64,000 nt of DNA, from contig NCEA01000001.1 of assembly GCA_002280515.1 (NCBI GenBank), positions 1 to 64,000 of the forward strand, written 5' to 3'. A model generated the notes under the pieces. The model worked only from the letters and a program-made list of their open reading frames with translations. It did not search any database and was not told the origin of the DNA. Made by a program: the position numbers and the translations under genes. Every line of letters begins with the position of its first letter. The stretch's first letter is position 1. The DNA comes from Rhodobacterales bacterium 32-67-9 (GTDB taxonomy: Bacteria > Pseudomonadota > Alphaproteobacteria > Rhodobacterales > Rhodobacteraceae). Below are positions 1 through 64,000 of this stretch, one piece after another.

Positions 1-1
1 C

Positions 2-94
2 GTCGCCACCCGCTACGACAAGACCGCCGAGAGCTTCCTTGGCTTCATCGACATCACATCTATCCGCCTATGGCTCCGCCATTTGTCAACATGA
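2..94 (+). CDS. IS5-family transposase, C-terminal fragment (cut by window edge)
   Basis: An open frame enters from the left edge and reads 30 residues ending in IRLWLRHLST before TGA. This tail, with the preceding RYDKTAESF, is characteristic of DDE transposases of the IS5 family that are abundant in Rhodobacteraceae. Only the last part of the gene is in the window, so whether the element is intact cannot be judged. The stop codon is followed directly by C and then CTAG, a tetranucleotide typical of IS5-type target duplications, so the right end of the element is probably at about position 95 and its terminal repeat would overlap the end of the gene. That boundary is inferred. Confidence 0.8.
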   Translation, partial: VATRYDKTAESFLGFIDITSIRLWLRHLST

Positions 95-95
95 C

Positions 96-509
96 CTAGT
101 CCAGTTTCACCGTCCAGCCGGCCAGATCGTTGCTGCCTGATTTGGTCATGCGCAAATAGTCACCAATCAGAAACGCCTGGCTGCAATTCTCCTCGCCCTT
201 TTCATAGCCACGGCAATAGAGGTTGCCCTTCATCTTCCAGGACGAACTCTGGCCCCCGCTCAGAGATGTGCCGTCGGCATTGATGATCCAGTCCCAGCTT
301 CCCTTGATCTCCGTCATCTTGCGGCCGATCACGCGCTTCTTGAACTGACCGGCAGTCAGAACCTTTGCGCCGAGGGCCGTCAACTCGGTCGCCGTCGTCG
401 CATTGGCAACCTCCTTAAGGGTCAACGCCAGGGCCGGTCCCGCCCCCGAACCGGCGACACCGATACCCAGCACCGCCACCAGCATCATTCTCTTGCTTAT
501 GTTGAACAT
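96..509 (-). CDS. Small secreted protein of unknown function
   Basis: A 137-residue product. The start was placed at 509 rather than at upstream in-frame codons because a GGGAG ribosome-binding site precedes this ATG and the first residues form a signal peptide: basic MFNISKRMM, then a hydrophobic stretch ending in a GPALA-like cleavage site near residue 28. The mature part has two cysteines (in LYCRGYEKG and EENCSQAF), which could form a disulfide. I do not recognise a characterised family; it resembles the small periplasmic proteins often found in Rhodobacteraceae. Its TAG stop lies one base beyond the transposase stop and inside a CTAG, so the 3' end may have been created or shortened by the insertion sequence. 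Confidence 0.65.
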   Translation of the reverse strand: MFNISKRMMLVAVLGIGVAGSGAGPALALTLKEVANATTATELTALGAKVLTAGQFKKRVIGRKMTEIKGSWDWIINADGTSLSGGQSSSWKMKGNLYCRGYEKGEENCSQAFLIGDYLRMTKSGSNDLAGWTVKLD

Positions 510-634
510 CGCAATCTCCCTCGGCACACCTCCAACAGTATATCCCGCAACGGGTCCGCTCACATGATCCATCTGGGCTATGCGTTGACCCTCCAACCCG
601 GGGCCGGCGTGGACGTGATCGCCCGGAGGTTGTC

Positions 635-648
635 GAAAACCGGTTTTC
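635..648. promoter_or_regulatory. 14-bp perfect palindrome GAAAACCGGTTTTC, possible operator
   Basis: A perfect dyad in the 181-bp divergent region between the secreted-protein gene and the LuxR-type gene, 43 bp before the regulator's ATG. It sits just upstream of an AT-rich stretch (TATTTAT) that could be a -10 element. Palindromes of this size in a divergent promoter usually bind a dimeric repressor or activator; which protein binds is not known. Confidence 0.4.
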
Positions 649-690
649 ATGCAATATTTATGACCTGTTCAGTGCAATTGCGGAGGCGTC

Positions 691-1992
691 ATGTCCGTAC
701 CGGCAATCGCGTTCGAAACCTATCAAGCGCTGGTCTCCGAAATTCACGCCGCAGGTCTCGACCCCGGGAGATGGCAGAGCGTGCTGGCGACATTGAGCCG
801 CGCGGCCGGTGGTATCTGTACGCACATGTTCGGTTACGACCGTAAGGTCAGCACCTCCAATCTGAGCTACGACCACGGCTACGCCCCGGAATTCACCGAG
901 AGCTTCTTTGCCTATTATAGAACCATGAATGCCTGGGCACCCGGATTTGCCGCTCACCCGGTCGGCGTCACCGTGGCTTCCGGAAAGATGATCTCGGACG
1001 ACGCGTTGAAGCGGACGGAGTTCTACGCCGACTGGGTGCGCCCGCAGGAGAATATCATCGGTGGTGGCGGCGCCATTCTGATGAAGGATCATGACCGCCT
1101 CTATATGATCGGAGGGAATATTCGTGCCGTCGACCGCGAACGGCTCGAACATCGCTGGCTTGATCTCGTGTCGCTTTGTGTCCCGCATATTCAGCAGGCG
1201 CTGGCCGCGAACCGCATGCTGGCCGGTCTGCGGCTGGATCGCCATCTTCTGCGCCAAGGATGCGATACGGACGGCGCAGCGGTGTTCGTGGTAACGAAAA
1301 GCCGCCGCGTCGCGCTGACGAATCCGCCGGCAGAACGACTGATCGCCTCGGGCGAGATCGCTCAGGTCGATGCGATCGGACGCTTGCAACTGACCGACAG
1401 CAGGGGAGACCTCGCGCTTGAGCGGCTCCTGTGCGACGCGCACGGAACCGCATCTCTACTTCTCGCGGATCCGGAGCCCGGGGGGGCCCACTACGTCTGC
1501 CGGGCGATGCCCATCGGCGAAGACGCCTTGCAAATGCTGCCACCACCGCACAATTGGTTTGCAGATCCCCCGATGACCGCCATCATTGTCCGGCGACGGA
1601 ACCAGGAGGCCGACCCGGCCCTGCGGATTGCCCGCAAGCTCGGGATTACCCCAAGCGAAGCGGCCGTGTCACTGTACCTCGTCGACGGGCTCGCGCTGCG
1701 GGACATCGCCGAGGCGCGCGGAGTCAGCCTTCACACGGTGCGCAACCAGATCAAATCCGCCATGATGAAATTGACGTTACGGCGGCAGAGCGACCTCATC
1801 CTGGCCGTCGATCGGGCCGGGCGCGCCCCGGAATTCGAGGGCCAATCACCGAACCGAACACCCCGGGCGGCAGATTGCGTGCCGGGCACATCTGTCACTG
1901 GTTTCGGGATTTCGGCGAAAAATCCGGCGTGGCGTCCGAAAAGGGAATGCCCCGGTGAGAATCGCGTGCAAACCCGCAACTCTATAGGCTAG
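691..1992 (+). CDS. LuxR-type helix-turn-helix transcriptional regulator
   Basis: A 433-residue protein. The C-terminal third (about residues 309-370) carries a LuxR/GerE-type helix-turn-helix: GITPSEAAVSLYLVDGLALR followed by DIAEARG and VSLHTVRNQIKSAMMKL. The N-terminal 300 residues form a sensory region without a recognisable autoinducer domain; related proteins are widespread in alphaproteobacteria and their ligands are unknown. GGAGG stands 4 bp before the ATG. The protein continues about 60 residues past the DNA-binding domain with a polar, proline-rich tail, which is unusual because LuxR domains are normally terminal; a frameshift or sequence drift near the 3' end could explain it. It is divergent from the secreted-protein gene and could regulate it. 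Confidence 0.8.
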   Translation: MSVPAIAFETYQALVSEIHAAGLDPGRWQSVLATLSRAAGGICTHMFGYDRKVSTSNLSYDHGYAPEFTESFFAYYRTMNAWAPGFAAHPVGVTVASGKMISDDALKRTEFYADWVRPQENIIGGGGAILMKDHDRLYMIGGNIRAVDRERLEHRWLDLVSLCVPHIQQALAANRMLAGLRLDRHLLRQGCDTDGAAVFVVTKSRRVALTNPPAERLIASGEIAQVDAIGRLQLTDSRGDLALERLLCDAHGTASLLLADPEPGGAHYVCRAMPIGEDALQMLPPPHNWFADPPMTAIIVRRRNQEADPALRIARKLGITPSEAAVSLYLVDGLALRDIAEARGVSLHTVRNQIKSAMMKLTLRRQSDLILAVDRAGRAPEFEGQSPNRTPRAADCVPGTSVTGFGISAKNPAWRPKRECPGENRVQTRNSIG

Positions 1993-2026
1993 TGTCGGAC
2001 CCTCACCACGGAACAAGGAACACGTC

Positions 2027-2272
2027 ATGGGGATCATCGTCATGCTGCTGGTGGGCGCCATCGCCGGATGGCTCGCCGGGCAGATCATCAAGGGCTACGG
2101 TTTCGGCCTTGTCGGCAATATCGTCGTCGGTATCGTCGGCGCCTTCATCGCCGGGCTGATCCTGCCGCGCATCGGATTTGGCATGGGCGGCGGGTTTCTC
2201 GCCGCGATCATCCATGCCACGATCGGCGCGGTGATCCTGCTGTTCCTTCTCAGGCTGGTGAAATCGGCCTGA
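2027..2272 (+). CDS. GlsB/YeaQ/YmgE-family small membrane protein
   Basis: An 81-residue protein of three hydrophobic segments separated by glycine-rich turns (GWLAGQIIKGYGFGLVGNIV, and GFGMGGGFLAA). This is the pattern of the transglycosylase-associated/GlsB family, inner-membrane proteins linked to stress responses in other bacteria but without a defined biochemical role. The length matches the family (about 80-90 residues). AAGGA precedes the ATG by 7 bp. It follows the LuxR-type gene by 34 bp on the same strand and might be co-transcribed with it. Confidence 0.88.
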   Translation: MGIIVMLLVGAIAGWLAGQIIKGYGFGLVGNIVVGIVGAFIAGLILPRIGFGMGGGFLAAIIHATIGAVILLFLLRLVKSA

Positions 2273-2346
2273 CCTCTCTTCGCCGTGGGGGGACTTTAAC
2301 ACCGAGGCGCCACTGGCCCGGAACCAAGGACGAAACCCGCCGGGCC

Positions 2347-2374
2347 GCGCCCTCCCTCCCCCTTGGGAGGGCGC
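2347..2374. terminator. Perfect 10-bp stem hairpin between convergent genes
   Basis: GCGCCCTCCC and GGGAGGGCGC pair perfectly around an 8-base loop. The hairpin lies in the 253-bp stretch between the plus-strand GlsB-type gene and the minus-strand osmC-like gene, a place for a bidirectional terminator. There is no T-run, so factor-independent termination is uncertain. I see no gene in the rest of this stretch. Confidence 0.4.
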
Positions 2375-2525
2375 ACTGCGACGTTGCGCATTGCACAGGC
2401 ACCGGAGGTATGCGGCACCATAAAACGCCTATTACAACCGTCGGGGCGCCCACCCGAGGAAGGGTGCGGCCCTCTGGTGCATATTGGGGAGCGGGCGTAG
2501 GCAAAGGGCTCACATCGAACCTCGG

Positions 2526-2945
2526 CTACACACCCGTATCCACCACCTCGAACCCGTGCGTCACCTCGGCCGTGGCCGCCATCATCGCCGAGGCCGAGCA
2601 GTATTTCTCTGCCGAAAGCTGGACCGCCCGCTGGACCTTGGCCGGGTTCAGCCCGCGGCCCTTGACGATGAACTGCATGTGGATCTTCGTGAAGACCTTC
2701 GGCTCGGTCTCCGCCCGCTCGGCCGTCACCTCGCAGATGCAGTCCTCGACCGGGTCGCGGCCCTTTTCGAGGATGTGGACCACGTCGTAGGAGGCGCAGC
2801 CGCCGGTGCCGATCAGCAGCAGCTCCATCGGGCTCGGCCCCGGCTTCGGGCTGTCGCCATAGGCATTGCCGAGAACGATCCGGTGCCCCGCCTCGACCTC
2901 GCCGGTGAAGGTCCGGTCCTCGACCCACTTGATACGCGCTTTCAT
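2526..2945 (-). CDS. OsmC-family peroxiredoxin-like protein
   Basis: A 139-residue protein beginning MKARIKWVED. The family signature is clear: the N-terminal GEVEAGHRIVLGNAYGDSPK, the PSPMELLLIGTGGCASYDVV helix that holds the first conserved cysteine, and a second cysteine in AEKYCSASAM near the C terminus. OsmC/Ohr proteins reduce organic hydroperoxides with these two thiols; the exact substrate cannot be assigned from sequence. The start at 2945 is supported by GGGAGAACAGG just before the ATG; the longer upstream frame runs through the neighbouring usg gene. It follows usg by 59 bp on the same strand, suggesting a two-gene unit. Confidence 0.9.
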   Translation of the reverse strand: MKARIKWVEDRTFTGEVEAGHRIVLGNAYGDSPKPGPSPMELLLIGTGGCASYDVVHILEKGRDPVEDCICEVTAERAETEPKVFTKIHMQFIVKGRGLNPAKVQRAVQLSAEKYCSASAMMAATAEVTHGFEVVDTGV

Positions 2946-3004
2946 CCTGTTCTCCCGCTCGGAATCGCCGCGCATCATGGGGGGCCGGACGGGGCGCCGC
3001 AAGA

Positions 3005-3286
3005 TCAGTGCAGCCGGAACTCGCCCACGACATTGCGCCATTCGCCCGGCGCGATCAGCTTGCGGTGCGTGAAGCGGACCGAATGCAGCGGGCCTTCGAT
3101 CTTTTCCTGCCAGAACTCGATGAAGCGAAACAGCTCCGGATAGTCCGGGGCAAGGTCGTATTCCTGCCAGATGTAGGAGTTGAGGACGTGCCGGTAATCC
3201 GGCATCCGATAGTAGAATTCGGCCGTCGTGAGCCCGTAGCCCTTCAGCATCAGCTCCGTCTCGGCCCCCGGTCCGCTCGCGCGCAT
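3005..3286 (-). CDS. usg: Usg protein, conserved alphaproteobacterial protein of unknown function
   Basis: A 93-residue protein containing LTTAEFYYRMPDYRHVLNSY and the tail ELFRFIEFWQEKIEGPLHSV, typical of Usg, named for its position upstream of trp genes in Caulobacter. Its function has not been established. It starts after a strong GGAGG (ACGGAGGCACTC). It is the first gene of a short minus-strand unit with the OsmC-like gene and is divergent from gyrA. Confidence 0.85.
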   Translation of the reverse strand: MRASGPGAETELMLKGYGLTTAEFYYRMPDYRHVLNSYIWQEYDLAPDYPELFRFIEFWQEKIEGPLHSVRFTHRKLIAPGEWRNVVGEFRLH

Positions 3287-3402
3287 GAGTGCCTCCGTCA
3301 GTGCCTTCCCGACACCATGCTACCCGAGTCGCGGTTAACGGCAATGAAAACAATGTGTTATCATTGTGTTACCAGAGCGGCGCAAAAGCCGTTCCGGCGC
3401 CA

Positions 3403-3432
3403 TTGCACCCAACGGATGGCATGGGGTATAGT
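3403..3432 (+). promoter_or_regulatory. Candidate sigma-70 promoter for gyrA
   Basis: TTGCAC (3403-3408) and TATAGT (3427-3432) are separated by 18 bp, a good vegetative promoter. It would give an untranslated leader of about 50 bases before the GTG start of gyrA. Assigned by eye. Confidence 0.5.
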
Positions 3433-3488
3433 CGCGCGCAACAACATCTAGCGCCCTTGCAGGGCCAAATAACAAAGGGCGAGCATCC

Positions 3489-6218
<2,730 letters not shown>

Positions 6219-6227
6219 GGCGCCCCT

Positions 6228-6252
6228 GCCCGGTCGGCGTCGCTGACCGGGC
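6228..6252 (+). terminator. Hairpin 9 bp after gyrA, possible terminator
   Basis: GCCCGGTC and GACCGGGC form a perfect 8-bp stem around a 9-base loop directly after the gyrA stop. No U-run follows, so it may act as a 3' stabilising structure instead. Confidence 0.4.
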
Positions 6253-6554
6253 CCCGCCTCGCCCGGCGGGAAACAATGCCACGCCGACGCCCGTCGAATC
6301 GCGCCGGGATACGCGTCAAGGAAACAACCCAGAATTGAACTCCCACAATGAAACAATCCGGGATATCCCTCTTGGATTGTCGCCGCACCCTCGCCTCTAC
6401 TGCCACATTTAAAGAAAGCGTTAAGGATTATTAACGCAATTCAACCGAAGTCTCGCCCAATTCGGCTGACAATCTTTCAATCAGGGGGCGACTGTTTCGG
6501 ATTAACCAGTGGTTTGAGTCTCGGTCCTACAGCTGACAGAGAAGGGACTGCGTC
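6253..6554. other. Intergenic region upstream of the DoxX-like gene, AT-rich with several TTAA motifs
   Basis: No gene is seen in this 302-bp stretch. It becomes AT-rich after 6390 and holds TTAA at 6409, 6421, 6431 and 6502. The first three are spaced 8 and 6 bp apart, not the 7 bp of a standard CtrA site; the last (TTAA-N7-TTTG, 6502-6516) has correct spacing but one weak half. The promoter of the 6555 gene should lie here. Confidence 0.4.
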
Positions 6555-7196
6555 ATGGCGGAACGTGCAACACGAAGCGCCGAGTTGAACCAGAGCGGGC
6601 AGAACCTCGTCCGCATTGTCATCGCCTCGTATTTCCTGGCGGTCTCATTGGGGCTCATCCCCGGCACCGCGGCCTGGCCGCTGACCGCGCCGTTCCTGCC
6701 CGAACCCTATGCCGATCTCGCCGGCAAGGCGGTGATCTTCACCACCGCCTATCTCGTGCTGGTCGGGGCCTGGCTGCGGGTATCGGCGCTCATCCTGGCG
6801 ACCGTCCTCTTCTGGTCGAGCTACATCCAGAACATCGGGTCGAACAATCTCGAAGGCTTCTGGCGCGATCTCGCCCTGATCGGCGCGCTGATCCTGACCT
6901 ACACCCAGACCCTGCCCCGCGCCACAACCCGCCGGTCGGCGCTGCACTGGACCCCGCGCGCGCGCCGGATCGCCCCGTCCCCGGTGGTCGCGCCGCGCCG
7001 GGTGGTGATCGTGCCGCAGCGGCATAGACCCGAGTCGGAACGGCCGCGGCCGGCGGCGGCCACGTCAGACCGTCGCGCCTCGCAACCGGAGCCTTCGCGC
7101 ACCGCCCCCGGCAAGCCGCAGCTCGAACTCGTGCACAACGATACCATGGTCGAGAACATCTTCCGCGACGATCCGGAGCGCGCACTTGCGTCCTGA
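6555..7196 (+). CDS. DoxX-like small integral membrane protein with a basic cytoplasmic tail
   Basis: A 213-residue protein. Residues 15-125 contain four hydrophobic segments with the DoxX-type layout (LVRIVIASYFLAVSLGLIPG, then KAVIFTTAYLVLVGAWLRVS, ALILATVLFWSSYIQNIG and LALIGALILTYTQ). From about residue 128 a proline- and arginine-rich tail (TTRRSALHWTPRARR onward) is probably cytoplasmic. DoxX-like proteins are a loose family and no role can be given. The ATG is preceded by AAGGGACTGCGTC. The long AT-rich leader suggests regulation. Confidence 0.65.
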   Translation: MAERATRSAELNQSGQNLVRIVIASYFLAVSLGLIPGTAAWPLTAPFLPEPYADLAGKAVIFTTAYLVLVGAWLRVSALILATVLFWSSYIQNIGSNNLEGFWRDLALIGALILTYTQTLPRATTRRSALHWTPRARRIAPSPVVAPRRVVIVPQRHRPESERPRPAAATSDRRASQPEPSRTAPGKPQLELVHNDTMVENIFRDDPERALAS

Positions 7197-7383
7197 GCCA
7201 CGGGCAAAGCCCGAAAAGACCCAAAGCCGGCCATAATCTTGCCGCAACCCCTAGCGTATCCTGTGCGTATTAACACAATCTAAAGACTTTTCTTCGCAGC
7301 ATCTGTCACCGCAACTTGCACGCTTGCGTGCGGCTGCCACTGAACCAGACCGGCCTCGCGCCGAACGCTTACGGAGGACGACG

Positions 7384-7590
7384 ATGAGCCTGTTCGACAC
7401 AACCGCCCACTATCCGGCCGGACCTGCCCGGCGCCCGTTTGGCGGTGCCCTGATGGCCTCCCTTTTCGCCGGCCTCGCCCATTTCCGCCGCGAACTTGAG
7501 ACGGAAGCCGCCGCGCCTGTGGCGCGTGACGGCCGCGACAGGGCGGACGCCACTTACCTGAAGGATATCGGGGTCGAGATCGGCTTCTGA
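7384..7590 (+). CDS. Hypothetical 68-residue protein, possibly DUF1127-like
   Basis: The start at 7384 was chosen for its strong GGAGG (CGGAGGACGACG) over an upstream TTG. The product has an aromatic/hydrophobic middle (GGALMASLFAGLAHFRRELE) and ends DATYLKDIGVEIGF. The ending resembles small arginine-rich YjiS/DUF1127 proteins, where a short leader is followed by a helix and a DIG motif, but the match is weak. Nothing is known of its function. It precedes trmFO by 58 bp; a 14-bp palindrome GCACGCTTGCGTGC (7318-7331) lies upstream. Confidence 0.6.
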   Translation: MSLFDTTAHYPAGPARRPFGGALMASLFAGLAHFRRELETEAAAPVARDGRDRADATYLKDIGVEIGF

Positions 7591-7648
7591 CGCCGACACC
7601 CTGCCTCCGGGCCTTTTCAATCCGCCTGACATGGCCTAAGTCGCGGCC

Positions 7649-8989
7649 ATGGGTCACAGACTTCACATCGTCGGCGGCGGCATGGCCGGTTCCGAGGCCG
7701 CGTGGCAGGCCGCGCGCATGGGCGTTCCGGTCACCATCCATGAGATGCGGCCGAAGGTCGGAACCTTCGCGCACCGCACCGGCCACCTGGCCGAGATGGT
7801 CTGCTCGAACTCCTTCCGGTCCGACGACGACGAGCGCAACGCCGTCGGCCTTCTCCACTGGGAGATGCGCGCGGCGGACGGGCTGATCATGACGACGGCC
7901 GACCGCCACCGCCTGCCGGCCGGCGGCGCGCTGGCGGTGGACCGCGATCCCTTTGCCGCAAGCGTCACCGACCGGCTCCGCTCGCATCCGCTGATCACCG
8001 TCAGCGAGGACGAGGTGACCGCGCTGCCGGAGGGTGGCCACTGGATCATTGCCACCGGCCCCCTCACCTCCGGTACCCTCGCCGAAGCGATCCGGGCCGA
8101 GACCGGCGCCGAGGCGCTCGCCTTCTTCGACGCGATCGCCCCCATCGTCTATGCCGAAAGCGTCGACATGTCGGTCGCGTGGATGCAGTCGCGCTACGAC
8201 AAGGGCGAGACCGAGGACGAGCGCACCGCCTACATGAACTGCCCGATGACCCGCGACGAATACGAGGGCTTCGTCGACGCGCTCCTTTCCGCCGACAAGA
8301 CCGAGTTTCATGAGGGCGAGATGGCGGGTTACTTCGACGGCTGTCTGCCGATCGAGGTGATGGCCGAACGCGGGCGCGAGACGCTGCGCTTCGGGCCGAT
8401 GAAACCCGTCGGCCTGACAAACGCCCACCGGCCCGAGGTCAAGCCCTACGCCGTCGTGCAGCTTCGCCGCGACAACGCGCTCGGCACGCTCTACAACATC
8501 GTCGGCTTCCAGACGAAGATGAAGTACGGCGCACAAACAGATGTTTTCAAACGTATTCCCGGCCTTGGGAATGCCAGTTTTGCGCGCCTCGGCGGCATCC
8601 ACCGCAACACGTTCATCAACTCGCCGACTCTGCTCGACGACCGGATGCGGCTGAAATCGCGCCCCCATATCCGCTTCGCCGGCCAGATCACCGGGGTCGA
8701 GGGCTATGTCGAGAGCGCCGCGATGGGGCTGCTCGCCGGCCGCATGGCCGCCGCACAGATCCTTGGCCGCGACCTGCCGCCACCGCCGCCCGAGACCGCG
8801 ATGGGTGCCCTTGTCACCCATATCACCGGCGGGGCCGAGGCGAAGACCTTCCAGCCGATGAACGTCAACTTCGGGCTCTTCCCGCCAATCGACGCGAAAG
8901 GCGGCCGCCGGGGTCGGAAGGACCGCTACAAGGCCTATACCGACCGGGCGAAAACGCTCTATTCCGAATGGCTTGCGGCGCAAGGCTGA
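7649..8989 (+). CDS. trmFO: Folate- and FAD-dependent tRNA (uracil-54-C5)-methyltransferase
   Basis: A 446-residue protein that makes 5-methyluridine at position 54 of tRNA using methylenetetrahydrofolate and FADH2. The N-terminal dinucleotide fold is [21 protein letters not shown], followed by the family-specific [12 protein letters not shown] with its conserved cysteine and, later, [20 protein letters not shown] and [12 protein letters not shown]. TrmFO replaces the SAM-dependent TrmA in many alphaproteobacteria and Gram-positive bacteria. Its TGA overlaps the ATG of gluQ by one base (TGATG), so the two tRNA-modification genes are translationally coupled. Confidence 0.96.
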
Positions 8990-9885
8990 TGCGCACCCGG
9001 TTCGCGCCCTCGCCCACCGGACCGCTGCATCTTGGCCATGCCTATTCGGCGATCCTCGCCCATGACATGGCGCGCCGGGCCGGCGGAGAGTTCGTCCTGA
9101 GGATCGAGGACATCGACCAAAGTCGCGCACGCTCCGAATGGGAGGAGATGATCTACGACGATCTCGAATGGCTTGGACTCGGTTGGTCAAAGCCGGTGAT
9201 GCGCCAATCCGAACGGACGCCGGCCTATGCCGCCGCGCTCGACACGCTATGGGAAAGCGACTTGCTCTATCCGTGCAGTTGCACCCGCCGCGATATCGAA
9301 GCCGCGCTAAGCGCTCCGCAGGAAGGCGTGCCGGTTGAGGGGCCGGACGGCCCGGTCTATCCCGGGACCTGCCGCGGCCGACATTGCGGCGACCTGCCCT
9401 GTTCGATGTGCGAACGCCCGACAGACATCCACCTGCGACTGGATATGGGGACAACCCGAGGTTATCTTGACAAGCGCATCGACAAACCGGACGGCGGCAC
9501 CTTTGGTCTAGCCTTCCTTGAAACCGGCCCCGCGCACCGTGGCGACGTGTTCACATCGGCCGACGAGTATCTAACCCGAGTCGGCGATGTCGTCCTCGCC
9601 CGTCGCGACATGAGCACCTCCTACCACCTCTCCGTCGTGGTCGACGACGCGGCGCAAGGCATCACCCATGTCGTACGCGGCGAGGACCTGTTCGAGGCGA
9701 CCAGGATCCACGTCTTATTGCAGCGCCTCCTCGGCCTGCCGACGCCGGTCTACCATCACCACCGGCTGATCCGGGACGAGACCGGCAAGCGCCTCGCCAA
9801 ACGCGACGACGCGCGCGCGATCGCCAAATTCCGCGCCGACGGAGTAACACCGGCCGACATCCGGCGCATGGTGGGGCTGGCCTGA
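8989..9885 (+). CDS. gluQ: Glutamyl-Q tRNA(Asp) synthetase
   Basis: A 298-residue truncated class-I glutamyl-tRNA synthetase homologue that lacks the anticodon-binding domain. It attaches glutamate to queuosine-34 of tRNA(Asp). The nucleotide-binding motif is FAPSPTGPLHLGH at the N terminus (HLGH as the HIGH motif), and KRLAKRD serves as KMSKS. The zinc site of this subfamily is visible as CSC near residue 100 and a downstream C in YPGTCRG. The start was set at the ATG overlapping the trmFO stop, since [11 protein letters not shown] fits the family N terminus; a few codons upstream are also open. Confidence 0.94.
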   Translation: MRTRFAPSPTGPLHLGHAYSAILAHDMARRAGGEFVLRIEDIDQSRARSEWEEMIYDDLEWLGLGWSKPVMRQSERTPAYAAALDTLWESDLLYPCSCTRRDIEAALSAPQEGVPVEGPDGPVYPGTCRGRHCGDLPCSMCERPTDIHLRLDMGTTRGYLDKRIDKPDGGTFGLAFLETGPAHRGDVFTSADEYLTRVGDVVLARRDMSTSYHLSVVVDDAAQGITHVVRGEDLFEATRIHVLLQRLLGLPTPVYHHHRLIRDETGKRLAKRDDARAIAKFRADGVTPADIRRMVGLA

Positions 9886-9889
9886 AGGC

Positions 9890-10249
9890 TCACACCTCGG
9901 GCGCCATTATCTCAACCTCGCGCCCCTCCCGCACCGCCGTGTAGAAGCACGACCGCCGGTTGGTATGGCAAGCTGGCCCACTCTGTTCGACCCGGACCAG
10001 CAGGCAATCGCGGTCGCAATCCACCCGCATCTCGACCAGTTTCTGCACGTGGCCCGAGGTTTCGCCCTTGACCCAGAAGGCGGCCCGCGACCGCGACCAG
10101 TAGGTCACCCGCCCCGTCGCGAGCGTCCGCGCCACCGCCTCCCGGTTCATCCAGGCCAGCATCAGCACCTCGCCAGAGCCGTGATCCTGCGCGACCACCG
10201 GGATCAGGCCGCGGTCGTCATAGACCAATGTCGATGGGTCGAAGGGCAT
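9890..10249 (-). CDS. hisI: Phosphoribosyl-AMP cyclohydrolase
   Basis: A 119-residue enzyme for the third step of histidine synthesis, opening the adenine ring of PR-AMP. The metal-binding cysteines are in VDCDRDC and in [25 protein letters not shown] and [11 protein letters not shown] are family hallmarks. The start at 10249 (MPFDPSTL) follows AAGGTGGCGCC; the extra 29 codons upstream are not expected in the family. It is a stand-alone HisI without fused HisE, as usual in alphaproteobacteria, and converges with gluQ, four bases apart. Confidence 0.95.
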
Positions 10250-10313
10250 GGCGCCACCTTTCCAAGTCTCTTGTCGCGTCCTATCTAGGGGGGAACCTCC
10301 GACAGGAAAAGCC

Positions 10314-10757
10314 ATGAGCGACACCGATCTCATCAAGCTCTACTCACAGCGCATCCTCGCGCTGGCCGCCGATATCCCGCACATGCGACGGCTGGAGCAT
10401 CCGACCGCCACGGTGCGCAAACGCTCGCCGCTCTGCGGCTCGACGGTGACGGTGGATGTCAAGGTCGAGGGCGGCCGCATCACCGATTTCGGACAGGACG
10501 TGAAGGCCTGCGCGCTCGGACAGGCCTCGGCGGCGCTCTCCGGGGCGCAGATGATCGGCCGCACCCGGGCCGAGGTCGAACGCGCCCGCGACGAACTCCG
10601 CGCCATGCTGAAGGAGGGCGGGCCGGTCCCCTCGGCGCCCTTCACCGGCTACGAGGTGCTGGAACCGGCGCGCGACTACAAGAACCGCCACGCCTCGATC
10701 CTGCTCGCGCTCGAAGCGACGGCAGAGGCGCTGGCGGAGGCCGAAGCCGCCGCCTGA
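10314..10757 (+). CDS. Iron-sulfur cluster assembly scaffold protein, IscU/SufU/NifU-N family
   Basis: A 147-residue protein with the U-type scaffold fold: the first cysteine in [13 protein letters not shown], the second in [13 protein letters not shown], and the conserved aspartate in TDFGQDVKA. Only two of the usual three cysteines are obvious, and no cysteine is visible near the C terminus, where IscU has the third; this fits the divergent NifU-like subgroup found in alphaproteobacteria. The start at 10314 begins [12 protein letters not shown]; upstream codons would extend into the hisI promoter. No iscS or suf genes are adjacent. Confidence 0.85.
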
Positions 10758-10851
10758 GCTTCTTCTGTTCAAAAATACCTCGGGGGGCGTCCATTGGTGC
10801 GCCTTCGGTTCAAGAACCAATGGACGACGGGGCAGCACCCCCCGGCAGGTC
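10758..10851. repeat. Dispersed Rhodobacteraceae-type intergenic palindromic element, copy 1
   Basis: Directly after the scaffold gene comes CTTCTTCTGTTCAAAAATAC followed by CTCGGGGGG, then a perfect 10-bp inverted repeat GTCCATTGGT (10789-10798) / ACCAATGGAC (10816-10825), and a GGGGCAGCACCCCCC tail. The same plan (CTTC-TTCTT, AAATA, C/G run) recurs at 18101 and 36535 in this window. Such elements are very common in this family; they may help end or stabilise transcripts. Confidence 0.6.
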
Positions 10852-10884
10852 GGCGCGCGGAACGCGCGTCGAAACCCGAAACGC

Positions 10885-10922
10885 AAAAAAAACCGCCGCG
10901 CTCCGGTGTCGGAGGCGGCGGC
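10885..10922 (-). terminator. Intrinsic terminator on the minus strand
   Basis: Read on the minus strand, a GC-rich hairpin (CCGCCGCCTCCG / CGGAGCGCGGCGG with a 4-base loop) is followed by eight uninterrupted T residues. It is the clearest factor-independent terminator in the window and lies 100 bp downstream of the 40-residue gene at 11023-11145, supporting that this small gene is transcribed as its own unit. Confidence 0.8.
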
Positions 10923-11022
10923 AGGAAGCGATTTCCGTATTCCGGGCGCAAGGCTCGGGGAGAGCCGGGGACTGGGGACAGGCGCGAGACCGGCGGAGAA
11001 CCGCGAGGCAGTCGGGAAAGGA

Positions 11023-11145
11023 TCAGACGAGGCTGGGAAGGTGCAGCCCGACGATCAGCATGACGACGAGAGAGGCAAGTCCGGCCATGTCCTGGGCAAG
11101 GGTGCCCCGCGCCCGGAGCAGCACTGATTTCAGATCGGTTTTCAT
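11023..11145 (-). CDS. 40-residue single-pass membrane peptide, candidate SOS-regulated micropeptide
   Basis: A short frame starting with MKTDLKSVLLRARGTLAQD and continuing into a hydrophobic helix AGLASLVVMLIVGLHLP, ending SLV. The N-terminal half is basic and amphipathic, the C-terminal half would span the inner membrane. A good ribosome site (AGAGGG, 6 bases before ATG) precedes it. Upstream is a perfect alphaproteobacterial LexA-type box (11210-11224); downstream is a strong intrinsic terminator. This organisation matches known SOS-induced membrane micropeptides such as SidA of Caulobacter or TisB of E. coli, but I see no sequence identity with either. It follows recG by 102 bp on the same strand. 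Function is inferred only from context. Confidence 0.65.
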   Translation of the reverse strand: MKTDLKSVLLRARGTLAQDMAGLASLVVMLIVGLHLPSLV

Positions 11146-11209
11146 CGGGAACCCTCTTCAGTTTCGCCTTGGTTGCCTATTTGTTCTCATAATCTCGCCG
11201 CCCTGTAAA

Positions 11210-11234
11210 GAACTTTTTAAGAACATTAGTGAAC
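11210..11234 (-). promoter_or_regulatory. LexA-type SOS box GTTC-N7-GTTC with a third GTTC
   Basis: On the minus strand the sequence reads GTTC-TTAAAAA-GTTC (11224 to 11210), an exact match to the direct-repeat LexA operator known from Rhodobacter and other alphaproteobacteria. A third GTTC lies 6 bp further upstream (11234-11231). The box is centred about 72 bp before the ATG of the 40-residue gene and lies just after the recG stop codon, so the small gene is the only plausible target on that side. Confidence 0.65.
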
Positions 11235-11247
11235 GAAAGAAGATTCT

Positions 11248-15656
<4,409 letters not shown>

Positions 15657-15709
15657 TTAGGGCGCGCGTCCGGAGAGGTCCAGTCTTCGCGTAGCTGCGA
15701 AATCCGGAA

Positions 15710-15734
15710 CCGCGCCCGCCCCCCGGGGGCGCGG
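15710..15734 (-). terminator. GC-rich hairpin after ctrA
   Basis: CCGCGCCC and GGGCGCGG form an 8-bp stem beginning 9 bases past the ctrA stop codon. No T-run follows. It separates ctrA from ligA and probably ends or protects the ctrA message. Confidence 0.4.
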
Positions 15735-15742
15735 GCAGTTAA

Positions 15743-16456
15743 TCAGGCGCCCACGGCGATCTTGCGCGGTTCGCTCGACGCGCTCGGCTCGCGCAGGACG
15801 TAGCCGCGCCCCCAGACCGTTTCGATGTAATTGTCGCCGCCGGTCGCTTCGGACAGCTTCTTCCTGAGCTTGCAGATGAAAACGTCGATGATCTTCAGCT
15901 CCGGTTCGTCCATGCCGCCGTAAAGATGGTTGAGGAACATCTCCTTGGTCAGCGTGGTCCCCTTGCGCAACGACAGAAGCTCCAGCATCTGGTATTCCTT
16001 GCCGGTCAGATGCACCGGCGTGCCCCCGACATCGACGGTCTTGGCGTCGAGGTTGACGTCGATCTTGCCGGTCCGGATCACCGACTGCGCATGCCCCTTG
16101 GAACGGCGGATGATCGCGTGGATGCGCGCCACCAGCTCCTCGCGGTGGAAAGGCTTGGTCATGTAATCGTCCGCGCCGAAGCCGAAGCCGCGGATCTTGT
16201 TCTCGGTATCGTCGGCGCCGGTGAGGATGAGGATCGGCGTATCGACCTTCGCGAGGCGAAGCTGGCGCAGCACCTCATGCCCGTTCATGTCCGGCAGGTT
16301 GAGGTCGAGAAGGATCAGATCGTAGTCATAGAGCTTCGCCAGGTCGATGCCTTCCTCCCCGAGATCGGTGCAATAGACATTGAGATTGGCATGAGTCAGC
16401 ATCAACTCGATGCTGCGGGACGTGGTGGGGTCGTCCTCTACCAACAGGATTCTCAT
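15743..16456 (-). CDS. ctrA: Cell-cycle response regulator CtrA
   Basis: A 237-residue OmpR-type regulator. The receiver domain has acidic EDD at the N terminus and the phosphoacceptor Asp51 in [13 protein letters not shown]. The DNA-binding domain contains the nearly invariant CtrA block [20 protein letters not shown] and [18 protein letters not shown]. In Caulobacter CtrA controls replication and division; in Rhodobacteraceae it is mainly tied to motility, gene transfer agent and other phase functions. The protein ends in -VGA rather than the AA that marks Caulobacter CtrA for ClpXP. A near-consensus CtrA site stands 53 bp upstream of the ATG, and sciP lies immediately upstream on the same strand. 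Confidence 0.97.
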
Positions 16457-16508
16457 CAGGCGCTCTCCGCATTAATCCCTCGATCACCGGCACACTGGAA
16501 CAGAATGG

Positions 16509-16523
16509 TTAATCACAAGTTAC
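16509..16523. promoter_or_regulatory. Near-consensus CtrA binding site upstream of ctrA
   Basis: TTAA-TCACAAG-TTAC matches TTAA-N7-TTAA with one mismatch in the second half and the correct 7-bp spacing. It lies 53-67 bp before the ctrA start, the position expected for autoregulation, in the 94-bp gap between sciP and ctrA. Confidence 0.55.
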
Positions 16524-16550
16524 CGTAGCGTCAGGAACGTCACGATCAAC

Positions 16551-16829
16551 CTAAAGTTGCCGGAATTTCTGGATTGCCGTGACTTTCAGCCCCTTTTCGC
16601 CGTGCTTTTCGACCGCGCCACGCCAGAGGTCGAACTCCTCCTCGCTGAGCGCGTAGCGGTCGAGCGCCTCGCGCAGCGGCAAAAGCCCGAAGGCCACCGC
16701 CCTGACCACCCGCGCCTTGCGGCTCGCCACCCAGCGGCACGTCTCGGCCGGCGGCAGGTCCGCCCGTGTCATGATCGTCCCGTCCGGCAGCGTAATGGCC
16801 CTTGGCCCGTCGATTTTTTTCAGAAACAT
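16551..16829 (-). CDS. sciP: CtrA inhibitor SciP (DUF1153)
   Basis: A 92-residue protein with the SciP pattern: TLPDGTIMTRADLPPAETCR, then RWVASRKARVV, ALDRYALSEEEFDLW and a C-terminal KVTAIQKFRQ. SciP binds CtrA at promoters in Caulobacter and blocks recruitment of RNA polymerase; in Rhodobacteraceae it is known to modulate CtrA-dependent genes. The start at 16829 is preceded by GGGGTGAACC. It is transcribed toward ctrA, 94 bp away, so both could be expressed together. The divergent region to mnmA contains a TAGGA-TTT-TCCTA dyad (16909-16921). Confidence 0.93.
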   Translation of the reverse strand: MFLKKIDGPRAITLPDGTIMTRADLPPAETCRWVASRKARVVRAVAFGLLPLREALDRYALSEEEFDLWRGAVEKHGEKGLKVTAIQKFRQL

Positions 16830-16951
16830 GGTTCACCCCGTGTCTTCGCCCGTGGAAAATCTGGACCTGCGGACTTAAGGAGGGGTGAAACGGCGGGTTG
16901 TGAGTAGATAGGATTTTCCTATATTCCATTCGATCTTCCCCGGAGTGCGAC

Positions 16952-18094
16952 ATGGCGCTGGACCACCAAGGATTGAATTCGCTCGGCCTGCCGAAGGCCC
17001 CGGCCGAAACGCGGGTCGTCGTGGCGATGTCGGGTGGCGTCGACAGCTCGGTCGTGGCGGCGATGCTGAAGGACGAAGGCTATGACGTCATCGGCGTCAC
17101 CTTGCAGCTTTACGACCACGGTGCAGCCTTGGCCAAGAAGGGCGCCTGCTGCGCCGGCCAGGACATCCACGACGCCCGCCGTGTGGCCGAGGCGATGGGC
17201 TTTCCGCATTACGTCCTCGATTACGAGAACATGTTCCGCGAGGCGGTGATCGAGGAATTCGCCGACGCCTACCTTGCCGGCGCGACGCCGGTCCCCTGCA
17301 TCCGCTGCAACGAGAGGGTGAAGTTCAAGGACCTGCTCGCGACGGCAAAGGACCTCGAAGCCGACTGCATGGCGACCGGGCACTACATCCGGCGCGTCGT
17401 CGGTCCGGGCGGGCCGGAACTGCATTCCGCCGCCGATCCGAACCGCGACCAGTCGTATTTCCTCTTCTCGACGACGCCCGAACAGCTCGCCTTCCTGCGC
17501 TTCCCGCTCGGGCATCTCGCCTCCAAGGCCGAGACGCGGGCGCTCGCGGCCAGGTACGGGCTTTCCGTCGCCGACAAGCCCGACAGCCAGGACATCTGCT
17601 TCGTGCCGAACGGCAACTATGCCAGCGTGATCGAGAAGCTGCGCCCCGGCGCGGCCGACCCCGGCGAGATCGTCGACATGGAGGGCCGCGTCCTCGGCAG
17701 CCACGGCGGCGTCATCCACTACACGATCGGCCAGCGCCGCGGCCTCGGCATCGGCGGGCTCGAGGATCCGCTCTACGTGGTCAAGCTCGACCCCGCCACG
17801 CGCCGCGTCGTCGTCGGCCCGAAAGAGGCGCTCTCGACCCGCACGGTGCCGGTGCGCGAGATCAACTGGCTCGGCGACGGCACCTTCGACGCGGTCGCCG
17901 AACGGCCGGCCCTTGTCCGCATCCGCTCCACGCGGCCGCCACGCCCGGCGGTGATCCGGCCCCTGTCGGCGACAACGGCTGAGGTGGAACTCCTCGACCC
18001 CGAGGAAGGCGTCAGTCCCGGCCAGGCCTGCGTCTTCTATGCGCCGGAAGGCAGCCGCATCCTCGGCGGCGGCTGGATCTGGCGAGGCCACTGA
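16952..18094 (+). CDS. mnmA: tRNA-specific 2-thiouridylase
   Basis: A 380-residue enzyme that thiolates uridine-34 of Lys, Glu and Gln tRNAs. The PP-loop is [20 protein letters not shown], and the two catalytic cysteines are in [14 protein letters not shown] and [11 protein letters not shown]. The target-recognition and beta-barrel domains follow, with [14 protein letters not shown]. It starts 122 bp from the divergent sciP gene behind CGGAGTGCGAC. The N terminus has a short extra leader before the PP-loop, common in alphaproteobacteria. Confidence 0.97.
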
Positions 18095-18100
18095 TCCCGC

Positions 18101-18183
18101 TTCATCTTGCTGGAAATATCCCCCGCGGAGCGTCCCGTGGCAGGTGTCGGAGCCTCCGGCGGGGATATTTGTGGCAAGATGAA
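18101..18183. repeat. Large inverted repeat between convergent mnmA and lpxB (intergenic element, copy 2)
   Basis: Two 23-bp arms (18101-18123 and 18161-18183) are inverted copies with only three mismatches in the middle: TTCATCTTGC-N3-AAATATCCCC on the left, and its complement on the right. The enclosed 37 bases are GC-rich. The motif belongs to the same CTTC-TTCTT...AAATA...CCCC family as the elements at 10758 and 36535. Its position between two converging genes fits a bidirectional terminator. Confidence 0.7.
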
Positions 18184-18192
18184 ATCCGGACG

Positions 18193-19335
18193 TCAGAGAT
18201 GGGCGAGCACGGAGCGCGCGGCGCGCAGGCCCGGTGCCTCGCCGCCCTGGCCGAGCCGTTCCAGCGTCGTGGCCATTGCCGTGACCTGCGCGGCGCGGGC
18301 GTCCGCATCGTCGACAAGCCGCGCCAAGGCCTCGGCGATCGGCCCGGGGCGGCAGGCGGGCCCGAGGAATTCCGGGATGGCGCGGGTTTCCGAGACGATG
18401 TTGACGAGCGTCACCGTGTCGATCAGCGCCGCGCGCTTCATCATCTGCCAGGTCAGCCAGTTGAAATCGTGCGCGATGACCATCGGCACCCGGTTCGCGG
18501 CGAGTTCGAGGCTGACCGTGCCCGAGGCGGCGAGCGCGACATCGGCGGCGGCGAAGGCGGCCCGCCGGTCGGCCGCCGCCTCGACCACAAGCGGCGCCAC
18601 CTTCCAGCCGGCGACGATGCCGCGCACCAGATCGCCGACGCCGCGCACCGTCGGGATCACCACCCGGAGGGCCGGCTCGCGGTCGCGCAGCCGGGTGATC
18701 GCCTCCTCGAAGGGCGGCGCGAGGCGAGTGACCTCGCTCCGCCGCGATCCGGGCAGGCAGAGGAGGAGCGGCTGGTCGGGGCCGATCATATGCGCCGCGC
18801 GGAAGGCCGCGGTCTCGGCGGGGCCGGCCAGCGGTTCGGCCACCACCGGATGGCCGACGAAATCGCAGCTCATGCCGGCCGCCTCCATATAGGGCGGCTC
18901 GAAGGGAAAGAGCGCCAGCACATGGTCGATGACCGGCGCCATCTTCGCCGCGCGCCCGGGACGCCAGGCCCAGACCGTCGGCGCGACATAGTGCATGGTC
19001 CTGAGCCCGGGCCTGAGCGCCAGGGCGGCGGCGGCGACGCGGAGGCAGAAATCGGGGCTGTCGATGGTCACGAGCGCGTCTGGTGCAGTTTCGGCCACCG
19101 CCGCCGCCGTCTCGGCGATGCGGCGCTTCAACTGGCGGTATTTCGGCAGGATCTCCACCAGCCCCATGACCGAGAGTTCTTCCATCGGGAAGCGGCTTTC
19201 GAGCCCTTCGGCCTCCATCCTGGCACCGCCGATCCCCTCGAAGGCGATGCCGGGCGCCAGCACCTTTAAGCCCGCCATCAGCGCCGCCCCGAGGGCATCG
19301 CCCGAAGCTTCGCCGGCGATGAGGAACAGCTTCAT
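18193..19335 (-). CDS. lpxB: Lipid-A-disaccharide synthase
   Basis: A 380-residue glycosyltransferase that joins UDP-diacylglucosamine and lipid X to make the lipid A disaccharide at the inner face of the membrane. Typical blocks: FLIAGEASGDALGAALMAGL at the N terminus, MGLVEILPKY, HYVAPTVWAWRPGRA and LLLCLPGSRRSEV, with ASGTVSLELA and IPEFLG toward the end. The ATG overlaps the lpxI stop by four bases (ATGA). It is the last gene of the long envelope run, facing the mnmA convergent terminator region. Confidence 0.97.
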   Translation of the reverse strand: MKLFLIAGEASGDALGAALMAGLKVLAPGIAFEGIGGARMEAEGLESRFPMEELSVMGLVEILPKYRQLKRRIAETAAAVAETAPDALVTIDSPDFCLRVAAAALALRPGLRTMHYVAPTVWAWRPGRAAKMAPVIDHVLALFPFEPPYMEAAGMSCDFVGHPVVAEPLAGPAETAAFRAAHMIGPDQPLLLCLPGSRRSEVTRLAPPFEEAITRLRDREPALRVVIPTVRGVGDLVRGIVAGWKVAPLVVEAAADRRAAFAAADVALAASGTVSLELAANRVPMVIAHDFNWLTWQMMKRAALIDTVTLVNIVSETRAIPEFLGPACRPGPIAEALARLVDDADARAAQVTAMATTLERLGQGGEAPGLRAARSVLAHL

Positions 19336-20156
19336 CGTTCCCGCGCCCAGAGGAAGAGCCCGGCCTCCCGGGCCGCGTCCACCATCCGGGCGCGGTCGAG
19401 CAGGATCACGCCCCCCGCTTCCCAGGCGATGCCGGCAAGGCCGGCGGCGGCGGCGGCGCGGACCGTGGCGGGCCCGAGCGTCGGCAGGTCGATGCGCCGG
19501 TCCTGCCCGGGTTTCGGTGCCTTGTAGAAGACCCCCTTCGCACCCTTCGGATCGGGCCGCAGCCCCGCCGCGTGACGCGCCACGAAACCGAGCATCGCAT
19601 CGGTTCCCGGCAGCGTCTCGACCGCGAGGCAAAGCCCCTGCGCCACCACCGCGCCCTGCCCGAGGTCGAGCGCGCCGAGGCCGGCGACGATCTCGGCGGC
19701 GCGGGCGGCATCGCGGCCGTCGGCCGCGTCCGGTGCCCCGGCCAGAAGTCCGGCGCCGGGGACAAGGTCGGGCGCGAGTGTCTCGGCGCCGACGACCTCG
19801 AACTCGTCGTCCTCGAAGATCGCGATGACTTCGCGCAGCACCGCGTCGTCGCCCTGACCGATCGCGGCGAGAAGCCGGGGGACCAGCGTCGCGGTCCGCG
19901 GGTCGAATATCTCGGGGTCGAGCCGGGGCCGGCGGATCGCGCCGGCGAAGGCGACGCGGCTCACGCCGCGCCGGGCGAGATCGTCGAGAAGGAGCGCCAG
20001 GCGTTCGATGCGGAACCGGATCGGGGATGTGCCGGGCAGATCGGCGGGAAACCCGTCAAGCTCGGCCACGACGAAGGGATCGCCCCGCGCTTCAAGCGCC
20101 GCGACAAGCTGGGCCGGAAGCCCGCCCTGTCCGGCGATGATCGCCGTCATGCTCAT
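19332..20156 (-). CDS. lpxI: UDP-2,3-diacylglucosamine pyrophosphatase LpxI
   Basis: A 274-residue protein making lipid X from UDP-2,3-diacylglucosamine. This is the alphaproteobacterial alternative to LpxH, unrelated in sequence, and its place between lpxA and lpxB is standard for the class. The N terminus TAIIAGQGGLPAQLVAALEA and the C-terminal block AAGLAGIAWEAGGVILLDR are LpxI hallmarks. The start at 20156 (MSM) gives an ATGA overlap with the lpxA stop; a second ATG six bases on is possible. The stop overlaps lpxB in the same way. Confidence 0.95.
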   Translation of the reverse strand: MSMTAIIAGQGGLPAQLVAALEARGDPFVVAELDGFPADLPGTSPIRFRIERLALLLDDLARRGVSRVAFAGAIRRPRLDPEIFDPRTATLVPRLLAAIGQGDDAVLREVIAIFEDDEFEVVGAETLAPDLVPGAGLLAGAPDAADGRDAARAAEIVAGLGALDLGQGAVVAQGLCLAVETLPGTDAMLGFVARHAAGLRPDPKGAKGVFYKAPKPGQDRRIDLPTLGPATVRAAAAAGLAGIAWEAGGVILLDRARMVDAAREAGLFLWARER

Positions 20157-20947
20157 CGCGGGGTGAGGAAGGAGCGGTCGGAGGGGCCGAGGATGAAGTC
20201 CAGCACCTCGCGCACCAGCATGCTCTCGGGGTTGTCCCCGGCCCGGGTCCGGGCGGTGTCGCGGAAGGTGCCCTGGCCGAGCGCCGCGAGCAGGTCGCGC
20301 AGCGCGGCGATGTCCGTCCGCCCGGCGCCGCGCCGCTTCAGCCCGACGAGGTTCAGCCCGTCGAGCGTGCCGCGCGGCCCCTGCACCAACCCGTGCGGAA
20401 TCACGTCCGCCGTCACCATCGTCACCGCCCCGATCATCGCGCCCCGGCCGATCCGCACGAACTGGTGGACTCCGGAAAGTCCGCCGACGATCACCTCGTC
20501 CTCGAGCACGCAATGCCCGGCAAGGGCGGCGTTGTTGACGAGGATCACCTTGTTGCCGATCTGGCAGTCATGCGCGACGTGGGACCCCGCCATCAGCAGG
20601 CAGTCGTCGCCAACCCGGGTCACGCCGCCGCCGCCATCGGTGCCGACGTTGATCGTCACATGTTCGCGGATGCGATTGCGCGCGCCGATCACCAGCGAGG
20701 TGTCCTCGCCGTGGAATTTCAGGTCCTGCGGGATCTCGCCGATCGTGGCGAAGGGGAAGACCACGGTCCCGTCGCCGATCGTGGTCCGCCCGGTGATCAC
20801 CGCATGGCTCTTGATCTCCACCCCGCGCCCCAAAGCGACCTCGGGTCCGATCAGGCAGAACGGCCCGATATGGCACTCCGCGCCGATGCGCGCCCCCGGC
20901 TCTACATGGGCCGAGGGGTGGATCCTTGCGCTGGGGTCGATGGCCAT
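20153..20947 (-). CDS. lpxA: UDP-N-acetylglucosamine O-acyltransferase
   Basis: A 264-residue enzyme that starts lipid A synthesis by adding a 3-hydroxyacyl chain to UDP-GlcNAc. The left-handed beta helix is visible as hexapeptide repeats such as IHPSAHVEPGARIG and CHIGPFCLIG; the catalytic histidine lies in MAGSHVAHDCQIG, and VHQFVRIGRGAMIG is typical. It starts three bases after the fabZ stop and overlaps lpxI, so the fabZ-lpxA-lpxI-lpxB group is tightly coupled. Confidence 0.97.
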   Translation of the reverse strand: MAIDPSARIHPSAHVEPGARIGAECHIGPFCLIGPEVALGRGVEIKSHAVITGRTTIGDGTVVFPFATIGEIPQDLKFHGEDTSLVIGARNRIREHVTINVGTDGGGGVTRVGDDCLLMAGSHVAHDCQIGNKVILVNNAALAGHCVLEDEVIVGGLSGVHQFVRIGRGAMIGAVTMVTADVIPHGLVQGPRGTLDGLNLVGLKRRGAGRTDIAALRDLLAALGQGTFRDTARTRAGDNPESMLVREVLDFILGPSDRSFLTPR

Positions 20948-20949
20948 GC

Positions 20950-21408
20950 TCAGTCCCTGAGGTCCATCATCGCGGCGATCTCGGCCTCGCAGGCAAGCTG
21001 GTCGCCGACCATCGCCCGGCCGCCGAACTTCCAGATCTTGCCGCCGCCGCGCTTGACGGTCATGTGCAGTTCCAGGACGTCCCCGGGCACGACCATGCGG
21101 CGGAACCGGCAGGAATCGATCGAGAGGAAATAGGTCAGGAGGTCACGCCCGACCACATCCATCGAGATCCCGACCAGAACCGCCGCCGCCTGTGCCATCG
21201 CCTCGACCACCATCACACCGGGCATGATCGGCTTGGCAGGGAAATGGCCCTGGAAATGCGGCTCGTTGAAGGTGACGTTCTTGATCCCGATACAGCCCTT
21301 GTCCGGCACGATGTCGATGACCTTGTCGATCAGCAGGAACGGGTAGCGATGCGGAATGATCCGCTGGATCAAATGGATGTCGGCCTCAGTGATCGGCTCG
21401 GATGTCAT
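20950..21408 (-). CDS. fabZ: 3-hydroxyacyl-ACP dehydratase FabZ
   Basis: A 152-residue dehydratase of fatty-acid elongation, competing with LpxA for hydroxyacyl-ACP. Conserved parts are [14 protein letters not shown], the catalytic histidine in [11 protein letters not shown], and the catalytic glutamate in [11 protein letters not shown]. The start at 21408 was preferred over an upstream in-frame codon because GGGGGAG lies 9 bases before it and the family begins there. It stands between skp and lpxA, as in most proteobacteria. Confidence 0.97.
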
Positions 21409-21476
21409 GTGCACGTCTCCCCCGGGGTGGTGGAATCTTGCTAACAACTCGCCCCGGCACTGGCAAGAAGAAGCGC

Positions 21477-22097
21477 TCAGTTGCCGTCGCCGGTGCCTGA
21501 AGGTTCGGTCGGGCCGGACGGATCGGTCCCGTCCGGGGCCTCCGGCAGCGGAGCGTCCTCTCCGGCGCCGAGCGTGGCGTCGATGCGCTCGATCATCTCA
21601 TCGGTGATGTCGATCACGTCCGCCGCGAGAAAGATCGCTCGGGAATCGAGGACTGCGACGGCACCGCGGCTGCGCAGGACCTCGCCCATCACCGGCAGTG
21701 CCGCCGCGTAGAATCGCTGGCGCTCGGCATCCTGCATCTGGCCGATGGCGCGGGCCTTGGCCTCCTGGGTCCGGCGGATGTCCGTCACCTTGGCGTCGAA
21801 GGCATCGGCGGCCTTGCGGAATTCCTCGGCAGGCATCGTCGCCCGCACTTCGGTCAGCGCCCGTTCCTCGCGCGTCAGATCCGCCTCGATCTGCCGGTTC
21901 TCGGCGGCAAGCTCTGCCGACGCCGCCTCGATCCGCGCCGCCGCCCGCTTGCCCCAGAGCGATCCACCAAAGAGCTGATCCTGATCAAGCGTCAGGATCG
22001 GGCTCTGGACCGGCCGCTCCGGCGCGGTCTGCGCGAGGCACGCCGGCGCGCCGGCGACCAGCGCCAGCGCGACGATCGCGGACCAGAGCCGGCCCAT
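21477..22097 (-). CDS. skp: Periplasmic OmpH/Skp-family chaperone
   Basis: A 206-residue protein with a signal peptide ([20 protein letters not shown], cleavage after LAQ or nearby). The mature part begins [19 protein letters not shown] and continues as long, charged, coiled-coil helices ([20 protein letters not shown]) as in Skp, which carries unfolded outer-membrane proteins to BamA. The C-terminal 30 residues are an acidic, proline- and glycine-rich tail ([19 protein letters not shown]) absent from enterobacterial Skp. Its ATG overlaps the bamA stop by one base. Confidence 0.93.
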
Positions 22098-24424
22098 CAG
22101 AACCGCGTAGAGACGGTCAGATCGAAGTTCTGCTCCAGGTCGTAGCTTTCCTTGCCGATCGCCTTCGAGAAGTTGAACCGCAACGGTCCAAGCGCGGTGT
22201 CCCAGAAGATCGAGAAGCCGATCGAAGAGCGCAGGTGCATGTCGTCGTCGATCACGCCGCCGAGCGTATTGTCGAGCCCCCAGACCGAGCCGACGTCGGC
22301 GAAGAGGCCACCTGTGATGCCGTATTCCTCCGGCAGGCCGAGCGGAAACTCCGCTTCCAGCCGCGCAACGGCGAAGAAGTTGCCGCCGACCGCATCCTGG
22401 TTCGTCACGGTCAGGTCGCGCGGCCCGACGCCGTTCGGCTCGAACCCACGGATCTTTCCGTTACCGGTGAAGCGATCCACCAGCCGGCTGTCGCCGCCGC
22501 TGGTGACCACCGCACCGCCTTCGACCTCGGCCCTGAGCGTGACTTCCTCGCGGAACGCCTTCATCTGGTAGGAGGCGAGCGCAGTCGATTTGATCGACTG
22601 GATGTCGCCCCCTGCACCGGCGAAGTCCTGCCCGAATTCAAACCGTACCGACCGGTTCGGATCGAGGCCGCCGATCCGCGTGTCATAGGAATAGCGGTAA
22701 CCGAACGCGCTGGTCAGTTCGGCTCCACGCGCTTCCTCGTTCTTCAGAAGCTGAGAGGAGTTCACGTCAACATTGTAGATCTTGTCCTGCGACACCTTGT
22801 AGCTGAGTTCGAGGCGGCTGAATTCGCCGATCGGGAATTCGATCGACGGCGATACGCCGATCCGCTTTGTCGAGTAGAACGAATTATCGTTGTCTGTGGT
22901 TGTGTAGAAGGCATTGAACCGAAACTTCAGGTCGCGGTCGAGGAAGGCCGGCTCGACAAAGGTAACCGAGCTGTTCTTGTTATCCGTCCCGACCGCGATG
23001 TTGAGACTGACAAACTGGCCGCGCCCGAGGAAGTTCGACTCGCTGAGGCCGATATTGAAGCCGACACCGTTGGAGACCGAATAGCTCGCCCCGAAGGTGA
23101 GAGAGCCGGTCGGCTTTTCCTCGACGTTCACGTCAACGATGACCTGATCGCCCGCCGTACCCTGGCGCGTGTTGACGTCGGCGTTGGCGAAGAAGCCGAG
23201 CGCCCGCGTCCGTTCCGCGCCTTCGCGGATTTCGCGCGGGTTGAACGGATCGCCCTCGACGGTCCTGAACTGGCGCCGGATGACCTTGTCGAGCGTCGTC
23301 GCGTTACCCTCGATGTCGATGCGCTCGACGAAGACGCGCGGCCCCTTGGTCAGCGCGAAGGTAATGTCGAGCGTCTGTTCGCGTTCGTTGCGGGTGACGC
23401 GCGGCACGATGCTGAGGAAGTTCAGCCCCTGGTCGAGCGCGATCTTCTCCATCTTGCTGATCGTCGTGTCGACCGCCAGCGGCGAATAGGTAGCGCCGGG
23501 GCGGATCTTGACCACTGCGTCATAGGCGGCGGGGTCGACGCCTTCGTATTCGCTGACCGTCGTGACCTTGCCGAACTTGTAGCTCAGCCCCTCGCGCACC
23601 GCAAAGGTCAGGAAGAACCCGTCCCGTTCGCGCGAGAATTCGCGCGCGACGGAGAGAACCTGGAAGTCGATGTAGCCCCGCGCCCGGTAGAAGTCGGTCA
23701 GCACCTGCTTGTCGAATTCGATCCGGTCGGCGACATAGGTGTCGCGCTGGATGACGTTGCGCAGCAGTCCGGCCTGCTTGGTCCCGAGCACCTGGCGCAG
23801 GCGACGGTCAGAATAGGCGCGGTTGCCGGTGAAGCTCAGCCGTTCGACCTCGGTCACCTTGCCTTCGCGGATCTCGAAGGCCAGATCGACGCGGTTGCCG
23901 CCGCGGTCGATGACGCGCGGCTCGACCCGCGCGGCAAGGCGGCCGGCATCGGCATAGGCCTGGGTGATCGCCGCGGCGTCGGCTTCGGCCTGCGCCGCCG
24001 AATAGACCCGGCGCGCCTGCGACTTGACGATCTTGGCAAGGTCCTCGTCCTTGAGGCGCCGGTTGCCTTCGAAGTTCACGATGTTGACGACCGGATTTTC
24101 CCGCACCCGGATCACCAGCGTGCCGCCCGATGGGACAATATCCGCCGAAGCGAAGAGGCCGGAGCCGATCAGCCGCTGAACCGCGTCGTTGAGGGCCGCG
24201 TCCGACACCGTCTGGCCGCGCGCGATTCCCGCGATCTTGACGATCGTCGCGGGCTCGATCAGCTCGTTTCCTTCGACGGTTACGCTCGAAAAACTGTAGG
24301 TCTGCGCCCCGGCCGGGCTGAAGAGAAGCCCGCAAAACACGGCCAGAACGGCAAAAACCGCGACCCTGAGCCGGGCCGGCAAGCCAATGCCGTCAATCAA
24401 TCCCTTGCGCCCGTCCGCCAACAT
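22097..24424 (-). CDS. bamA: Outer-membrane protein assembly factor BamA
   Basis: A 775-residue Omp85 protein. After a long signal region (hydrophobic stretch AVFAVLAVFCGLLFSPAG near residues 22-39) come five POTRA repeats, the first beginning SFSSVTVEGNELIEPATIVK, then a C-terminal 16-strand beta barrel with GGGLFADVGSVW-like and FNIGLSESNFLGRGQFV segments. It ends in phenylalanine (TRF), the usual outer-membrane insertion signal. BamA is the catalytic core of the Bam complex. It heads a bamA-skp-fabZ-lpxA-lpxI-lpxB run; an upstream hairpin (24502-24525) may separate its transcription from the genes before it. Confidence 0.97.
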   Translation of the reverse strand: MLADGRKGLIDGIGLPARLRVAVFAVLAVFCGLLFSPAGAQTYSFSSVTVEGNELIEPATIVKIAGIARGQTVSDAALNDAVQRLIGSGLFASADIVPSGGTLVIRVRENPVVNIVNFEGNRRLKDEDLAKIVKSQARRVYSAAQAEADAAAITQAYADAGRLAARVEPRVIDRGGNRVDLAFEIREGKVTEVERLSFTGNRAYSDRRLRQVLGTKQAGLLRNVIQRDTYVADRIEFDKQVLTDFYRARGYIDFQVLSVAREFSRERDGFFLTFAVREGLSYKFGKVTTVSEYEGVDPAAYDAVVKIRPGATYSPLAVDTTISKMEKIALDQGLNFLSIVPRVTRNEREQTLDITFALTKGPRVFVERIDIEGNATTLDKVIRRQFRTVEGDPFNPREIREGAERTRALGFFANADVNTRQGTAGDQVIVDVNVEEKPTGSLTFGASYSVSNGVGFNIGLSESNFLGRGQFVSLNIAVGTDNKNSSVTFVEPAFLDRDLKFRFNAFYTTTDNDNSFYSTKRIGVSPSIEFPIGEFSRLELSYKVSQDKIYNVDVNSSQLLKNEEARGAELTSAFGYRYSYDTRIGGLDPNRSVRFEFGQDFAGAGGDIQSIKSTALASYQMKAFREEVTLRAEVEGGAVVTSGGDSRLVDRFTGNGKIRGFEPNGVGPRDLTVTNQDAVGGNFFAVARLEAEFPLGLPEEYGITGGLFADVGSVWGLDNTLGGVIDDDMHLRSSIGFSIFWDTALGPLRFNFSKAIGKESYDLEQNFDLTVSTRF

Positions 24425-24501
24425 GCTCTGCCCCCCGGGAATTATTCAATGCTCTCTGCGCAAAGTGAGTATCGGGAAAGCCGTACCTTGTCAAAAGGCT
24501 C

Positions 24502-24525
24502 GGCGCGGCCCCGTGGGACCGCGCC
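24502..24525. terminator. Hairpin between the 54-residue gene and bamA
   Basis: GGCGCGG and CCGCGCC flank a CCC/GGG inner stem with one mismatch and a short loop, 37 bases past the stop of the 54-residue gene. No T-run is visible. It may attenuate read-through from rseP into bamA or mark the boundary of two transcription units. Confidence 0.4.
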
Positions 24526-24561
24526 GTGAATTCGAACCATCGGAGAAGACGCGTTGCGCGC

Positions 24562-24726
24562 CTAGTTCATGAACTGGTTTTCAGGCGCCTGGAACTGCGC
24601 CATTTCGGCGCCGATCATCGCGCCGCCGGCAAGTCCGAGCACGATCGCCAGCGGGATCAGAATCCGGTCCAGCCCGAGGTCCATCACCAGCGAAAAACCG
24701 CGATATCCGCTCTGAATCATCTGCAT
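24562..24726 (-). CDS. Conserved-position 54-residue membrane protein between rseP and bamA
   Basis: The start at 24726 (MQMIQSGYRGFSLVMDLG) follows AAGGTACAGTCCC; a second ATG two codons later is possible. The centre is one hydrophobic segment, ILIPLAIVLGLAGGAMIGAEM, and the tail is QFQAPENQFMN. I do not recognise the family. Lying between the site-2 protease gene rseP and bamA, in the same direction, it may be part of the envelope biogenesis run. Longer frames upstream overlap the end of rseP and are unlikely. Confidence 0.6.
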   Translation of the reverse strand: MQMIQSGYRGFSLVMDLGLDRILIPLAIVLGLAGGAMIGAEMAQFQAPENQFMN

Positions 24727-24842
24727 GGGACTGTACCTTACGCTTACCGGGACGTTTGATCGAAAATGTAGGCGCCGAATATGGCAGCAATGCGGCGTGA
24801 CGGCGGCGGCAATGCGCTGCCGCAGCGCGGCAACCAGCCCGC

Positions 24843-26180
24843 CTAGCGGCAGAAGAGGTCGTTGGTCAACCCGAACAGCATCAGAGCGAGAACCAGCGTC
24901 AGCCCGACCGCCATCGCGGCATTCATGAAGCGGTCCGACGGCGGCTTTCCGGTGGCCCATTCGAAGGCGTGGAACACCAGATGCCCGCCATCGAGAACCG
25001 GGATCGGGAAAAGGTTCAGAAGCCCGATCGCAGTCGAAAGCGCCGCGATCAGCCAGACGAAGGAGGAAAGCCCCGCACTCGCCGCCGCTCCGGTCGCCTG
25101 GGCCATGCCAACGGGCCCGTTGAGGTTGCAGGTCGAGATCTTGCCCGACACCATCGAGGAGATCGCCGAAAAGGTCGTCTCGATGATGCCCCAGGTCTGG
25201 CGCACGCCGGATCCCAGCGCCTCGCCGATACCCGGCACCCGAGTCGCGGGGTCGAACATGAAACTGCCGGAAATCCCGATCTGGTAGCCGGTCTCCAGCC
25301 CGCCATCCTCGGCCGTGACCGGGCGTTCGCGCGGCTGGAGCCTGGTTTCAAACTCTGCCCCGTCGCGCCAGACGCGGAGCGTGATGGGCTGACCGCTGCT
25401 TTTCTTCACGATGGCCTGAAGATCGTCGAAACGCGGCGTCGGCGTGCCGTTCATCGAAAGAATGACGTCGCCCTCCCGTAGCCCGGCATCCATCGCGGCA
25501 CTTTTCGGCAGGACGGCGAGGATCAGCGCCGGGATCAGCGTCGGTCCGCTCACCGTCAGCTCCTGTCCGTCGCGCAGGACGCGGTAGTCGACGAGCGCCG
25601 CGTCGGGAAGCAGGTCCGCCGCTTCACCAAGCGCCTTGTAGTCCGGCGTCTCATGGCCCGCGACCGAGAGGATGCGGTCGCCCGGCATCAGGCCACTTTC
25701 GACCGGCAGGGGGCGTAGCGCCTCGATCTCCGGCGCGTCGGTGGCGACGCCGCTGACGAAGAGCATCGCCGCGAAGACGAGGATCGAGAGGACGAAGTTG
25801 AAGGCCGGCCCGGCAAAGACCGTGGCCGCCCGCGCCCAGAGCGGCGCGCCGTGCATCGTGTGGCGCCGTTCGTCGTCCGAGAGCCGCGACATGGTCGTCG
25901 CGTCGGCCCCGGCCGAGGCGGCATTCGCGTCGCCGAGGAATTTCACGTAGCCGCCGAACGGCACGGCGGCGACCTGCCAGCGGGTGCCGCGACGGTCCAT
26001 CCGGCTCCAGAGCACCGGGCCGAAGCCGAGCGAGAAGACCTCGGCATGGATGCCGGACCAGCGGCCGACGATGTAATGGCCGTATTCATGCACCGCGACG
26101 ATGATCGAGAGCGCCACGACGAAGGCGCCGGCGGTATAGGCGAAATCGCCGATCGAGGTCAGAAGGCCGGGAAAATCCAA
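24843..26180 (-). CDS. rseP: Membrane-bound zinc metalloprotease RseP (site-2 protease)
   Basis: A 445-residue intramembrane protease. The zinc-binding HEYGH motif is at residues 31-35 in the first transmembrane helix (IIVAVHEYGHYIVGRW), the second ligand aspartate is in NLFPIPVLDGGHL near the C terminus, and one or two PDZ domains lie between (SAAMDAGLREGDVILSMNG). RseP cleaves anti-sigma factors and remnant signal peptides. It sits between dxr, three bases away, and the 54-residue gene, ahead of bamA, the common order in proteobacteria. Confidence 0.97.
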   Translation of the reverse strand: MDFPGLLTSIGDFAYTAGAFVVALSIIVAVHEYGHYIVGRWSGIHAEVFSLGFGPVLWSRMDRRGTRWQVAAVPFGGYVKFLGDANAASAGADATTMSRLSDDERRHTMHGAPLWARAATVFAGPAFNFVLSILVFAAMLFVSGVATDAPEIEALRPLPVESGLMPGDRILSVAGHETPDYKALGEAADLLPDAALVDYRVLRDGQELTVSGPTLIPALILAVLPKSAAMDAGLREGDVILSMNGTPTPRFDDLQAIVKKSSGQPITLRVWRDGAEFETRLQPRERPVTAEDGGLETGYQIGISGSFMFDPATRVPGIGEALGSGVRQTWGIIETTFSAISSMVSGKISTCNLNGPVGMAQATGAAASAGLSSFVWLIAALSTAIGLLNLFPIPVLDGGHLVFHAFEWATGKPPSDRFMNAAMAVGLTLVLALMLFGLTNDLFCR

Positions 26181-26183
26181 TGC

Positions 26184-27365
26184 TCAGGTCCTGTCGGTTC
26201 CGCCGATCACCTCGCCCGCGATGCGGCGGGCGGATCGGTCCATGTCGAAGATGATATCGAGGCTCGCGGCCGGTTTGCCAAGACCGCCCTGCCCGGAAAG
26301 CCGGTCGAGCACGTCCTCGACCACGCCGGCCATGACGGTAAAGCCGATGCGCCCGGCGATGAAGGCGTCAAGCGCGGCTTCTTTCGCGGCGTTGAAGGCA
26401 GCGCCCGCCAACCCGCCCGCCGCCATCACCTCGCGCGCCAGCCGCAGGGCGGGATAGCGCGCCGGATCGGGGGCGGCGAAGGTCAGCCGACCGATCGCCG
26501 CCAGATCGAGCCGCGCGACGGGCAGATGTGCGCGGTCCGGCCAGTTCAGCGCATAGCCGATGGCATGGCGCATGTCCGGCGCCCCGAGGTGGCCGATCAT
26601 GCCGCCGTCGCGGAAGCTGACCACGGCATGAAGCAGCGATTCGGGGTGGACAAGAACCTCGATCCGGTCCGGGTCTATCCCGAAAAACTCTCTCGTCTCA
26701 ATGACCTCCATCGCCTTGTTGAACATGGAGGCGCTGTCGATGGTGATCCTTTGGCCCATGTCCCAGTTGGGATGGGTGGAAGCTTCGGCGACCGTCGCCC
26801 GGGCGAGGTCGTCGAGCGGCCAGTCGCGGAAGGCGCCGCCCGAGGCGGTGATGGTGATGCGCTCCACCGCCTCCATATCCTCGCCCACCAGCGCCTGGAA
26901 CACCGCCGAATGCTCGCTGTCGACCGGCAGGATACGGGCACCGTGGCGGGCGGCCTCGGCCATCAGCAGAGGACCGGCGGTGACGAGGCTTTCCTTGTTG
27001 GCAAGCGCCAGCGTCGCGCCGTGGGCCAGCGCCCGGAAACCGGGCGCGAGGCCGGCGGCGCCGACGATGCCCGACATGACCCAGTCGGCCGGCCGGTCGG
27101 CGGCTTCGGCCACCGCCGCGTCGCCGGCGGCCGCCGCGACCCCGGTCCCCGCCAGCGCGTCGCGAAGATCCGGCAAAAGTGCCTCGTCGGCGATGACGGC
27201 GATCTCGGGCCTGAGTTCCCGCGCCTGTTCAGCCAGCCGACGCACGTTCCGACCGGCGGTCAGCGCGATGACGCGGTAGGCTCCCGCCCCGCCCTGCCCG
27301 GTCAGAAGATCGAAGGTGCTTTCGCCGATCGACCCGGTGGCGCCAAAGACCGAGATGCTGCGCAT
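26184..27365 (-). CDS. dxr: 1-deoxy-D-xylulose 5-phosphate reductoisomerase
   Basis: A 393-residue NADPH-dependent enzyme of the MEP pathway that makes 2-C-methylerythritol 4-phosphate for isoprenoids. The nucleotide-binding loop is FGATGSIGESTFDLL at the N terminus. LANKESLVTAG, PVDSEHSAVFQAL and the metal/substrate block ITASGGAFRD are diagnostic. It lies between cdsA and rseP, three bases from each, in a compact operon that also supplies UppS with isoprenoid precursors. Confidence 0.97.
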   Translation of the reverse strand: MRSISVFGATGSIGESTFDLLTGQGGAGAYRVIALTAGRNVRRLAEQARELRPEIAVIADEALLPDLRDALAGTGVAAAAGDAAVAEAADRPADWVMSGIVGAAGLAPGFRALAHGATLALANKESLVTAGPLLMAEAARHGARILPVDSEHSAVFQALVGEDMEAVERITITASGGAFRDWPLDDLARATVAEASTHPNWDMGQRITIDSASMFNKAMEVIETREFFGIDPDRIEVLVHPESLLHAVVSFRDGGMIGHLGAPDMRHAIGYALNWPDRAHLPVARLDLAAIGRLTFAAPDPARYPALRLAREVMAAGGLAGAAFNAAKEAALDAFIAGRIGFTVMAGVVEDVLDRLSGQGGLGKPAASLDIIFDMDRSARRIAGEVIGGTDRT

Positions 27366-27368
27366 GGC

Positions 27369-28163
27369 TCAGAACCTGACAGCGGGCACATCGGTCAGCT
27401 GCGCCACCAGAAGCATGAAGAGCGCGGCGCCAAGAAGCCCGTCGAAGCGGTCCATCAGCCCGCCGTGGCCGGGGATCAGACTCGACGAATCCTTCACCCC
27501 CGCCTTGCGCTTGATCGCGCTCTCGGCGATGTCGCCAAGCTGCGAGGCGAAGGCGAGAAGCGCGGAAATCCACAGAAGGTCGATGCCGGCCGTCGAGATG
27601 CGCAGGAAGATGAGCCCGATCCCCGCCGCCGCGATCCAGCCCGCCACGGTGCCCGACCAGGTCTTCTTCGGGCTGAAGCGCGGCCAGAACTTCGGGCCGC
27701 CGAAGACGCGCCCGGCGAAATAGCCGGCGATATCGGTGACGACGACCACGAGGACCAGCCAGAGCAGCCACAAGAGCCCGTAGCCCTCGCGGAAGGCGAC
27801 AAGCCCGTAGCTCGCGATCATGATCATCGCGGCATAAAGCACAAAGTGGACCCGCATAGGCCGCTTCGGGCGCACCAGACCGAAGAGGGCCGGCACCACC
27901 AGCAGCGGCAGGAAGTAGGGGTTGTGCGAGACGAAGATCGCGCCGAGGATCACGGCGGCACCGGCGGCGAGCAAAAGCGCCTCGGCTGGACGGCCGGGGT
28001 CGGTCATCCGCGCCAGTTCCCAGATCATCAGCGCTCCGGCGACGGTCGCGAGCGCTGCGAACCACGGCCCGCCGAGCCAGACGAGGCCGAGCCCGCCCAC
28101 CGCCATCGCGACACCCGAGATCAGGCGCGGGGCGAGATCCCCCCATTTGCCGGGTTCGCTCAT
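27369..28163 (-). CDS. cdsA: Phosphatidate cytidylyltransferase
   Basis: A 264-residue polytopic membrane enzyme making CDP-diacylglycerol, the precursor of all phospholipids. Eight or so hydrophobic segments precede the CDP-diglyceride synthase signature: SPKKTWSGTVAGWIAAAGIG, followed by GHGGLMDRFDGLLGAALFM. The start at 28163 (MSEPGKWGDL) overlaps the uppS stop by four bases (ATGA); upstream codons in the same frame lie in uppS. Confidence 0.95.
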   Translation of the reverse strand: MSEPGKWGDLAPRLISGVAMAVGGLGLVWLGGPWFAALATVAGALMIWELARMTDPGRPAEALLLAAGAAVILGAIFVSHNPYFLPLLVVPALFGLVRPKRPMRVHFVLYAAMIMIASYGLVAFREGYGLLWLLWLVLVVVVTDIAGYFAGRVFGGPKFWPRFSPKKTWSGTVAGWIAAAGIGLIFLRISTAGIDLLWISALLAFASQLGDIAESAIKRKAGVKDSSSLIPGHGGLMDRFDGLLGAALFMLLVAQLTDVPAVRF

Positions 28164-28888
28164 GCCGTCAGCGCGCCGCCGTAGCGGCGTTCGCGCGCGT
28201 GGAAGCGCGACAGGATCGCCCCGAGTTCGTCGGCGGTGAAATCGGGCCACAGGGTCTCGGTGAATTCGTATTCGGCATAGGCCGACTGCCAGAGAAGGTA
28301 GTTGGAGATCCGCGTCTCGCCGGAGGTGCGGATCACGAGGTCGGGGTCCGGCAGGTCGTGGGTGTCGAGCCGCGCCTCGAGGGCCGCATCATCCACCGCC
28401 TCGGGCGCGATGCGCCCCGCTGCCACGTCCTCGGCAAGCTTGCGCGCGGCGCGCGCCAGTTCGTCCCGGCCGCCATAGTTGATCGCCACAGTCAGGTGCA
28501 GCCGGTCATTGCCCCTGGTCTTCTCCTCGATCCCGGCCATCAGCTTTTGCAGCTTCTTGTCGAGCCGGTAGCGGCTGCCGATGAACCGCAGGCGCACGCC
28601 CTCCGCCGAAAGCCGCTCCGCTTCGGACTGGATGTAGCGGGCGAAGATCGTCATCAGGCCGATGACCTCCTCGGTCGAGCGCTTCCAGTTCTCGGTCGAG
28701 AAGGCATAAAGCGTGAGATAGCGGATGCCGAGGTCGGGTGCCGCCTCGACGATGGTGCGCACGCGCTCCGCCCCCCGCCGGTGACCGACGAGGCGCGGCC
28801 AGCCGCGCGCGGTCGCCCAGCGTCCGTTGCCGTCCATTATGATGGCGACATGTGCCGGCGCGGCGCCCGTGATGTCCTTCGCGGCCAT
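28160..28888 (-). CDS. uppS: Undecaprenyl diphosphate synthase
   Basis: A 242-residue cis-prenyltransferase that builds the C55 lipid carrier for peptidoglycan and LPS. The catalytic aspartate is in IIMDGNGRWA (Asp19), and the substrate region contains YAFSTENWKRS and, near the end, RTSGETRISNYLLWQSAYAE. The gene follows frr by 33 bp and overlaps cdsA. Confidence 0.97.
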   Translation of the reverse strand: MAAKDITGAAPAHVAIIMDGNGRWATARGWPRLVGHRRGAERVRTIVEAAPDLGIRYLTLYAFSTENWKRSTEEVIGLMTIFARYIQSEAERLSAEGVRLRFIGSRYRLDKKLQKLMAGIEEKTRGNDRLHLTVAINYGGRDELARAARKLAEDVAAGRIAPEAVDDAALEARLDTHDLPDPDLVIRTSGETRISNYLLWQSAYAEYEFTETLWPDFTADELGAILSRFHARERRYGGALTA

Positions 28889-28921
28889 TGGCCCTGCCCT
28901 TTCCGGCCCCGTTGCAAGTCG

Positions 28922-29485
28922 TCAGACTTGCATGATCTCCGCCTGCTTGTCTTCCAGTGCCTTGTCGACGGCGGAGATCTGCCGATCGGTCAACCCCTGC
29001 ACCTCGTCGTGCCAGAACTTCTGATCGTCCTCGCTCATCCCGTCGCCCTTGGCCTTCTTGATCTGGTCCATGCCGTCGCGGCGCACGTTACGGATCGCGA
29101 CGCGGGCGCTTTCGGCATATTGCGCGGCAACCTTGGTCAATTCACGGCGGCGCTCCTCGTTAAGCTCGGGGATCGGCAGCATGATGATCGTGCCGTTGAG
29201 CTGCGGGTTGATGCCGAGACCGCTGTCGCGGATCGCCTTTTCGACCTTGCCGACAAGACCCTTGTCCCAGACGTTGATCGTGACCATGCGCGGCTCGGGC
29301 ACGTTGACGGTGCCGACCTGGTTGATCGGCGTCAGCGCGCCGTAGGCATCGACCATCACCGGCTCCAGCATGCTGGCCGAGGCGCGCCCGGTGCGCAAGC
29401 TGGCGAATTCGTGGCGCAGCGACACCATCGCGCCGTCCATCCGGCGTTCAAGATCGTCGATGTCGATTTCGATATCGTCTGGCAT
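28922..29485 (-). CDS. frr: Ribosome recycling factor
   Basis: A 187-residue factor that, with EF-G, splits ribosomes after termination. [20 protein letters not shown] and [20 protein letters not shown] are hallmarks, and [20 protein letters not shown] fits the long helical domain. It lies between pyrH and uppS as in most bacteria. Confidence 0.98.
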
Positions 29486-29559
29486 GGGAAAGTCCGTCTT
29501 GGGTCGTCAATCTACGTGTTCGCGCCCTTTATCACGAAAGGCGCGGGGAAGGATAGGTT

Positions 29560-30291
29560 TCAACCGCTGACGCGGGTGTATGTGCCATTACCGGACAGAA
29601 TCCCCCGGAAACCGCCGGGTTCGTCGAGCGAGAAGACGATGATCGGAAGATGGTTGTCGCGGGCCAGGGCGATCGCCGAGGCGTCCATCACCCCGAGATG
29701 CTTTTGCAGCACCTCGTCGTAGCTCACCGTATCGTAGCGTTTCGCGTCGGCGTGCTTCTTCGGGTCCTTGTCGTAGACCCCGTCCACCTTGGTGCCCTTG
29801 AAGATCGCCTGGCAGGCCATTTCGTTGGCCCTGAGCGTCGCGGCGGTGTCGGTGGTGAAATAGGGGTTGCCGGTGCCGGCTGCAAAGATGCAGACCCGCT
29901 TCTTCTCCAGATGCCGGACCGCGCGGCGGCGGATATAGGGTTCGCAGACCTGATCCATCGGGATCGCGCTGATCACCCTTGTATGGACGCCGAGCTCTTC
30001 CAGCGCCGCCTGCATGGCAAGCGCGTTCATCACGGTCGCGAGCATACCCATATAGTCGGCCGTCGTCCGCTCCATCCCCTGGGCGGAGCCCTGAAGGCCG
30101 CGGAAGATGTTGCCGCCGCCGATCACCATGCAGATCTCGACGCCAAGATCGTGGACCGACTTCACCTCTGCGGCGATGCGGGCCACCGTCGGGGGATGCA
30201 GGCCGTAGCCCTGATCGCCCATCAGGGCCTCACCCGATATCTTCAGAAGAACGCGCTTGTAGGTCACCTTGGGTTCTTCCGCCCCTGCCAT
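29560..30291 (-). CDS. pyrH: UMP kinase
   Basis: A 243-residue hexameric kinase that phosphorylates UMP. Typical motifs are [45 protein letters not shown] and the YDKDPKK loop. The start at 30291 ([13 protein letters not shown]) follows GGAGCGGAGA; the 35 upstream codons are not part of the family. It is the first gene of the envelope and translation run and is divergent from miaA. Confidence 0.97.
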
Positions 30292-30414
30292 TCTCCGCTC
30301 CACTTGCCGCCCCGATTGTTCCGGCGCAAAATGGAGGAATTCGACGGCAGGTTCAACCGGCGTCGGCGGGAAAGCGGCATCGGCGCGCGGCTGCACGTCC
30401 GGGCCGCGTTAAGG

Positions 30415-31305
30415 ATGGCGGTTACTTCACTGGATTTGCTGGAAAATATTGACCCGAAACAACCGGTGGTGATCGCCGGGCCGACGGCGTCGGGCAAATC
30501 CGCCCTGGCGCTGCGGCTGGCCGAGCGGCATGGCGGCGTGATCGTCAACGCCGATGCGTTGCAGGTCTGGTCCGCCTGGCGGATTCTGTCGGCGCGCCCG
30601 GCGGCGGCCGAGGAAGCCCGCGCGCCGCATCGGCTTTACGGGCATCTTGCCCCGGGCGCCGACTATTCGGTCGGCCACTGGCTGCGCGAGGTGGCGCCAC
30701 TTCTGGAAGGGCCGGACCGGCCGATCATCGTCGGCGGCACCGGGCTTTACCTCAGCGCGCTGACCGAGGGGTTGGCCGAGATCCCGCCGGTGCCGGGAAG
30801 CGTCCGCGCCGAGGCCGATGCCCGCCTTGCCGCCGAGGGGCCCGAGGCATTGCTCGCCGAGATCGACGCCGAGACCGCAGCGCGGATCGACCAGCGCAAT
30901 CCGGCCCGCATCCAGCGCGCCTGGGAGGTCGGCCGCGCCACCGGCCGCGGCCTTGCGGAGTGGCAGGACGGCACCGGCGCCCCGCTCTTGCCGCTCGGTC
31001 GCGCCACCGCCATCGTGCTCGACACCGACCGCGACTGGCTGGCCGACCGCATCGACCGGCGCTTAGACGCGATGGTGCGCGACGGCGCCCTCGCCGAGGT
31101 CCGCGCGGTGCTGGCAGACTGGGACCCCAAGGCGCTCTGGGCCAAGGCGATCGGGGCGCCGGAACTGGTCGCCTATCTGCGCGGCGAGACGCCACTGGAG
31201 GAGGCCGTTCGCGCCGCGCAGGCGTCGAGCCGGCAGTACGCCAAGCGCCAGCGCAGCTGGTTTCGTGGCCGGATGCGCGGCTGGACCTGGCTGCGTCCCG
31301 GGTGA
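30415..31305 (+). CDS. miaA: tRNA dimethylallyltransferase
   Basis: A 296-residue enzyme that adds the isopentenyl group to adenosine-37 of tRNAs reading U-initial codons. P-loop [11 protein letters not shown] is at residues 22-32, followed by [20 protein letters not shown] and the [13 protein letters not shown] block; [17 protein letters not shown] is also typical. Compared with the family the usual DSMQVY is DALQVW. The start at 30415 was chosen because the conserved region begins just after it; AAGG abuts the ATG, so the precise start is not certain. Confidence 0.95.
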
Positions 31306-31453
31306 CATGCCGGCCACGCCCCGCCGATCTCGCTGATTCCGCATATTTTTCCCTTGGGATTTGCCGTTAGGCTGGCTATGATCGGCCGACCGCTCAGACC
31401 GACCCTCCTTGCGCCGCCCGACCTGCGCCGGCCCGACCCCGAGGACCCTGCCC

Positions 31454-32362
31454 TTGAAGCTTTTCTCCGGTACGCCGCTGTCGCAGTTCTCTGACCGGCC
31501 CGCACCAAGGCCGGTCGAAAAACCCGCGCCCCTTAGCACGCCGGCCACCGCTTCCGATGTCGCGATCCCGGAACCGACCGCGACAACGGCGCTGCGGATC
31601 GTGCCGGTGCCGCGCCTCGCGGCAGGCGGGCGCTGGCGGATCGAGGCGATGCGCTCGCTGTCGGAACCGCTTCTCTTGTGGTTCACCCGGGGCCAGGGCC
31701 GGATCACTGTCGGCGGCGTCACGCGGGGCTACGGCGCGCATAACGCGATCTTCATCCCGGCCGGCGTCATGCACGGGTTCGAGGCCGGCGCCCAGACCTA
31801 CGGCACCGCCGTGTTCTTCGGGCGCGGCTGCACGATCGACCTGCCGCCGACCCCGCAGCACCTGCGCATCCGCGATGTCGGCCCGCAGGCGGAACTGTCG
31901 GGGCTGATCGACAACATCCAGCGCGAGATGGAGAGCGGCAAGTCCGGCGCGACCCGCGCGGCGCAGCACCATCTTGGCCTGCTCGGTGTCTGGCTCGAAC
32001 GCCATGTCGAGGCGGACGGGACCGGCGCCAAGAAGCCGGACGCGGCCCGCCGCCTCGCCGCGCGCTACACGGCGCTTCTGGAACGCGAGTTCAGGTCCGG
32101 CAAAGGGGTCGCCGAATATGCGCGCGCGCTCGGGGTCACGCCGACGCATCTGACGCGGGTCTGCAACCAGACCTGCGGCCGCTCCGCCTCCGACCTCCTG
32201 CACGACCGGGTGATCTTCGAGGCGCGGATACTCTTGGCCGAAACCCGGATGCCGATCGCCCGCGTATCCGAGTCGCTGGGCTTCACCTCGGCAGCGTATT
32301 TCACCCGTGCATTTCAGCACCGCACCGGCAAGACCCCGTCTGCCTTTCGCCGCTCCACCTGA
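31454..32362 (+). CDS. AraC-family transcriptional regulator
   Basis: A 302-residue protein. A cupin-like N-terminal sensor (RITVGGVTRGYGAHNAIFIP, then AGVMHGFE) is followed by a C-terminal pair of helix-turn-helix motifs: VAEYARALGVTPTHLTRVCN and PIARVSESLGFTSAAYFTRA, ending FQHRTGKTPSAFRR, the AraC signature. A TTG start at 31454 was chosen because GAGGA lies 8 bases before it; an upstream TTG in the same frame has no ribosome site. It lies upstream of and parallel to the ABC operon starting at 32543 and is the obvious candidate regulator. Confidence 0.9.
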   Translation: MKLFSGTPLSQFSDRPAPRPVEKPAPLSTPATASDVAIPEPTATTALRIVPVPRLAAGGRWRIEAMRSLSEPLLLWFTRGQGRITVGGVTRGYGAHNAIFIPAGVMHGFEAGAQTYGTAVFFGRGCTIDLPPTPQHLRIRDVGPQAELSGLIDNIQREMESGKSGATRAAQHHLGLLGVWLERHVEADGTGAKKPDAARRLAARYTALLEREFRSGKGVAEYARALGVTPTHLTRVCNQTCGRSASDLLHDRVIFEARILLAETRMPIARVSESLGFTSAAYFTRAFQHRTGKTPSAFRRST

Positions 32363-32377
32363 GCGCGCCCCGACTGC

Positions 32378-32389
32378 GCGACATGTCGC
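32378..32389. promoter_or_regulatory. 12-bp palindrome GCGACATGTCGC between the AraC gene and the ABC operon
   Basis: A perfect dyad 15 bp after the AraC stop. Downstream of it TTGACG (near 32419) looks like a -35 element, but no convincing -10 is seen. It may be an operator or part of a weak terminator. Confidence 0.35.
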
Positions 32390-32542
32390 AAAAAGACCGA
32401 TAGTGACGGAATCGGGCGTTGACGCACGTTAAAAAAACGGGCGCAATGTGGGCGTGAGCAATTTTCCGTCTGCATCAGCTTTCGCCCAGTTCGGGGCGCG
32501 CGGGCGACGGAAGCAGAAAACGACTCGCGGGGAGAAACACGA

Positions 32543-34189
32543 ATGACCAAGCATTTCGCGCCGGATGTCCATCCGGCCGCCTTTGACTACGCCGAGGAAT
32601 TCCGCGCAGGCACGCTGAGCCGCCGTGAATTCCTGACCCGGGCTTCCGCGCTCGGCGTCAGTTCGGCCGCCGCCTACGGGCTTATCGGCCTGAAGGCACC
32701 CGCCCTTGCCCAGGACACGCCCCAGGCGGGCGGGACGCTGCGCATGCAGATGGAGACCCGCGCACAGAAAGACCCGCGCACCTGGGACTGGTCCGAACTG
32801 GCCAACTTCGCCCGCGGCTGGCTCGACTACATGGTCGAATACGAGATCGACGGCTCTCTTCGCGGCATGCTGATTGAAAGCTGGGAAGTGAACGACAATG
32901 CCACCGAATACACGCTGAAGGTGCGTCAGGGCGTCAAGTGGAACAATGGTGACGACTTCACCGCCGCCGATGTCGTGCACAACATCAGCCGCTGGTGCGA
33001 TGCCGGGGTCGAAGGCAATTCGATGGCCGCGCGCATGGGCGGGCTCGTGGACGAGGCCACCAAGAAGGCCCGCGACGGCGCCATCACCCTGGTCGATGAC
33101 TACACGGTCAAGCTGACCCTGCCGGCCCCCGACATCACTATCATCGTCGGGATGGCCGACTACCCGGCCGCGGTCGTCCACCAGTCCTACGACAACGGCG
33201 ATCCCTCAGCAAACCCGATCGGCACCGGCGCCTACCTGCCGGAATCGAACGAAGTCGGCGTGAAGCAGGTCCTGGTCCGCAATGCGGATCACACCTGGTG
33301 GGGCACCGAGGTCTATGGCGGCCCCTATCTCGACCGGATCGAATACATCGACCTCGGCACCGACCCCTCGGCCTTCCTGGCCGCAGCCGAGGCTGACGAG
33401 ATCGACCTCACCTATCGGACAGACGGCGATTTCGTCGAGATCTTCGACGGAATCGGTTGGCAGAAGTCCGAAGCCATCACCGCGGCCACGATCGCGATCC
33501 GCTTCAACCAGGACGCTGAGCTATTCAAGGACGCGAACGTCCGCAAGGCGCTGCAGATGGCCGTGGACAACGCGGTGGTGCTCGAGCTTGGCTATGCCAA
33601 TCTCGGCACGGTCGCCGAAAACCACCACGTCGCCCCGATCCACCCCGAATACGCCAAGCTCGACCCGCTCGTCGTCGATCCCGCGAAGGCCAAGGAAATG
33701 ATCGCCGCGGCCGGCCATGCGGACACCGAGTTCGAACTGATCTCGCTCGACGACGGTTGGCAGGCGGCCTCCTGTGACGCGGTGGCGGCGCAGGTTCGCG
33801 ATGCCGGCATCAAGATCAAGCGGACGATCCTGCCCGGCTCGACCTTCTGGAACGACTGGCTGAAGTATCCGTTCTCGGCCACCGAGTGGAACATGCGCCC
33901 GCTCGGCGTCCAGATCCTGGCGCTGGCCTACAAGTCCGGCGTGGCCTGGAACGAGACGGCCTTCTCGAACGCCGAGTTCGACACGCTCCTCTCCGAGGCC
34001 ATGTCGATCGCGGATGCCGACAAGCGGCGCGAGGTCATGGCCAAGCTCGAGAAGATCATGCAGGACGAGGGCGTGCTGATCCAGCCCTACTGGCGCTCGA
34101 TCTACCGCCACTTCAAGGACAACGTGAAGGGCGCGGACATGCATCCCACGTTCGAGCATCACCACTACAAGTGGTGGATCAGCGCCTGA
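32543..34189 (+). CDS. ABC transporter substrate-binding protein, oligopeptide/opine type (SBP family 5)
   Basis: A 548-residue periplasmic protein. It carries a twin-arginine signal ([20 protein letters not shown]) late in an unusually long N terminus, with cleavage near ALAQD (about residue 57). The mature part follows the DppA/OppA plan: [45 protein letters not shown], and the C-terminal [17 protein letters not shown]. The ligand cannot be assigned from sequence. GGGGAG precedes the ATG. The downstream genes encode two permeases and a fused ATPase, making a complete importer. Confidence 0.92.
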
Positions 34190-34199
34190 TCAGGCACCT

Positions 34200-34231
34200 G
34201 GGGCGCGCCGGTCTCTTCTCCGGCGCGCCCC
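34200..34231 (+). terminator. Strong 12-bp hairpin between SBP and permease genes
   Basis: GGGGCGCGCCGG and CCGGCGCGCCCC pair perfectly around an 8-base loop, 10 bases past the stop of the binding-protein gene. Such intercistronic hairpins in ABC operons usually stabilise the upstream message or partly terminate, giving more binding protein than permease. A similar hairpin occupies the same place in the second operon at 56259. Confidence 0.65.
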
Positions 34232-34298
34232 CCATCCGGTCCGTCCTGGCCCCCGTTTCCCTGCCCCCGCCGACGCGGGAGGAAGGACAAGGTAGACC

Positions 34299-35339
34299 AT
34301 GCTCAAATTTCTTCTCCGGCGGCTTTTCACCATGGTGCTCACGGCGCTCTGCCTGACCTTCGTGGTGTTCTTCCTGACCAACCTGCCACCCAACCTCGAG
34401 AAACTGGCGAAATCCGAGGCCGGCAGCCGGATCACCGATGCCGAGGTCGAGAGCTGGCTGGAAAAGAACGGCCATGCCCGCCCGCTCCTTGTCCGTTACG
34501 GCGAATGGCTGGGTGTCATGCCGGGCTGGACCCGCGAGGAGAACGGCGTGACGCTGGGTCGCTGCATCGCACGCGGCCAGGATCCGGCCGAAGCGCCAAG
34601 GTTCTGCGGTGTGCTGGAGGGGTACTGGGGCTTGTCCTCGGTTTTCAAAGACGATGTGGGCACGATCATCGGCACGAGGCTCGGCCTCACCGGCATTCTC
34701 ATGTTCTGGGTCATGATGCTGATGGTGCCGGTCTCTCTGATCATCGGGGTGCTCGCGGGGATGCGCGAGGGGTCGAAGCTCGACCGGTCGCTCTCCACCT
34801 TCTCGATCGCATCGACGGCGACGCCGGAATACGTCTCGGGCGTTATCCTGATCGCGGTCTTCGCCACATCGATGGGCTGGAAGGTGTTCAAGGGCACCGC
34901 CACCTCGGCGATGGACAGCATCACGTTCGAAAACTTCTTCCTGCCGGTCCTGACCATCGCGCTCTACGGCATCGGCTACATCGCCCGGATGACCCGCGCC
35001 TCGATGACCGAGGTGATGACGGCGCAATATATCCGCACCGCGCGGCTCAAGGGCGTCTCGTTCACCAATGTCGTGATGAAACACGCGCTCAGGAACGCAC
35101 TGATCGCGCCGTTCACCGTGATCATGCTGCAGTTCCCGTGGCTGCTGAACGGCGTCGTGATCGTCGAGACGCTCTTCAACTACAAGGGCTTCGGCTGGAC
35201 CCTGGTGCAGGCCGCGGGCAACAACGACATCCAGCTCCTGCTCGGCTGCTCGGTCGTCGCCGTCGTCGTGGTCCTCGCCACGCAGCTCATCTCCGACGTG
35301 GGCTACGTATTCCTCAACCCCAGAATCAGGATCAGCTGA
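34299..35339 (+). CDS. ABC transporter permease, DppB type
   Basis: A 346-residue inner-membrane protein with six predicted helices. Between helices 1 and 2 is a large periplasmic loop (residues about 28-120) with two cysteines (GRCIARGQ and RFCGVLEG) that could pair. The cytoplasmic EAA-type loop is QYIRTARLKGVSFTNVVMKH and includes the conserved glycine, followed by ALRNALIAPFT. It ends one base before the next permease starts. Confidence 0.93.
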   Translation: MLKFLLRRLFTMVLTALCLTFVVFFLTNLPPNLEKLAKSEAGSRITDAEVESWLEKNGHARPLLVRYGEWLGVMPGWTREENGVTLGRCIARGQDPAEAPRFCGVLEGYWGLSSVFKDDVGTIIGTRLGLTGILMFWVMMLMVPVSLIIGVLAGMREGSKLDRSLSTFSIASTATPEYVSGVILIAVFATSMGWKVFKGTATSAMDSITFENFFLPVLTIALYGIGYIARMTRASMTEVMTAQYIRTARLKGVSFTNVVMKHALRNALIAPFTVIMLQFPWLLNGVVIVETLFNYKGFGWTLVQAAGNNDIQLLLGCSVVAVVVVLATQLISDVGYVFLNPRIRIS

Positions 35340-35340
35340 C

Positions 35341-36516
35341 ATGGAAGACCTTGGTTGGGGTGCCATCCTCCTCGGAGTGGCGAAACAGTTCCTGCCGGTC
35401 TGGATCGCGCTCGTCGTCACCTTCGCGGTGTCGATCCGCTTCAAGCGCCGGCTCGGCCTTTACGGCAAGCTCTTCGATTCCACGATCGGCATGATCGGCT
35501 TTGCCATCGTCATGTTCTGGGTCTTCTCGGCGCTCTTCGCCGACCTCATCGTGACCCATGACACGCTGAGCCAGATCAGCCAGATGAAGAACAAGATGCC
35601 CGGCACGGCGAAGCCGGACGGGTCGGGATGGTATCTGCTTGGTGGCGACCACCTCGGGCGCGACGTCTTCAGCCGGATGGTGGCCGGCAGCCGAGTGGTA
35701 ATCCAGATCGCGCCCCTGGCGACGCTCTTCGCCTTCATGGTCGGCGTGACGCTCGGCCTGCCGGCGGGCTATTACGCCGGCAAGCTCGATACCGGGCTTT
35801 CGTTTCTCGCCAACCTCATCCTCGCCTTCCCGGTGATCCTGCTCTTCTATCTCCTGGTGACGCCCGAGATCGTCGAGACCGGCCTGCCGCAGTACCTCGC
35901 AATCGTGCTCTTCCTCTTCCCGATCATCTTCCTGATGGTGCTGGTGAACTCACGCTACTACGTGATGCCGGCGTTCCGGACCAAGGTCCTGACGGCGATC
36001 GCGGTGATCGGCGGCTATCTCTACCTGGCGCTGGTGGGCGAGGTCGGCACCAAGGTCGCGGTCCTGCCGAACGCCATCGACCTCATCCACGTGCCGGGCA
36101 ACATCCTCATCGTCTTCGTCTCGGTGGTCTTCGTGAACTCGCCCACGGTGTTCCGCATCGTCCGCGGCATCACCCTCGACATCAAGACGCGCGACTATGT
36201 CTCGGCGGCCCAGACCCGCGGCGAACGGCCGTGGTACATCATGCTCTGGGAAATCCTGCCCAACGCCCGCGGCCCGCTCATCGTCGATTTCTGCCTCAGG
36301 ATCGGCTATACCACGATCCTGCTCGGGACCTTGGGCTTCTTCGGCCTCGGCCTCTCGCCGGAAAGCCCCGACTGGGGCTCGACGATCAACGCCGGGCGCA
36401 AGCTCCTGACCATCGCGCCGCATCCGGCCATCGTGCCGGCCCTCGCGCTGATGAGCCTTGTCCTCGGCCTCAACCTTCTTGCGGACGGCCTCCGCGAGGA
36501 AAGCCTGAAGGACTAG
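35341..36516 (+). CDS. ABC transporter permease, DppC type
   Basis: A 391-residue inner-membrane protein. The N-terminal OppC-like segment is followed by GGDHLGRDVFSRMVAGSRVV, typical of DppC. The EAA-type coupling loop is DYVSAAQTRGERPWYIMLWE, followed by ILPNARGP. It is about 90 residues longer than E. coli DppC, with extra hydrophobic segments around residues 165-250 (AIVLFLFPIIFLMVLVNSRY). This enlarged form occurs with enlarged DppB proteins in alphaproteobacteria. Confidence 0.92.
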   Translation: MEDLGWGAILLGVAKQFLPVWIALVVTFAVSIRFKRRLGLYGKLFDSTIGMIGFAIVMFWVFSALFADLIVTHDTLSQISQMKNKMPGTAKPDGSGWYLLGGDHLGRDVFSRMVAGSRVVIQIAPLATLFAFMVGVTLGLPAGYYAGKLDTGLSFLANLILAFPVILLFYLLVTPEIVETGLPQYLAIVLFLFPIIFLMVLVNSRYYVMPAFRTKVLTAIAVIGGYLYLALVGEVGTKVAVLPNAIDLIHVPGNILIVFVSVVFVNSPTVFRIVRGITLDIKTRDYVSAAQTRGERPWYIMLWEILPNARGPLIVDFCLRIGYTTILLGTLGFFGLGLSPESPDWGSTINAGRKLLTIAPHPAIVPALALMSLVLGLNLLADGLREESLKD

Positions 36517-36534
36517 GGGGTGCGCGTCCCGGCC

Positions 36535-36570
36535 CTTCTTCTTGGCGAAAATACTCCGGGGGTCCGGGGG
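36535..36570. repeat. Dispersed intergenic element, copy 3
   Basis: CTTCTTCTTGGCGAAAATAC followed by TCCGGGGGTCCGGGGG, right after the permease gene. It matches the elements at 10758 and 18101 in order and composition. Here it lies inside an apparent operon, so it cannot be an absolute terminator. Confidence 0.6.
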
Positions 36571-36582
36571 ATGAAGCGCGAT

Positions 36583-36636
36583 CGGCAAAGGTCCAGCGGA
36601 CCATTGCCGCGCGGAATGCCCGGCCCGTGGCCGGGC
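36583..36636 (+). other. Two tandem hairpins upstream of the fused ATPase gene
   Basis: First hairpin: CGGCAAAGGTCC / GGACCATTGCCG (36583-36609), 12 bp with one mismatch and a 3-base loop. Second: GCCCGGCC / GGCCGGGC (36618-36636), 8 bp with loop CGT. They occupy the 158-bp gap between the DppC-type permease and the ATPase gene, and may tune expression of the ATPase. Confidence 0.5.
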
Positions 36637-36674
36637 CGGGAGGGCCCCCGGCCGCTCCACAAGGGAGACACGTT

Positions 36675-38759
36675 ATGACCAAATGGGACTATGACGGCCC
36701 GATCCTCGAGATCGAGAACCTCTCGATCAGCTTCTTCACGCGGCTGCGGGAAATCCCCGCGGTGATGGACTTTTCCTGCACGGTCCAGCCCGGCGAGGCG
36801 ATGGGGCTTGTGGGCGAGTCCGGCTGCGGCAAGTCCACCGTGGCGCTCGCCGTCATGCGCGACCTTGGCAAGAACGGCCGCATCACCGGCGGCACGATCA
36901 GGTTCAAGGGCCGCGACCTGACCACGATGGGCGAGGAGGAACTGCGCCATATCCGCGGCTCCGAGATCGCGATGATCTACCAGGAGCCGATGGCTTCGCT
37001 GAACCCGGCGATGAAGATCGGCCAGCAGCTCATGGAAGTGCCGATGATCCATGAGGGCGTCTCGAAGGAGGAGGCGTGGAAACGCGCGCTGGAGGTCGTG
37101 ACCGATGTCCGCCTGCCGGACCCGGAGCGGATCCTGAAAAGCTATCCGCACCAGCTTTCGGGCGGCCAGCAGCAGCGCATCGTCATTGCCATGGCGCTGA
37201 TGTCGAAGCCCGCCCTTCTCATCCTCGACGAACCGACGACCGCGCTCGACGTGACGGTCGAGGCGGCGGTGGTCGACCTCGTCAAGGATCTCGGCCGCAA
37301 GTACGGCACCTCGATGCTCTTCATCTCGCACAACCTCGGGCTCGTACTCGACACCTGCAACCGGCTCTGCGTGATGTATTCCGGCGAGGCGGTGGAGACG
37401 GGCAGCATCGAGGATGTCTTCGACAAGATGCAGCACCCCTACACCCAGGCGCTCTTCCGTTCGATCCCGCTGCCGGGGGCCGACAAGAACTCGCGCCCGC
37501 TCGTCGCCATCCCGGGCAACTTCCCGCTGCCGCACGAGCGGCCCAATGGCTGCAATTTCGGTCCGCGCTGCGATTATTTCGTTGCCGGGCGCTGCGACGC
37601 CGGCGACATCCCGATGCAGCACGTCACCGGCAACGACCGCCACGATACCCGCTGCCTCAGGGTCGACGAGATCGACTGGAACGCCCCCCTCAAGGCCGCG
37701 AAGACCGTCGAGAAGACCCCGATCGGCAATGTCGTCCTCAAGATGGAGGACTTGCGGAAATATTACGAGGTCAACGCCAACGCGCTTTTCGGCGGCGGCG
37801 ACACCAAGGTCGTGAAGGCCAACGAGACGCTGAGCTTCGAGGCGCACGAGGGCGAGACGCTGGCCATCGTCGGCGAATCCGGCTGCGGCAAGTCGACCTT
37901 CGCCAAGGTGCTGATGGGGCTGGAGACCGCGACCTCGGGCCAGATCTTCCTTTATGACAACGAGATCCAGTCGACCCCGATCGAAAGCCGCAATACCGAG
38001 ACCGTTTCCGGCGTGCAGATGGTGTTCCAGAACCCGTTCGATACGCTCAACCCGTCGATGACGGTCGGCCGCCAGATCATCCGCGCGCTCGAGATCTTCG
38101 GCGAGGGCAATTCAGACGAGGAACGCCGCAACCGGATGCTGGAACTGCTCGACCTTGTGAAGCTGCCGCGCGCCTTCGCCGAGCGGATGCCGCGCCAATT
38201 GTCGGGCGGGCAGAAGCAGCGCGTCGGCATCGCCCGGGCCTTCGCCGGCGGCGCCAAGATCGTGGTGGCGGACGAACCCGTCTCGGCGCTCGACGTGTCG
38301 GTCCAGGCCGCCGTCACCGACCTCCTGATGGAAATCCAGCGCAAGAACCGCACGACGTTGCTTTTCATCAGCCATGACCTCTCGATCGTCCGCTATCTCT
38401 CGGACCGGGTGATGGTGATGTATCTCGGCCATGTCGTGGAACTCGGCACCACCGATCAGGTCTTCTCGCCGCCCTACCACCCCTATACCGAGGCGCTGCT
38501 CTCGGCCGTGCCGATCGCCGACACCAAGGTCAAGAAGAAGCGCATCGTGCTTGAGGGCGATATCCCCTCGGCGATGAACCCGCCACCGGGCTGTCCGTTC
38601 CAGACGCGCTGCGGCTGGAAGTCGAAGGTTCCGGGCGGGATCTGCGAGACCCAGATGCCGCCGGTCCGCACTCTCGCCAACGGTCACCAGATCAAGTGCC
38701 ACCTTTCCGACGAGGAATTCGCCAGGATGGAGCCGGTGATCAAGATCGCGGCCGAGTGA
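36675..38759 (+). CDS. Fused dual ATP-binding protein of an oligopeptide-type ABC transporter (DppD-DppF)
   Basis: A 694-residue protein with two complete ATPase domains. Domain 1 (residues about 10-270): Walker [10 protein letters not shown], signature LSGGQQQR, Walker [10 protein letters not shown]. Domain 2 (about 360-620): Walker [18 protein letters not shown], Walker [12 protein letters not shown]. Each is followed by an oligopeptide C-terminal domain with the cysteine cluster ([11 protein letters not shown]...GRC and [11 protein letters not shown]...GICE). One chain thus supplies both motor subunits that are separate in E. coli Dpp. GGGAG precedes the ATG. The last 20 bases overlap the convergent FemAB-like gene. 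Confidence 0.95.
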
Positions 38760-39642
38760 GACACGGCAGGATGAAACTCGTGGCGCCGAGCGCCGCGACT
38801 GCCGCCCCTGTGCCGATCTTGAAGCGCGCCAGCCCCGGCGCGTCCTCGGTATTGACGTCGCCAAGGTCGAGCGTGGTGTAGCCCTCCGCCTTCAGGCGCA
38901 GAATGGCCCGCCAAAGCAAGAGGTTATGCGCGTTGAGGCAGCGCCCCTCCGGCCCCGACCAGCCGACATGATAACTGGCCCAGGGCCAGTGCAGAAGGAA
39001 GAGCATCGCGGCGATCGTCTCGCCCCGCTGCCGGGCCTCGGCGTGAAGCGCGCTGCCCGGGTCGCCGGCAAGCCAGGCATGGGTGAACCGCACAGGCAGG
39101 GCCCGGTAGCCGCGCGCCCTCTGCTGGGCGGCATCCCGCGTCAGAAGTGCTGCGACCGACGCCGGATCGGGATGGCCGATCCGCACCTGCCCCGCAGCCT
39201 CCTCCGCCCGGACCAGCCGGTTGCGCCATTTGGCATTGAGGCCGGCGCGCAGCAGCCCTGCCTCCGGGGTCAGGTCGAGGAGCGCCACGTGGCGCGGTGT
39301 CACAAGCGGCACGACGCCCCGCCCCCCGACCCCGCCGCGTTCCGGCACCACGACGAGCGGCGAGACCGAGCGGGCGATCTGGCGAAGTGCCTCCCCCTCC
39401 ACCTCCGGTGAGACGGACGTTGTCCAGACCGGCCCGCGCAGGACGAGCGACAGGCGATACGGGCCGAGGCGGCGCGCGACGACCCGGGCAAACCCGACCG
39501 GCTCGCCGTCCAGCAGGATGCCCGCGCAGCGCGTGGCACGGCCAAGCCGCGCCAGCGCCGCCGCATAGGCCGCGCTTTGCTGAAGCGGCAATGCCGCCGC
39601 GCCGCCATCCTCTGCGCCGAATCCGTCCCAGACAATTTTCAT
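38740..39642 (-). CDS. FemAB/GNAT-like acyltransferase
   Basis: A 300-residue protein with the split GNAT fold of the FemAB type: an N-terminal half starting MKIVWDGFGAED, and a C-terminal half with LHAEARQRGETIAAMLFLLH, SYHVGWSGPEGR and LGDVNTEDAPGLARFKIGTG, the last typical of family members that use aminoacyl-tRNA or acyl-CoA donors. Substrate is unknown. No good ribosome site is visible before the ATG. It converges with, and overlaps by 20 bases, the ATPase gene. Confidence 0.8.
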   Translation of the reverse strand: MKIVWDGFGAEDGGAAALPLQQSAAYAAALARLGRATRCAGILLDGEPVGFARVVARRLGPYRLSLVLRGPVWTTSVSPEVEGEALRQIARSVSPLVVVPERGGVGGRGVVPLVTPRHVALLDLTPEAGLLRAGLNAKWRNRLVRAEEAAGQVRIGHPDPASVAALLTRDAAQQRARGYRALPVRFTHAWLAGDPGSALHAEARQRGETIAAMLFLLHWPWASYHVGWSGPEGRCLNAHNLLLWRAILRLKAEGYTTLDLGDVNTEDAPGLARFKIGTGAAVAALGATSFILPCLTRPRS

Positions 39643-39687
39643 GGCCGCATTAAGCCCGCGGAAACCTAACGCGCGCCTAATACCGGC

Positions 39688-39855
39688 ATGAGACAGAGTC
39701 GTACCCCCCATCGCCACGCCGTCCACGGCATCCACGCCCCTGGCCCACGCCTGACCTTCTCGGCCGCGCTGCTTGTCGCCACGGGCCTCTCCTCGGCCTT
39801 CCTCGTCGTGCTCGCCGGCTTCACTGCGGCGATGACGATGATCTGGCCCGGCTGA
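39688..39855 (+). CDS. Hypothetical 55-residue single-pass membrane protein
   Basis: An open frame MRQSRTPHRHAVHGIHAPGP followed by a hydrophobic region (TFSAALLVATGLSSAFLVVL) and ending MTMIWPG. There is no clear ribosome site. It is divergent from the FemAB-like gene and ends 3 bases before the convergent aglK stop. I do not recognise it; coding status is tentative. Confidence 0.4.
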   Translation: MRQSRTPHRHAVHGIHAPGPRLTFSAALLVATGLSSAFLVVLAGFTAAMTMIWPG

Positions 39856-39858
39856 GCC

Positions 39859-40947
39859 TCAGCGGTAGAGAAGCGAGCGGCCAGCGTGGAACAGGTGAAC
39901 CTTCGCCGGGTCCACGCGAAGCCCGACCTCCGCATGCCGCAACCCGGCATGGTTGCCCGGCAGCTTGGCGACCACCGCAGCGTAACCGTCCCCGGCCGCG
40001 AAATAAAGCAGCGTCACCTCGCCAAGCGCCTCGGTGATCTCGACCTGGCCACGCCAGGCCGGTGCCGTGTCGTCGGTCGGCACGAAATCCTCGGGCCGGA
40101 TGCCGACCCGGACCGCCAGCCCCGTGTCGGACGTATGTGTCGGGATCGAGGATGTCACAGTCCCGCCCGACGACAGCCGGATCGTCGTCACCGCTCCGGT
40201 ACCAATGACCTCGCCGTCGAGAAGGTTCATCGCCGGCGAGCCGATGAACTGCGCGACGAACTCGGTCTCCGGCCGCTCGTAAAGCTCCAGCGGCGTGCCG
40301 ACCTGCGCGATGCCGCCCCCGGCGAGGACGACGATGCGGGAGGCAAGCGTCATCGCCTCCACCTGGTCGTGGGTGACATAGATCATCGTCGCCGCCGGCA
40401 TCTTCTCCTTCAGCTGCGCGATCTCGATCCGGGTGGCGACGCGCAAGGCGGCGTCGAGGTTCGAGAGCGGTTCGTCGAAAAGATAGACCTTGGGGTTGCG
40501 GACGATGGCGCGGCCGATGGCGACGCGCTGGCGCTGACCGCCCGACAGCGCCTTCGGCAGCCGGTCGAGATAGGGGGTGAGTTGCAGGATACCGGCCGCC
40601 TTCTCGACCGCCGCGGCGATCTCCGCCTTCGGCGTCTTCGCGATCTTCAGCGCGAAGGCCAAGTTGTCGCGCACCGTCATGTGCGGGTAAAGCGCGTAGG
40701 ACTGGAACACCATCGCGATGCCGCGTTGCGCGGGCGGGACCGCGTTCATCACCTCGCCGTCGATCTCCAGCGTGCCGCCGGTGATCGTCTCCAGCCCCGC
40801 AATCATGCGCAAAAGCGTCGATTTCCCGCAGCCGGAGGGGCCGACGAACACGATCAGTTCACCCTGCCGGATATCGAGGTCGATGTCCTTCAGAACCGGC
40901 ACCTCGCCGTAGGACTTGACGATCCCCGTCAGTTTCAGACCGGCCAT
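39859..40947 (-). CDS. aglK: Alpha-glucoside ABC transporter ATP-binding protein
   Basis: A 362-residue ATPase of the UgpC/MalK group. Walker A is [18 protein letters not shown], the signature [14 protein letters not shown], and Walker [13 protein letters not shown]; the Q-loop is [14 protein letters not shown]. The C-terminal regulatory TOBE region (residues about 235-362) includes [22 protein letters not shown] precedes the ATG. Being the last gene of the aglE-F-G-A-K order known from Sinorhizobium, it should energise AglF/AglG. Confidence 0.94.
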
Positions 40948-40958
40948 TCCACGCCTCC

Positions 40959-42608
40959 TCAGGTCGTTCGCCGCAAGAGGCAGCTTTGCCACGGCGCAAG
41001 AGCGACCACGCCGTCCCCCGATTGTCCGGCGCCGCCAAGCGCGGCACCGATATCCAGCCAGCCGGCACCCGGTCCGGCGATCTTCGCCGGAGTGCCGGCA
41101 AGATTGACCGCGACGAAGATCGCCTCGCCCTCGTGGCGCCGGACAAGGCGGATCACACCGCCCTCCGCCACCATGTCCTCCTGCGCGCCCTTCGACAGCG
41201 CCGGATGCGCGTGGCGCAGGGCAATGACGCGGCGGTAATGCGCGATCAGCCCGTCCGGATCGGCGCCGACGGCGCTGACCGCCTTCTCCAGATGCTCCGC
41301 CGGCACCGGCAGCCAGGGCTTGCCCTCGGAAAACCCGCCGTTGCGGTTGTCGCGGCTCCAGACCATCGGCGTCCGGCAGCCGTCGCGGCCCTTGAACTCG
41401 GGCCAGAACTCGATCCCGTAGGGGTCTTGCAGATCCTCGAAGGCCAGATCGGCCTCGGTCAGGCCAAGCTCTTCGCCCTGATAGAGGCAGACGGAGCCTC
41501 TGAGACACATGAGGAGCGTCGCGTAAGCCCTTATCTCGGCACCGGAAAGACCCCACCGTGAGGCGTGGCGCATAACATCGTGGTTGGAAAAGGCCCAGCA
41601 GGGCCAGCCCTCAGGCGCGGCGGCATTGAGACGGGCGAAGGTTTCCGCCACCCGCGCCGCCGTCAACCGGTCCTTGGAGAGGAATTCGAACGCATAGCAC
41701 ATCTGCATCAGATCGCCACCAGAGGTATACTGGCCCATGATCTCCAGCCCCCGCTGGGCATCGCCGACCTCGCCCACGGCTGCGGCGCCGTAGGGCTCCA
41801 TAACCGCACGGAGTTTCCGCAGAAAATCAATGTTCTCCGGCTGGTTCTTCGAGTGAATATGCTCCTGCCAGTTATAGGGGTTGACCGCCGGCGCTATGCT
41901 GTCGTTGCGCCGCTCGGCCGGCAGTGGAGGATTGTCGCGCAAGAGCTTGTCTGCGAAGTAGAAGTTGATCGTATCGAGACGGAACCCGTCCACCCCCCGG
42001 TCAAGCCAGAACCGCGCGGTGTCGAGCAGTTCCGCCTGGACCGCCGGGCAGTGGAAATCGAGATCGGGCTGCGAAGCCAGGAAGTTGTGCAGGTAATACT
42101 GCATCCGCCGCGCATCCCAGGTCCAGGCGGAGCCGCCGAAGATCGAAAGCCAGTTGTTGGGCGGCGTGCCGTCCGGCTTCGGATCGGCCCAGACATACCA
42201 GTCGGCGCGCGGATTACCCCGGTCGGCGCGGCTTTCGATGAACCACGGATGCTGGTCGGAGGAATGGCTGAGCACGAGGTCGATCATCACCCTGAGCCCG
42301 AGATCGTGGGCCCGCACCACGAGCGCGTCGAAATCGGCGAGCGTCCCGAACATCGGATCGACATCGCGGTAATCCGCGACATCGTAGCCGTAATCCTTCA
42401 TCGGCGAGGTGAAGAAGGGCGATATCCAGACCGCGTCCGCGCCAAGTCCCGCAACATGATCAAGGCGTTGCGTGATACCCTTCAGGTCGCCGATACCGTC
42501 GCCATTCGTGTCCTGAAAGCTCCTCGGGTAGATCTGGTAGATCACCGCACCGCGCCACCAGTCGCGGTCGCCGGCCAGTTGCGCCGCCTTCGCCAGCCCC
42601 CTTGCCAT
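40959..42608 (-). CDS. aglA: Alpha-glucosidase, glycoside hydrolase family 13
   Basis: A 549-residue cytoplasmic enzyme that hydrolyses imported alpha-glucosides such as sucrose, maltose or trehalose. The GH13 regions are [20 protein letters not shown] at the start, the nucleophile aspartate in [10 protein letters not shown], the acid/base glutamate in [10 protein letters not shown] and the third carboxylate in [10 protein letters not shown]. There is no signal peptide. It lies between aglG, four bases away, and aglK. Confidence 0.95.
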
Positions 42609-42612
42609 CGCC

Positions 42613-43761
42613 TCAGCCCCCTTTCACCGACCCGGCGAGGAGGCCCCGCACGAGGAATTTCTGCATCGAGAAGAAGACCAGAAGCGGCACCGCGATCGAG
42701 ACAAAGGCCGAGGCGGCGAGAATCTCCCAGTCGCCGCCGCGCGAGCCCAGAAGGTTCACCAGACGCCCCGTGAGCACAAGCTTGTCGTCCTGCGGGCCGA
42801 GGAAGACCAGCGCCACCAGAAGGTCGTTCCAGGTCCAGAGGAACTGGAAGATGGCGAAGCTCGCCAGCGCCGGGAAGGACAAGGGCAGCACGATCCGGGT
42901 GAATATCTGGAAATCCGTCGCCCCGTCCACGCGCGCCGTTTCCATCACCTCGCGCGGCAGGCCCGCCATGTAGTTGCGCAGGAGGTAGATCGCCAGCGGA
43001 AGCCCGAACCCGGTATGGGCAAGCCAGATGCCGATATAACTTTTCGGATCGAAACCAAAGGCTTGCCCGACGGAGTTGTAGACCTTCAATAGCGGGATAA
43101 GCGACATCTGCAAGGGCACGACGAGAAGCCCGACAACCGCCGCGATCAGGAGCGCGCGGCCCGGAAACCGCATCCACGCCAGCGCATAGGCGGCGAAGGC
43201 GGCGATCAGGATCGGGATCACCGTCGCCGGCACCGCGACGGTCATCGAGTTCAGGAACGACCGGCCGAGCCCGGCGGCGGTCAGCACATTGGCGTAATTC
43301 GCCGTCGTGAAGCGTGGCGGCACCTCGGCGGTGTAGAAGATGCGTTGCCCGCGGGTGCCGGCGAAGCTCTCGGCCCCCGACAGTTCGAAGGCGCCGTCGC
43401 CTGTCACGACAAGCCGCACGCCGTCCTTCAGCTCGGCCGTCTCGCCGGGGGCGAAGGCCGCAGGCGCACGCGAGGAAAAGCCGAAGGCCGAGACGCGGCC
43501 GCCGCCGGGGCCTTCCAGCACGGAGCCGGTCAGGACGTAGCGGCCGTCGACGATTTCCTCTCCCTCCCCGGCGGGCGCGCGGAAGACAAGGTTCTGCGAC
43601 GAGGTCGAGAGCGCAGTCCACCAGCCCGAGACCGCGATCTGGTCCTTGTCGCGGAACGACGAGACCAGAAGCCCCGCCGTCGGCAAGGTCCAGAGCAGGA
43701 CGAGGAGGACGACCGAAAGATGGACCACCCAGGCGAGCGGCGATCTGGTGCCGGGCAGCAT
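42613..43761 (-). CDS. aglG: Alpha-glucoside ABC transporter permease AglG
   Basis: A 382-residue MalG-type permease. One hydrophobic segment near the N terminus is followed by a large periplasmic insertion (about residues 40-150, including GRVSAFGFSSRAPAAFAPGE), typical of AglG. The C-terminal core has GLPREVMETARVDGATDFQI, the EAA loop. The start at 43761 overlaps the aglF stop by one base (TGATG), so the two permeases are coupled. Confidence 0.93.
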   Translation of the reverse strand: MLPGTRSPLAWVVHLSVVLLVLLWTLPTAGLLVSSFRDKDQIAVSGWWTALSTSSQNLVFRAPAGEGEEIVDGRYVLTGSVLEGPGGGRVSAFGFSSRAPAAFAPGETAELKDGVRLVVTGDGAFELSGAESFAGTRGQRIFYTAEVPPRFTTANYANVLTAAGLGRSFLNSMTVAVPATVIPILIAAFAAYALAWMRFPGRALLIAAVVGLLVVPLQMSLIPLLKVYNSVGQAFGFDPKSYIGIWLAHTGFGLPLAIYLLRNYMAGLPREVMETARVDGATDFQIFTRIVLPLSFPALASFAIFQFLWTWNDLLVALVFLGPQDDKLVLTGRLVNLLGSRGGDWEILAASAFVSIAVPLLVFFSMQKFLVRGLLAGSVKGG

Positions 43762-44771
43762 CAGCGATCCCCCGCCTCGGCCCGGGCATTCCGTATGTTC
43801 CAGACCATGATCGGCACGACGAGGACCATGATCACGATGGCGATGGTCGCGCCCCGGCCGAAATCGCCGCCGCCCCGGAACATCCAGTCGAACATCAGGT
43901 TGGCGAGGACCTGACTGTTCCATTGCCCGTTGGTCATGGCGAGCACAATGTCGAAGACCTTGAGTACCGTGATGGTGATCGTGGTCCAGACCACCGCGAT
44001 GGTGCCCCAGATCTGCGGCACCATGATCCGTAAGAAGATCTGGATGCCCGAGGCGCCGTCGAGGACCGCCGCCTCGATGGTTTCTTCCGGTATACCGCGC
44101 AGCGCGGCCGAGAGGATGACCATGGCGAAGCCGGTCTGGATCCAGATCAGGATCACCATCAGGAAGAAGTTGTTCCAGAACGGCACCGCGATCCAGGCCT
44201 GCGGCACGCCGCCGAAGGCCACCACGACCGCGTTCAGAAGGCCGATCTGTTCGGAGCCTTCGCCCCTGTAATCATAGACGAATTTCCAGATCACCGCGGC
44301 GCCGACGAAGGAGATCGCCATCGGCATGAAGATCAGCGACCGAGCGAGGTTGCCCCAGGCGATCCGATCGGTGAGCGCGGCGGCGACCAGGCCGAGGAAG
44401 GTCGATGCGGCGGGCACCATCAGAAGCCAGAGGAAATTGTTGAAAAGCGACTCGCGAAAACCGGGGTCGCTCACCAGCCAGCGGTAGTTGGCGAGCCCGA
44501 CGAAACCCTGCCCGCCCCGGTCGTGGAAGCTGAGCCAGATCGAGGCGAAGACCGGGTAGACGAGGTAGAGGCCAAGCGCGATGAGCGCCGGCCCGAGGAA
44601 AAGCCAGGGCCGGATCAGCGCGGCGCGGGCGATGTTGCGCGAGGCGGCGGACCGGTCGCCGGCATGGGCCGGGAACACCCGGTCAAGCAGCCAGTTCGAT
44701 CCCCAGAAATAGAGCGCGGCCCCGGCGATGCCGGCGACGATCGTGAAAAGCGCGGTCCAGAGCTGTTCCAT
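43761..44771 (-). CDS. aglF: Alpha-glucoside ABC transporter permease AglF
   Basis: A 336-residue MalF-type permease with about seven to eight hydrophobic segments. The EAA-type loop is GIPEETIEAAVLDGASGIQI, followed by FLRIMVPQIWG. The N-terminal LIRPWLFLGPALIALGLYLV is typical of sugar permeases of the CUT1 group. It partners with AglG; the gene begins 39 bases after aglE. Confidence 0.94.
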   Translation of the reverse strand: MEQLWTALFTIVAGIAGAALYFWGSNWLLDRVFPAHAGDRSAASRNIARAALIRPWLFLGPALIALGLYLVYPVFASIWLSFHDRGGQGFVGLANYRWLVSDPGFRESLFNNFLWLLMVPAASTFLGLVAAALTDRIAWGNLARSLIFMPMAISFVGAAVIWKFVYDYRGEGSEQIGLLNAVVVAFGGVPQAWIAVPFWNNFFLMVILIWIQTGFAMVILSAALRGIPEETIEAAVLDGASGIQIFLRIMVPQIWGTIAVVWTTITITVLKVFDIVLAMTNGQWNSQVLANLMFDWMFRGGGDFGRGATIAIVIMVLVVPIMVWNIRNARAEAGDR

Positions 44772-44810
44772 GCCCCCTCCTCTCGCGGGTCGTCGCCGGC
44801 CGGGGCTAAC

Positions 44811-46166
44811 TTACTTGATCGCGTCCCATTCGGCCTGGATCTCTGCCGCCACGTCCTCGGCCGACTTGCCGCCGGCATAGTCGACCATCCCGGTCCAGAA
44901 GGCGCCTGCGCCGATCTTGCCGGGCATCAGGTCAGAACCGTCGAAACGGAAGGTGGTGGCGTTCAGGAGGATCTCGCCCTGCTTTTTCAGTGCGGCATTG
45001 GCATAGGCCTCGGGGTTCACCGCCTTGAAGGGCGTGAGGAACCCCGATTGCGCCATCCAGATCTCATGCGCGATTGGTGTCTTCAGGAAGGCGATGAAGG
45101 CGCGCGCCGCCTCGCCGTCCCTGGTGATCATGGCCAGCGTCCCGGCGCCGAGCACCGGCTTGCCGAGGTCCTTGCCCGCATAGGCCGGCATGTAGAAAAA
45201 GTCGGCGTCGCGCCCGAGTTCCGTGCCTTCGGGGAAGAACGAAGGAATGAACGAGGCCTGGTGATGCATGTAGCATTTCGGCGGCGAGGCAAAGAGGCCC
45301 TTGGGGCTGTCGCGGAAGTCGGTCGTGGCGACGGCAGCCGCCCCCCCGTCGACGAAGGCATTATTGCGCGCGAACCAGCCGAATTCCTTGATCGCGCCGG
45401 TGATGGCGGGATCGGTGAACGGCAGGTCGTTGGTGACCCACCTGTCGTAGACATCCGGCGGCGCGGTGCGCAGCAGCATGTCCTCGACCCAGTCGGTCGC
45501 GGGCCAGCCGGTCGCCCCGCCCGAGCCGAGCCCGATGCACCAGGGCGTGCCGCCATCGGCGACGATCTCTTCGGTCAGCGCCCTGAGGTCCTCCATCGTG
45601 CCGGGAACCTCGTAGCCGGCATCCTCGAAATTCTCCGGCACGTACCAGACCAGCGACTTCACGTCGATCTTGTAGGGAAAGGCATAAAGCGCCTTCGCCC
45701 CGTCTGCGCCAGCGTAGGTGCCAAGGCCGACCCAGCTTTCCCCGGCGGCGTAATTGTCCCTCAGCCACGCCCCGGTGTCGTCGCCGAGCGGCACCAGCAA
45801 CCCCTTTGCGGCAAGATCGCCGATCAGCCCCGGCTGCGGCAGAATCGCGATGTCGGGGGGTGAACCGGCCTGGGTGTCGATGACGATCTGCTGTTCGTAA
45901 TTCTCCGAGGAGGAGTAGCTGACCGTCACCCCGGTGGCGGCGGTGAAATAGGCGAGCACGCTTTCGACCAGCACCTGATCCTCGCCGCGCCAGGGACCGA
46001 AGATGGTGATGGATTGACCGTCCAGGTTGTAGGCCTCGGCAAAGCCGTCATAGCTTGCCCAGTTGAAGCGCACATCCTCGCCCGGCGCGAATTTCAGCTC
46101 CTGCGCCGCCGCAGCGCCGGCCAGAAGCGCCAGCGTCGCGGCGCCCGCGCATAGGTATCCGTTCAT
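44811..46166 (-). CDS. aglE: Alpha-glucoside ABC transporter substrate-binding protein
   Basis: A 451-residue periplasmic binding protein. Signal peptide MNGYLCAGAATLALLAGAAA with cleavage near AAAQ. The mature part has ESVLAYFTAATGVTVSYSSS, the GSPPDIAILPQPGLIGDLAA motif and VPGTMEDLRALTEE, all found in AglE-like SBP family 1 proteins. GGAGGGGAGGA precedes the ATG at 46166. A candidate promoter and LacI-type operator lie immediately upstream. Confidence 0.94.
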   Translation of the reverse strand: MNGYLCAGAATLALLAGAAAAQELKFAPGEDVRFNWASYDGFAEAYNLDGQSITIFGPWRGEDQVLVESVLAYFTAATGVTVSYSSSENYEQQIVIDTQAGSPPDIAILPQPGLIGDLAAKGLLVPLGDDTGAWLRDNYAAGESWVGLGTYAGADGAKALYAFPYKIDVKSLVWYVPENFEDAGYEVPGTMEDLRALTEEIVADGGTPWCIGLGSGGATGWPATDWVEDMLLRTAPPDVYDRWVTNDLPFTDPAITGAIKEFGWFARNNAFVDGGAAAVATTDFRDSPKGLFASPPKCYMHHQASFIPSFFPEGTELGRDADFFYMPAYAGKDLGKPVLGAGTLAMITRDGEAARAFIAFLKTPIAHEIWMAQSGFLTPFKAVNPEAYANAALKKQGEILLNATTFRFDGSDLMPGKIGAGAFWTGMVDYAGGKSAEDVAAEIQAEWDAIK

Positions 46167-46196
46167 GCGATCCTCCCCTCCGGTCTTTGCCGCTTT

Positions 46197-46210
46197 GGCT
46201 ATCCATAGCC
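46197..46210. promoter_or_regulatory. Second palindrome GGCTATCCATAGCC over the aglE -10 region
   Basis: A perfect 6-2-6 inverted repeat, 29 bp (centre to centre) from the CCAAAGCGCTTTGG site. It may be a second operator or chance symmetry around the -10. The rest of the 365-bp aglE-glk gap (46240-46531) is GC-rich; I see no gene or clear glk promoter in it. Confidence 0.35.
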
Positions 46211-46229
46211 TTTCATGGGGAAATTCCAA
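46202..46229 (-). promoter_or_regulatory. Candidate sigma-70 promoter of the agl operon
   Basis: On the minus strand TTGGAA (46229-46224) and TATGGA (46207-46202) are separated by 16 bp, giving a leader of about 30 bases before aglE. The -35 overlaps the CCAAAGCGCTTTGG palindrome and the -10 lies inside a second palindrome. Confidence 0.5.
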
Positions 46230-46239
46230 AGCGCTTTGG
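46226..46239. promoter_or_regulatory. LacI-type operator CCAAAGCGCTTTGG upstream of aglE
   Basis: A perfect 14-bp palindrome with the central CG pair and AA/TT flanks typical of LacI-family sites. It overlaps the proposed -35 of aglE, so binding would block transcription. In Sinorhizobium the agl operon is controlled by the LacI-family AglR; no such gene is in this window. Confidence 0.6.
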
Positions 46240-46531
46240 CGGCCGGATCGGGTATTGGCTCAAATCGTCCCGCACGTCCGGATCGGCGACGGTCGCGTGT
46301 CAAAGGGCGCGCCGGACAACCGTGCAAGGCTACGAACGCGGGGGCTGGGTGGCCCTGCCCGCACAACCGCCGGCCGAATTCCGGCACCGGGCCTGCCCTT
46401 TCGGGCCGGGCGGCGGCAATCAAAAAACATGTCTCCCCGATCGATGCAGGATTCGCGTGCTTGAAGCGGACCCCGAAAGCATCCTATCACGCCTGTGCCA
46501 GGTTCCTGGCCAACGCCCCGGCAAAGTGAAG

Positions 46532-47497
46532 ATGCGGATGCCTGATACCCTATCGCTCGTGGCCGATGTCGGCGGCACCAATACCCGGGTCGCGCTGGTG
46601 CGCGCAGGCGCGGTCGACCGCGCGACGATCCGGCGCTTCGCCAATGCCGATTTCCCCGGCCTCGGCCCGGTGCTCGCCCGCTATCTCGAAGAGGCCGCAA
46701 GCCCGGCCTGCACCGGGGCCTGCGTCGCCGTCGCGGGGCCGGTCGACGGCGGCGTGGCGCGACTGACGAACCTCGACTGGACGATCGACCGGGCCTCGGT
46801 CGCCACCGGCGCGGGCCGCGTCGCAGTCCTCAACGATCTTCAGGCCCAGGGTCAGGCGCTTGGCCATATCGCGGCCGACTGCCTGCGCCCGCTGATCGCG
46901 GCGGAGGGCGCCAAGCGCAGCGACGGCCCGCAACTGGTGATCGGTGTTGGCACCGGCTTCAACGCCGCTGTCGTGCACGAAACACCGGGTGGCCGTATCG
47001 TCACCGCCTCCGAATGCGGCCATGCCGGTCTTCCTGTCCGCACCGAGGCCGATCTCAGGCTGATGCGGTCGGTCGAGACGGTGCACGGATTTGCCGGGGT
47101 CGAGGACGTGCTGTCGGGGCGCGGGCTCGAACGGCTCTTTGCCTGGGCGGCGGCCGAGGCGGGGCGGAGCGACCGGCCCGGCGCCTCCGCGATCATGGCG
47201 GCGATCGCCGCGGGGGACGACCCGGTCGCGGTTGAGACCGGGCGCACCTTCGTGCGCCTTCTCGGCACCGTCACCGGCGATCTCGCGCTGACCCACCTGC
47301 CCTTCGGCGGCATCTACCTGATCGGCGGCGTCGCCCGCGCCTTCACCGGCCATTTCGGGCGGTTCGACCTTGCCGGGGCGTTCCGCGACAAGGGGCGGTT
47401 TTCCCCGTTCATGCGCGAATTCGCCGTCTCGATCATCGAGGACGACTATGCCGCGCTCGAAGGCTGCGCCCGCTATCTGGACAGCATCGCCGTCTGA
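46532..47497 (+). CDS. glk: Glucokinase
   Basis: A 321-residue ATP-dependent hexokinase of the bacterial Glk family. The phosphate-binding motif is VADVGGTNTRVAL at the N terminus; the catalytic aspartate is in AVLNDLQAQG, with GVGTGFNAAVV and ASECGHAGLP further on. It phosphorylates glucose released by AglA. Start could be 46532 or the ATG two codons later; longer upstream frames run into the agl promoter. It is divergent from agl and convergent with pgi, four bases apart. Confidence 0.94.
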   Translation: MRMPDTLSLVADVGGTNTRVALVRAGAVDRATIRRFANADFPGLGPVLARYLEEAASPACTGACVAVAGPVDGGVARLTNLDWTIDRASVATGAGRVAVLNDLQAQGQALGHIAADCLRPLIAAEGAKRSDGPQLVIGVGTGFNAAVVHETPGGRIVTASECGHAGLPVRTEADLRLMRSVETVHGFAGVEDVLSGRGLERLFAWAAAEAGRSDRPGASAIMAAIAAGDDPVAVETGRTFVRLLGTVTGDLALTHLPFGGIYLIGGVARAFTGHFGRFDLAGAFRDKGRFSPFMREFAVSIIEDDYAALEGCARYLDSIAV

Positions 47498-47501
47498 CCT
47501 C

Positions 47502-49106
47502 TCAGCCTTCGCCCCTCAGCGCCTCGACCAGCATCCGGGTCGAGCCGTCCTTGCCCTCGGCACTCTCGCGCCCCGCGAGGATCGGCTCGAGCGCGAGCGC
47601 CAGTTCCTTGCCAAGCTCCACCCCCCACTGGTCGAAGGAATTGATCCCGAGGATTACGCCTTCGACAAAGACCCGGTGTTCGTAGAGCGCCACGATCTGG
47701 CCCAAGGTGAAGGGCGTGAGCCGGTCGTAGACCAGCGTGGTCGAGGGCCGGTTGCCGGGAAACACCCGGTGGCGCGCCTGACGGTCAAGCTCGGCGCCGG
47801 TCAGGCCCTTCTTCGCCATGATCGCCCGCGCCTCGTCGAGCGAGCGGCCGCGCATCAGCGCCTCGGACTGGGCAAGGCAGTTGGCGACAAGGAGCAGGTG
47901 CTGGTGGGCGAGGTCGGGTTCATGCCCCGCCTTCGCGACCATGAACTCGCACGGCACCACCCGGGTGCCCTGATGGATGAGCTGGTAGAAGGCGTGCTGG
48001 CCGTTCGTCCCCGGCTCGCCCCAGACGACGGGGCCGGAGTTCACCGGAAGGTCGGACCCGTCCATCGCCACGCGCTTGCCGTTGCTCTCCATCTCGAGTT
48101 GCTGGAGATAGGCGGGCAGCCGCGACAGGCGCTGGTCATAGGGCAATACGGCGCGGGTGGCATGGCCGCAGATCTGGTTGTGCCAGATGCCGACGAGGGC
48201 CAGCATGACGGGCAGGTTGTCGGCGAAGGCCGCATCGCGGAAATGCGCGTCCATCGCCCTGCCGCCCTCAAGGAACGCATCGAACGCTTCCGGCCCGATG
48301 GCGATCATCAGGGAAAGCCCGATCGGCCCCCACATCGAGTAGCGCCCGCCAACCCAGTCCTCGAAGCCGAAGACCCGGGCGGCGTCGATGCCGAAGGCGG
48401 CGGTGCGGTCGGCGGCTGTGGAGACGGCGGCGAACTGCGCGGCGGGGTTGGCGACGCGCCTCGCCATCCATGTGCGCGCCGTCTCGGCGTTGGTCATCGT
48501 CTCGATCGTGGTGAAGGTCTTCGAGGCAACGATGACAAGCGTGGTTTCGGGGTCGAGCGGCGCCAGCACGTCATGGACATGCGCCCCGTCGACGTTCGAG
48601 ACGAAATGCGCCCGGGGCCCGTCGGCATAGGGCGCCAGCGCAAGGTAGGCCATCGCCGGGCCAAGATCGGAGCCGCCGATGCCGATATTGACGATGTCAG
48701 TGATCGCCCCCCCCTGCCCGGTAAAGCGGCCCGCGCGCACATCGCGGGCGAAGGCGGCCATGCGCTCATGGGTGGCCCGAACCTCCGGCATGACGTCGCG
48801 GCCATCGACGAGGACGGAACCGGAGAGGTTGCGCAGGGCGGTGTGAAGGACCGCCCGCCCCTCGGTCTCGTTGATCTTTTCGCCGGCGAACATCGCGTCG
48901 CGCTTGCCGGCCACGCCCGACGCCTCGGCGAGCCGGATCAGCAGGTCGCGGGCATGGGTGTCGATCGCGGTCTTGGAATAGTCGAAGAGAAGGCCATCGG
49001 CCCGGATCGAAAAATGCCGCGCCCGGTCAGTGCCGTCGAAGAGCGACAGGATCGGCCGGTCTTCCAGGCGCTTGCGGTGAAAGCGCAGATCATCCCAAAG
49101 GCTCAT
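47502..49106 (-). CDS. pgi: Glucose-6-phosphate isomerase
   Basis: A 534-residue enzyme interconverting glucose 6-phosphate and fructose 6-phosphate. The signatures are [16 protein letters not shown], the block [20 protein letters not shown] and [17 protein letters not shown]. The start at MSLWDDL was chosen because GAGGGG lies 7 bases upstream; an ATG two codons earlier would abut that site. It is the third gene of a zwf-pgl-pgi run. Confidence 0.97.
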
Positions 49107-49131
49107 CGACATTCCCCTCGTACTGAAACTC

Positions 49132-49803
49132 TCATTCGGCCCAGTGCACCGTCGCATTCGCCAGGACCGCACGCACCGGCGCCTCGGTCTCGAGCAGGTC
49201 CTGCGCCCGGTCGAGCGCCGCGCGTTTTTCTGCCCCGGTGATCAGGATATGGCAAGACATCGCCCCGGCAAGGACCGGCGCGGTCAGCGTCACGCGCGGC
49301 TCCGCCGCACCGGGCGCGCGCATCGGCAGGAGGATCGGCGCATCGGCGGCGAGCGCTTCCTCCAGCCGGTCGGCGCCGGGAAAGAGCGAGGCGGTGTGCA
49401 TGTCGGCGCCCATGCCGAGCAGGAGGACCGAGATCGGCAGGCAGGGCGCGATCGCGGCCGAGAGCGTGTCGAGCACGTCTTCCGGCTGTGGCGCGTCGGC
49501 GTAAAGCGGCACGTACTGCGCGGCGGCGGCACGGCCGGTCAGCATCCGCGCCTTCAGAAGCCGCCCGTTAGAGCGCGGATGGCTTTCCGGCACCCAGCGT
49601 TCGTCGTTGAGAAAGACCGACACCCGGCCCCAGTCGAGGCTGACGCCCGAAAGCACGTCGAAGACCGGGCCGGGCGTGGTGCCTCCGGGCAGGCAGAGGC
49701 TCGCCCTGTCATGCTGGCGCAGCGCCATTGCAAGTTCGCTCGCCAGATGGTCGGCGAGGTCGAACATCATCAGTTCGCGGTCGGGATATTCGATGACGTC
49801 CAT
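49132..49803 (-). CDS. pgl: 6-phosphogluconolactonase
   Basis: A 223-residue DevB-type lactonase. [15 protein letters not shown] is preceded by WGRVSV, and [19 protein letters not shown] is the diagnostic block (usually GxGxDGHTASLFP; here D-M-H replaces D-G-H). The product follows Zwf in the oxidative branch. It lies between zwf and pgi, with short gaps. Confidence 0.95.
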
Positions 49804-49861
49804 CGCAGCCTTTCCTTTCAGCCCCGCGCCTGTCCGGCCCGACCCTTGCCGGCGCGGCCGG

Positions 49862-51325
49862 TCATTCGCGGATCTCCCGCCACCTCCGGCCGTCGCGGTG
49901 GACGAGCATCAGCGCGTCCTCCGGGCCCGAGGATCCGGGGTCGTAGCCCTTCGGCCGGTCGCCGCGCGCCTCCCAGCCGGCGATGATCGGGTCGGTCCAG
50001 GCCCAGGCGGCCTCGACCTCGTCGCCGCGCATGAACAGCGTCTGGTTGCCGCGGATCACATCCATGATCAGTCGTTCGTAGGCGTCGGGAATGTCGGTCC
50101 CGTCCTCGCCGAGCGCCTCGGCGAAGGACATGTCCAAGGGCACCTCGGTCAGGCGCATGCCGCCCGGCCCCGGCTCCTTGATCATCACAGAAAGCGTCAT
50201 CCCCTCGTTCGGCTGGAGCCGGATGGAAAGCACGTTCTCGCGCCAGCCCTCCTCCTCGCCGAAGATCGAATGCGGCACTTCCTTGAAGACCACCGCGATC
50301 TCGGAGGCGCGGGCACGGAGCTTCTTGCCGGTGCGCAGGTAGAAGGGCGTGCCCTTCCAGCGCCAGTTGGCGATCTGCACTTTCATCGCGATATAGCTTT
50401 CGGTGCGCGAGGCCGGATCCTCGGCGTCCTCGACGTAGGATGGCGCGCCGCCGGCCTTCGGGCCGCCGCGATACTGGCCGCGCACGATGTCGTCGGGCCG
50501 CACCTCCTGCAGCGCGCGGATCACCTTCAGCTTCTCGTCCCGCACCGCGTCGGGGTCGAAGCGGTAAGGCGGTTCCATCGCAATCAGGCAGAGAAGCTGC
50601 ATCAGGTGGTTCTGCACCATGTCCCGCATCGCGCCCGAGCGGTCGTAATAGGCCCCGCGGCCGCCGACGCCGACCGTCTCGGCCACGGTGATCTGGACGT
50701 GATCGACATGGCGCGCGTTCCACAAGGGTTCGAAGAGGATATTGGCGAAGCGGACCGCCATCAGGTTCTGCACCGTCTCCTTGCCGAGGTAATGGTCGAT
50801 CCGGTAGATCTGGCCCTCGCTGAAATGCTCGGCCAGCGTGGCGTTGAGCGCCTTGGCACTTTCAAGGTCGCGGCCGAAGGGTTTTTCGACGACGATCCGC
50901 GCTTCGGGACCGGCGATTCCGTGGCGGTGGAGCCGCTCGGCAAGATCACCGAAAAGCGCGGGCGCGACCGAGAAGTAGAACGCCTGCACGACATCCTTGC
51001 GCACGATCCGGGCAAGGTCCGTCCATCCGGCCTCGCCCTTCGCGTCGACTGCGACGTAATGGACATGGCCGAGAAAGCGGGCGAGCGTCTCGCCATCGCG
51101 CTTGCCCTCGGCGATGAACTCGGAGACCGCATCGGCGACCAGCGCGCGGAAGCCCTCGTCATCCATCTCGCCGCGCGCAGCACCGATGATGCGGGCATCG
51201 TCCGGCATCTGGCCGGCGAGGAAGCGGCGGTAGAGCCCCGGCAGGATCTTGCGCCGCGCCAGGTCGCCGGTGCCGCCGAAGATGACGAGGTCGAACGGAT
51301 CAACCGGAATCACGCGTGAGACCAT
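49862..51325 (-). CDS. zwf: Glucose-6-phosphate 1-dehydrogenase
   Basis: A 487-residue NADP-dependent dehydrogenase. The nucleotide-binding loop is IFGGTGDLARRKILPGLYRR at the N terminus and the substrate/active-site motif is IYRIDHYLGKETVQN. It heads the zwf-pgl-pgi operon, which would feed the Entner-Doudoroff or pentose phosphate pathway; edd and eda are not in the window. A LacI-type palindrome lies 20 bp upstream of the ATG. Confidence 0.97.
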   Translation of the reverse strand: MVSRVIPVDPFDLVIFGGTGDLARRKILPGLYRRFLAGQMPDDARIIGAARGEMDDEGFRALVADAVSEFIAEGKRDGETLARFLGHVHYVAVDAKGEAGWTDLARIVRKDVVQAFYFSVAPALFGDLAERLHRHGIAGPEARIVVEKPFGRDLESAKALNATLAEHFSEGQIYRIDHYLGKETVQNLMAVRFANILFEPLWNARHVDHVQITVAETVGVGGRGAYYDRSGAMRDMVQNHLMQLLCLIAMEPPYRFDPDAVRDEKLKVIRALQEVRPDDIVRGQYRGGPKAGGAPSYVEDAEDPASRTESYIAMKVQIANWRWKGTPFYLRTGKKLRARASEIAVVFKEVPHSIFGEEEGWRENVLSIRLQPNEGMTLSVMIKEPGPGGMRLTEVPLDMSFAEALGEDGTDIPDAYERLIMDVIRGNQTLFMRGDEVEAAWAWTDPIIAGWEARGDRPKGYDPGSSGPEDALMLVHRDGRRWREIRE

Positions 51326-51345
51326 CTGTCCTGATCCTTTTGTCC

Positions 51346-51357
51346 GTTAGCGCTAAC
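51346..51357. promoter_or_regulatory. LacI-type operator GTTAGCGCTAAC upstream of zwf
   Basis: A perfect 12-bp palindrome with the central AGCGCT common to LacI-family sites, 20 bp upstream of the zwf ATG. A degenerate second copy (TTAGCGCCTT, 51369-51378) is centred 22 bp further upstream, about two helical turns. The half-sites differ from the aglE operator, suggesting a different regulator. Confidence 0.5.
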
Positions 51358-51440
51358 AGGAACGCTCTTAGCGCCTTCCTCGGCACAAGTCTAGCATTGC
51401 CGATGCAACGTGACCATGTCGCCGCGCCGACCCCGGAGGC

Positions 51441-51462
51441 AAGGTGGGTTTCAACCCACCTT
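51441..51462. repeat. Inverted repeat AAGGTGGGTT-TC-AACCCACCTT, dispersed element
   Basis: A perfect 10-bp stem with a 2-base centre, between the divergently placed zwf promoter region and the acuI stop codon (51477). A related copy (GGCGGGTT-CA-AACCCACCC) is at 60925. Repeats built on GGTGGGTT/AACCCACC are frequent between genes in Rhodobacteraceae. It may end acuI transcription on the minus strand. Confidence 0.6.
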
Positions 51463-51476
51463 ACAGGTGTCACTTG

Positions 51477-52472
51477 TCAGGCGTTCACGTCGACGACGAC
51501 CCGGCCCTGGACCCGGCCCTTCAGGATGTCGGCGCCAAGTTTCGGCAGATCGGACAGGGTGGCAGGCCGGATCATCGCCTCCAACCTCTCCATCGGCAGG
51601 TCGCGGGCGATCCTTTCCCACGCGCGGAGCCGGTTCGCATAGGGTTGCATCACGCTGTCGATGCCAAGAAGATTGACGCCACGCAGGATGAACGGGGTGA
51701 TCAGCGCGCCGTCGATCGCCGCCCCGCCCGCCAGTCCGACGGCGGCGACGGAGGTTCCGTACTTCATCTGCTTCAGCACCCGGCCAAGCATCGCCCCCGC
51801 GACGGCATCGACGCAGCCCGCCCATTGCTCGCCCTCGAGCGGCTTGCGGGTGACTTCCGTCAGATCCTCGCGCGCGACGATCTGGCTGGCGCCGAGGCCT
51901 TTCAGGTAATCCGCCGTCTCCGGCCGGCCGGTCACCGCCGCGACCTCGTGGCCGAGCTTCGCAAGGATCGCCGTCGCGACCGAGCCGACGCCGCCCGCCG
52001 CACCGGTCACCAGAACCGGCCCGTGCCCCGGCACCAGCCCGTGATCCTCAAGCGCCATCACCGCCAGCATCGCGGTCAGTCCGGCGGTCCCGACCGCCAT
52101 CGCCTGCCGGGTAGAGAGCCCCGTCGGCAGCGGCACCAGCCAGTCGGCGCGGACGCTGGCCTTTTGCGCGTAGCCGCCCCAATGCGCCTCGCCCACGCGC
52201 CAGCCGGTCAGCACCACCTTGTCGCCGGGCTTGTAGCGCGCGTCGGAGGACGCCTCGACCGTGCCGGCAAAGTCGATCCCGGGCACATGCGGGTAGTGGC
52301 GGACAAGCCCGCCGCCCGGCCCGATGCAAAGCCCGTCCTTGTAGTTCACCGTCGAATATTCGACCGCGACCCGCACGTCGCTGTCGGGCAGCCGGCTTTC
52401 CTCGATCGCCTCGACCGAGGCCGAGGTCTGGCCGCTTGTCTCATCCTTGGTGACCACCAGCGCATTGATCAT
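51477..52472 (-). CDS. acuI: AcuI/YhdH-type NADPH-dependent acrylyl-CoA reductase
   Basis: A 331-residue medium-chain reductase without the catalytic zinc cysteines. NYKDGLCIGPGGGLVRHYPH, then VPGIDFAGTVE, and the Rossmann loop VTGAAGGVGSVATAILAKLG identify the YhdH/AcuI group; AcuI of Rhodobacter sphaeroides reduces acrylyl-CoA to propionyl-CoA in 3-hydroxypropionate and DMSP metabolism. YhdH-like proteins of other use exist, so the substrate is probable, not proven. It starts at 52472; the long upstream extension has no family support. It lies downstream of an ABC operon with a 178-bp gap. Confidence 0.85.
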   Translation of the reverse strand: MINALVVTKDETSGQTSASVEAIEESRLPDSDVRVAVEYSTVNYKDGLCIGPGGGLVRHYPHVPGIDFAGTVEASSDARYKPGDKVVLTGWRVGEAHWGGYAQKASVRADWLVPLPTGLSTRQAMAVGTAGLTAMLAVMALEDHGLVPGHGPVLVTGAAGGVGSVATAILAKLGHEVAAVTGRPETADYLKGLGASQIVAREDLTEVTRKPLEGEQWAGCVDAVAGAMLGRVLKQMKYGTSVAAVGLAGGAAIDGALITPFILRGVNLLGIDSVMQPYANRLRAWERIARDLPMERLEAMIRPATLSDLPKLGADILKGRVQGRVVVDVNA

Positions 52473-52617
52473 GCCTGTCTCCTCGTATCCGGTATGTCGC
52501 GCTGGCCCGCCGCCAGGCGCGCCCGCCGGTCGAAGCATGCCAAAGCCGGTCGTGGTGCGGCAAGCCCCCATATGCCGCAACCGGCGGATTGCCCGCCACG
52601 TACGGGCCGACGGCTAT

Positions 52618-52644
52618 GCCGGGGCCGGTCGCCCTGCCCCCGGC
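52618..52644 (-). terminator. Hairpin after the second ABC operon
   Basis: GCCGGGG (52618-52624) and CCCCGGC (52638-52644) form a 7-bp stem 6 bases past the stop of the ATPase gene on the minus strand. No T-run. It probably marks the 3' end of the operon; the remaining gap to acuI shows no gene. Confidence 0.4.
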
Positions 52645-52650
52645 CCGTGT

Positions 52651-54297
52651 TCAGCCCTTGCCGGCCTTCGCCGCCCTCTCCCTCAAGAGCTTCGTCAGCC
52701 AGTCGGGGTCCATCTCGGGTACCGAGGACAGGAGAAGCTCGGTATAGGGATCGTGCGGCGGCTCGAACATTTCCAGTTTCGGCCCCTTCTCCACCACCTT
52801 GCCGTTCTGCATAACCACCACCTCATCTGCGATGGAACGCACGGTGGCGAGGTCATGGGTTATGAACATGTAGGCCAGGTCGAACTCCGATTGCAGCCGG
52901 TCGAGCAGCTTCAGGATGCCTTCCGCGACCAGCTGGTCGAGCGCCGATGTCACCTCGTCGCAGATGATGAACTTCGGCTCGGCCGCCAGCGCCCTCGCGA
53001 TGCCGATCCGCTGCTTCTGCCCGCCGGACAACTCCGAGGGAAGCCGGTCGATGAACTTGTCCGGTTCCAGTTCGATCAGGTGCAGCAGGTCGCGGATGCG
53101 GTCGGTCAGCGCCTTGCCGTTCAGCCCCAGGTACATCTGCGCCGGCCGCCCGATCAATTCGCGCAACCGCAGCTTGGGGTTCAGCGCGGTGTCGGCCATC
53201 TGGTAGATCATCTGCGCCTGCCGAAGCTGGTCGCGGCTGCGCTGACGGTAATCGGCCGGCAGCGGCGCCCCGTCGAAGAGGATCGCCCCCCGGCGCGGCG
53301 GCAGAAGCCCGGTGATCACCCGCGCGGCGGTGGACTTGCCCGAACCGCTTTCGCCCACCACGGCGACAGTGCGGCGCTTGTGGATGTCGAAGCTGATGTC
53401 CTTCAGGATATCGGCCGCGCCGTAGCCCGCGGTGACATTGCGGACCGAGACGACCGGCGTCGTGCCCTTCGCCACCGGCGGCTGCACCGGCCGGGCGTAG
53501 CTCCGGACCGCCCAGAGGGTCTTGGTATAATCCTCCTTCGGGGCCGCGAGCATGGTGCGGGTATCAGCCTCCTCGACCTCGTCGCCGCGCAGAAGGACCT
53601 TGATCCTGTCGGCCATCTGCGCGACCACGGCGAGGTCGTGGGTGATGTAGATCGCCGCGGTGTCGAACTGTGCGACAATGTCGCGGATCGCCGCCAGAAC
53701 CTCGATCTGCGTTGTCACGTCGAGCGCGGTCGTCGGTTCGTCGAAGATGATCAGGTCCGGCCGGCAAGCCATTGCCATCGCGGTCATCGCCCGCTGCAAC
53801 TGGCCGCCCGAGACCTGATGCGGATAGCGAAAGCCGATCTCTTCAGGGTTGGGCAGGCGCATCCGGCGGTAAAGCTCCACCGCGTCGCGCTCGGCCTCGG
53901 CCCGGCTCATCACGCCGTGCTGGACCGGCGCCTCGCTATACTGGTCGATGAGCTTGTGGGCCGGGTTGAAGCTTGCCGCCGCCGACTGGGCGACATAGGC
54001 GATGCGCTTGCCGCGCAGGCCGCGCCGCTGGGCTTCCGTGGCCGCCCTGAGGTCGATCCCGTCGAAGTCGATGGTGCCGCCGGAAATCCGGCAGCCGTCG
54101 CGGGTGAAGCCCATCGCGGCCAGGCCGAGCGTCGACTTTCCCGCCCCGCTTTCGCCGATGAGGCCGAGCACCTCGCCCTTGTGGAGCGTCAGGTCCACGC
54201 CCTTGATGATCGGCGACCAGGTCTCCTCCGACCGACCCTCGATATGGATGTCGCGGAGGGTCAGGAGGACGGGCTTTGCCGGGTTGGTATCCTTCAT
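52651..54297 (-). CDS. Fused dual ATP-binding protein of the second oligopeptide-type ABC transporter
   Basis: A 548-residue protein with two ATPase domains. Domain 1: Walker A GESGAGKST, signature VSGGQLQR, Walker [13 protein letters not shown]. Domain 2 (from about residue 285): Walker [18 protein letters not shown], Walker B IICDEVTSALD. Unlike the 694-residue fused ATPase at 36675, it lacks the cysteine-bearing C-terminal extensions after both domains and is therefore shorter. The Q-loop of domain 2 reads YQMADTALNP instead of the usual FQDP-like form. It ends the operon SBP-permease-permease-ATPase. Confidence 0.94.
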   Translation of the reverse strand: MKDTNPAKPVLLTLRDIHIEGRSEETWSPIIKGVDLTLHKGEVLGLIGESGAGKSTLGLAAMGFTRDGCRISGGTIDFDGIDLRAATEAQRRGLRGKRIAYVAQSAAASFNPAHKLIDQYSEAPVQHGVMSRAEAERDAVELYRRMRLPNPEEIGFRYPHQVSGGQLQRAMTAMAMACRPDLIIFDEPTTALDVTTQIEVLAAIRDIVAQFDTAAIYITHDLAVVAQMADRIKVLLRGDEVEEADTRTMLAAPKEDYTKTLWAVRSYARPVQPPVAKGTTPVVSVRNVTAGYGAADILKDISFDIHKRRTVAVVGESGSGKSTAARVITGLLPPRRGAILFDGAPLPADYRQRSRDQLRQAQMIYQMADTALNPKLRLRELIGRPAQMYLGLNGKALTDRIRDLLHLIELEPDKFIDRLPSELSGGQKQRIGIARALAAEPKFIICDEVTSALDQLVAEGILKLLDRLQSEFDLAYMFITHDLATVRSIADEVVVMQNGKVVEKGPKLEMFEPPHDPYTELLLSSVPEMDPDWLTKLLRERAAKAGKG

Positions 54298-54301
54298 CGC
54301 C

Positions 54302-55225
54302 CTACTCCTTCAATCCGCTGGCGCGGTGGAGCATCCAGTCCACCACGAAGTTGACCGCCACGGTCAGGAGCGCGATGGCACCCGCCGGCAAGAGCGGCGT
54401 CACGTCGCCGAAGGTGATCAGCGCCGCGTTCTCGCGCACCATCGAACCCCAGTCCGCCGTCGGAGGCTGAATTCCGACGCCAAGGAACGAGAGCGCCGAG
54501 ATCGCGAGGAAGACGAAGCAGAAGCGCAGGCCGAACTCCGCCACCAGCGGCGCCAGCGCGTTCGGCAGAATCTCCCGCGTGATCAGCCGCCAGAGCCCCT
54601 CGCCCCTGAGCCGGGCGGCCTCGATATAGTCCATCACCACGATGTTGAGCGCCACCGACCGCGCCAGCCGGAAGACCCGGGTGGAATCGATCGTGGCGAT
54701 CACCAGGATCAGCGTCGTCACCGAGGTGCCGAAGATGGTGAGGAGCAGCAGCGAGAAGATCAGCGACGGGATCGCCATCAGGATATCGACGATCCGGCTC
54801 AGGATCTGGTCGAGCCAGCCACCGACCGTCGCCGCCAGAAGTCCGAGAATCGAGCCCATGGTGAAGGCGAGCGCGGTGGTGGCGAAGGCGATGCCCACCG
54901 TGTTGCGCGCGCCGTAGATCAGCCGGGTCAGCATGTCGCGTCCGAGGTTGTCGGTACCGAGGAGATGGGTCGCGTCCCAGGGCAGGAACTGCGCGCCCAC
55001 AACCTCGCGCTCCGCGTAAGGCGCGATGAGCGGCGCGAAGAGTGCCACGACGACGTAGATCAGGATCACCAGCATGCCGAAGCCGGCCGTGAGCGGCGCG
55101 GTGCGCAGCATCCGCGCGGTCGCACCCCGCGTGAGCGCGATGGTGGCGGCGCGGAACAGCCAGCCGGCCCCGAGGGCGACCGCAATCGCGACCGCGATCC
55201 AGAAGAGGTTGATGAGGATTGTCAT
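54302..55225 (-). CDS. ABC transporter permease, DppC type
   Basis: A 307-residue inner-membrane protein of normal DppC length. LLGTDNLGRDMLTRLIYGAR is the conserved block following the first helix, and the cytoplasmic coupling loop is DYIEAARLRGEGLWRLITRE, followed by ILPNALAPLV. It lies 4 bases from the ATPase gene and 12 bases from the DppB-type gene. Confidence 0.94.
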   Translation of the reverse strand: MTILINLFWIAVAIAVALGAGWLFRAATIALTRGATARMLRTAPLTAGFGMLVILIYVVVALFAPLIAPYAEREVVGAQFLPWDATHLLGTDNLGRDMLTRLIYGARNTVGIAFATTALAFTMGSILGLLAATVGGWLDQILSRIVDILMAIPSLIFSLLLLTIFGTSVTTLILVIATIDSTRVFRLARSVALNIVVMDYIEAARLRGEGLWRLITREILPNALAPLVAEFGLRFCFVFLAISALSFLGVGIQPPTADWGSMVRENAALITFGDVTPLLPAGAIALLTVAVNFVVDWMLHRASGLKE

Positions 55226-55237
55226 GCCCGCCCCTTC

Positions 55238-56191
55238 CTATTTGCGGTGAATGAGACGCGGGTTCGACAGGGTCGACAGCACGTCCGCGGTCAGGTTGAG
55301 AAGGACGTAGGCCGCGGCAAAGATCAGCGCGACTGCCTGCACCACAGGGAAGTCGCGCTTCGACACGCTGTCAACCATGAGCTGGCCAAGGCCGGGATAG
55401 ACGAACACCACCTCGACCACGACAACCCCTGTGACGAGATAGGCGAGGTTCAGGGCCACCACGGTGATGATCGGCGCCAGCGCGTTCGGCAGCGCGTGCT
55501 TCAGGATCACCCGCATCGGCTTCATCCCCTTCAGCCGCGCCATCTCGATGTAAGGCGAGGCGAGAAGGTTGATGATCGCCGCCCGCGTCATCCGCATCAT
55601 GTGCGCGGTGACGACCAGCGTCAGCGTCAGCGCCGGCAGGAAGGTGCGGTAGAGCGCCTCGCCGAACCCCACGGTCGCATCCATCCGTGACATCGAGGGG
55701 AAGAGACCCGACTGGGCGAGGACGAAGATCAGGATATAGGCGACGAAGAACTCCGGGAACGAGATCGAGCTCAGCGCCATCGCGTTCACCGTCCGGTCGA
55801 AGATCGAATTGCGGTAAAGCGCCGCGAGGATGCCGAGCAAAAGCGACAGCGGCACCGAGATCGCGGCGGCATAGAGCGCGAGGAACAGGGTATTGCCGAG
55901 GCGCGTCGCGATCAGGTCGGCGATGGGCCGCTTGTTGGCCAGCGAGGTGCCGAAATCGCCCTGCAACGCGCCGAAGAGCCAGTTGAAGTAGCGCGTGTAC
56001 GCCGGCAGGTCGAGGCCAAGCTCTTTCCGGAACGCCGCCACCGTCTCGGGTGTTGCCGACTGCCCGAGAATGTTCTGCGCCAGATCACCGGGCAAGAGCT
56101 CCGTCGCGCCGAAGATGATCACCGAGATCACGAAGAGCGTGAGAACCCCGAGGCCCAGGCGCTTGGCGATCATTGTCCATATGACAGACAC
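55238..56191 (-). CDS. ABC transporter permease, DppB type
   Basis: A 317-residue inner-membrane protein. The N terminus KRLGLGVLTLFVISVIIFGA and the EAA-type loop PYIEMARLKGMKPMRVILKH, followed by ALPNALAPII, fit DppB. It is of normal length, unlike the enlarged counterpart at 34299. Confidence 0.94.
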   Translation of the reverse strand: MSVIWTMIAKRLGLGVLTLFVISVIIFGATELLPGDLAQNILGQSATPETVAAFRKELGLDLPAYTRYFNWLFGALQGDFGTSLANKRPIADLIATRLGNTLFLALYAAAISVPLSLLLGILAALYRNSIFDRTVNAMALSSISFPEFFVAYILIFVLAQSGLFPSMSRMDATVGFGEALYRTFLPALTLTLVVTAHMMRMTRAAIINLLASPYIEMARLKGMKPMRVILKHALPNALAPIITVVALNLAYLVTGVVVVEVVFVYPGLGQLMVDSVSKRDFPVVQAVALIFAAAYVLLNLTADVLSTLSNPRLIHRK

Positions 56192-56258
56192 GTGTCAGCC
56201 CCCCTGTTCACGAATTCTTCCGGATCGTTGCCGTCCGGCTTGGCCCCGGAGGGCAGAT

Positions 56259-56282
56259 GGCCCCGGCGCGAACGCCGGGGCC
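56259..56282 (-). terminator. 10-bp hairpin between SBP and permease genes of the second ABC operon
   Basis: GGCCCCGGCG and CGCCGGGGCC pair perfectly around a 4-base loop, 7 bases past the stop of the binding-protein gene on the minus strand. Same position and strength as the hairpin at 34200 in the first operon. Confidence 0.65.
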
Positions 56283-56289
56283 TCATGGA

Positions 56290-57855
56290 TCAGACGAACC
56301 ACCAGCGCTCGAAGGCACGCAGGCCGTCCATGCCCTGGTTCGCGCCGACGACCTCAGGCACGCCGACCTTGTCGGTATGCGCCATGACGTAGCTCGCGAA
56401 CATCGGGATAACGGTGCCGCCCTGGTTGGCGAGGAGGTCCTGCATTTCCCAGTACATGGCGCGGCGCTTGTCGTCGTCGAGTTCCGACCGCGCGGCGATC
56501 AGAAGCTCGTTGAAGCGCGCGTTGTCCCAGAAGCTTTCGTTCCACGGCGCACCACCCGAATAGGCGGTCGAGAACATCAGGTCCGGAGTCGGACGACCGC
56601 CCCAGTAGGAGGCGCAGAACGGCTTCTTCATCCAGACGTTGTCCCAGTAGCCGTCGCTCGGTTCGCGCACGACCTCGATGTTGATGCCGGCAGCCGCCGC
56701 GCGTTCGGAGTAGAGAACGCCCGCGTCCACCGCGCCCGCGAAGGCGCTGTCGGCCACCGAGAGCTGGACGCTGAGCGAGTCCATCCCGGCTTCCTTGAGG
56801 TAGAACTTCGCCTTGTCCGGATCGTAGGTCTTCTGCTCGAGTTCGGTATTGTAGTAAGGCTGCTGCGCCCCCATGGGGATGTCATTGCCGATCGAGCCGT
56901 AGCCCTGCAGGATCTTGTCGACCAGTTCCTGCCGGTCGATTCCGTATTTCAGCGCCTGACGCACGTTGTTGTCGCTGAAGGGCGTCGCACGGGTGTCCAT
57001 CACGAAGACGTAGTGCTGGTTGCCGGCCACCGGCAGGATCACCAGCCCCGGCGCCCGCTGCAAGAGGGTCACGGTGTTCAGGTCGACGCTGTCGATCACG
57101 TCGACCTCGCCGGTGATGAGCGCGTTCTGGCGCGCCGCGGAATCGACGATGGCCAGCGCCTCGATCCCGTCGAACCAGCCGCGGTCGGTCTTCCAGTAGT
57201 TCGGGTTGCGCGACATCTTCACCGAGACGCCCGGCTCGAAGCTGTCGAGCACATAGGCGCCGCAGCCGTCGGTCGTCATCGGGTCGATCTTGCCTTCGCT
57301 CGACGGCAGGATGACGAGGTGGTAGTCCGCCACGATGAACGGGAAGTCGGCATTGCCGCCCGAGAGCGTCACGACGACGGTGTCACCCTCCGCCTTGATG
57401 TCGGTAATCGGGTCGACAAGGGGCTTCGCGGCCGATTTCGACTCCTCGCCGCGATGGTAGTTGAGCGAGGCAACCACGTCGTCGGCCGTCAGCGTCTTGC
57501 CGCTGTGGAAGGTCACGCCCGAACGGATCTTTAGGGTCCAGGTCGCGGCATCGGCCGAGGCTTCCCAGCTTTCGGCGATCTCGCCCACCAGCGACCCGTC
57601 CGACGCGATCTCGGTCAGGGTGGCGTTACGGGCGACGTTGAAGCACTGGACGAACTGCGAATCCCAGGTCGCGGGATCAAGGCTGTCGGTCGTGTTGCCG
57701 CTGGCGAAGGCAACCCTGAGGATGCCGCCGCGCTTCGGCTCGGCCATCGCGCGCCGCACGCTGGCGGACAGGATCAGCCCGGCGGCGCCGAGTGCGGTCG
57801 CGCCCTTCAGAAGTCCACGGCGGCTTAGGCCGTTCTGGGATCTCAAGTCTGTCAT
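56290..57855 (-). CDS. ABC transporter substrate-binding protein, oligopeptide type (SBP family 5)
   Basis: A 521-residue periplasmic protein with a twin-arginine signal (LSRRGLLKGATALGAAGLIL, cleavage near RRAMAEP). The mature protein has GGILRVAFASGNTTDSLDPA, EIAESWEASADAATWTLKIR and VTFHSGKTLTADDVVASLNY, all OppA/DppA-like. Ligand unknown. GGAGGAC precedes the ATG. It heads an operon with two permeases and a fused ATPase, and lies next to a decayed enolase-superfamily gene. Confidence 0.93.
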   Translation of the reverse strand: MTDLRSQNGLSRRGLLKGATALGAAGLILSASVRRAMAEPKRGGILRVAFASGNTTDSLDPATWDSQFVQCFNVARNATLTEIASDGSLVGEIAESWEASADAATWTLKIRSGVTFHSGKTLTADDVVASLNYHRGEESKSAAKPLVDPITDIKAEGDTVVVTLSGGNADFPFIVADYHLVILPSSEGKIDPMTTDGCGAYVLDSFEPGVSVKMSRNPNYWKTDRGWFDGIEALAIVDSAARQNALITGEVDVIDSVDLNTVTLLQRAPGLVILPVAGNQHYVFVMDTRATPFSDNNVRQALKYGIDRQELVDKILQGYGSIGNDIPMGAQQPYYNTELEQKTYDPDKAKFYLKEAGMDSLSVQLSVADSAFAGAVDAGVLYSERAAAAGINIEVVREPSDGYWDNVWMKKPFCASYWGGRPTPDLMFSTAYSGGAPWNESFWDNARFNELLIAARSELDDDKRRAMYWEMQDLLANQGGTVIPMFASYVMAHTDKVGVPEVVGANQGMDGLRAFERWWFV

Positions 57856-57916
57856 GTCGTCCTCCTTGTTGTCGGTTCGTGTTTTTCGTCAGTAACGTCG
57901 CCTGGGAAGGCCTGCG

Positions 57917-58224
57917 TCAAGCCTTCACTGCGATCATTTCGGCGCTCTTTTGGTATTTCGCCCGGTCGAGCCATGCCGGATCGCCCCGCCCCAGCCTGGT
58001 CCATCGGGAATGCGGACCTTGCCGTTCCGGACGGCGAAGGGATCGCCCCGGAACACCCGCCGCGGCCAGGGGCAATAACCGTCGCCCTCGATTGAAAATT
58101 CGAAGTATTTCCCGGCGTTGAAGGTGGAGCACTGGCCCCAACCGGTGGCGCCATCCTCGGCGGTGACTCGTGTGAAACGGACGTGTTCGTCACAAAAGGT
58201 CTCGACGGACGAGATCTTCACCAT
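57917..58224 (-). pseudogene. Remnant of a mandelate racemase/muconate lactonizing-family gene
   Basis: The frame begins MVKISSVETFCDEHVRFTRV, then TAEDGATGWGQCSTFNA, the normal start of a mandelate-racemase-family (enolase superfamily) enzyme, but after about 41 residues jumps to YFEFSIEGDGYCPWPRRVFR and IPDGPGWG, which is the normal C terminus of such proteins. The central barrel of roughly 300 residues with all metal ligands is missing. Near the end the reading frame is also shifted: the expected tail (AWLDRAKYQKSAEMIAVKA) is found in another frame, ending at 57917. An internal deletion plus frameshift makes this a pseudogene. It lies between the HisD-like gene and the ABC operon. Confidence 0.85.
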
Positions 58225-58366
58225 CCAGGCCCGCTCCCCTTGCCCGACCGTGCGCCGGTCAAACCGGTGGCAGGCGCTCCGTTCAGTCGTGTCTAAAATG
58301 CGTCGTTTCGACACTGGTCCTCAAAACCGACGTTAGACCTTCGAAAAGCGACTTCAAGTGTTTTTT

Positions 58367-58384
58367 GTTGATTGGCCGATCAAC
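58367..58384. promoter_or_regulatory. Near-perfect palindrome GTTGATTGGCCGATCAAC
   Basis: An 18-bp dyad, imperfect only at one symmetric pair, lying 22 bp past the stop of the HisD-like gene and upstream of the pseudogene. The TTGAT/ATCAA half-sites resemble operators of GntR-type regulators. The T-run is on the wrong side for a terminator of the HisD-like gene. The region 58225-58366 shows no gene. Confidence 0.35.
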
Positions 58385-58406
58385 TTAAAGCGCGCGGCCG
58401 GCAAGG

Positions 58407-59720
58407 TCAACCGCCGCGTCGCGGCCCGAGGTCGAACTTCTCGCCGGGGAATGCCTTTTCCAGGCGGATATCGGCGGAACGGGCGTGGCCTTCCATCCCC
58501 TCGTGGCGCGAGATTCGGGCGGTGACGGCGGCAAGGTCGCGCAGCGCCTCGGGGGCGACTTCCTGCCAGGTCACGGTCTTGAGGAACTTGTGCACTGACA
58601 GCCCGCCGGTATAGCGCGCCGCGCCCGAGGTCGGCAGCACATGGTTGGTCCCCGCCGCCTTGTCGCCGAACGCGACCGTCGTCGCGGCGCCGAGAAAGAG
58701 CGACCCGTAGGCCCTGAGCCGTAAGCGCCACCAGTCGAGATCGGTGGCCTGCACATGCAGATGCTCCGGCGCGACGCGGTCGGCATGGGCGGCCATTTCC
58801 TCGCGTGTGTCGCAAAGGATAACCTCGCCGCGCCCCGACCAGGCGGCGGCGGCAGCGGTGCGGTTCGGCTCCGGCAGGGTGGCGATGCAGGCCGGCACCC
58901 GGGCCATCACCGCCGCGGCAAGATCGGCGCTGTCGGTCACCAGCCAGACCGGAGAGGTCGGCCCGTGCTCGGCCTGCCCGACAAGGTCGGCGGCAACGAG
59001 ATCGGCATCGGCGCCGGCGTCGGCGATGACCATGCTGTCGGTCGGCCCCGCCACCATGTCGATCCCGACCCGACCGAAAAGTTGGCGCTTGGCCTCGGCG
59101 ACATAGGCGTTGCCGGGGCCGACGAGGATGTCGGCGGCGGGCAGGCCGAACTGGCCGAAGGCCATCGCCGCGATCGCCTGTACGCCGCCAAGCGCGAGGA
59201 TGCTGTCGGCGCCGCAGAGGTCGAACGTGTAGAGGATCGCCGGCGGAATCCCGGCACCGGGGCGTGGCGGGGTGGCGGCGGCGACATGGGCGACGCCCGC
59301 GACCTTCGCCGTCGTCACCGTCATCAGTGCCGAGGCGATGTGGCTGTAGCGTCCGCCCGGCACATAGGCACCGGCGGCGGCGATCGGGATCAGCCTCTGC
59401 CCGACCCGGAGGCCGGGGCGAAGCTCCACCTCCGTCTCCCGGCAACTCGCCCGCTGGGCGCGGGCGAAGGCGGCGATGTTCTCGTGCGCATAGCGGATGT
59501 CGTCCTTCAGCCCGTCAGGCACCAGAGCGGAGGCGGCCTCGATCTCGGCGCGTGGAACGACCACCGGCCCGGTCCAGCCGTCGAGCCGCTCGGCATAACT
59601 GCGGGTGACGGCCTCGCCCCCGGCCTCGATCTCGGCGAGGATTCGCGCCACCGTCACCTGCACCTCGGCGGACAATTCGGCCTCTGCGGCCGCTGCCTGC
59701 TTGAAAAATCTCACACCCAT
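58407..59720 (-). CDS. HisD-family NAD-dependent alcohol dehydrogenase, possibly sulfopropanediol dehydrogenase-like
   Basis: A 437-residue protein of the histidinol dehydrogenase fold: GGVQAIAAMAFGQFGLPAAD, ILVGPGNAYVAEAK, zinc ligands in LVGQAEHGP, catalytic Glu-His in APEHLHVQ and the last His in SRHEGMEGHARS. The third zinc ligand of real HisD, an Asp in the GLSVxDF motif, is Lys here (GGLSVHKFLKT). That, plus the absence of his genes and the divergent LysR gene, argues against histidine synthesis and for a paralogue such as HpsN, which oxidises 2,3-dihydroxypropane-1-sulfonate. The true substrate is not shown. Start at 59720 uses AAGG 8 bases upstream; a GTG three codons earlier is possible. 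Confidence 0.8.
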   Translation of the reverse strand: MGVRFFKQAAAAEAELSAEVQVTVARILAEIEAGGEAVTRSYAERLDGWTGPVVVPRAEIEAASALVPDGLKDDIRYAHENIAAFARAQRASCRETEVELRPGLRVGQRLIPIAAAGAYVPGGRYSHIASALMTVTTAKVAGVAHVAAATPPRPGAGIPPAILYTFDLCGADSILALGGVQAIAAMAFGQFGLPAADILVGPGNAYVAEAKRQLFGRVGIDMVAGPTDSMVIADAGADADLVAADLVGQAEHGPTSPVWLVTDSADLAAAVMARVPACIATLPEPNRTAAAAAWSGRGEVILCDTREEMAAHADRVAPEHLHVQATDLDWWRLRLRAYGSLFLGAATTVAFGDKAAGTNHVLPTSGAARYTGGLSVHKFLKTVTWQEVAPEALRDLAAVTARISRHEGMEGHARSADIRLEKAFPGEKFDLGPRRGG

Positions 59721-59821
59721 GATCGCCACCTTTTTCCGTTACCGGCGCGGACAGCCTTGACCGGACCCACCGCCACGTTCACTTTCCCGAAAGTTCCGCC
59801 CCGCAACCGCCCTGGACCGCC

Positions 59822-60787
59822 ATGCTCGCCAAAGGCATCACCCTGCGCGCGCTCGAACTTTTCGAGGCGATCGCCCGGACAGGCACGGTCGCCGACGGCG
59901 CCCGCGCGGTGGGGCTGAGCCTGCCGGCCGCCTCGCAGCAATTGTCGAACCTCGAAGCCTCGCTCGGCACCGCGGTCTTCGACCGCGCGCACCGGCCGCT
60001 CGGCCTGACGCCGGCGGGCCGGATCCTGCTGCACCGCGCCGAGGCGGCGCTGAGCCAGATCCGCCAGGCGCAGGCCGAGCTTACCGTGCTCGACATCGCC
60101 CATCTGAAAAGCCTCCGGCTTGGCGTCATCGACGACTTCGACGCCGAGATCACGCCGAACCTCGTGATCGCGCTGGCCAAGAACCTGCGCAACTGCGACT
60201 TCCGGCTGACCACGGCGCCGAGCCATGACCTGACCGCGATGATGGCCGCCCGGACGCTCGACCTTGCCGTCGCCGCCGCACCGCAGGACGCGCTGGCCGG
60301 GATCCGCGAACATCCGCTGCTGCGCGACCCCTATCTGATTGCCGTGCCGCGCGGCTTCGTCCTGCCGAAGGGCCGCGAACTCGACGCGCTGCGCGCGCTG
60401 CCGCTTCTGCGCTATGACCGCGCCCAGTTCATGGGCCGCCAGATCGAGGCGCATCTGGCCCGCCACCGGATCAGCCTGCCCGACCGCTTCGAGATCGACA
60501 GCAACCAGTCGATCATGGCGCTGGTCGCCAGCGGCGCCGGGTTTTCCATCACGACGCCGCTGGCGCTCCTGCGGGCGCGGGCGTTCCTCGACGAGGTCGA
60601 CATCCATCCCCTGCCGCTGGCGGCGATGTCGCGCACCATCTCGCTCTTCGCGCCGGCCGACCAGCGCGACGATGTCGCGACCGAAATCGCGCGCACGCTC
60701 CGCGCGACGATGGCGGCGCGGCTGATCGCGCCGGTGCAGGGCCTTGCCCCCTGGCTTGGCGACAGTTTCGCCGTCATTCCCGCCTAG
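59822..60787 (+). CDS. LysR-family transcriptional regulator
   Basis: A 321-residue protein with an N-terminal winged helix: LRALELFEAIARTGTVADGA, then SLPAASQQLSNLEASLGTAV and FDRAHRPLGLTPAGR. The C-terminal substrate-binding part (from about residue 95) includes LKSLRLGVIDDFDAEITPNL. It is divergent from the HisD-like gene, 101 bp apart, the normal arrangement for a LysR regulator and its target. Confidence 0.92.
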   Translation: MLAKGITLRALELFEAIARTGTVADGARAVGLSLPAASQQLSNLEASLGTAVFDRAHRPLGLTPAGRILLHRAEAALSQIRQAQAELTVLDIAHLKSLRLGVIDDFDAEITPNLVIALAKNLRNCDFRLTTAPSHDLTAMMAARTLDLAVAAAPQDALAGIREHPLLRDPYLIAVPRGFVLPKGRELDALRALPLLRYDRAQFMGRQIEAHLARHRISLPDRFEIDSNQSIMALVASGAGFSITTPLALLRARAFLDEVDIHPLPLAAMSRTISLFAPADQRDDVATEIARTLRATMAARLIAPVQGLAPWLGDSFAVIPA

Positions 60788-60924
60788 ACCCGCGCTCACG
60801 ATCCCTCCGCCGCCAAACGTGGCACGCCGCCGATTGGGGGGACGGAAAGGCCTCGCGGCAAGCGCCGCCGGTCAGGTTTCGCAAGATCGAAGGATGGATT
60901 TCAAAACGTGGAACGTGCGCCGGC

Positions 60925-60947
60925 AGGCGGGTTCAAACCCACCCTAC
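60925..60947. repeat. Second copy of the GGTGGGTT/AACCCACC-type element
   Basis: GGCGGGTT-CA-AACCCACCCTAC lies immediately downstream of the minus-strand dmsC-like gene, overlapping its stop codon region. Related to the 51441 repeat, with one mismatch in the stem. It may act as the terminator of the molybdoenzyme operon. The gap 60788-60924 otherwise shows no gene. Confidence 0.55.
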
Positions 60948-61834
60948 GCCGGGTCGCCCTGGCGCTGGCCATAGTAAAGGCCGACGACATGCTCGGCCTC
61001 GGCAAAGAAGAGCCATCGGGCGACGAAGGCGCCGACGATATGGACCACGAAAATCGCGGCCATATAGGGCAGGACCGGCGGCACGACGAGAAGGCCGAGC
61101 AACGGCAAGAGCGCCGCGAGGACCACGGCGATCACCCGCAACCGCCGGGCATGGCGGCGACCGACGACATGGATCATTTCTCGCGTGAGGTAGTTCGGCC
61201 CGGTATGGGCGGGCGCGAATTGCCGGACCGTGCCCCCCTTTCCGAGCCCCGTCGCGGTCGAAAGCGTCTGCCCCGCCGCCCGGAACCGCCCGTCGCCGAG
61301 CCGGAAGGCCGTGATCAGCAGCACCCCGAGCACAAGGCAAAGAAGCGCCGCGATCCGCGCCTGCCCGCTCAGGATCGCGCCGGAGGTCGCGGCGAAGCCG
61401 AGAAAGAGCGCCGGCGTCGTCCAGTGGTTCCAGCGCGGCACCGTCTTCAGCTGGGCATAGATCATCGAGGTCGAGACCACCGTGAGGACGCAGACCGCCG
61501 CCGCCACCGCACCGAAATGGCCCGGCAACCCGCCGCCGAAGATCGCCGCCAGCGCCAGGGGCGCGAGCATGAGGAGCGCCCCCGCCGAGGCCCAGGCCTC
61601 GCGGCTGAGCCAGCTTGTCCGCCACTGGGTGAAGGCGCGCAGCGCCCGCGACGGATTGCCGAGATGGAAGGTCGAGGCCAGAAGCCCGGCGACGGCAAGC
61701 CCGTAGCCCAGGCCCCAAAGCAGGAAGGCGGCCGCGCCATAGACCTCGACCGCGCCGAGCGCGAGGAAGGCCAGGAGGCCGAAACCCGCGCCGGAGAGGA
61801 CCGTGAAGGCGATGACGGAGGGGGCGGGATGCAT
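60944..61834 (-). CDS. DmsC/SoeC-type membrane anchor subunit of a molybdoenzyme
   Basis: A 296-residue protein with about eight transmembrane helices (AFTVLSGAGFGLLAFLALGA at the start, LPYMAAIFVVHIVGAFVARW near the end). STFHLGNPSRALRAFTQWRT is a typical DmsC block with the conserved histidine. It anchors the catalytic and iron-sulfur subunits and exchanges electrons with quinones. Its ATG overlaps the stop of the iron-sulfur subunit gene by one base. Confidence 0.9.
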   Translation of the reverse strand: MHPAPSVIAFTVLSGAGFGLLAFLALGAVEVYGAAAFLLWGLGYGLAVAGLLASTFHLGNPSRALRAFTQWRTSWLSREAWASAGALLMLAPLALAAIFGGGLPGHFGAVAAAVCVLTVVSTSMIYAQLKTVPRWNHWTTPALFLGFAATSGAILSGQARIAALLCLVLGVLLITAFRLGDGRFRAAGQTLSTATGLGKGGTVRQFAPAHTGPNYLTREMIHVVGRRHARRLRVIAVVLAALLPLLGLLVVPPVLPYMAAIFVVHIVGAFVARWLFFAEAEHVVGLYYGQRQGDPA

Positions 61835-62568
61835 CAGAACTTCTCCAGCAGCCGGTCGAGCCAGCCGGCGAAGCCGGTGGCGGGCGTTTCAAGGAGCGGC
61901 GTCAGCGGCCCGTCGGGGGCGGCGCCCTTCTTGCGGGGTGGCAGGTACTTGTTCACCGGCTTCGTCCCCATTTCCGGCATCAGGTCATAGCCGCCGCGCT
62001 CGGCCACCAGCCGGCTGACGGCACTGCCGGGATCGCCGAGATCGCCGAAATGCCGTGCGCCGGTCGGACAGGTGCGGACGCAGGCCGGCATCCGGTCCTC
62101 CTCGGGCAGGTTCTCGTTGTAGATGCGGTCGACGCAGAGCGTGCATTTCTTCATCACCCCCGCCGAGGGGTCGAGTTCGCGCGCGCCATACGGGCAGGCC
62201 CAGGCGCAAAGGCCGCAGCCGATGCAGGCGTCCTCGTTCACCAGCACGATCCCGTCCTCGGCACGCTTGTAGCTGGCGCCGGTCGGGCAGACCGTAACGC
62301 AGGGCGCATCCTCGCAGTGCAGGCACGAGCGCGGGAAGTTGACGATCTCGGCCGGGCCGGCTTCGGGCGTGACTTCGTAGCCGTGGACCCGGTTGAGGAA
62401 GGTGCCGCAAGGCTCTGACCCGTAAGCATTCTGATCCGAGAGCGGCGCCCCGTAACCCTGGTCGTTCCAGCCCTTGCAGGCGGTGACGCAGGCCTGGCAG
62501 CCGACGCAGGTGTCGAGGTCGATCACCAGCCCGAGTTTCTTCGCCGAGGGCGGCGGCAGCGCGGTCAT
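61834..62568 (-). CDS. DmsB/SoeB-type iron-sulfur subunit with four cysteine clusters
   Basis: A 244-residue electron-transfer protein. Four cysteine groups bind four Fe4S4 clusters: CVGCQACVTACK, CLHCEDAPCVTVCPTGA, CIGCGLCAWACPYGA and CTLCVDRI together with CVRTCPTGARHFGD. There is no signal peptide, suggesting cytoplasmic location, as in the SoeABC sulfite dehydrogenase. The start at 62568 follows GAGGAACCGGCC and overlaps the catalytic subunit's stop (ATGA); the long upstream frame is antisense-like and is rejected. Confidence 0.93.
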   Translation of the reverse strand: MTALPPPSAKKLGLVIDLDTCVGCQACVTACKGWNDQGYGAPLSDQNAYGSEPCGTFLNRVHGYEVTPEAGPAEIVNFPRSCLHCEDAPCVTVCPTGASYKRAEDGIVLVNEDACIGCGLCAWACPYGARELDPSAGVMKKCTLCVDRIYNENLPEEDRMPACVRTCPTGARHFGDLGDPGSAVSRLVAERGGYDLMPEMGTKPVNKYLPPRKKGAAPDGPLTPLLETPATGFAGWLDRLLEKF

Positions 62569-64000
62569 GGCCGGTTCCTCCGCGCCGGCGGTACCGGCGA
62601 ACGGAGCGGCGGGAATTCCGGCTGCGCTTCGTGCGGCGGGACCGCCTTCTCGATCCGCACCCGCAGGTCGAACCAGGCCGCCTGCCCGGTCACCGGGTCG
62701 GAGTTCGACCAGCGCAGCCCGTCGCCCTTCTCGGGCAGAAGTTCGTGAATCAGGTGGTTGAGAAGAAAGCCTTTCGTCGCCTCCGGTGCCGCGGGGTCGA
62801 GGGCCCAGGCCCCCTTCCGCTTGCCGATCGCATTCCATGTCCAGATCGTGTTCGCGTTCAAGGCCGCCATATGCGCGACCGGCACGGTGATCGTGCCGGT
62901 GGGCGAGGTCACGCGGGCCCAGTCGCCGTCGCGGAAGCCGTGCGTCTCCCACAGCGCCGTCGGCAGGTAGAGCGGGTTGACCCCGTGGATCTGCCTGAGC
63001 CAGGCGTTCTGCGAGCCCCAGGAGTGATACATCGCCATCGGACGCTGGGTCAGGGCATGGATGGGATAGTCCGCCGCCGCCGCATCGCCGAAAGGTTCGT
63101 ACCAGACCGGCAGCGGGTCCATCGCCTGTTTCAGCCGGGCGCGCAGATGCTCCGGCGGCTGCAGGTCGCCGTGGCCTTCGGCGGCCAGTCGGAAGCGTTG
63201 CAACGGCTCCGACCAGAGCGAGAAGAGATAGGGCTGCGGCTTGTCGTAAAAGCCGAGCGAGACCGCCCAGTCCTGATAGGCGGCGTTCCACGGCTTGAAG
63301 AAGGCGGCCTCCTCGGGGACATGCTCGACGCAGAAACCGCCGTTGGCGATGTAGCGTTCCAACTGGTCCGGATTCGGCGCGCCGCGCCCGGTCTTTTCGC
63401 CGTCGCCGCGCCAGCCCATCAGCGGGCCGATCCCCGGCCGCCGTTCGTGCCGGACCATGTAATCCGCGTAATCCCGGTACTTTGCGTGACCTTCCTCATC
63501 GACGAAACCGGGCAGGCCAAGCCGTGCGCCAAGATCGACCAGCACCGACTGGAAGCCGCGCACGTCGCGGTCAGGCTCCACCACCGGCCAGCGGATCGCG
63601 TCCGCCGCCGCATCCGCCTCGCAGATCGGCCGGTCGAGCAGGCTGATGCAGTCGTGCCGCTCCAGATAGGTGGTGTCGGGCAGGATCAGGTCGGCATAGG
63701 CCACCATCTCGGAGGCATAGGCATCGGAATAGATGATGTGCGGAATCTTGTAGGCGCCGTCCGCGTCGGTGTCGGTCAGCATCTCCATCACCGCACCGGA
63801 GTTCATCGACGAGTTCCACGACATGTTCGCCATGTAGAGCAGGAGCGTGTCGATCCGGTAGGGATCGCCGGCATGGGCGTTCGGGATGACCATGTGCATC
63901 AGCCCATGCGCCGAGAGCGGGTTTTCCCAGCTGAAGGCCTTGTCGATCCGCGCCGGGCTGCCGTCCGCCTTCAGCGCCAGATGCTGCGGCCCCTGCACGA
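62565..64000 (-). CDS. Molybdopterin oxidoreductase catalytic subunit (DmsA/PsrA/SoeA-like), C-terminal half
   Basis: The visible 477 residues are the C-terminal half; the N terminus with its Fe4S4 motif and any Tat signal is outside the window. NMSWNSSMNSGAVMEMLTD, MVAYADLILPDTTYLERHD and PTALWETHGFRDGDWARVTS are typical of the bis-MGD family, the last being part of the molybdopterin dinucleotide-binding domain. With the B and C subunits downstream this is a three-subunit membrane complex. The C subunit type and lack of a signal on B fit SoeABC (sulfite to sulfate) but polysulfide or DMSO reductases are also possible. Confidence 0.9.
   Translation of the reverse strand, partial: VQGPQHLALKADGSPARIDKAFSWENPLSAHGLMHMVIPNAHAGDPYRIDTLLLYMANMSWNSSMNSGAVMEMLTDTDADGAYKIPHIIYSDAYASEMVAYADLILPDTTYLERHDCISLLDRPICEADAAADAIRWPVVEPDRDVRGFQSVLVDLGARLGLPGFVDEEGHAKYRDYADYMVRHERRPGIGPLMGWRGDGEKTGRGAPNPDQLERYIANGGFCVEHVPEEAAFFKPWNAAYQDWAVSLGFYDKPQPYLFSLWSEPLQRFRLAAEGHGDLQPPEHLRARLKQAMDPLPVWYEPFGDAAAADYPIHALTQRPMAMYHSWGSQNAWLRQIHGVNPLYLPTALWETHGFRDGDWARVTSPTGTITVPVAHMAALNANTIWTWNAIGKRKGAWALDPAAPEATKGFLLNHLIHELLPEKGDGLRWSNSDPVTGQAAWFDLRVRIEKAVPPHEAQPEFPPLRSPVPPARRNRP

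What the first reader, a model, noticed from the sequence alone, without database searches (positions are those of the whole stretch)
11023..11234. Possible undescribed SOS-controlled membrane micropeptide next to recG
Three independent signals line up on the minus strand: a perfect GTTC-N7-GTTC box (11224-11210) with a third GTTC 6 bp away, a 40-codon frame with a good ribosome site and one hydrophobic helix, and an intrinsic terminator with eight T residues (10885-10922). GTTC-N7-GTTC is the established LexA operator of Rhodobacter and other alphaproteobacteria. SOS-induced membrane micropeptides are known (SidA in Caulobacter blocks division; TisB depolarises membranes). The peptide shows no recognisable similarity to either, so it could be a new member of this functional class.
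Basis: partly seen in the sequence, partly recalled or inferred. Interest (0 to 1): 0.8.

Follow-up and report, generated by a model that had tools for sequence, protein, structure and literature searches.

The report
Conserved SOS micropeptide with 3'-end RNA
Next to the DNA-repair gene recG, this bacterium carries a tiny gene under what looks like DNA-damage control; most sampled relatives in its family carry it too, it encodes a one-helix membrane peptide and ends in a conserved folded RNA, and it probably helps to stop cell division while DNA is repaired, though no experiment has tested this yet.

Summary
The 40-aa frame belongs to a family found in 251 of 295 sampled genomes of the taxonomic family, one match each. 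Of those I examined 88 loci picked by peptide: 88 carry an exact GTTC-N7-GTTC box 69-115 nt before the start, against 1 of 2886 background windows. The same motif precedes lexA, recA, uvrA and imuA here. Pfam, NCBIfam, PHROGs and PDB give no convincing match. The frame shows purifying selection.

New here: the 3' UTR is a conserved structured RNA ending in the terminator, supported by compensatory changes in the derivation set and in 63 further sequences; no Rfam match over threshold. After a preset exact-seed test failed on ftsZ, a G-U-tolerant match appeared: CAGGCGGA at the ftsZ ribosome site in 11 of 11 located starts. This is post hoc.

Best reading: an SOS division brake, SidA-like in action (homology not shown), perhaps with a DinR-like 3' RNA. 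Induction, LexA binding, targets and RNA processing are untested.

The parts
11231..11234 (-). third GTTC, 6 nt upstream of the box; a GTTC stands 10 or 11 nt upstream of the box in 80 of 88 loci
11210..11224 (-). LexA box GTTC-N7-GTTC
   Evidence: 88 of 88 loci; same motif before lexA and recA, uvrA and imuA (these two names from recall of the sequences)
11204..11209 (-). TTTACA, -35-like; TTTAC follows the box in 82 of 88 loci
11172..11186 (-). GAAC-N7-CAAC, possible second (inverted, half-degenerate) LexA box over the -10/+1 region; GAGAAC found in 82 of 88 loci at spacing 15 (80) or 16 (2); GAAC-N7-CAAC in 74 of 88
   Evidence: exact GAAC-N7-GAAC in L015
11152..11159 (-). ribosome-binding site GAAGAGGG
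   Evidence: SD-like word in 85 of 88 loci by a loose pattern
11023..11145 (-). 40-aa single-helix membrane micropeptide gene (with stop codon)
10885..11019 (-). conserved structured 3'-UTR RNA (model R1 match, 57.3 bits, E 7e-13; window not in the training set)
11005..11011 (-). window's version (CTGCCTC) of the RNA element CUGCCUG
   Evidence: read from the sequence printed; family counts
10977..10984 (-). CGCCTGTC in the RNA, perfect 8-nt complement of GACAGGCG at the ftsZ ribosome site of the same genome
   Evidence: read; the same pairing is the best contiguous match in the other genome of the genus
10885..10922 (-). intrinsic terminator, 13-bp stem and T8
   Evidence: terminator-like site in 84 of 88 loci, 2 of 174 background windows
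11248..13335 (-). recG, directly upstream on the same strand (context; name from the finding and recall)
   Evidence: match upstream on the same strand in 97 of 101 loci

Best explanation
This is a widely kept SOS gene of this bacterial family. SHOWN by sequence: a conserved micropeptide gene under selection, a promoter carrying this organism's LexA motif, its own terminator, and a 3' UTR whose RNA structure is kept by compensatory changes. INFERRED: LexA holds the promoter off by binding the GTTC box (and perhaps the GAAC-N7-CAAC element over the -10). DNA damage and RecA-driven LexA cleavage release it. The peptide enters the inner membrane as one helix, and its conserved face (T15, D19, G22, L26, L30, L34, P37) contacts a partner helix, most likely in the late division complex (FtsW/FtsI/FtsN), pausing septum synthesis as SidA does in Caulobacter. 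The 3' UTR may also work as an RNA whose UCUGCCUG element covers the ftsZ ribosome site and lowers FtsZ synthesis, as DinR does in Klebsiella. The peptide part is more secure than the RNA part.
For: Family and conservation. Promoter: 88 of 88; a composite promoter pattern derived from the first 30 loci occurs in 180 of 295 genomes, 0 in the reversed-pattern control columns; 78 of 80 loci fetched by the promoter pattern encode the peptide. Motif present at lexA, recA, uvrA, imuA. Predicted single helix 2-39, mean pLDDT 83; hydrophobic 19-mer mean at or above 1.6 in 164 of 165 peptides; helical periodicity of conservation, 178 of 5000 shuffles as strong. No SulA over the cut-off in 149 genomes, one match below it. 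RNA. ftsZ: CAGGCGGA in 11 of 11 located starts, 1 of 287 background genes for the strict 8-nt word. Precedents: SidA (PMC4211646, passages), YneA (PMC13396833, passages), DinR (PMC10907235, abstract and passages).
Against: No expression, binding or phenotype data. The promoter scan finds no sigma-70-type promoter in the region and the -10 hexamer is poor. 44 of 295 genomes have no profile match. 8 of 13 genomes without a lexA match still carry the peptide, most of them fragmented assemblies (compared by hand). In the least diverged class of pairs pN/pS is 0.83 and pN is below pS in 37 of 53. N-terminal charge bias is weak, so topology is uncertain (93 of 165). YneA's helix alone docks on FtsW but does not block division (PMC13396833, passages), so helix contact need not be enough. 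For ftsZ: the exact antisense word CAGGCAG, set beforehand, was in 0 of 12 regions; the G-U-tolerant word was defined after those regions were seen; whole-region duplexes average z -0.77, with one of the 12 starts misplaced; pairing is no better within than across genomes (509 of 5000 permutations); the 11-nt antisense word is not enriched (32 hits, 41 in control).
Confidence: 0.55

Rival explanations
1. The peptide is an SOS membrane toxin like TisB or DinQ: it depolarises the membrane and causes dormancy instead of contacting the divisome.
For: Small hydrophobic single helix, LexA box, structured mRNA.
Against: One match per genome, recG upstream in 97 of 101 loci, 250 of 294 genera sampled, unlike patchy toxin-antitoxin loci (recalled). 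Conserved D, G, L, P on one helix face suggest a specific partner. No antisense antitoxin gene was searched for.
Confidence: 0.2
2. The peptide modulates another membrane protein during SOS (a protease, transporter, respiratory complex or gene-transfer-agent release), with no role in division.
For: Small SOS membrane proteins can have varied partners (recalled); no call here identifies the partner.
Against: No evidence for any particular alternative; no SulA over the cut-off in 149 genomes leaves a division inhibitor to be found.
Confidence: 0.2
3. The 3'-UTR structure only protects the mRNA or supports termination and has no trans target; the ftsZ match is coincidence.
For: Preset exact seed absent from 12 of 12 ftsZ regions, no within-genome preference, no antisense enrichment, short and post hoc seed.
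Against: CUGCCUG is in 128 of 160 UTRs against 2 of 160 reversed sequences and, apart from its last G, lies outside the proposed stems, which structure alone does not need; CAGGCGGA in 11 of 11 located ftsZ starts against 1 of 287 genes.
Confidence: 0.5
4. The GTTC array is bound by another regulator, not LexA.
For: Three GTTC in 10-11 nt steps and a second element is more elaborate than a plain LexA box.
Against: lexA itself has a triple GAAC-N7-GAAC-N7-GAAC array, and recA the same box.
Confidence: 0.05

Closest known systems
SidA of Caulobacter crescentus
   Same: Tiny inner-membrane SOS protein (29 aa; interacts with FtsW; PMC4211646, passages read).
   Different: No sequence relation found: the profile has no credible match outside this bacterial family among 385 class genomes, but SidA itself was not aligned. 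The peptide is mostly 39-42 aa with its own conserved face, and its mRNA carries a conserved 3' RNA.
DinR sRNA of Klebsiella (3' end of dinI)
   Same: RNA at the 3' end of a LexA-controlled mRNA, with complementarity to the ftsZ ribosome site (PMC10907235, abstract and passages).
   Different: DinR is called Klebsiella-specific and its host frame is DinI. Here the RNA is conserved across the family and its host frame is a membrane micropeptide. Processing, Hfq use and repression are unknown here.
YneA, SosA, ChiZ
   Same: Membrane-bound SOS division inhibitors acting late; contact of YneA's helix with FtsW shown, for the others only modelled (PMC13396833, passages).
   Different: YneA and ChiZ have a LysM domain and SosA an extended helix; YneA's helix alone does not block division. 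This peptide ends right after the helix.
TisB, DinQ
   Same: LexA-controlled small hydrophobic peptides (DinQ: abstract start of PMC3567139 in a listing; TisB recalled).
   Different: Here one copy per genome and mostly next to recG; no antisense antitoxin known.

Membership tests
SOS (LexA) regulon of this bacterial family | LexA motif in the promoter, the same as at known SOS genes of the genome | tested here: met
SOS (LexA) regulon of this bacterial family | LexA binding and damage-dependent induction | not testable with these tools
   no expression or binding data held
SidA-type SOS membrane division inhibitors | short protein with one membrane helix and a LexA box | tested here: met
   (prediction)
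SidA-type SOS membrane division inhibitors | sequence relation to SidA | tested here: inconclusive
   profile finds no credible relative outside the family in 385 class genomes; SidA itself was not aligned
SidA-type SOS membrane division inhibitors | binds FtsW/FtsN; overproduction blocks division | not testable with these tools
   needs experiment
Type I toxin-antitoxin membrane toxins | small hydrophobic peptide | tested here: met
Type I toxin-antitoxin membrane toxins | patchy, mobile or multicopy distribution (feature recalled) | tested here: not met
   one match per genome, 251 of 295; recG upstream in 97 of 101 loci; no confirmed match on plasmids or viral contigs by the searches used
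Type I toxin-antitoxin membrane toxins | antisense RNA antitoxin | not tested
   no antisense gene search made
3'-UTR-derived sRNA (DinR-like) | conserved RNA with intrinsic terminator at the 3' end of an mRNA with a LexA box | tested here: met
3'-UTR-derived sRNA (DinR-like) | complementarity to the ftsZ ribosome site | tested here: inconclusive
   preset exact seed 0 of 12; post hoc G-U-tolerant match 11 of 11 located starts, background 13 of 287 for 7 nt and 8 of 287 for 8 nt with G-U, 1 of 287 strict; no within-genome preference
3'-UTR-derived sRNA (DinR-like) | release as a stable short RNA, chaperone binding | not testable with these tools
   needs RNA-seq or Northern blot
Rfam families | match over gathering score | tested here: not met
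   one match far below its gathering score in the window stretch at E up to 1; none over gathering in 8 loci

The most novel reading that the evidence does not exclude
One SOS transcript carries a two-tier division checkpoint: its frame makes a membrane micropeptide that blocks the late divisome, and its 3' UTR is a conserved RNA that shuts off ftsZ translation. It would be the family's counterpart of SulA. (Lowered from 0.3 to 0.25 on re-reading, because the exact seed set beforehand failed on ftsZ and the match was found post hoc.)
Probability: 0.25. Interest if true: 0.92.

Novelty: new variant of a known kind. Interest (0 to 1): 0.8.

Why it matters
How these bacteria (Rhodobacter, Paracoccus and the marine roseobacters) stop dividing after DNA damage is, to my knowledge, open; no SulA passes the cut-off in 149 genomes. 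This gene gives a single small candidate conserved across the family. If the RNA half holds, it joins a protein brake and an RNA brake in one message. Either way, a conserved peptide family and a conserved RNA family had no match in the libraries searched here.

Tried and rejected
Rejected: chance LexA box (88 of 88 against 1 of 2886); box belonging to recG (in L092 and L093 no recG match lies in the locus, yet box and peptide are there; L110 and L124 also lack a recG match, L124 at a contig start); phage or plasmid gene (the viral scan used one short pattern, 27 stretches matched it and none was confirmed); wider distribution (the five class hits outside the family are weak, E 0.002-0.006, inside long frames); wider RNA distribution (12 of 15 class hits lie outside the family at 32.5 bits or less; the best, L251, follows a recA-like frame).

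Led nowhere: lexA-peptide co-occurrence (confounded by incomplete assemblies); exact antisense word CAGGCAG in 12 ftsZ regions, none found, GGGACAG in 1, GGACAG in 6; antisense word GGGACAGGCAG in 8 genomes, 32 hits against 41 in control, some of the 32 being the RNA's own locus; within-genome RNA-ftsZ preference (in 9 of 11 genomes the best contiguous match overlaps CAGGCGG, in 2, one of them this genome, it lies elsewhere); RNAalifold on A2 found only the terminator hairpin, so stem P1 and hairpin P2 were proposed by eye and then tested; main texts on sRNAs of Ruegeria pomeroyi and Paracoccus denitrificans do not mention recG (find; supplements not read); one search timed out on a script error.

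Selections made: 88 loci come from 251 matching genomes, mostly from the higher-scoring part of the lists. Of 102 loci, 13 chosen by promoter (L110-L122) and one duplicate (L077) were left out. 3' UTRs: 166 of 180 loci with a terminator found, 160 distinct. A2 used 32 sequences that hold both RNA motifs, of 108 that do. A3 used 63 of 66 further sequences plus L069; three Paracoccus (L133, L183, L200) were left out. P2 is poorly aligned in A3 (47% paired), so it rests on A2. Searches left out nine loci (truncated, divergent or duplicate). The ftsZ start was located in 11 of 12 genomes. The background genes come from 80 related loci plus the window, so they are not independent.

Full report
Observation. 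All named elements are on the minus strand at the given places. The terminator is a 13-bp stem with one bulge and T8, -29.3 kcal/mol with flanks, better than all 200 shuffles; the simple scan found neither it nor a sigma-70-type promoter. One GTTC-N7-GTTC in 64 kb would mean little (4 found, 1.6 expected), so conservation was the test.

Peptide family. A search with the one peptide found 206 of 295 genomes of the taxonomic family; a 30-row profile found 251 of 295 at E <= 0.001, one match per genome, and no stop codons in the matches listed. In 385 genomes of the class, 10 match at E <= 0.01; the five strong ones are in this family and the other five are weak hits inside long frames. The unnamed family is Rhodobacteraceae in the wide sense: contigs of the same length carry the same locus in named genomes such as Frigidibacter albus (L006 and L132). 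The 80 named loci shown by the promoter search bear, to my knowledge, Rhodobacteraceae genus names or unresolved Rhodobacteraceae, Rhodobacterales or Alphaproteobacteria labels. Peptides are mostly 39-42 aa. Across 166 distinct sequences D19, G22 and L34 are 99% conserved, L26 and P37 96%, L30 90%, T15 88%; they fall on one helix face (power at 90-110 degrees reached by 178 of 5000 shuffles). AlphaFold2 gives one helix 2-39, mean pLDDT 83. Three Paracoccus loci have a short form of 31-32 aa that keeps D-x-x-G in two and LWLPAI in all three.

Selection. Identity at codon positions 1, 2, 3 is 0.556, 0.699, 0.390. The window peptide against the other genome of its genus has pS 0.584 and pN 0.224. 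Over 13689 pairs mean pS is 0.672 and pN 0.373; in the least diverged class (53 pairs) the ratio is 0.83, with pN below pS in 37.

Promoter. Of the 251 genomes I examined 88 loci picked by peptide: 88 have an exact GTTC-N7-GTTC within 160 nt upstream, against 1 of 2886 windows of the same loci. A third GTTC is present in 80, TTTAC right after the box in 82, GAGAAC downstream at a near-fixed distance in 82, and GAAC-N7-CAAC in 74. A composite pattern, derived from the first 30 loci, occurs in 180 of 295 genomes, mostly once, with zero in the reversed control. Of 80 loci fetched from named genomes by a promoter pattern, 78 encode the peptide downstream; L148 is cut by the locus end and L200 is a divergent Paracoccus form. 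At least seven of the 80 share a peptide with the earlier loci. In this genome the motif stands before lexA (three GAAC in tandem) and recA and before uvrA and imuA (those two names from recall of the sequences). So the motif is very probably the LexA box; binding was not tested.

Context. recG lies upstream on the same strand in 97 of 101 loci and a homologue of the convergent downstream gene is present in 76 of 101. L092 and L093 have no recG match but keep box and peptide, so the box goes with the peptide gene.

A conserved RNA in the 3' UTR. In 84 of 88 loci a terminator follows 100-269 nt after the stop codon, against 2 of 174 background windows. The stretch between is conserved: in 160 distinct UTRs CTGCCTG is in 128 against 2 of the reversed sequences, CTGTCCC in 117 against 22. 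I proposed by eye an outer stem P1 enclosing a hairpin P2 and followed by the terminator P3; RNAalifold found only P3. On the 32-row sequence-only alignment A2, 85.8% of cells pair (shuffles 77.8%), 86 cells change on both sides (shuffles 31.7), and slid partners give 32-44%. Because the structure came from A2, I tested it on A3, 63 sequences not in A2 plus L069 to carry the structure over: 80.3% paired (shuffles 69.8%), 211 two-sided changes (83.8), no shuffle of 500 reaching either, one reaching the number of pairs with a two-sided change, slid partners 36-46%. These sequences are related to those of A2, and the shuffles do not allow for relatedness. An alignment-free partner test on sequences outside A2 gives mean P1 stems of 7.40 bp against at most 6.61 with swapped partners (106 of 128 usable), and P2 4.97 against at most 4.02 (90 of 128). 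A covariance model of A2 finds the window's own RNA, not in the training set, at 57.3 bits. Rfam has no match over threshold. In 190 class genomes the three strong matches are in this family and 12 others are at 32.5 bits or less.

A possible target. DinR of Klebsiella comes from the 3' end of a LexA-controlled mRNA and represses ftsZ at its ribosome site (PMC10907235, abstract, passages). I therefore chose ftsZ as the one gene to look at, in 12 genomes. The exact antisense word set beforehand, CAGGCAG, was in none of the 12 regions. Looking at those regions I then saw CAGGCGG at the ribosome site. It pairs with the RNA's CUGCCUG with one G-U pair. All 11 located starts have CAGGCGGA, antisense to UCUGCCUG (TCTGCCTG is in 91 of 160 UTRs). 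At background gene starts the 7-nt word with G-U allowed occurs in 13 of 287 and its strict form CAGGC[AG]G in 4; the 8-nt word in 8 with G-U and 1 strict. So the gene was chosen beforehand but the word was not. The window's own RNA has CTGCCTC instead, but carries CGCCUGUC, a perfect match to GACAGGCG at its own ftsZ site (read); the highest-scoring contiguous match in this genome is a different one just upstream. Against it: no within-genome preference (509 of 5000 permutations), no enrichment of the antisense 11-mer (32 against 41 in control), and weak whole-region duplex scores (mean z -0.77, one of 12 starts misplaced). The 11 ftsZ sites are related by descent and count as about one observation.

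Mechanism. The peptide most likely acts as SidA does (29 aa, inner membrane, interacts with FtsW; PMC4211646, passages): a LexA-controlled membrane peptide that pauses the late divisome. YneA's helix docks on FtsW, although that helix alone does not block division (PMC13396833, passages). No SulA passes the Pfam cut-off in 149 genomes. No homology with SidA is claimed. The RNA may add a second tier on ftsZ; I now hold this at 0.25.

Literature. Nine paper searches on LexA, small SOS proteins, sRNAs and this clade listed no paper whose title or abstract start describes this gene or RNA; only PMC papers under open licences are held. The D. shibae LexA study names predicted targets in the passages read, and recG does not occur in its main text (PMC6473078; supplements not read).

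Noticed in passing
window 9890-18094: The peptide sits in a block that reads as hisI, an iron-sulfur scaffold-like gene, recG, ligA, ctrA, a DUF1153/SciP-like gene and mnmA: cell-cycle and DNA genes side by side (names from recall of the sequences, not from a family search).
   Followed up: no
L133, L183, L200: Paracoccus loci keep the promoter and a terminator but encode a short peptide of 31-32 aa and a divergent 3' UTR (model R1 19-26 bits).
   Followed up: partly
L110, L111: Two genomes without a profile match still have the composite promoter followed by a short hydrophobic frame (model scores 12.6 and 8.9 bits); a third such genome (G077) was not fetched.
   Followed up: partly
L032, L033: Two further A/T-rich GTTC-N7-GTTC sites in the own genome: one at the start of or inside a dnaE2-like frame, one near an efflux-type gene (names from recall); status unclear.
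   Followed up: no
L251: A recA-like frame in a distant class member is followed by a terminator region that scores 32.5 bits with the RNA model; probably convergence of GC-rich terminators.
   Followed up: partly
L195: A gyrA-like gene (name from recall) has CAGGCGG just upstream of its candidate GTG start, so it is another possible antisense target of the RNA.
   Followed up: no
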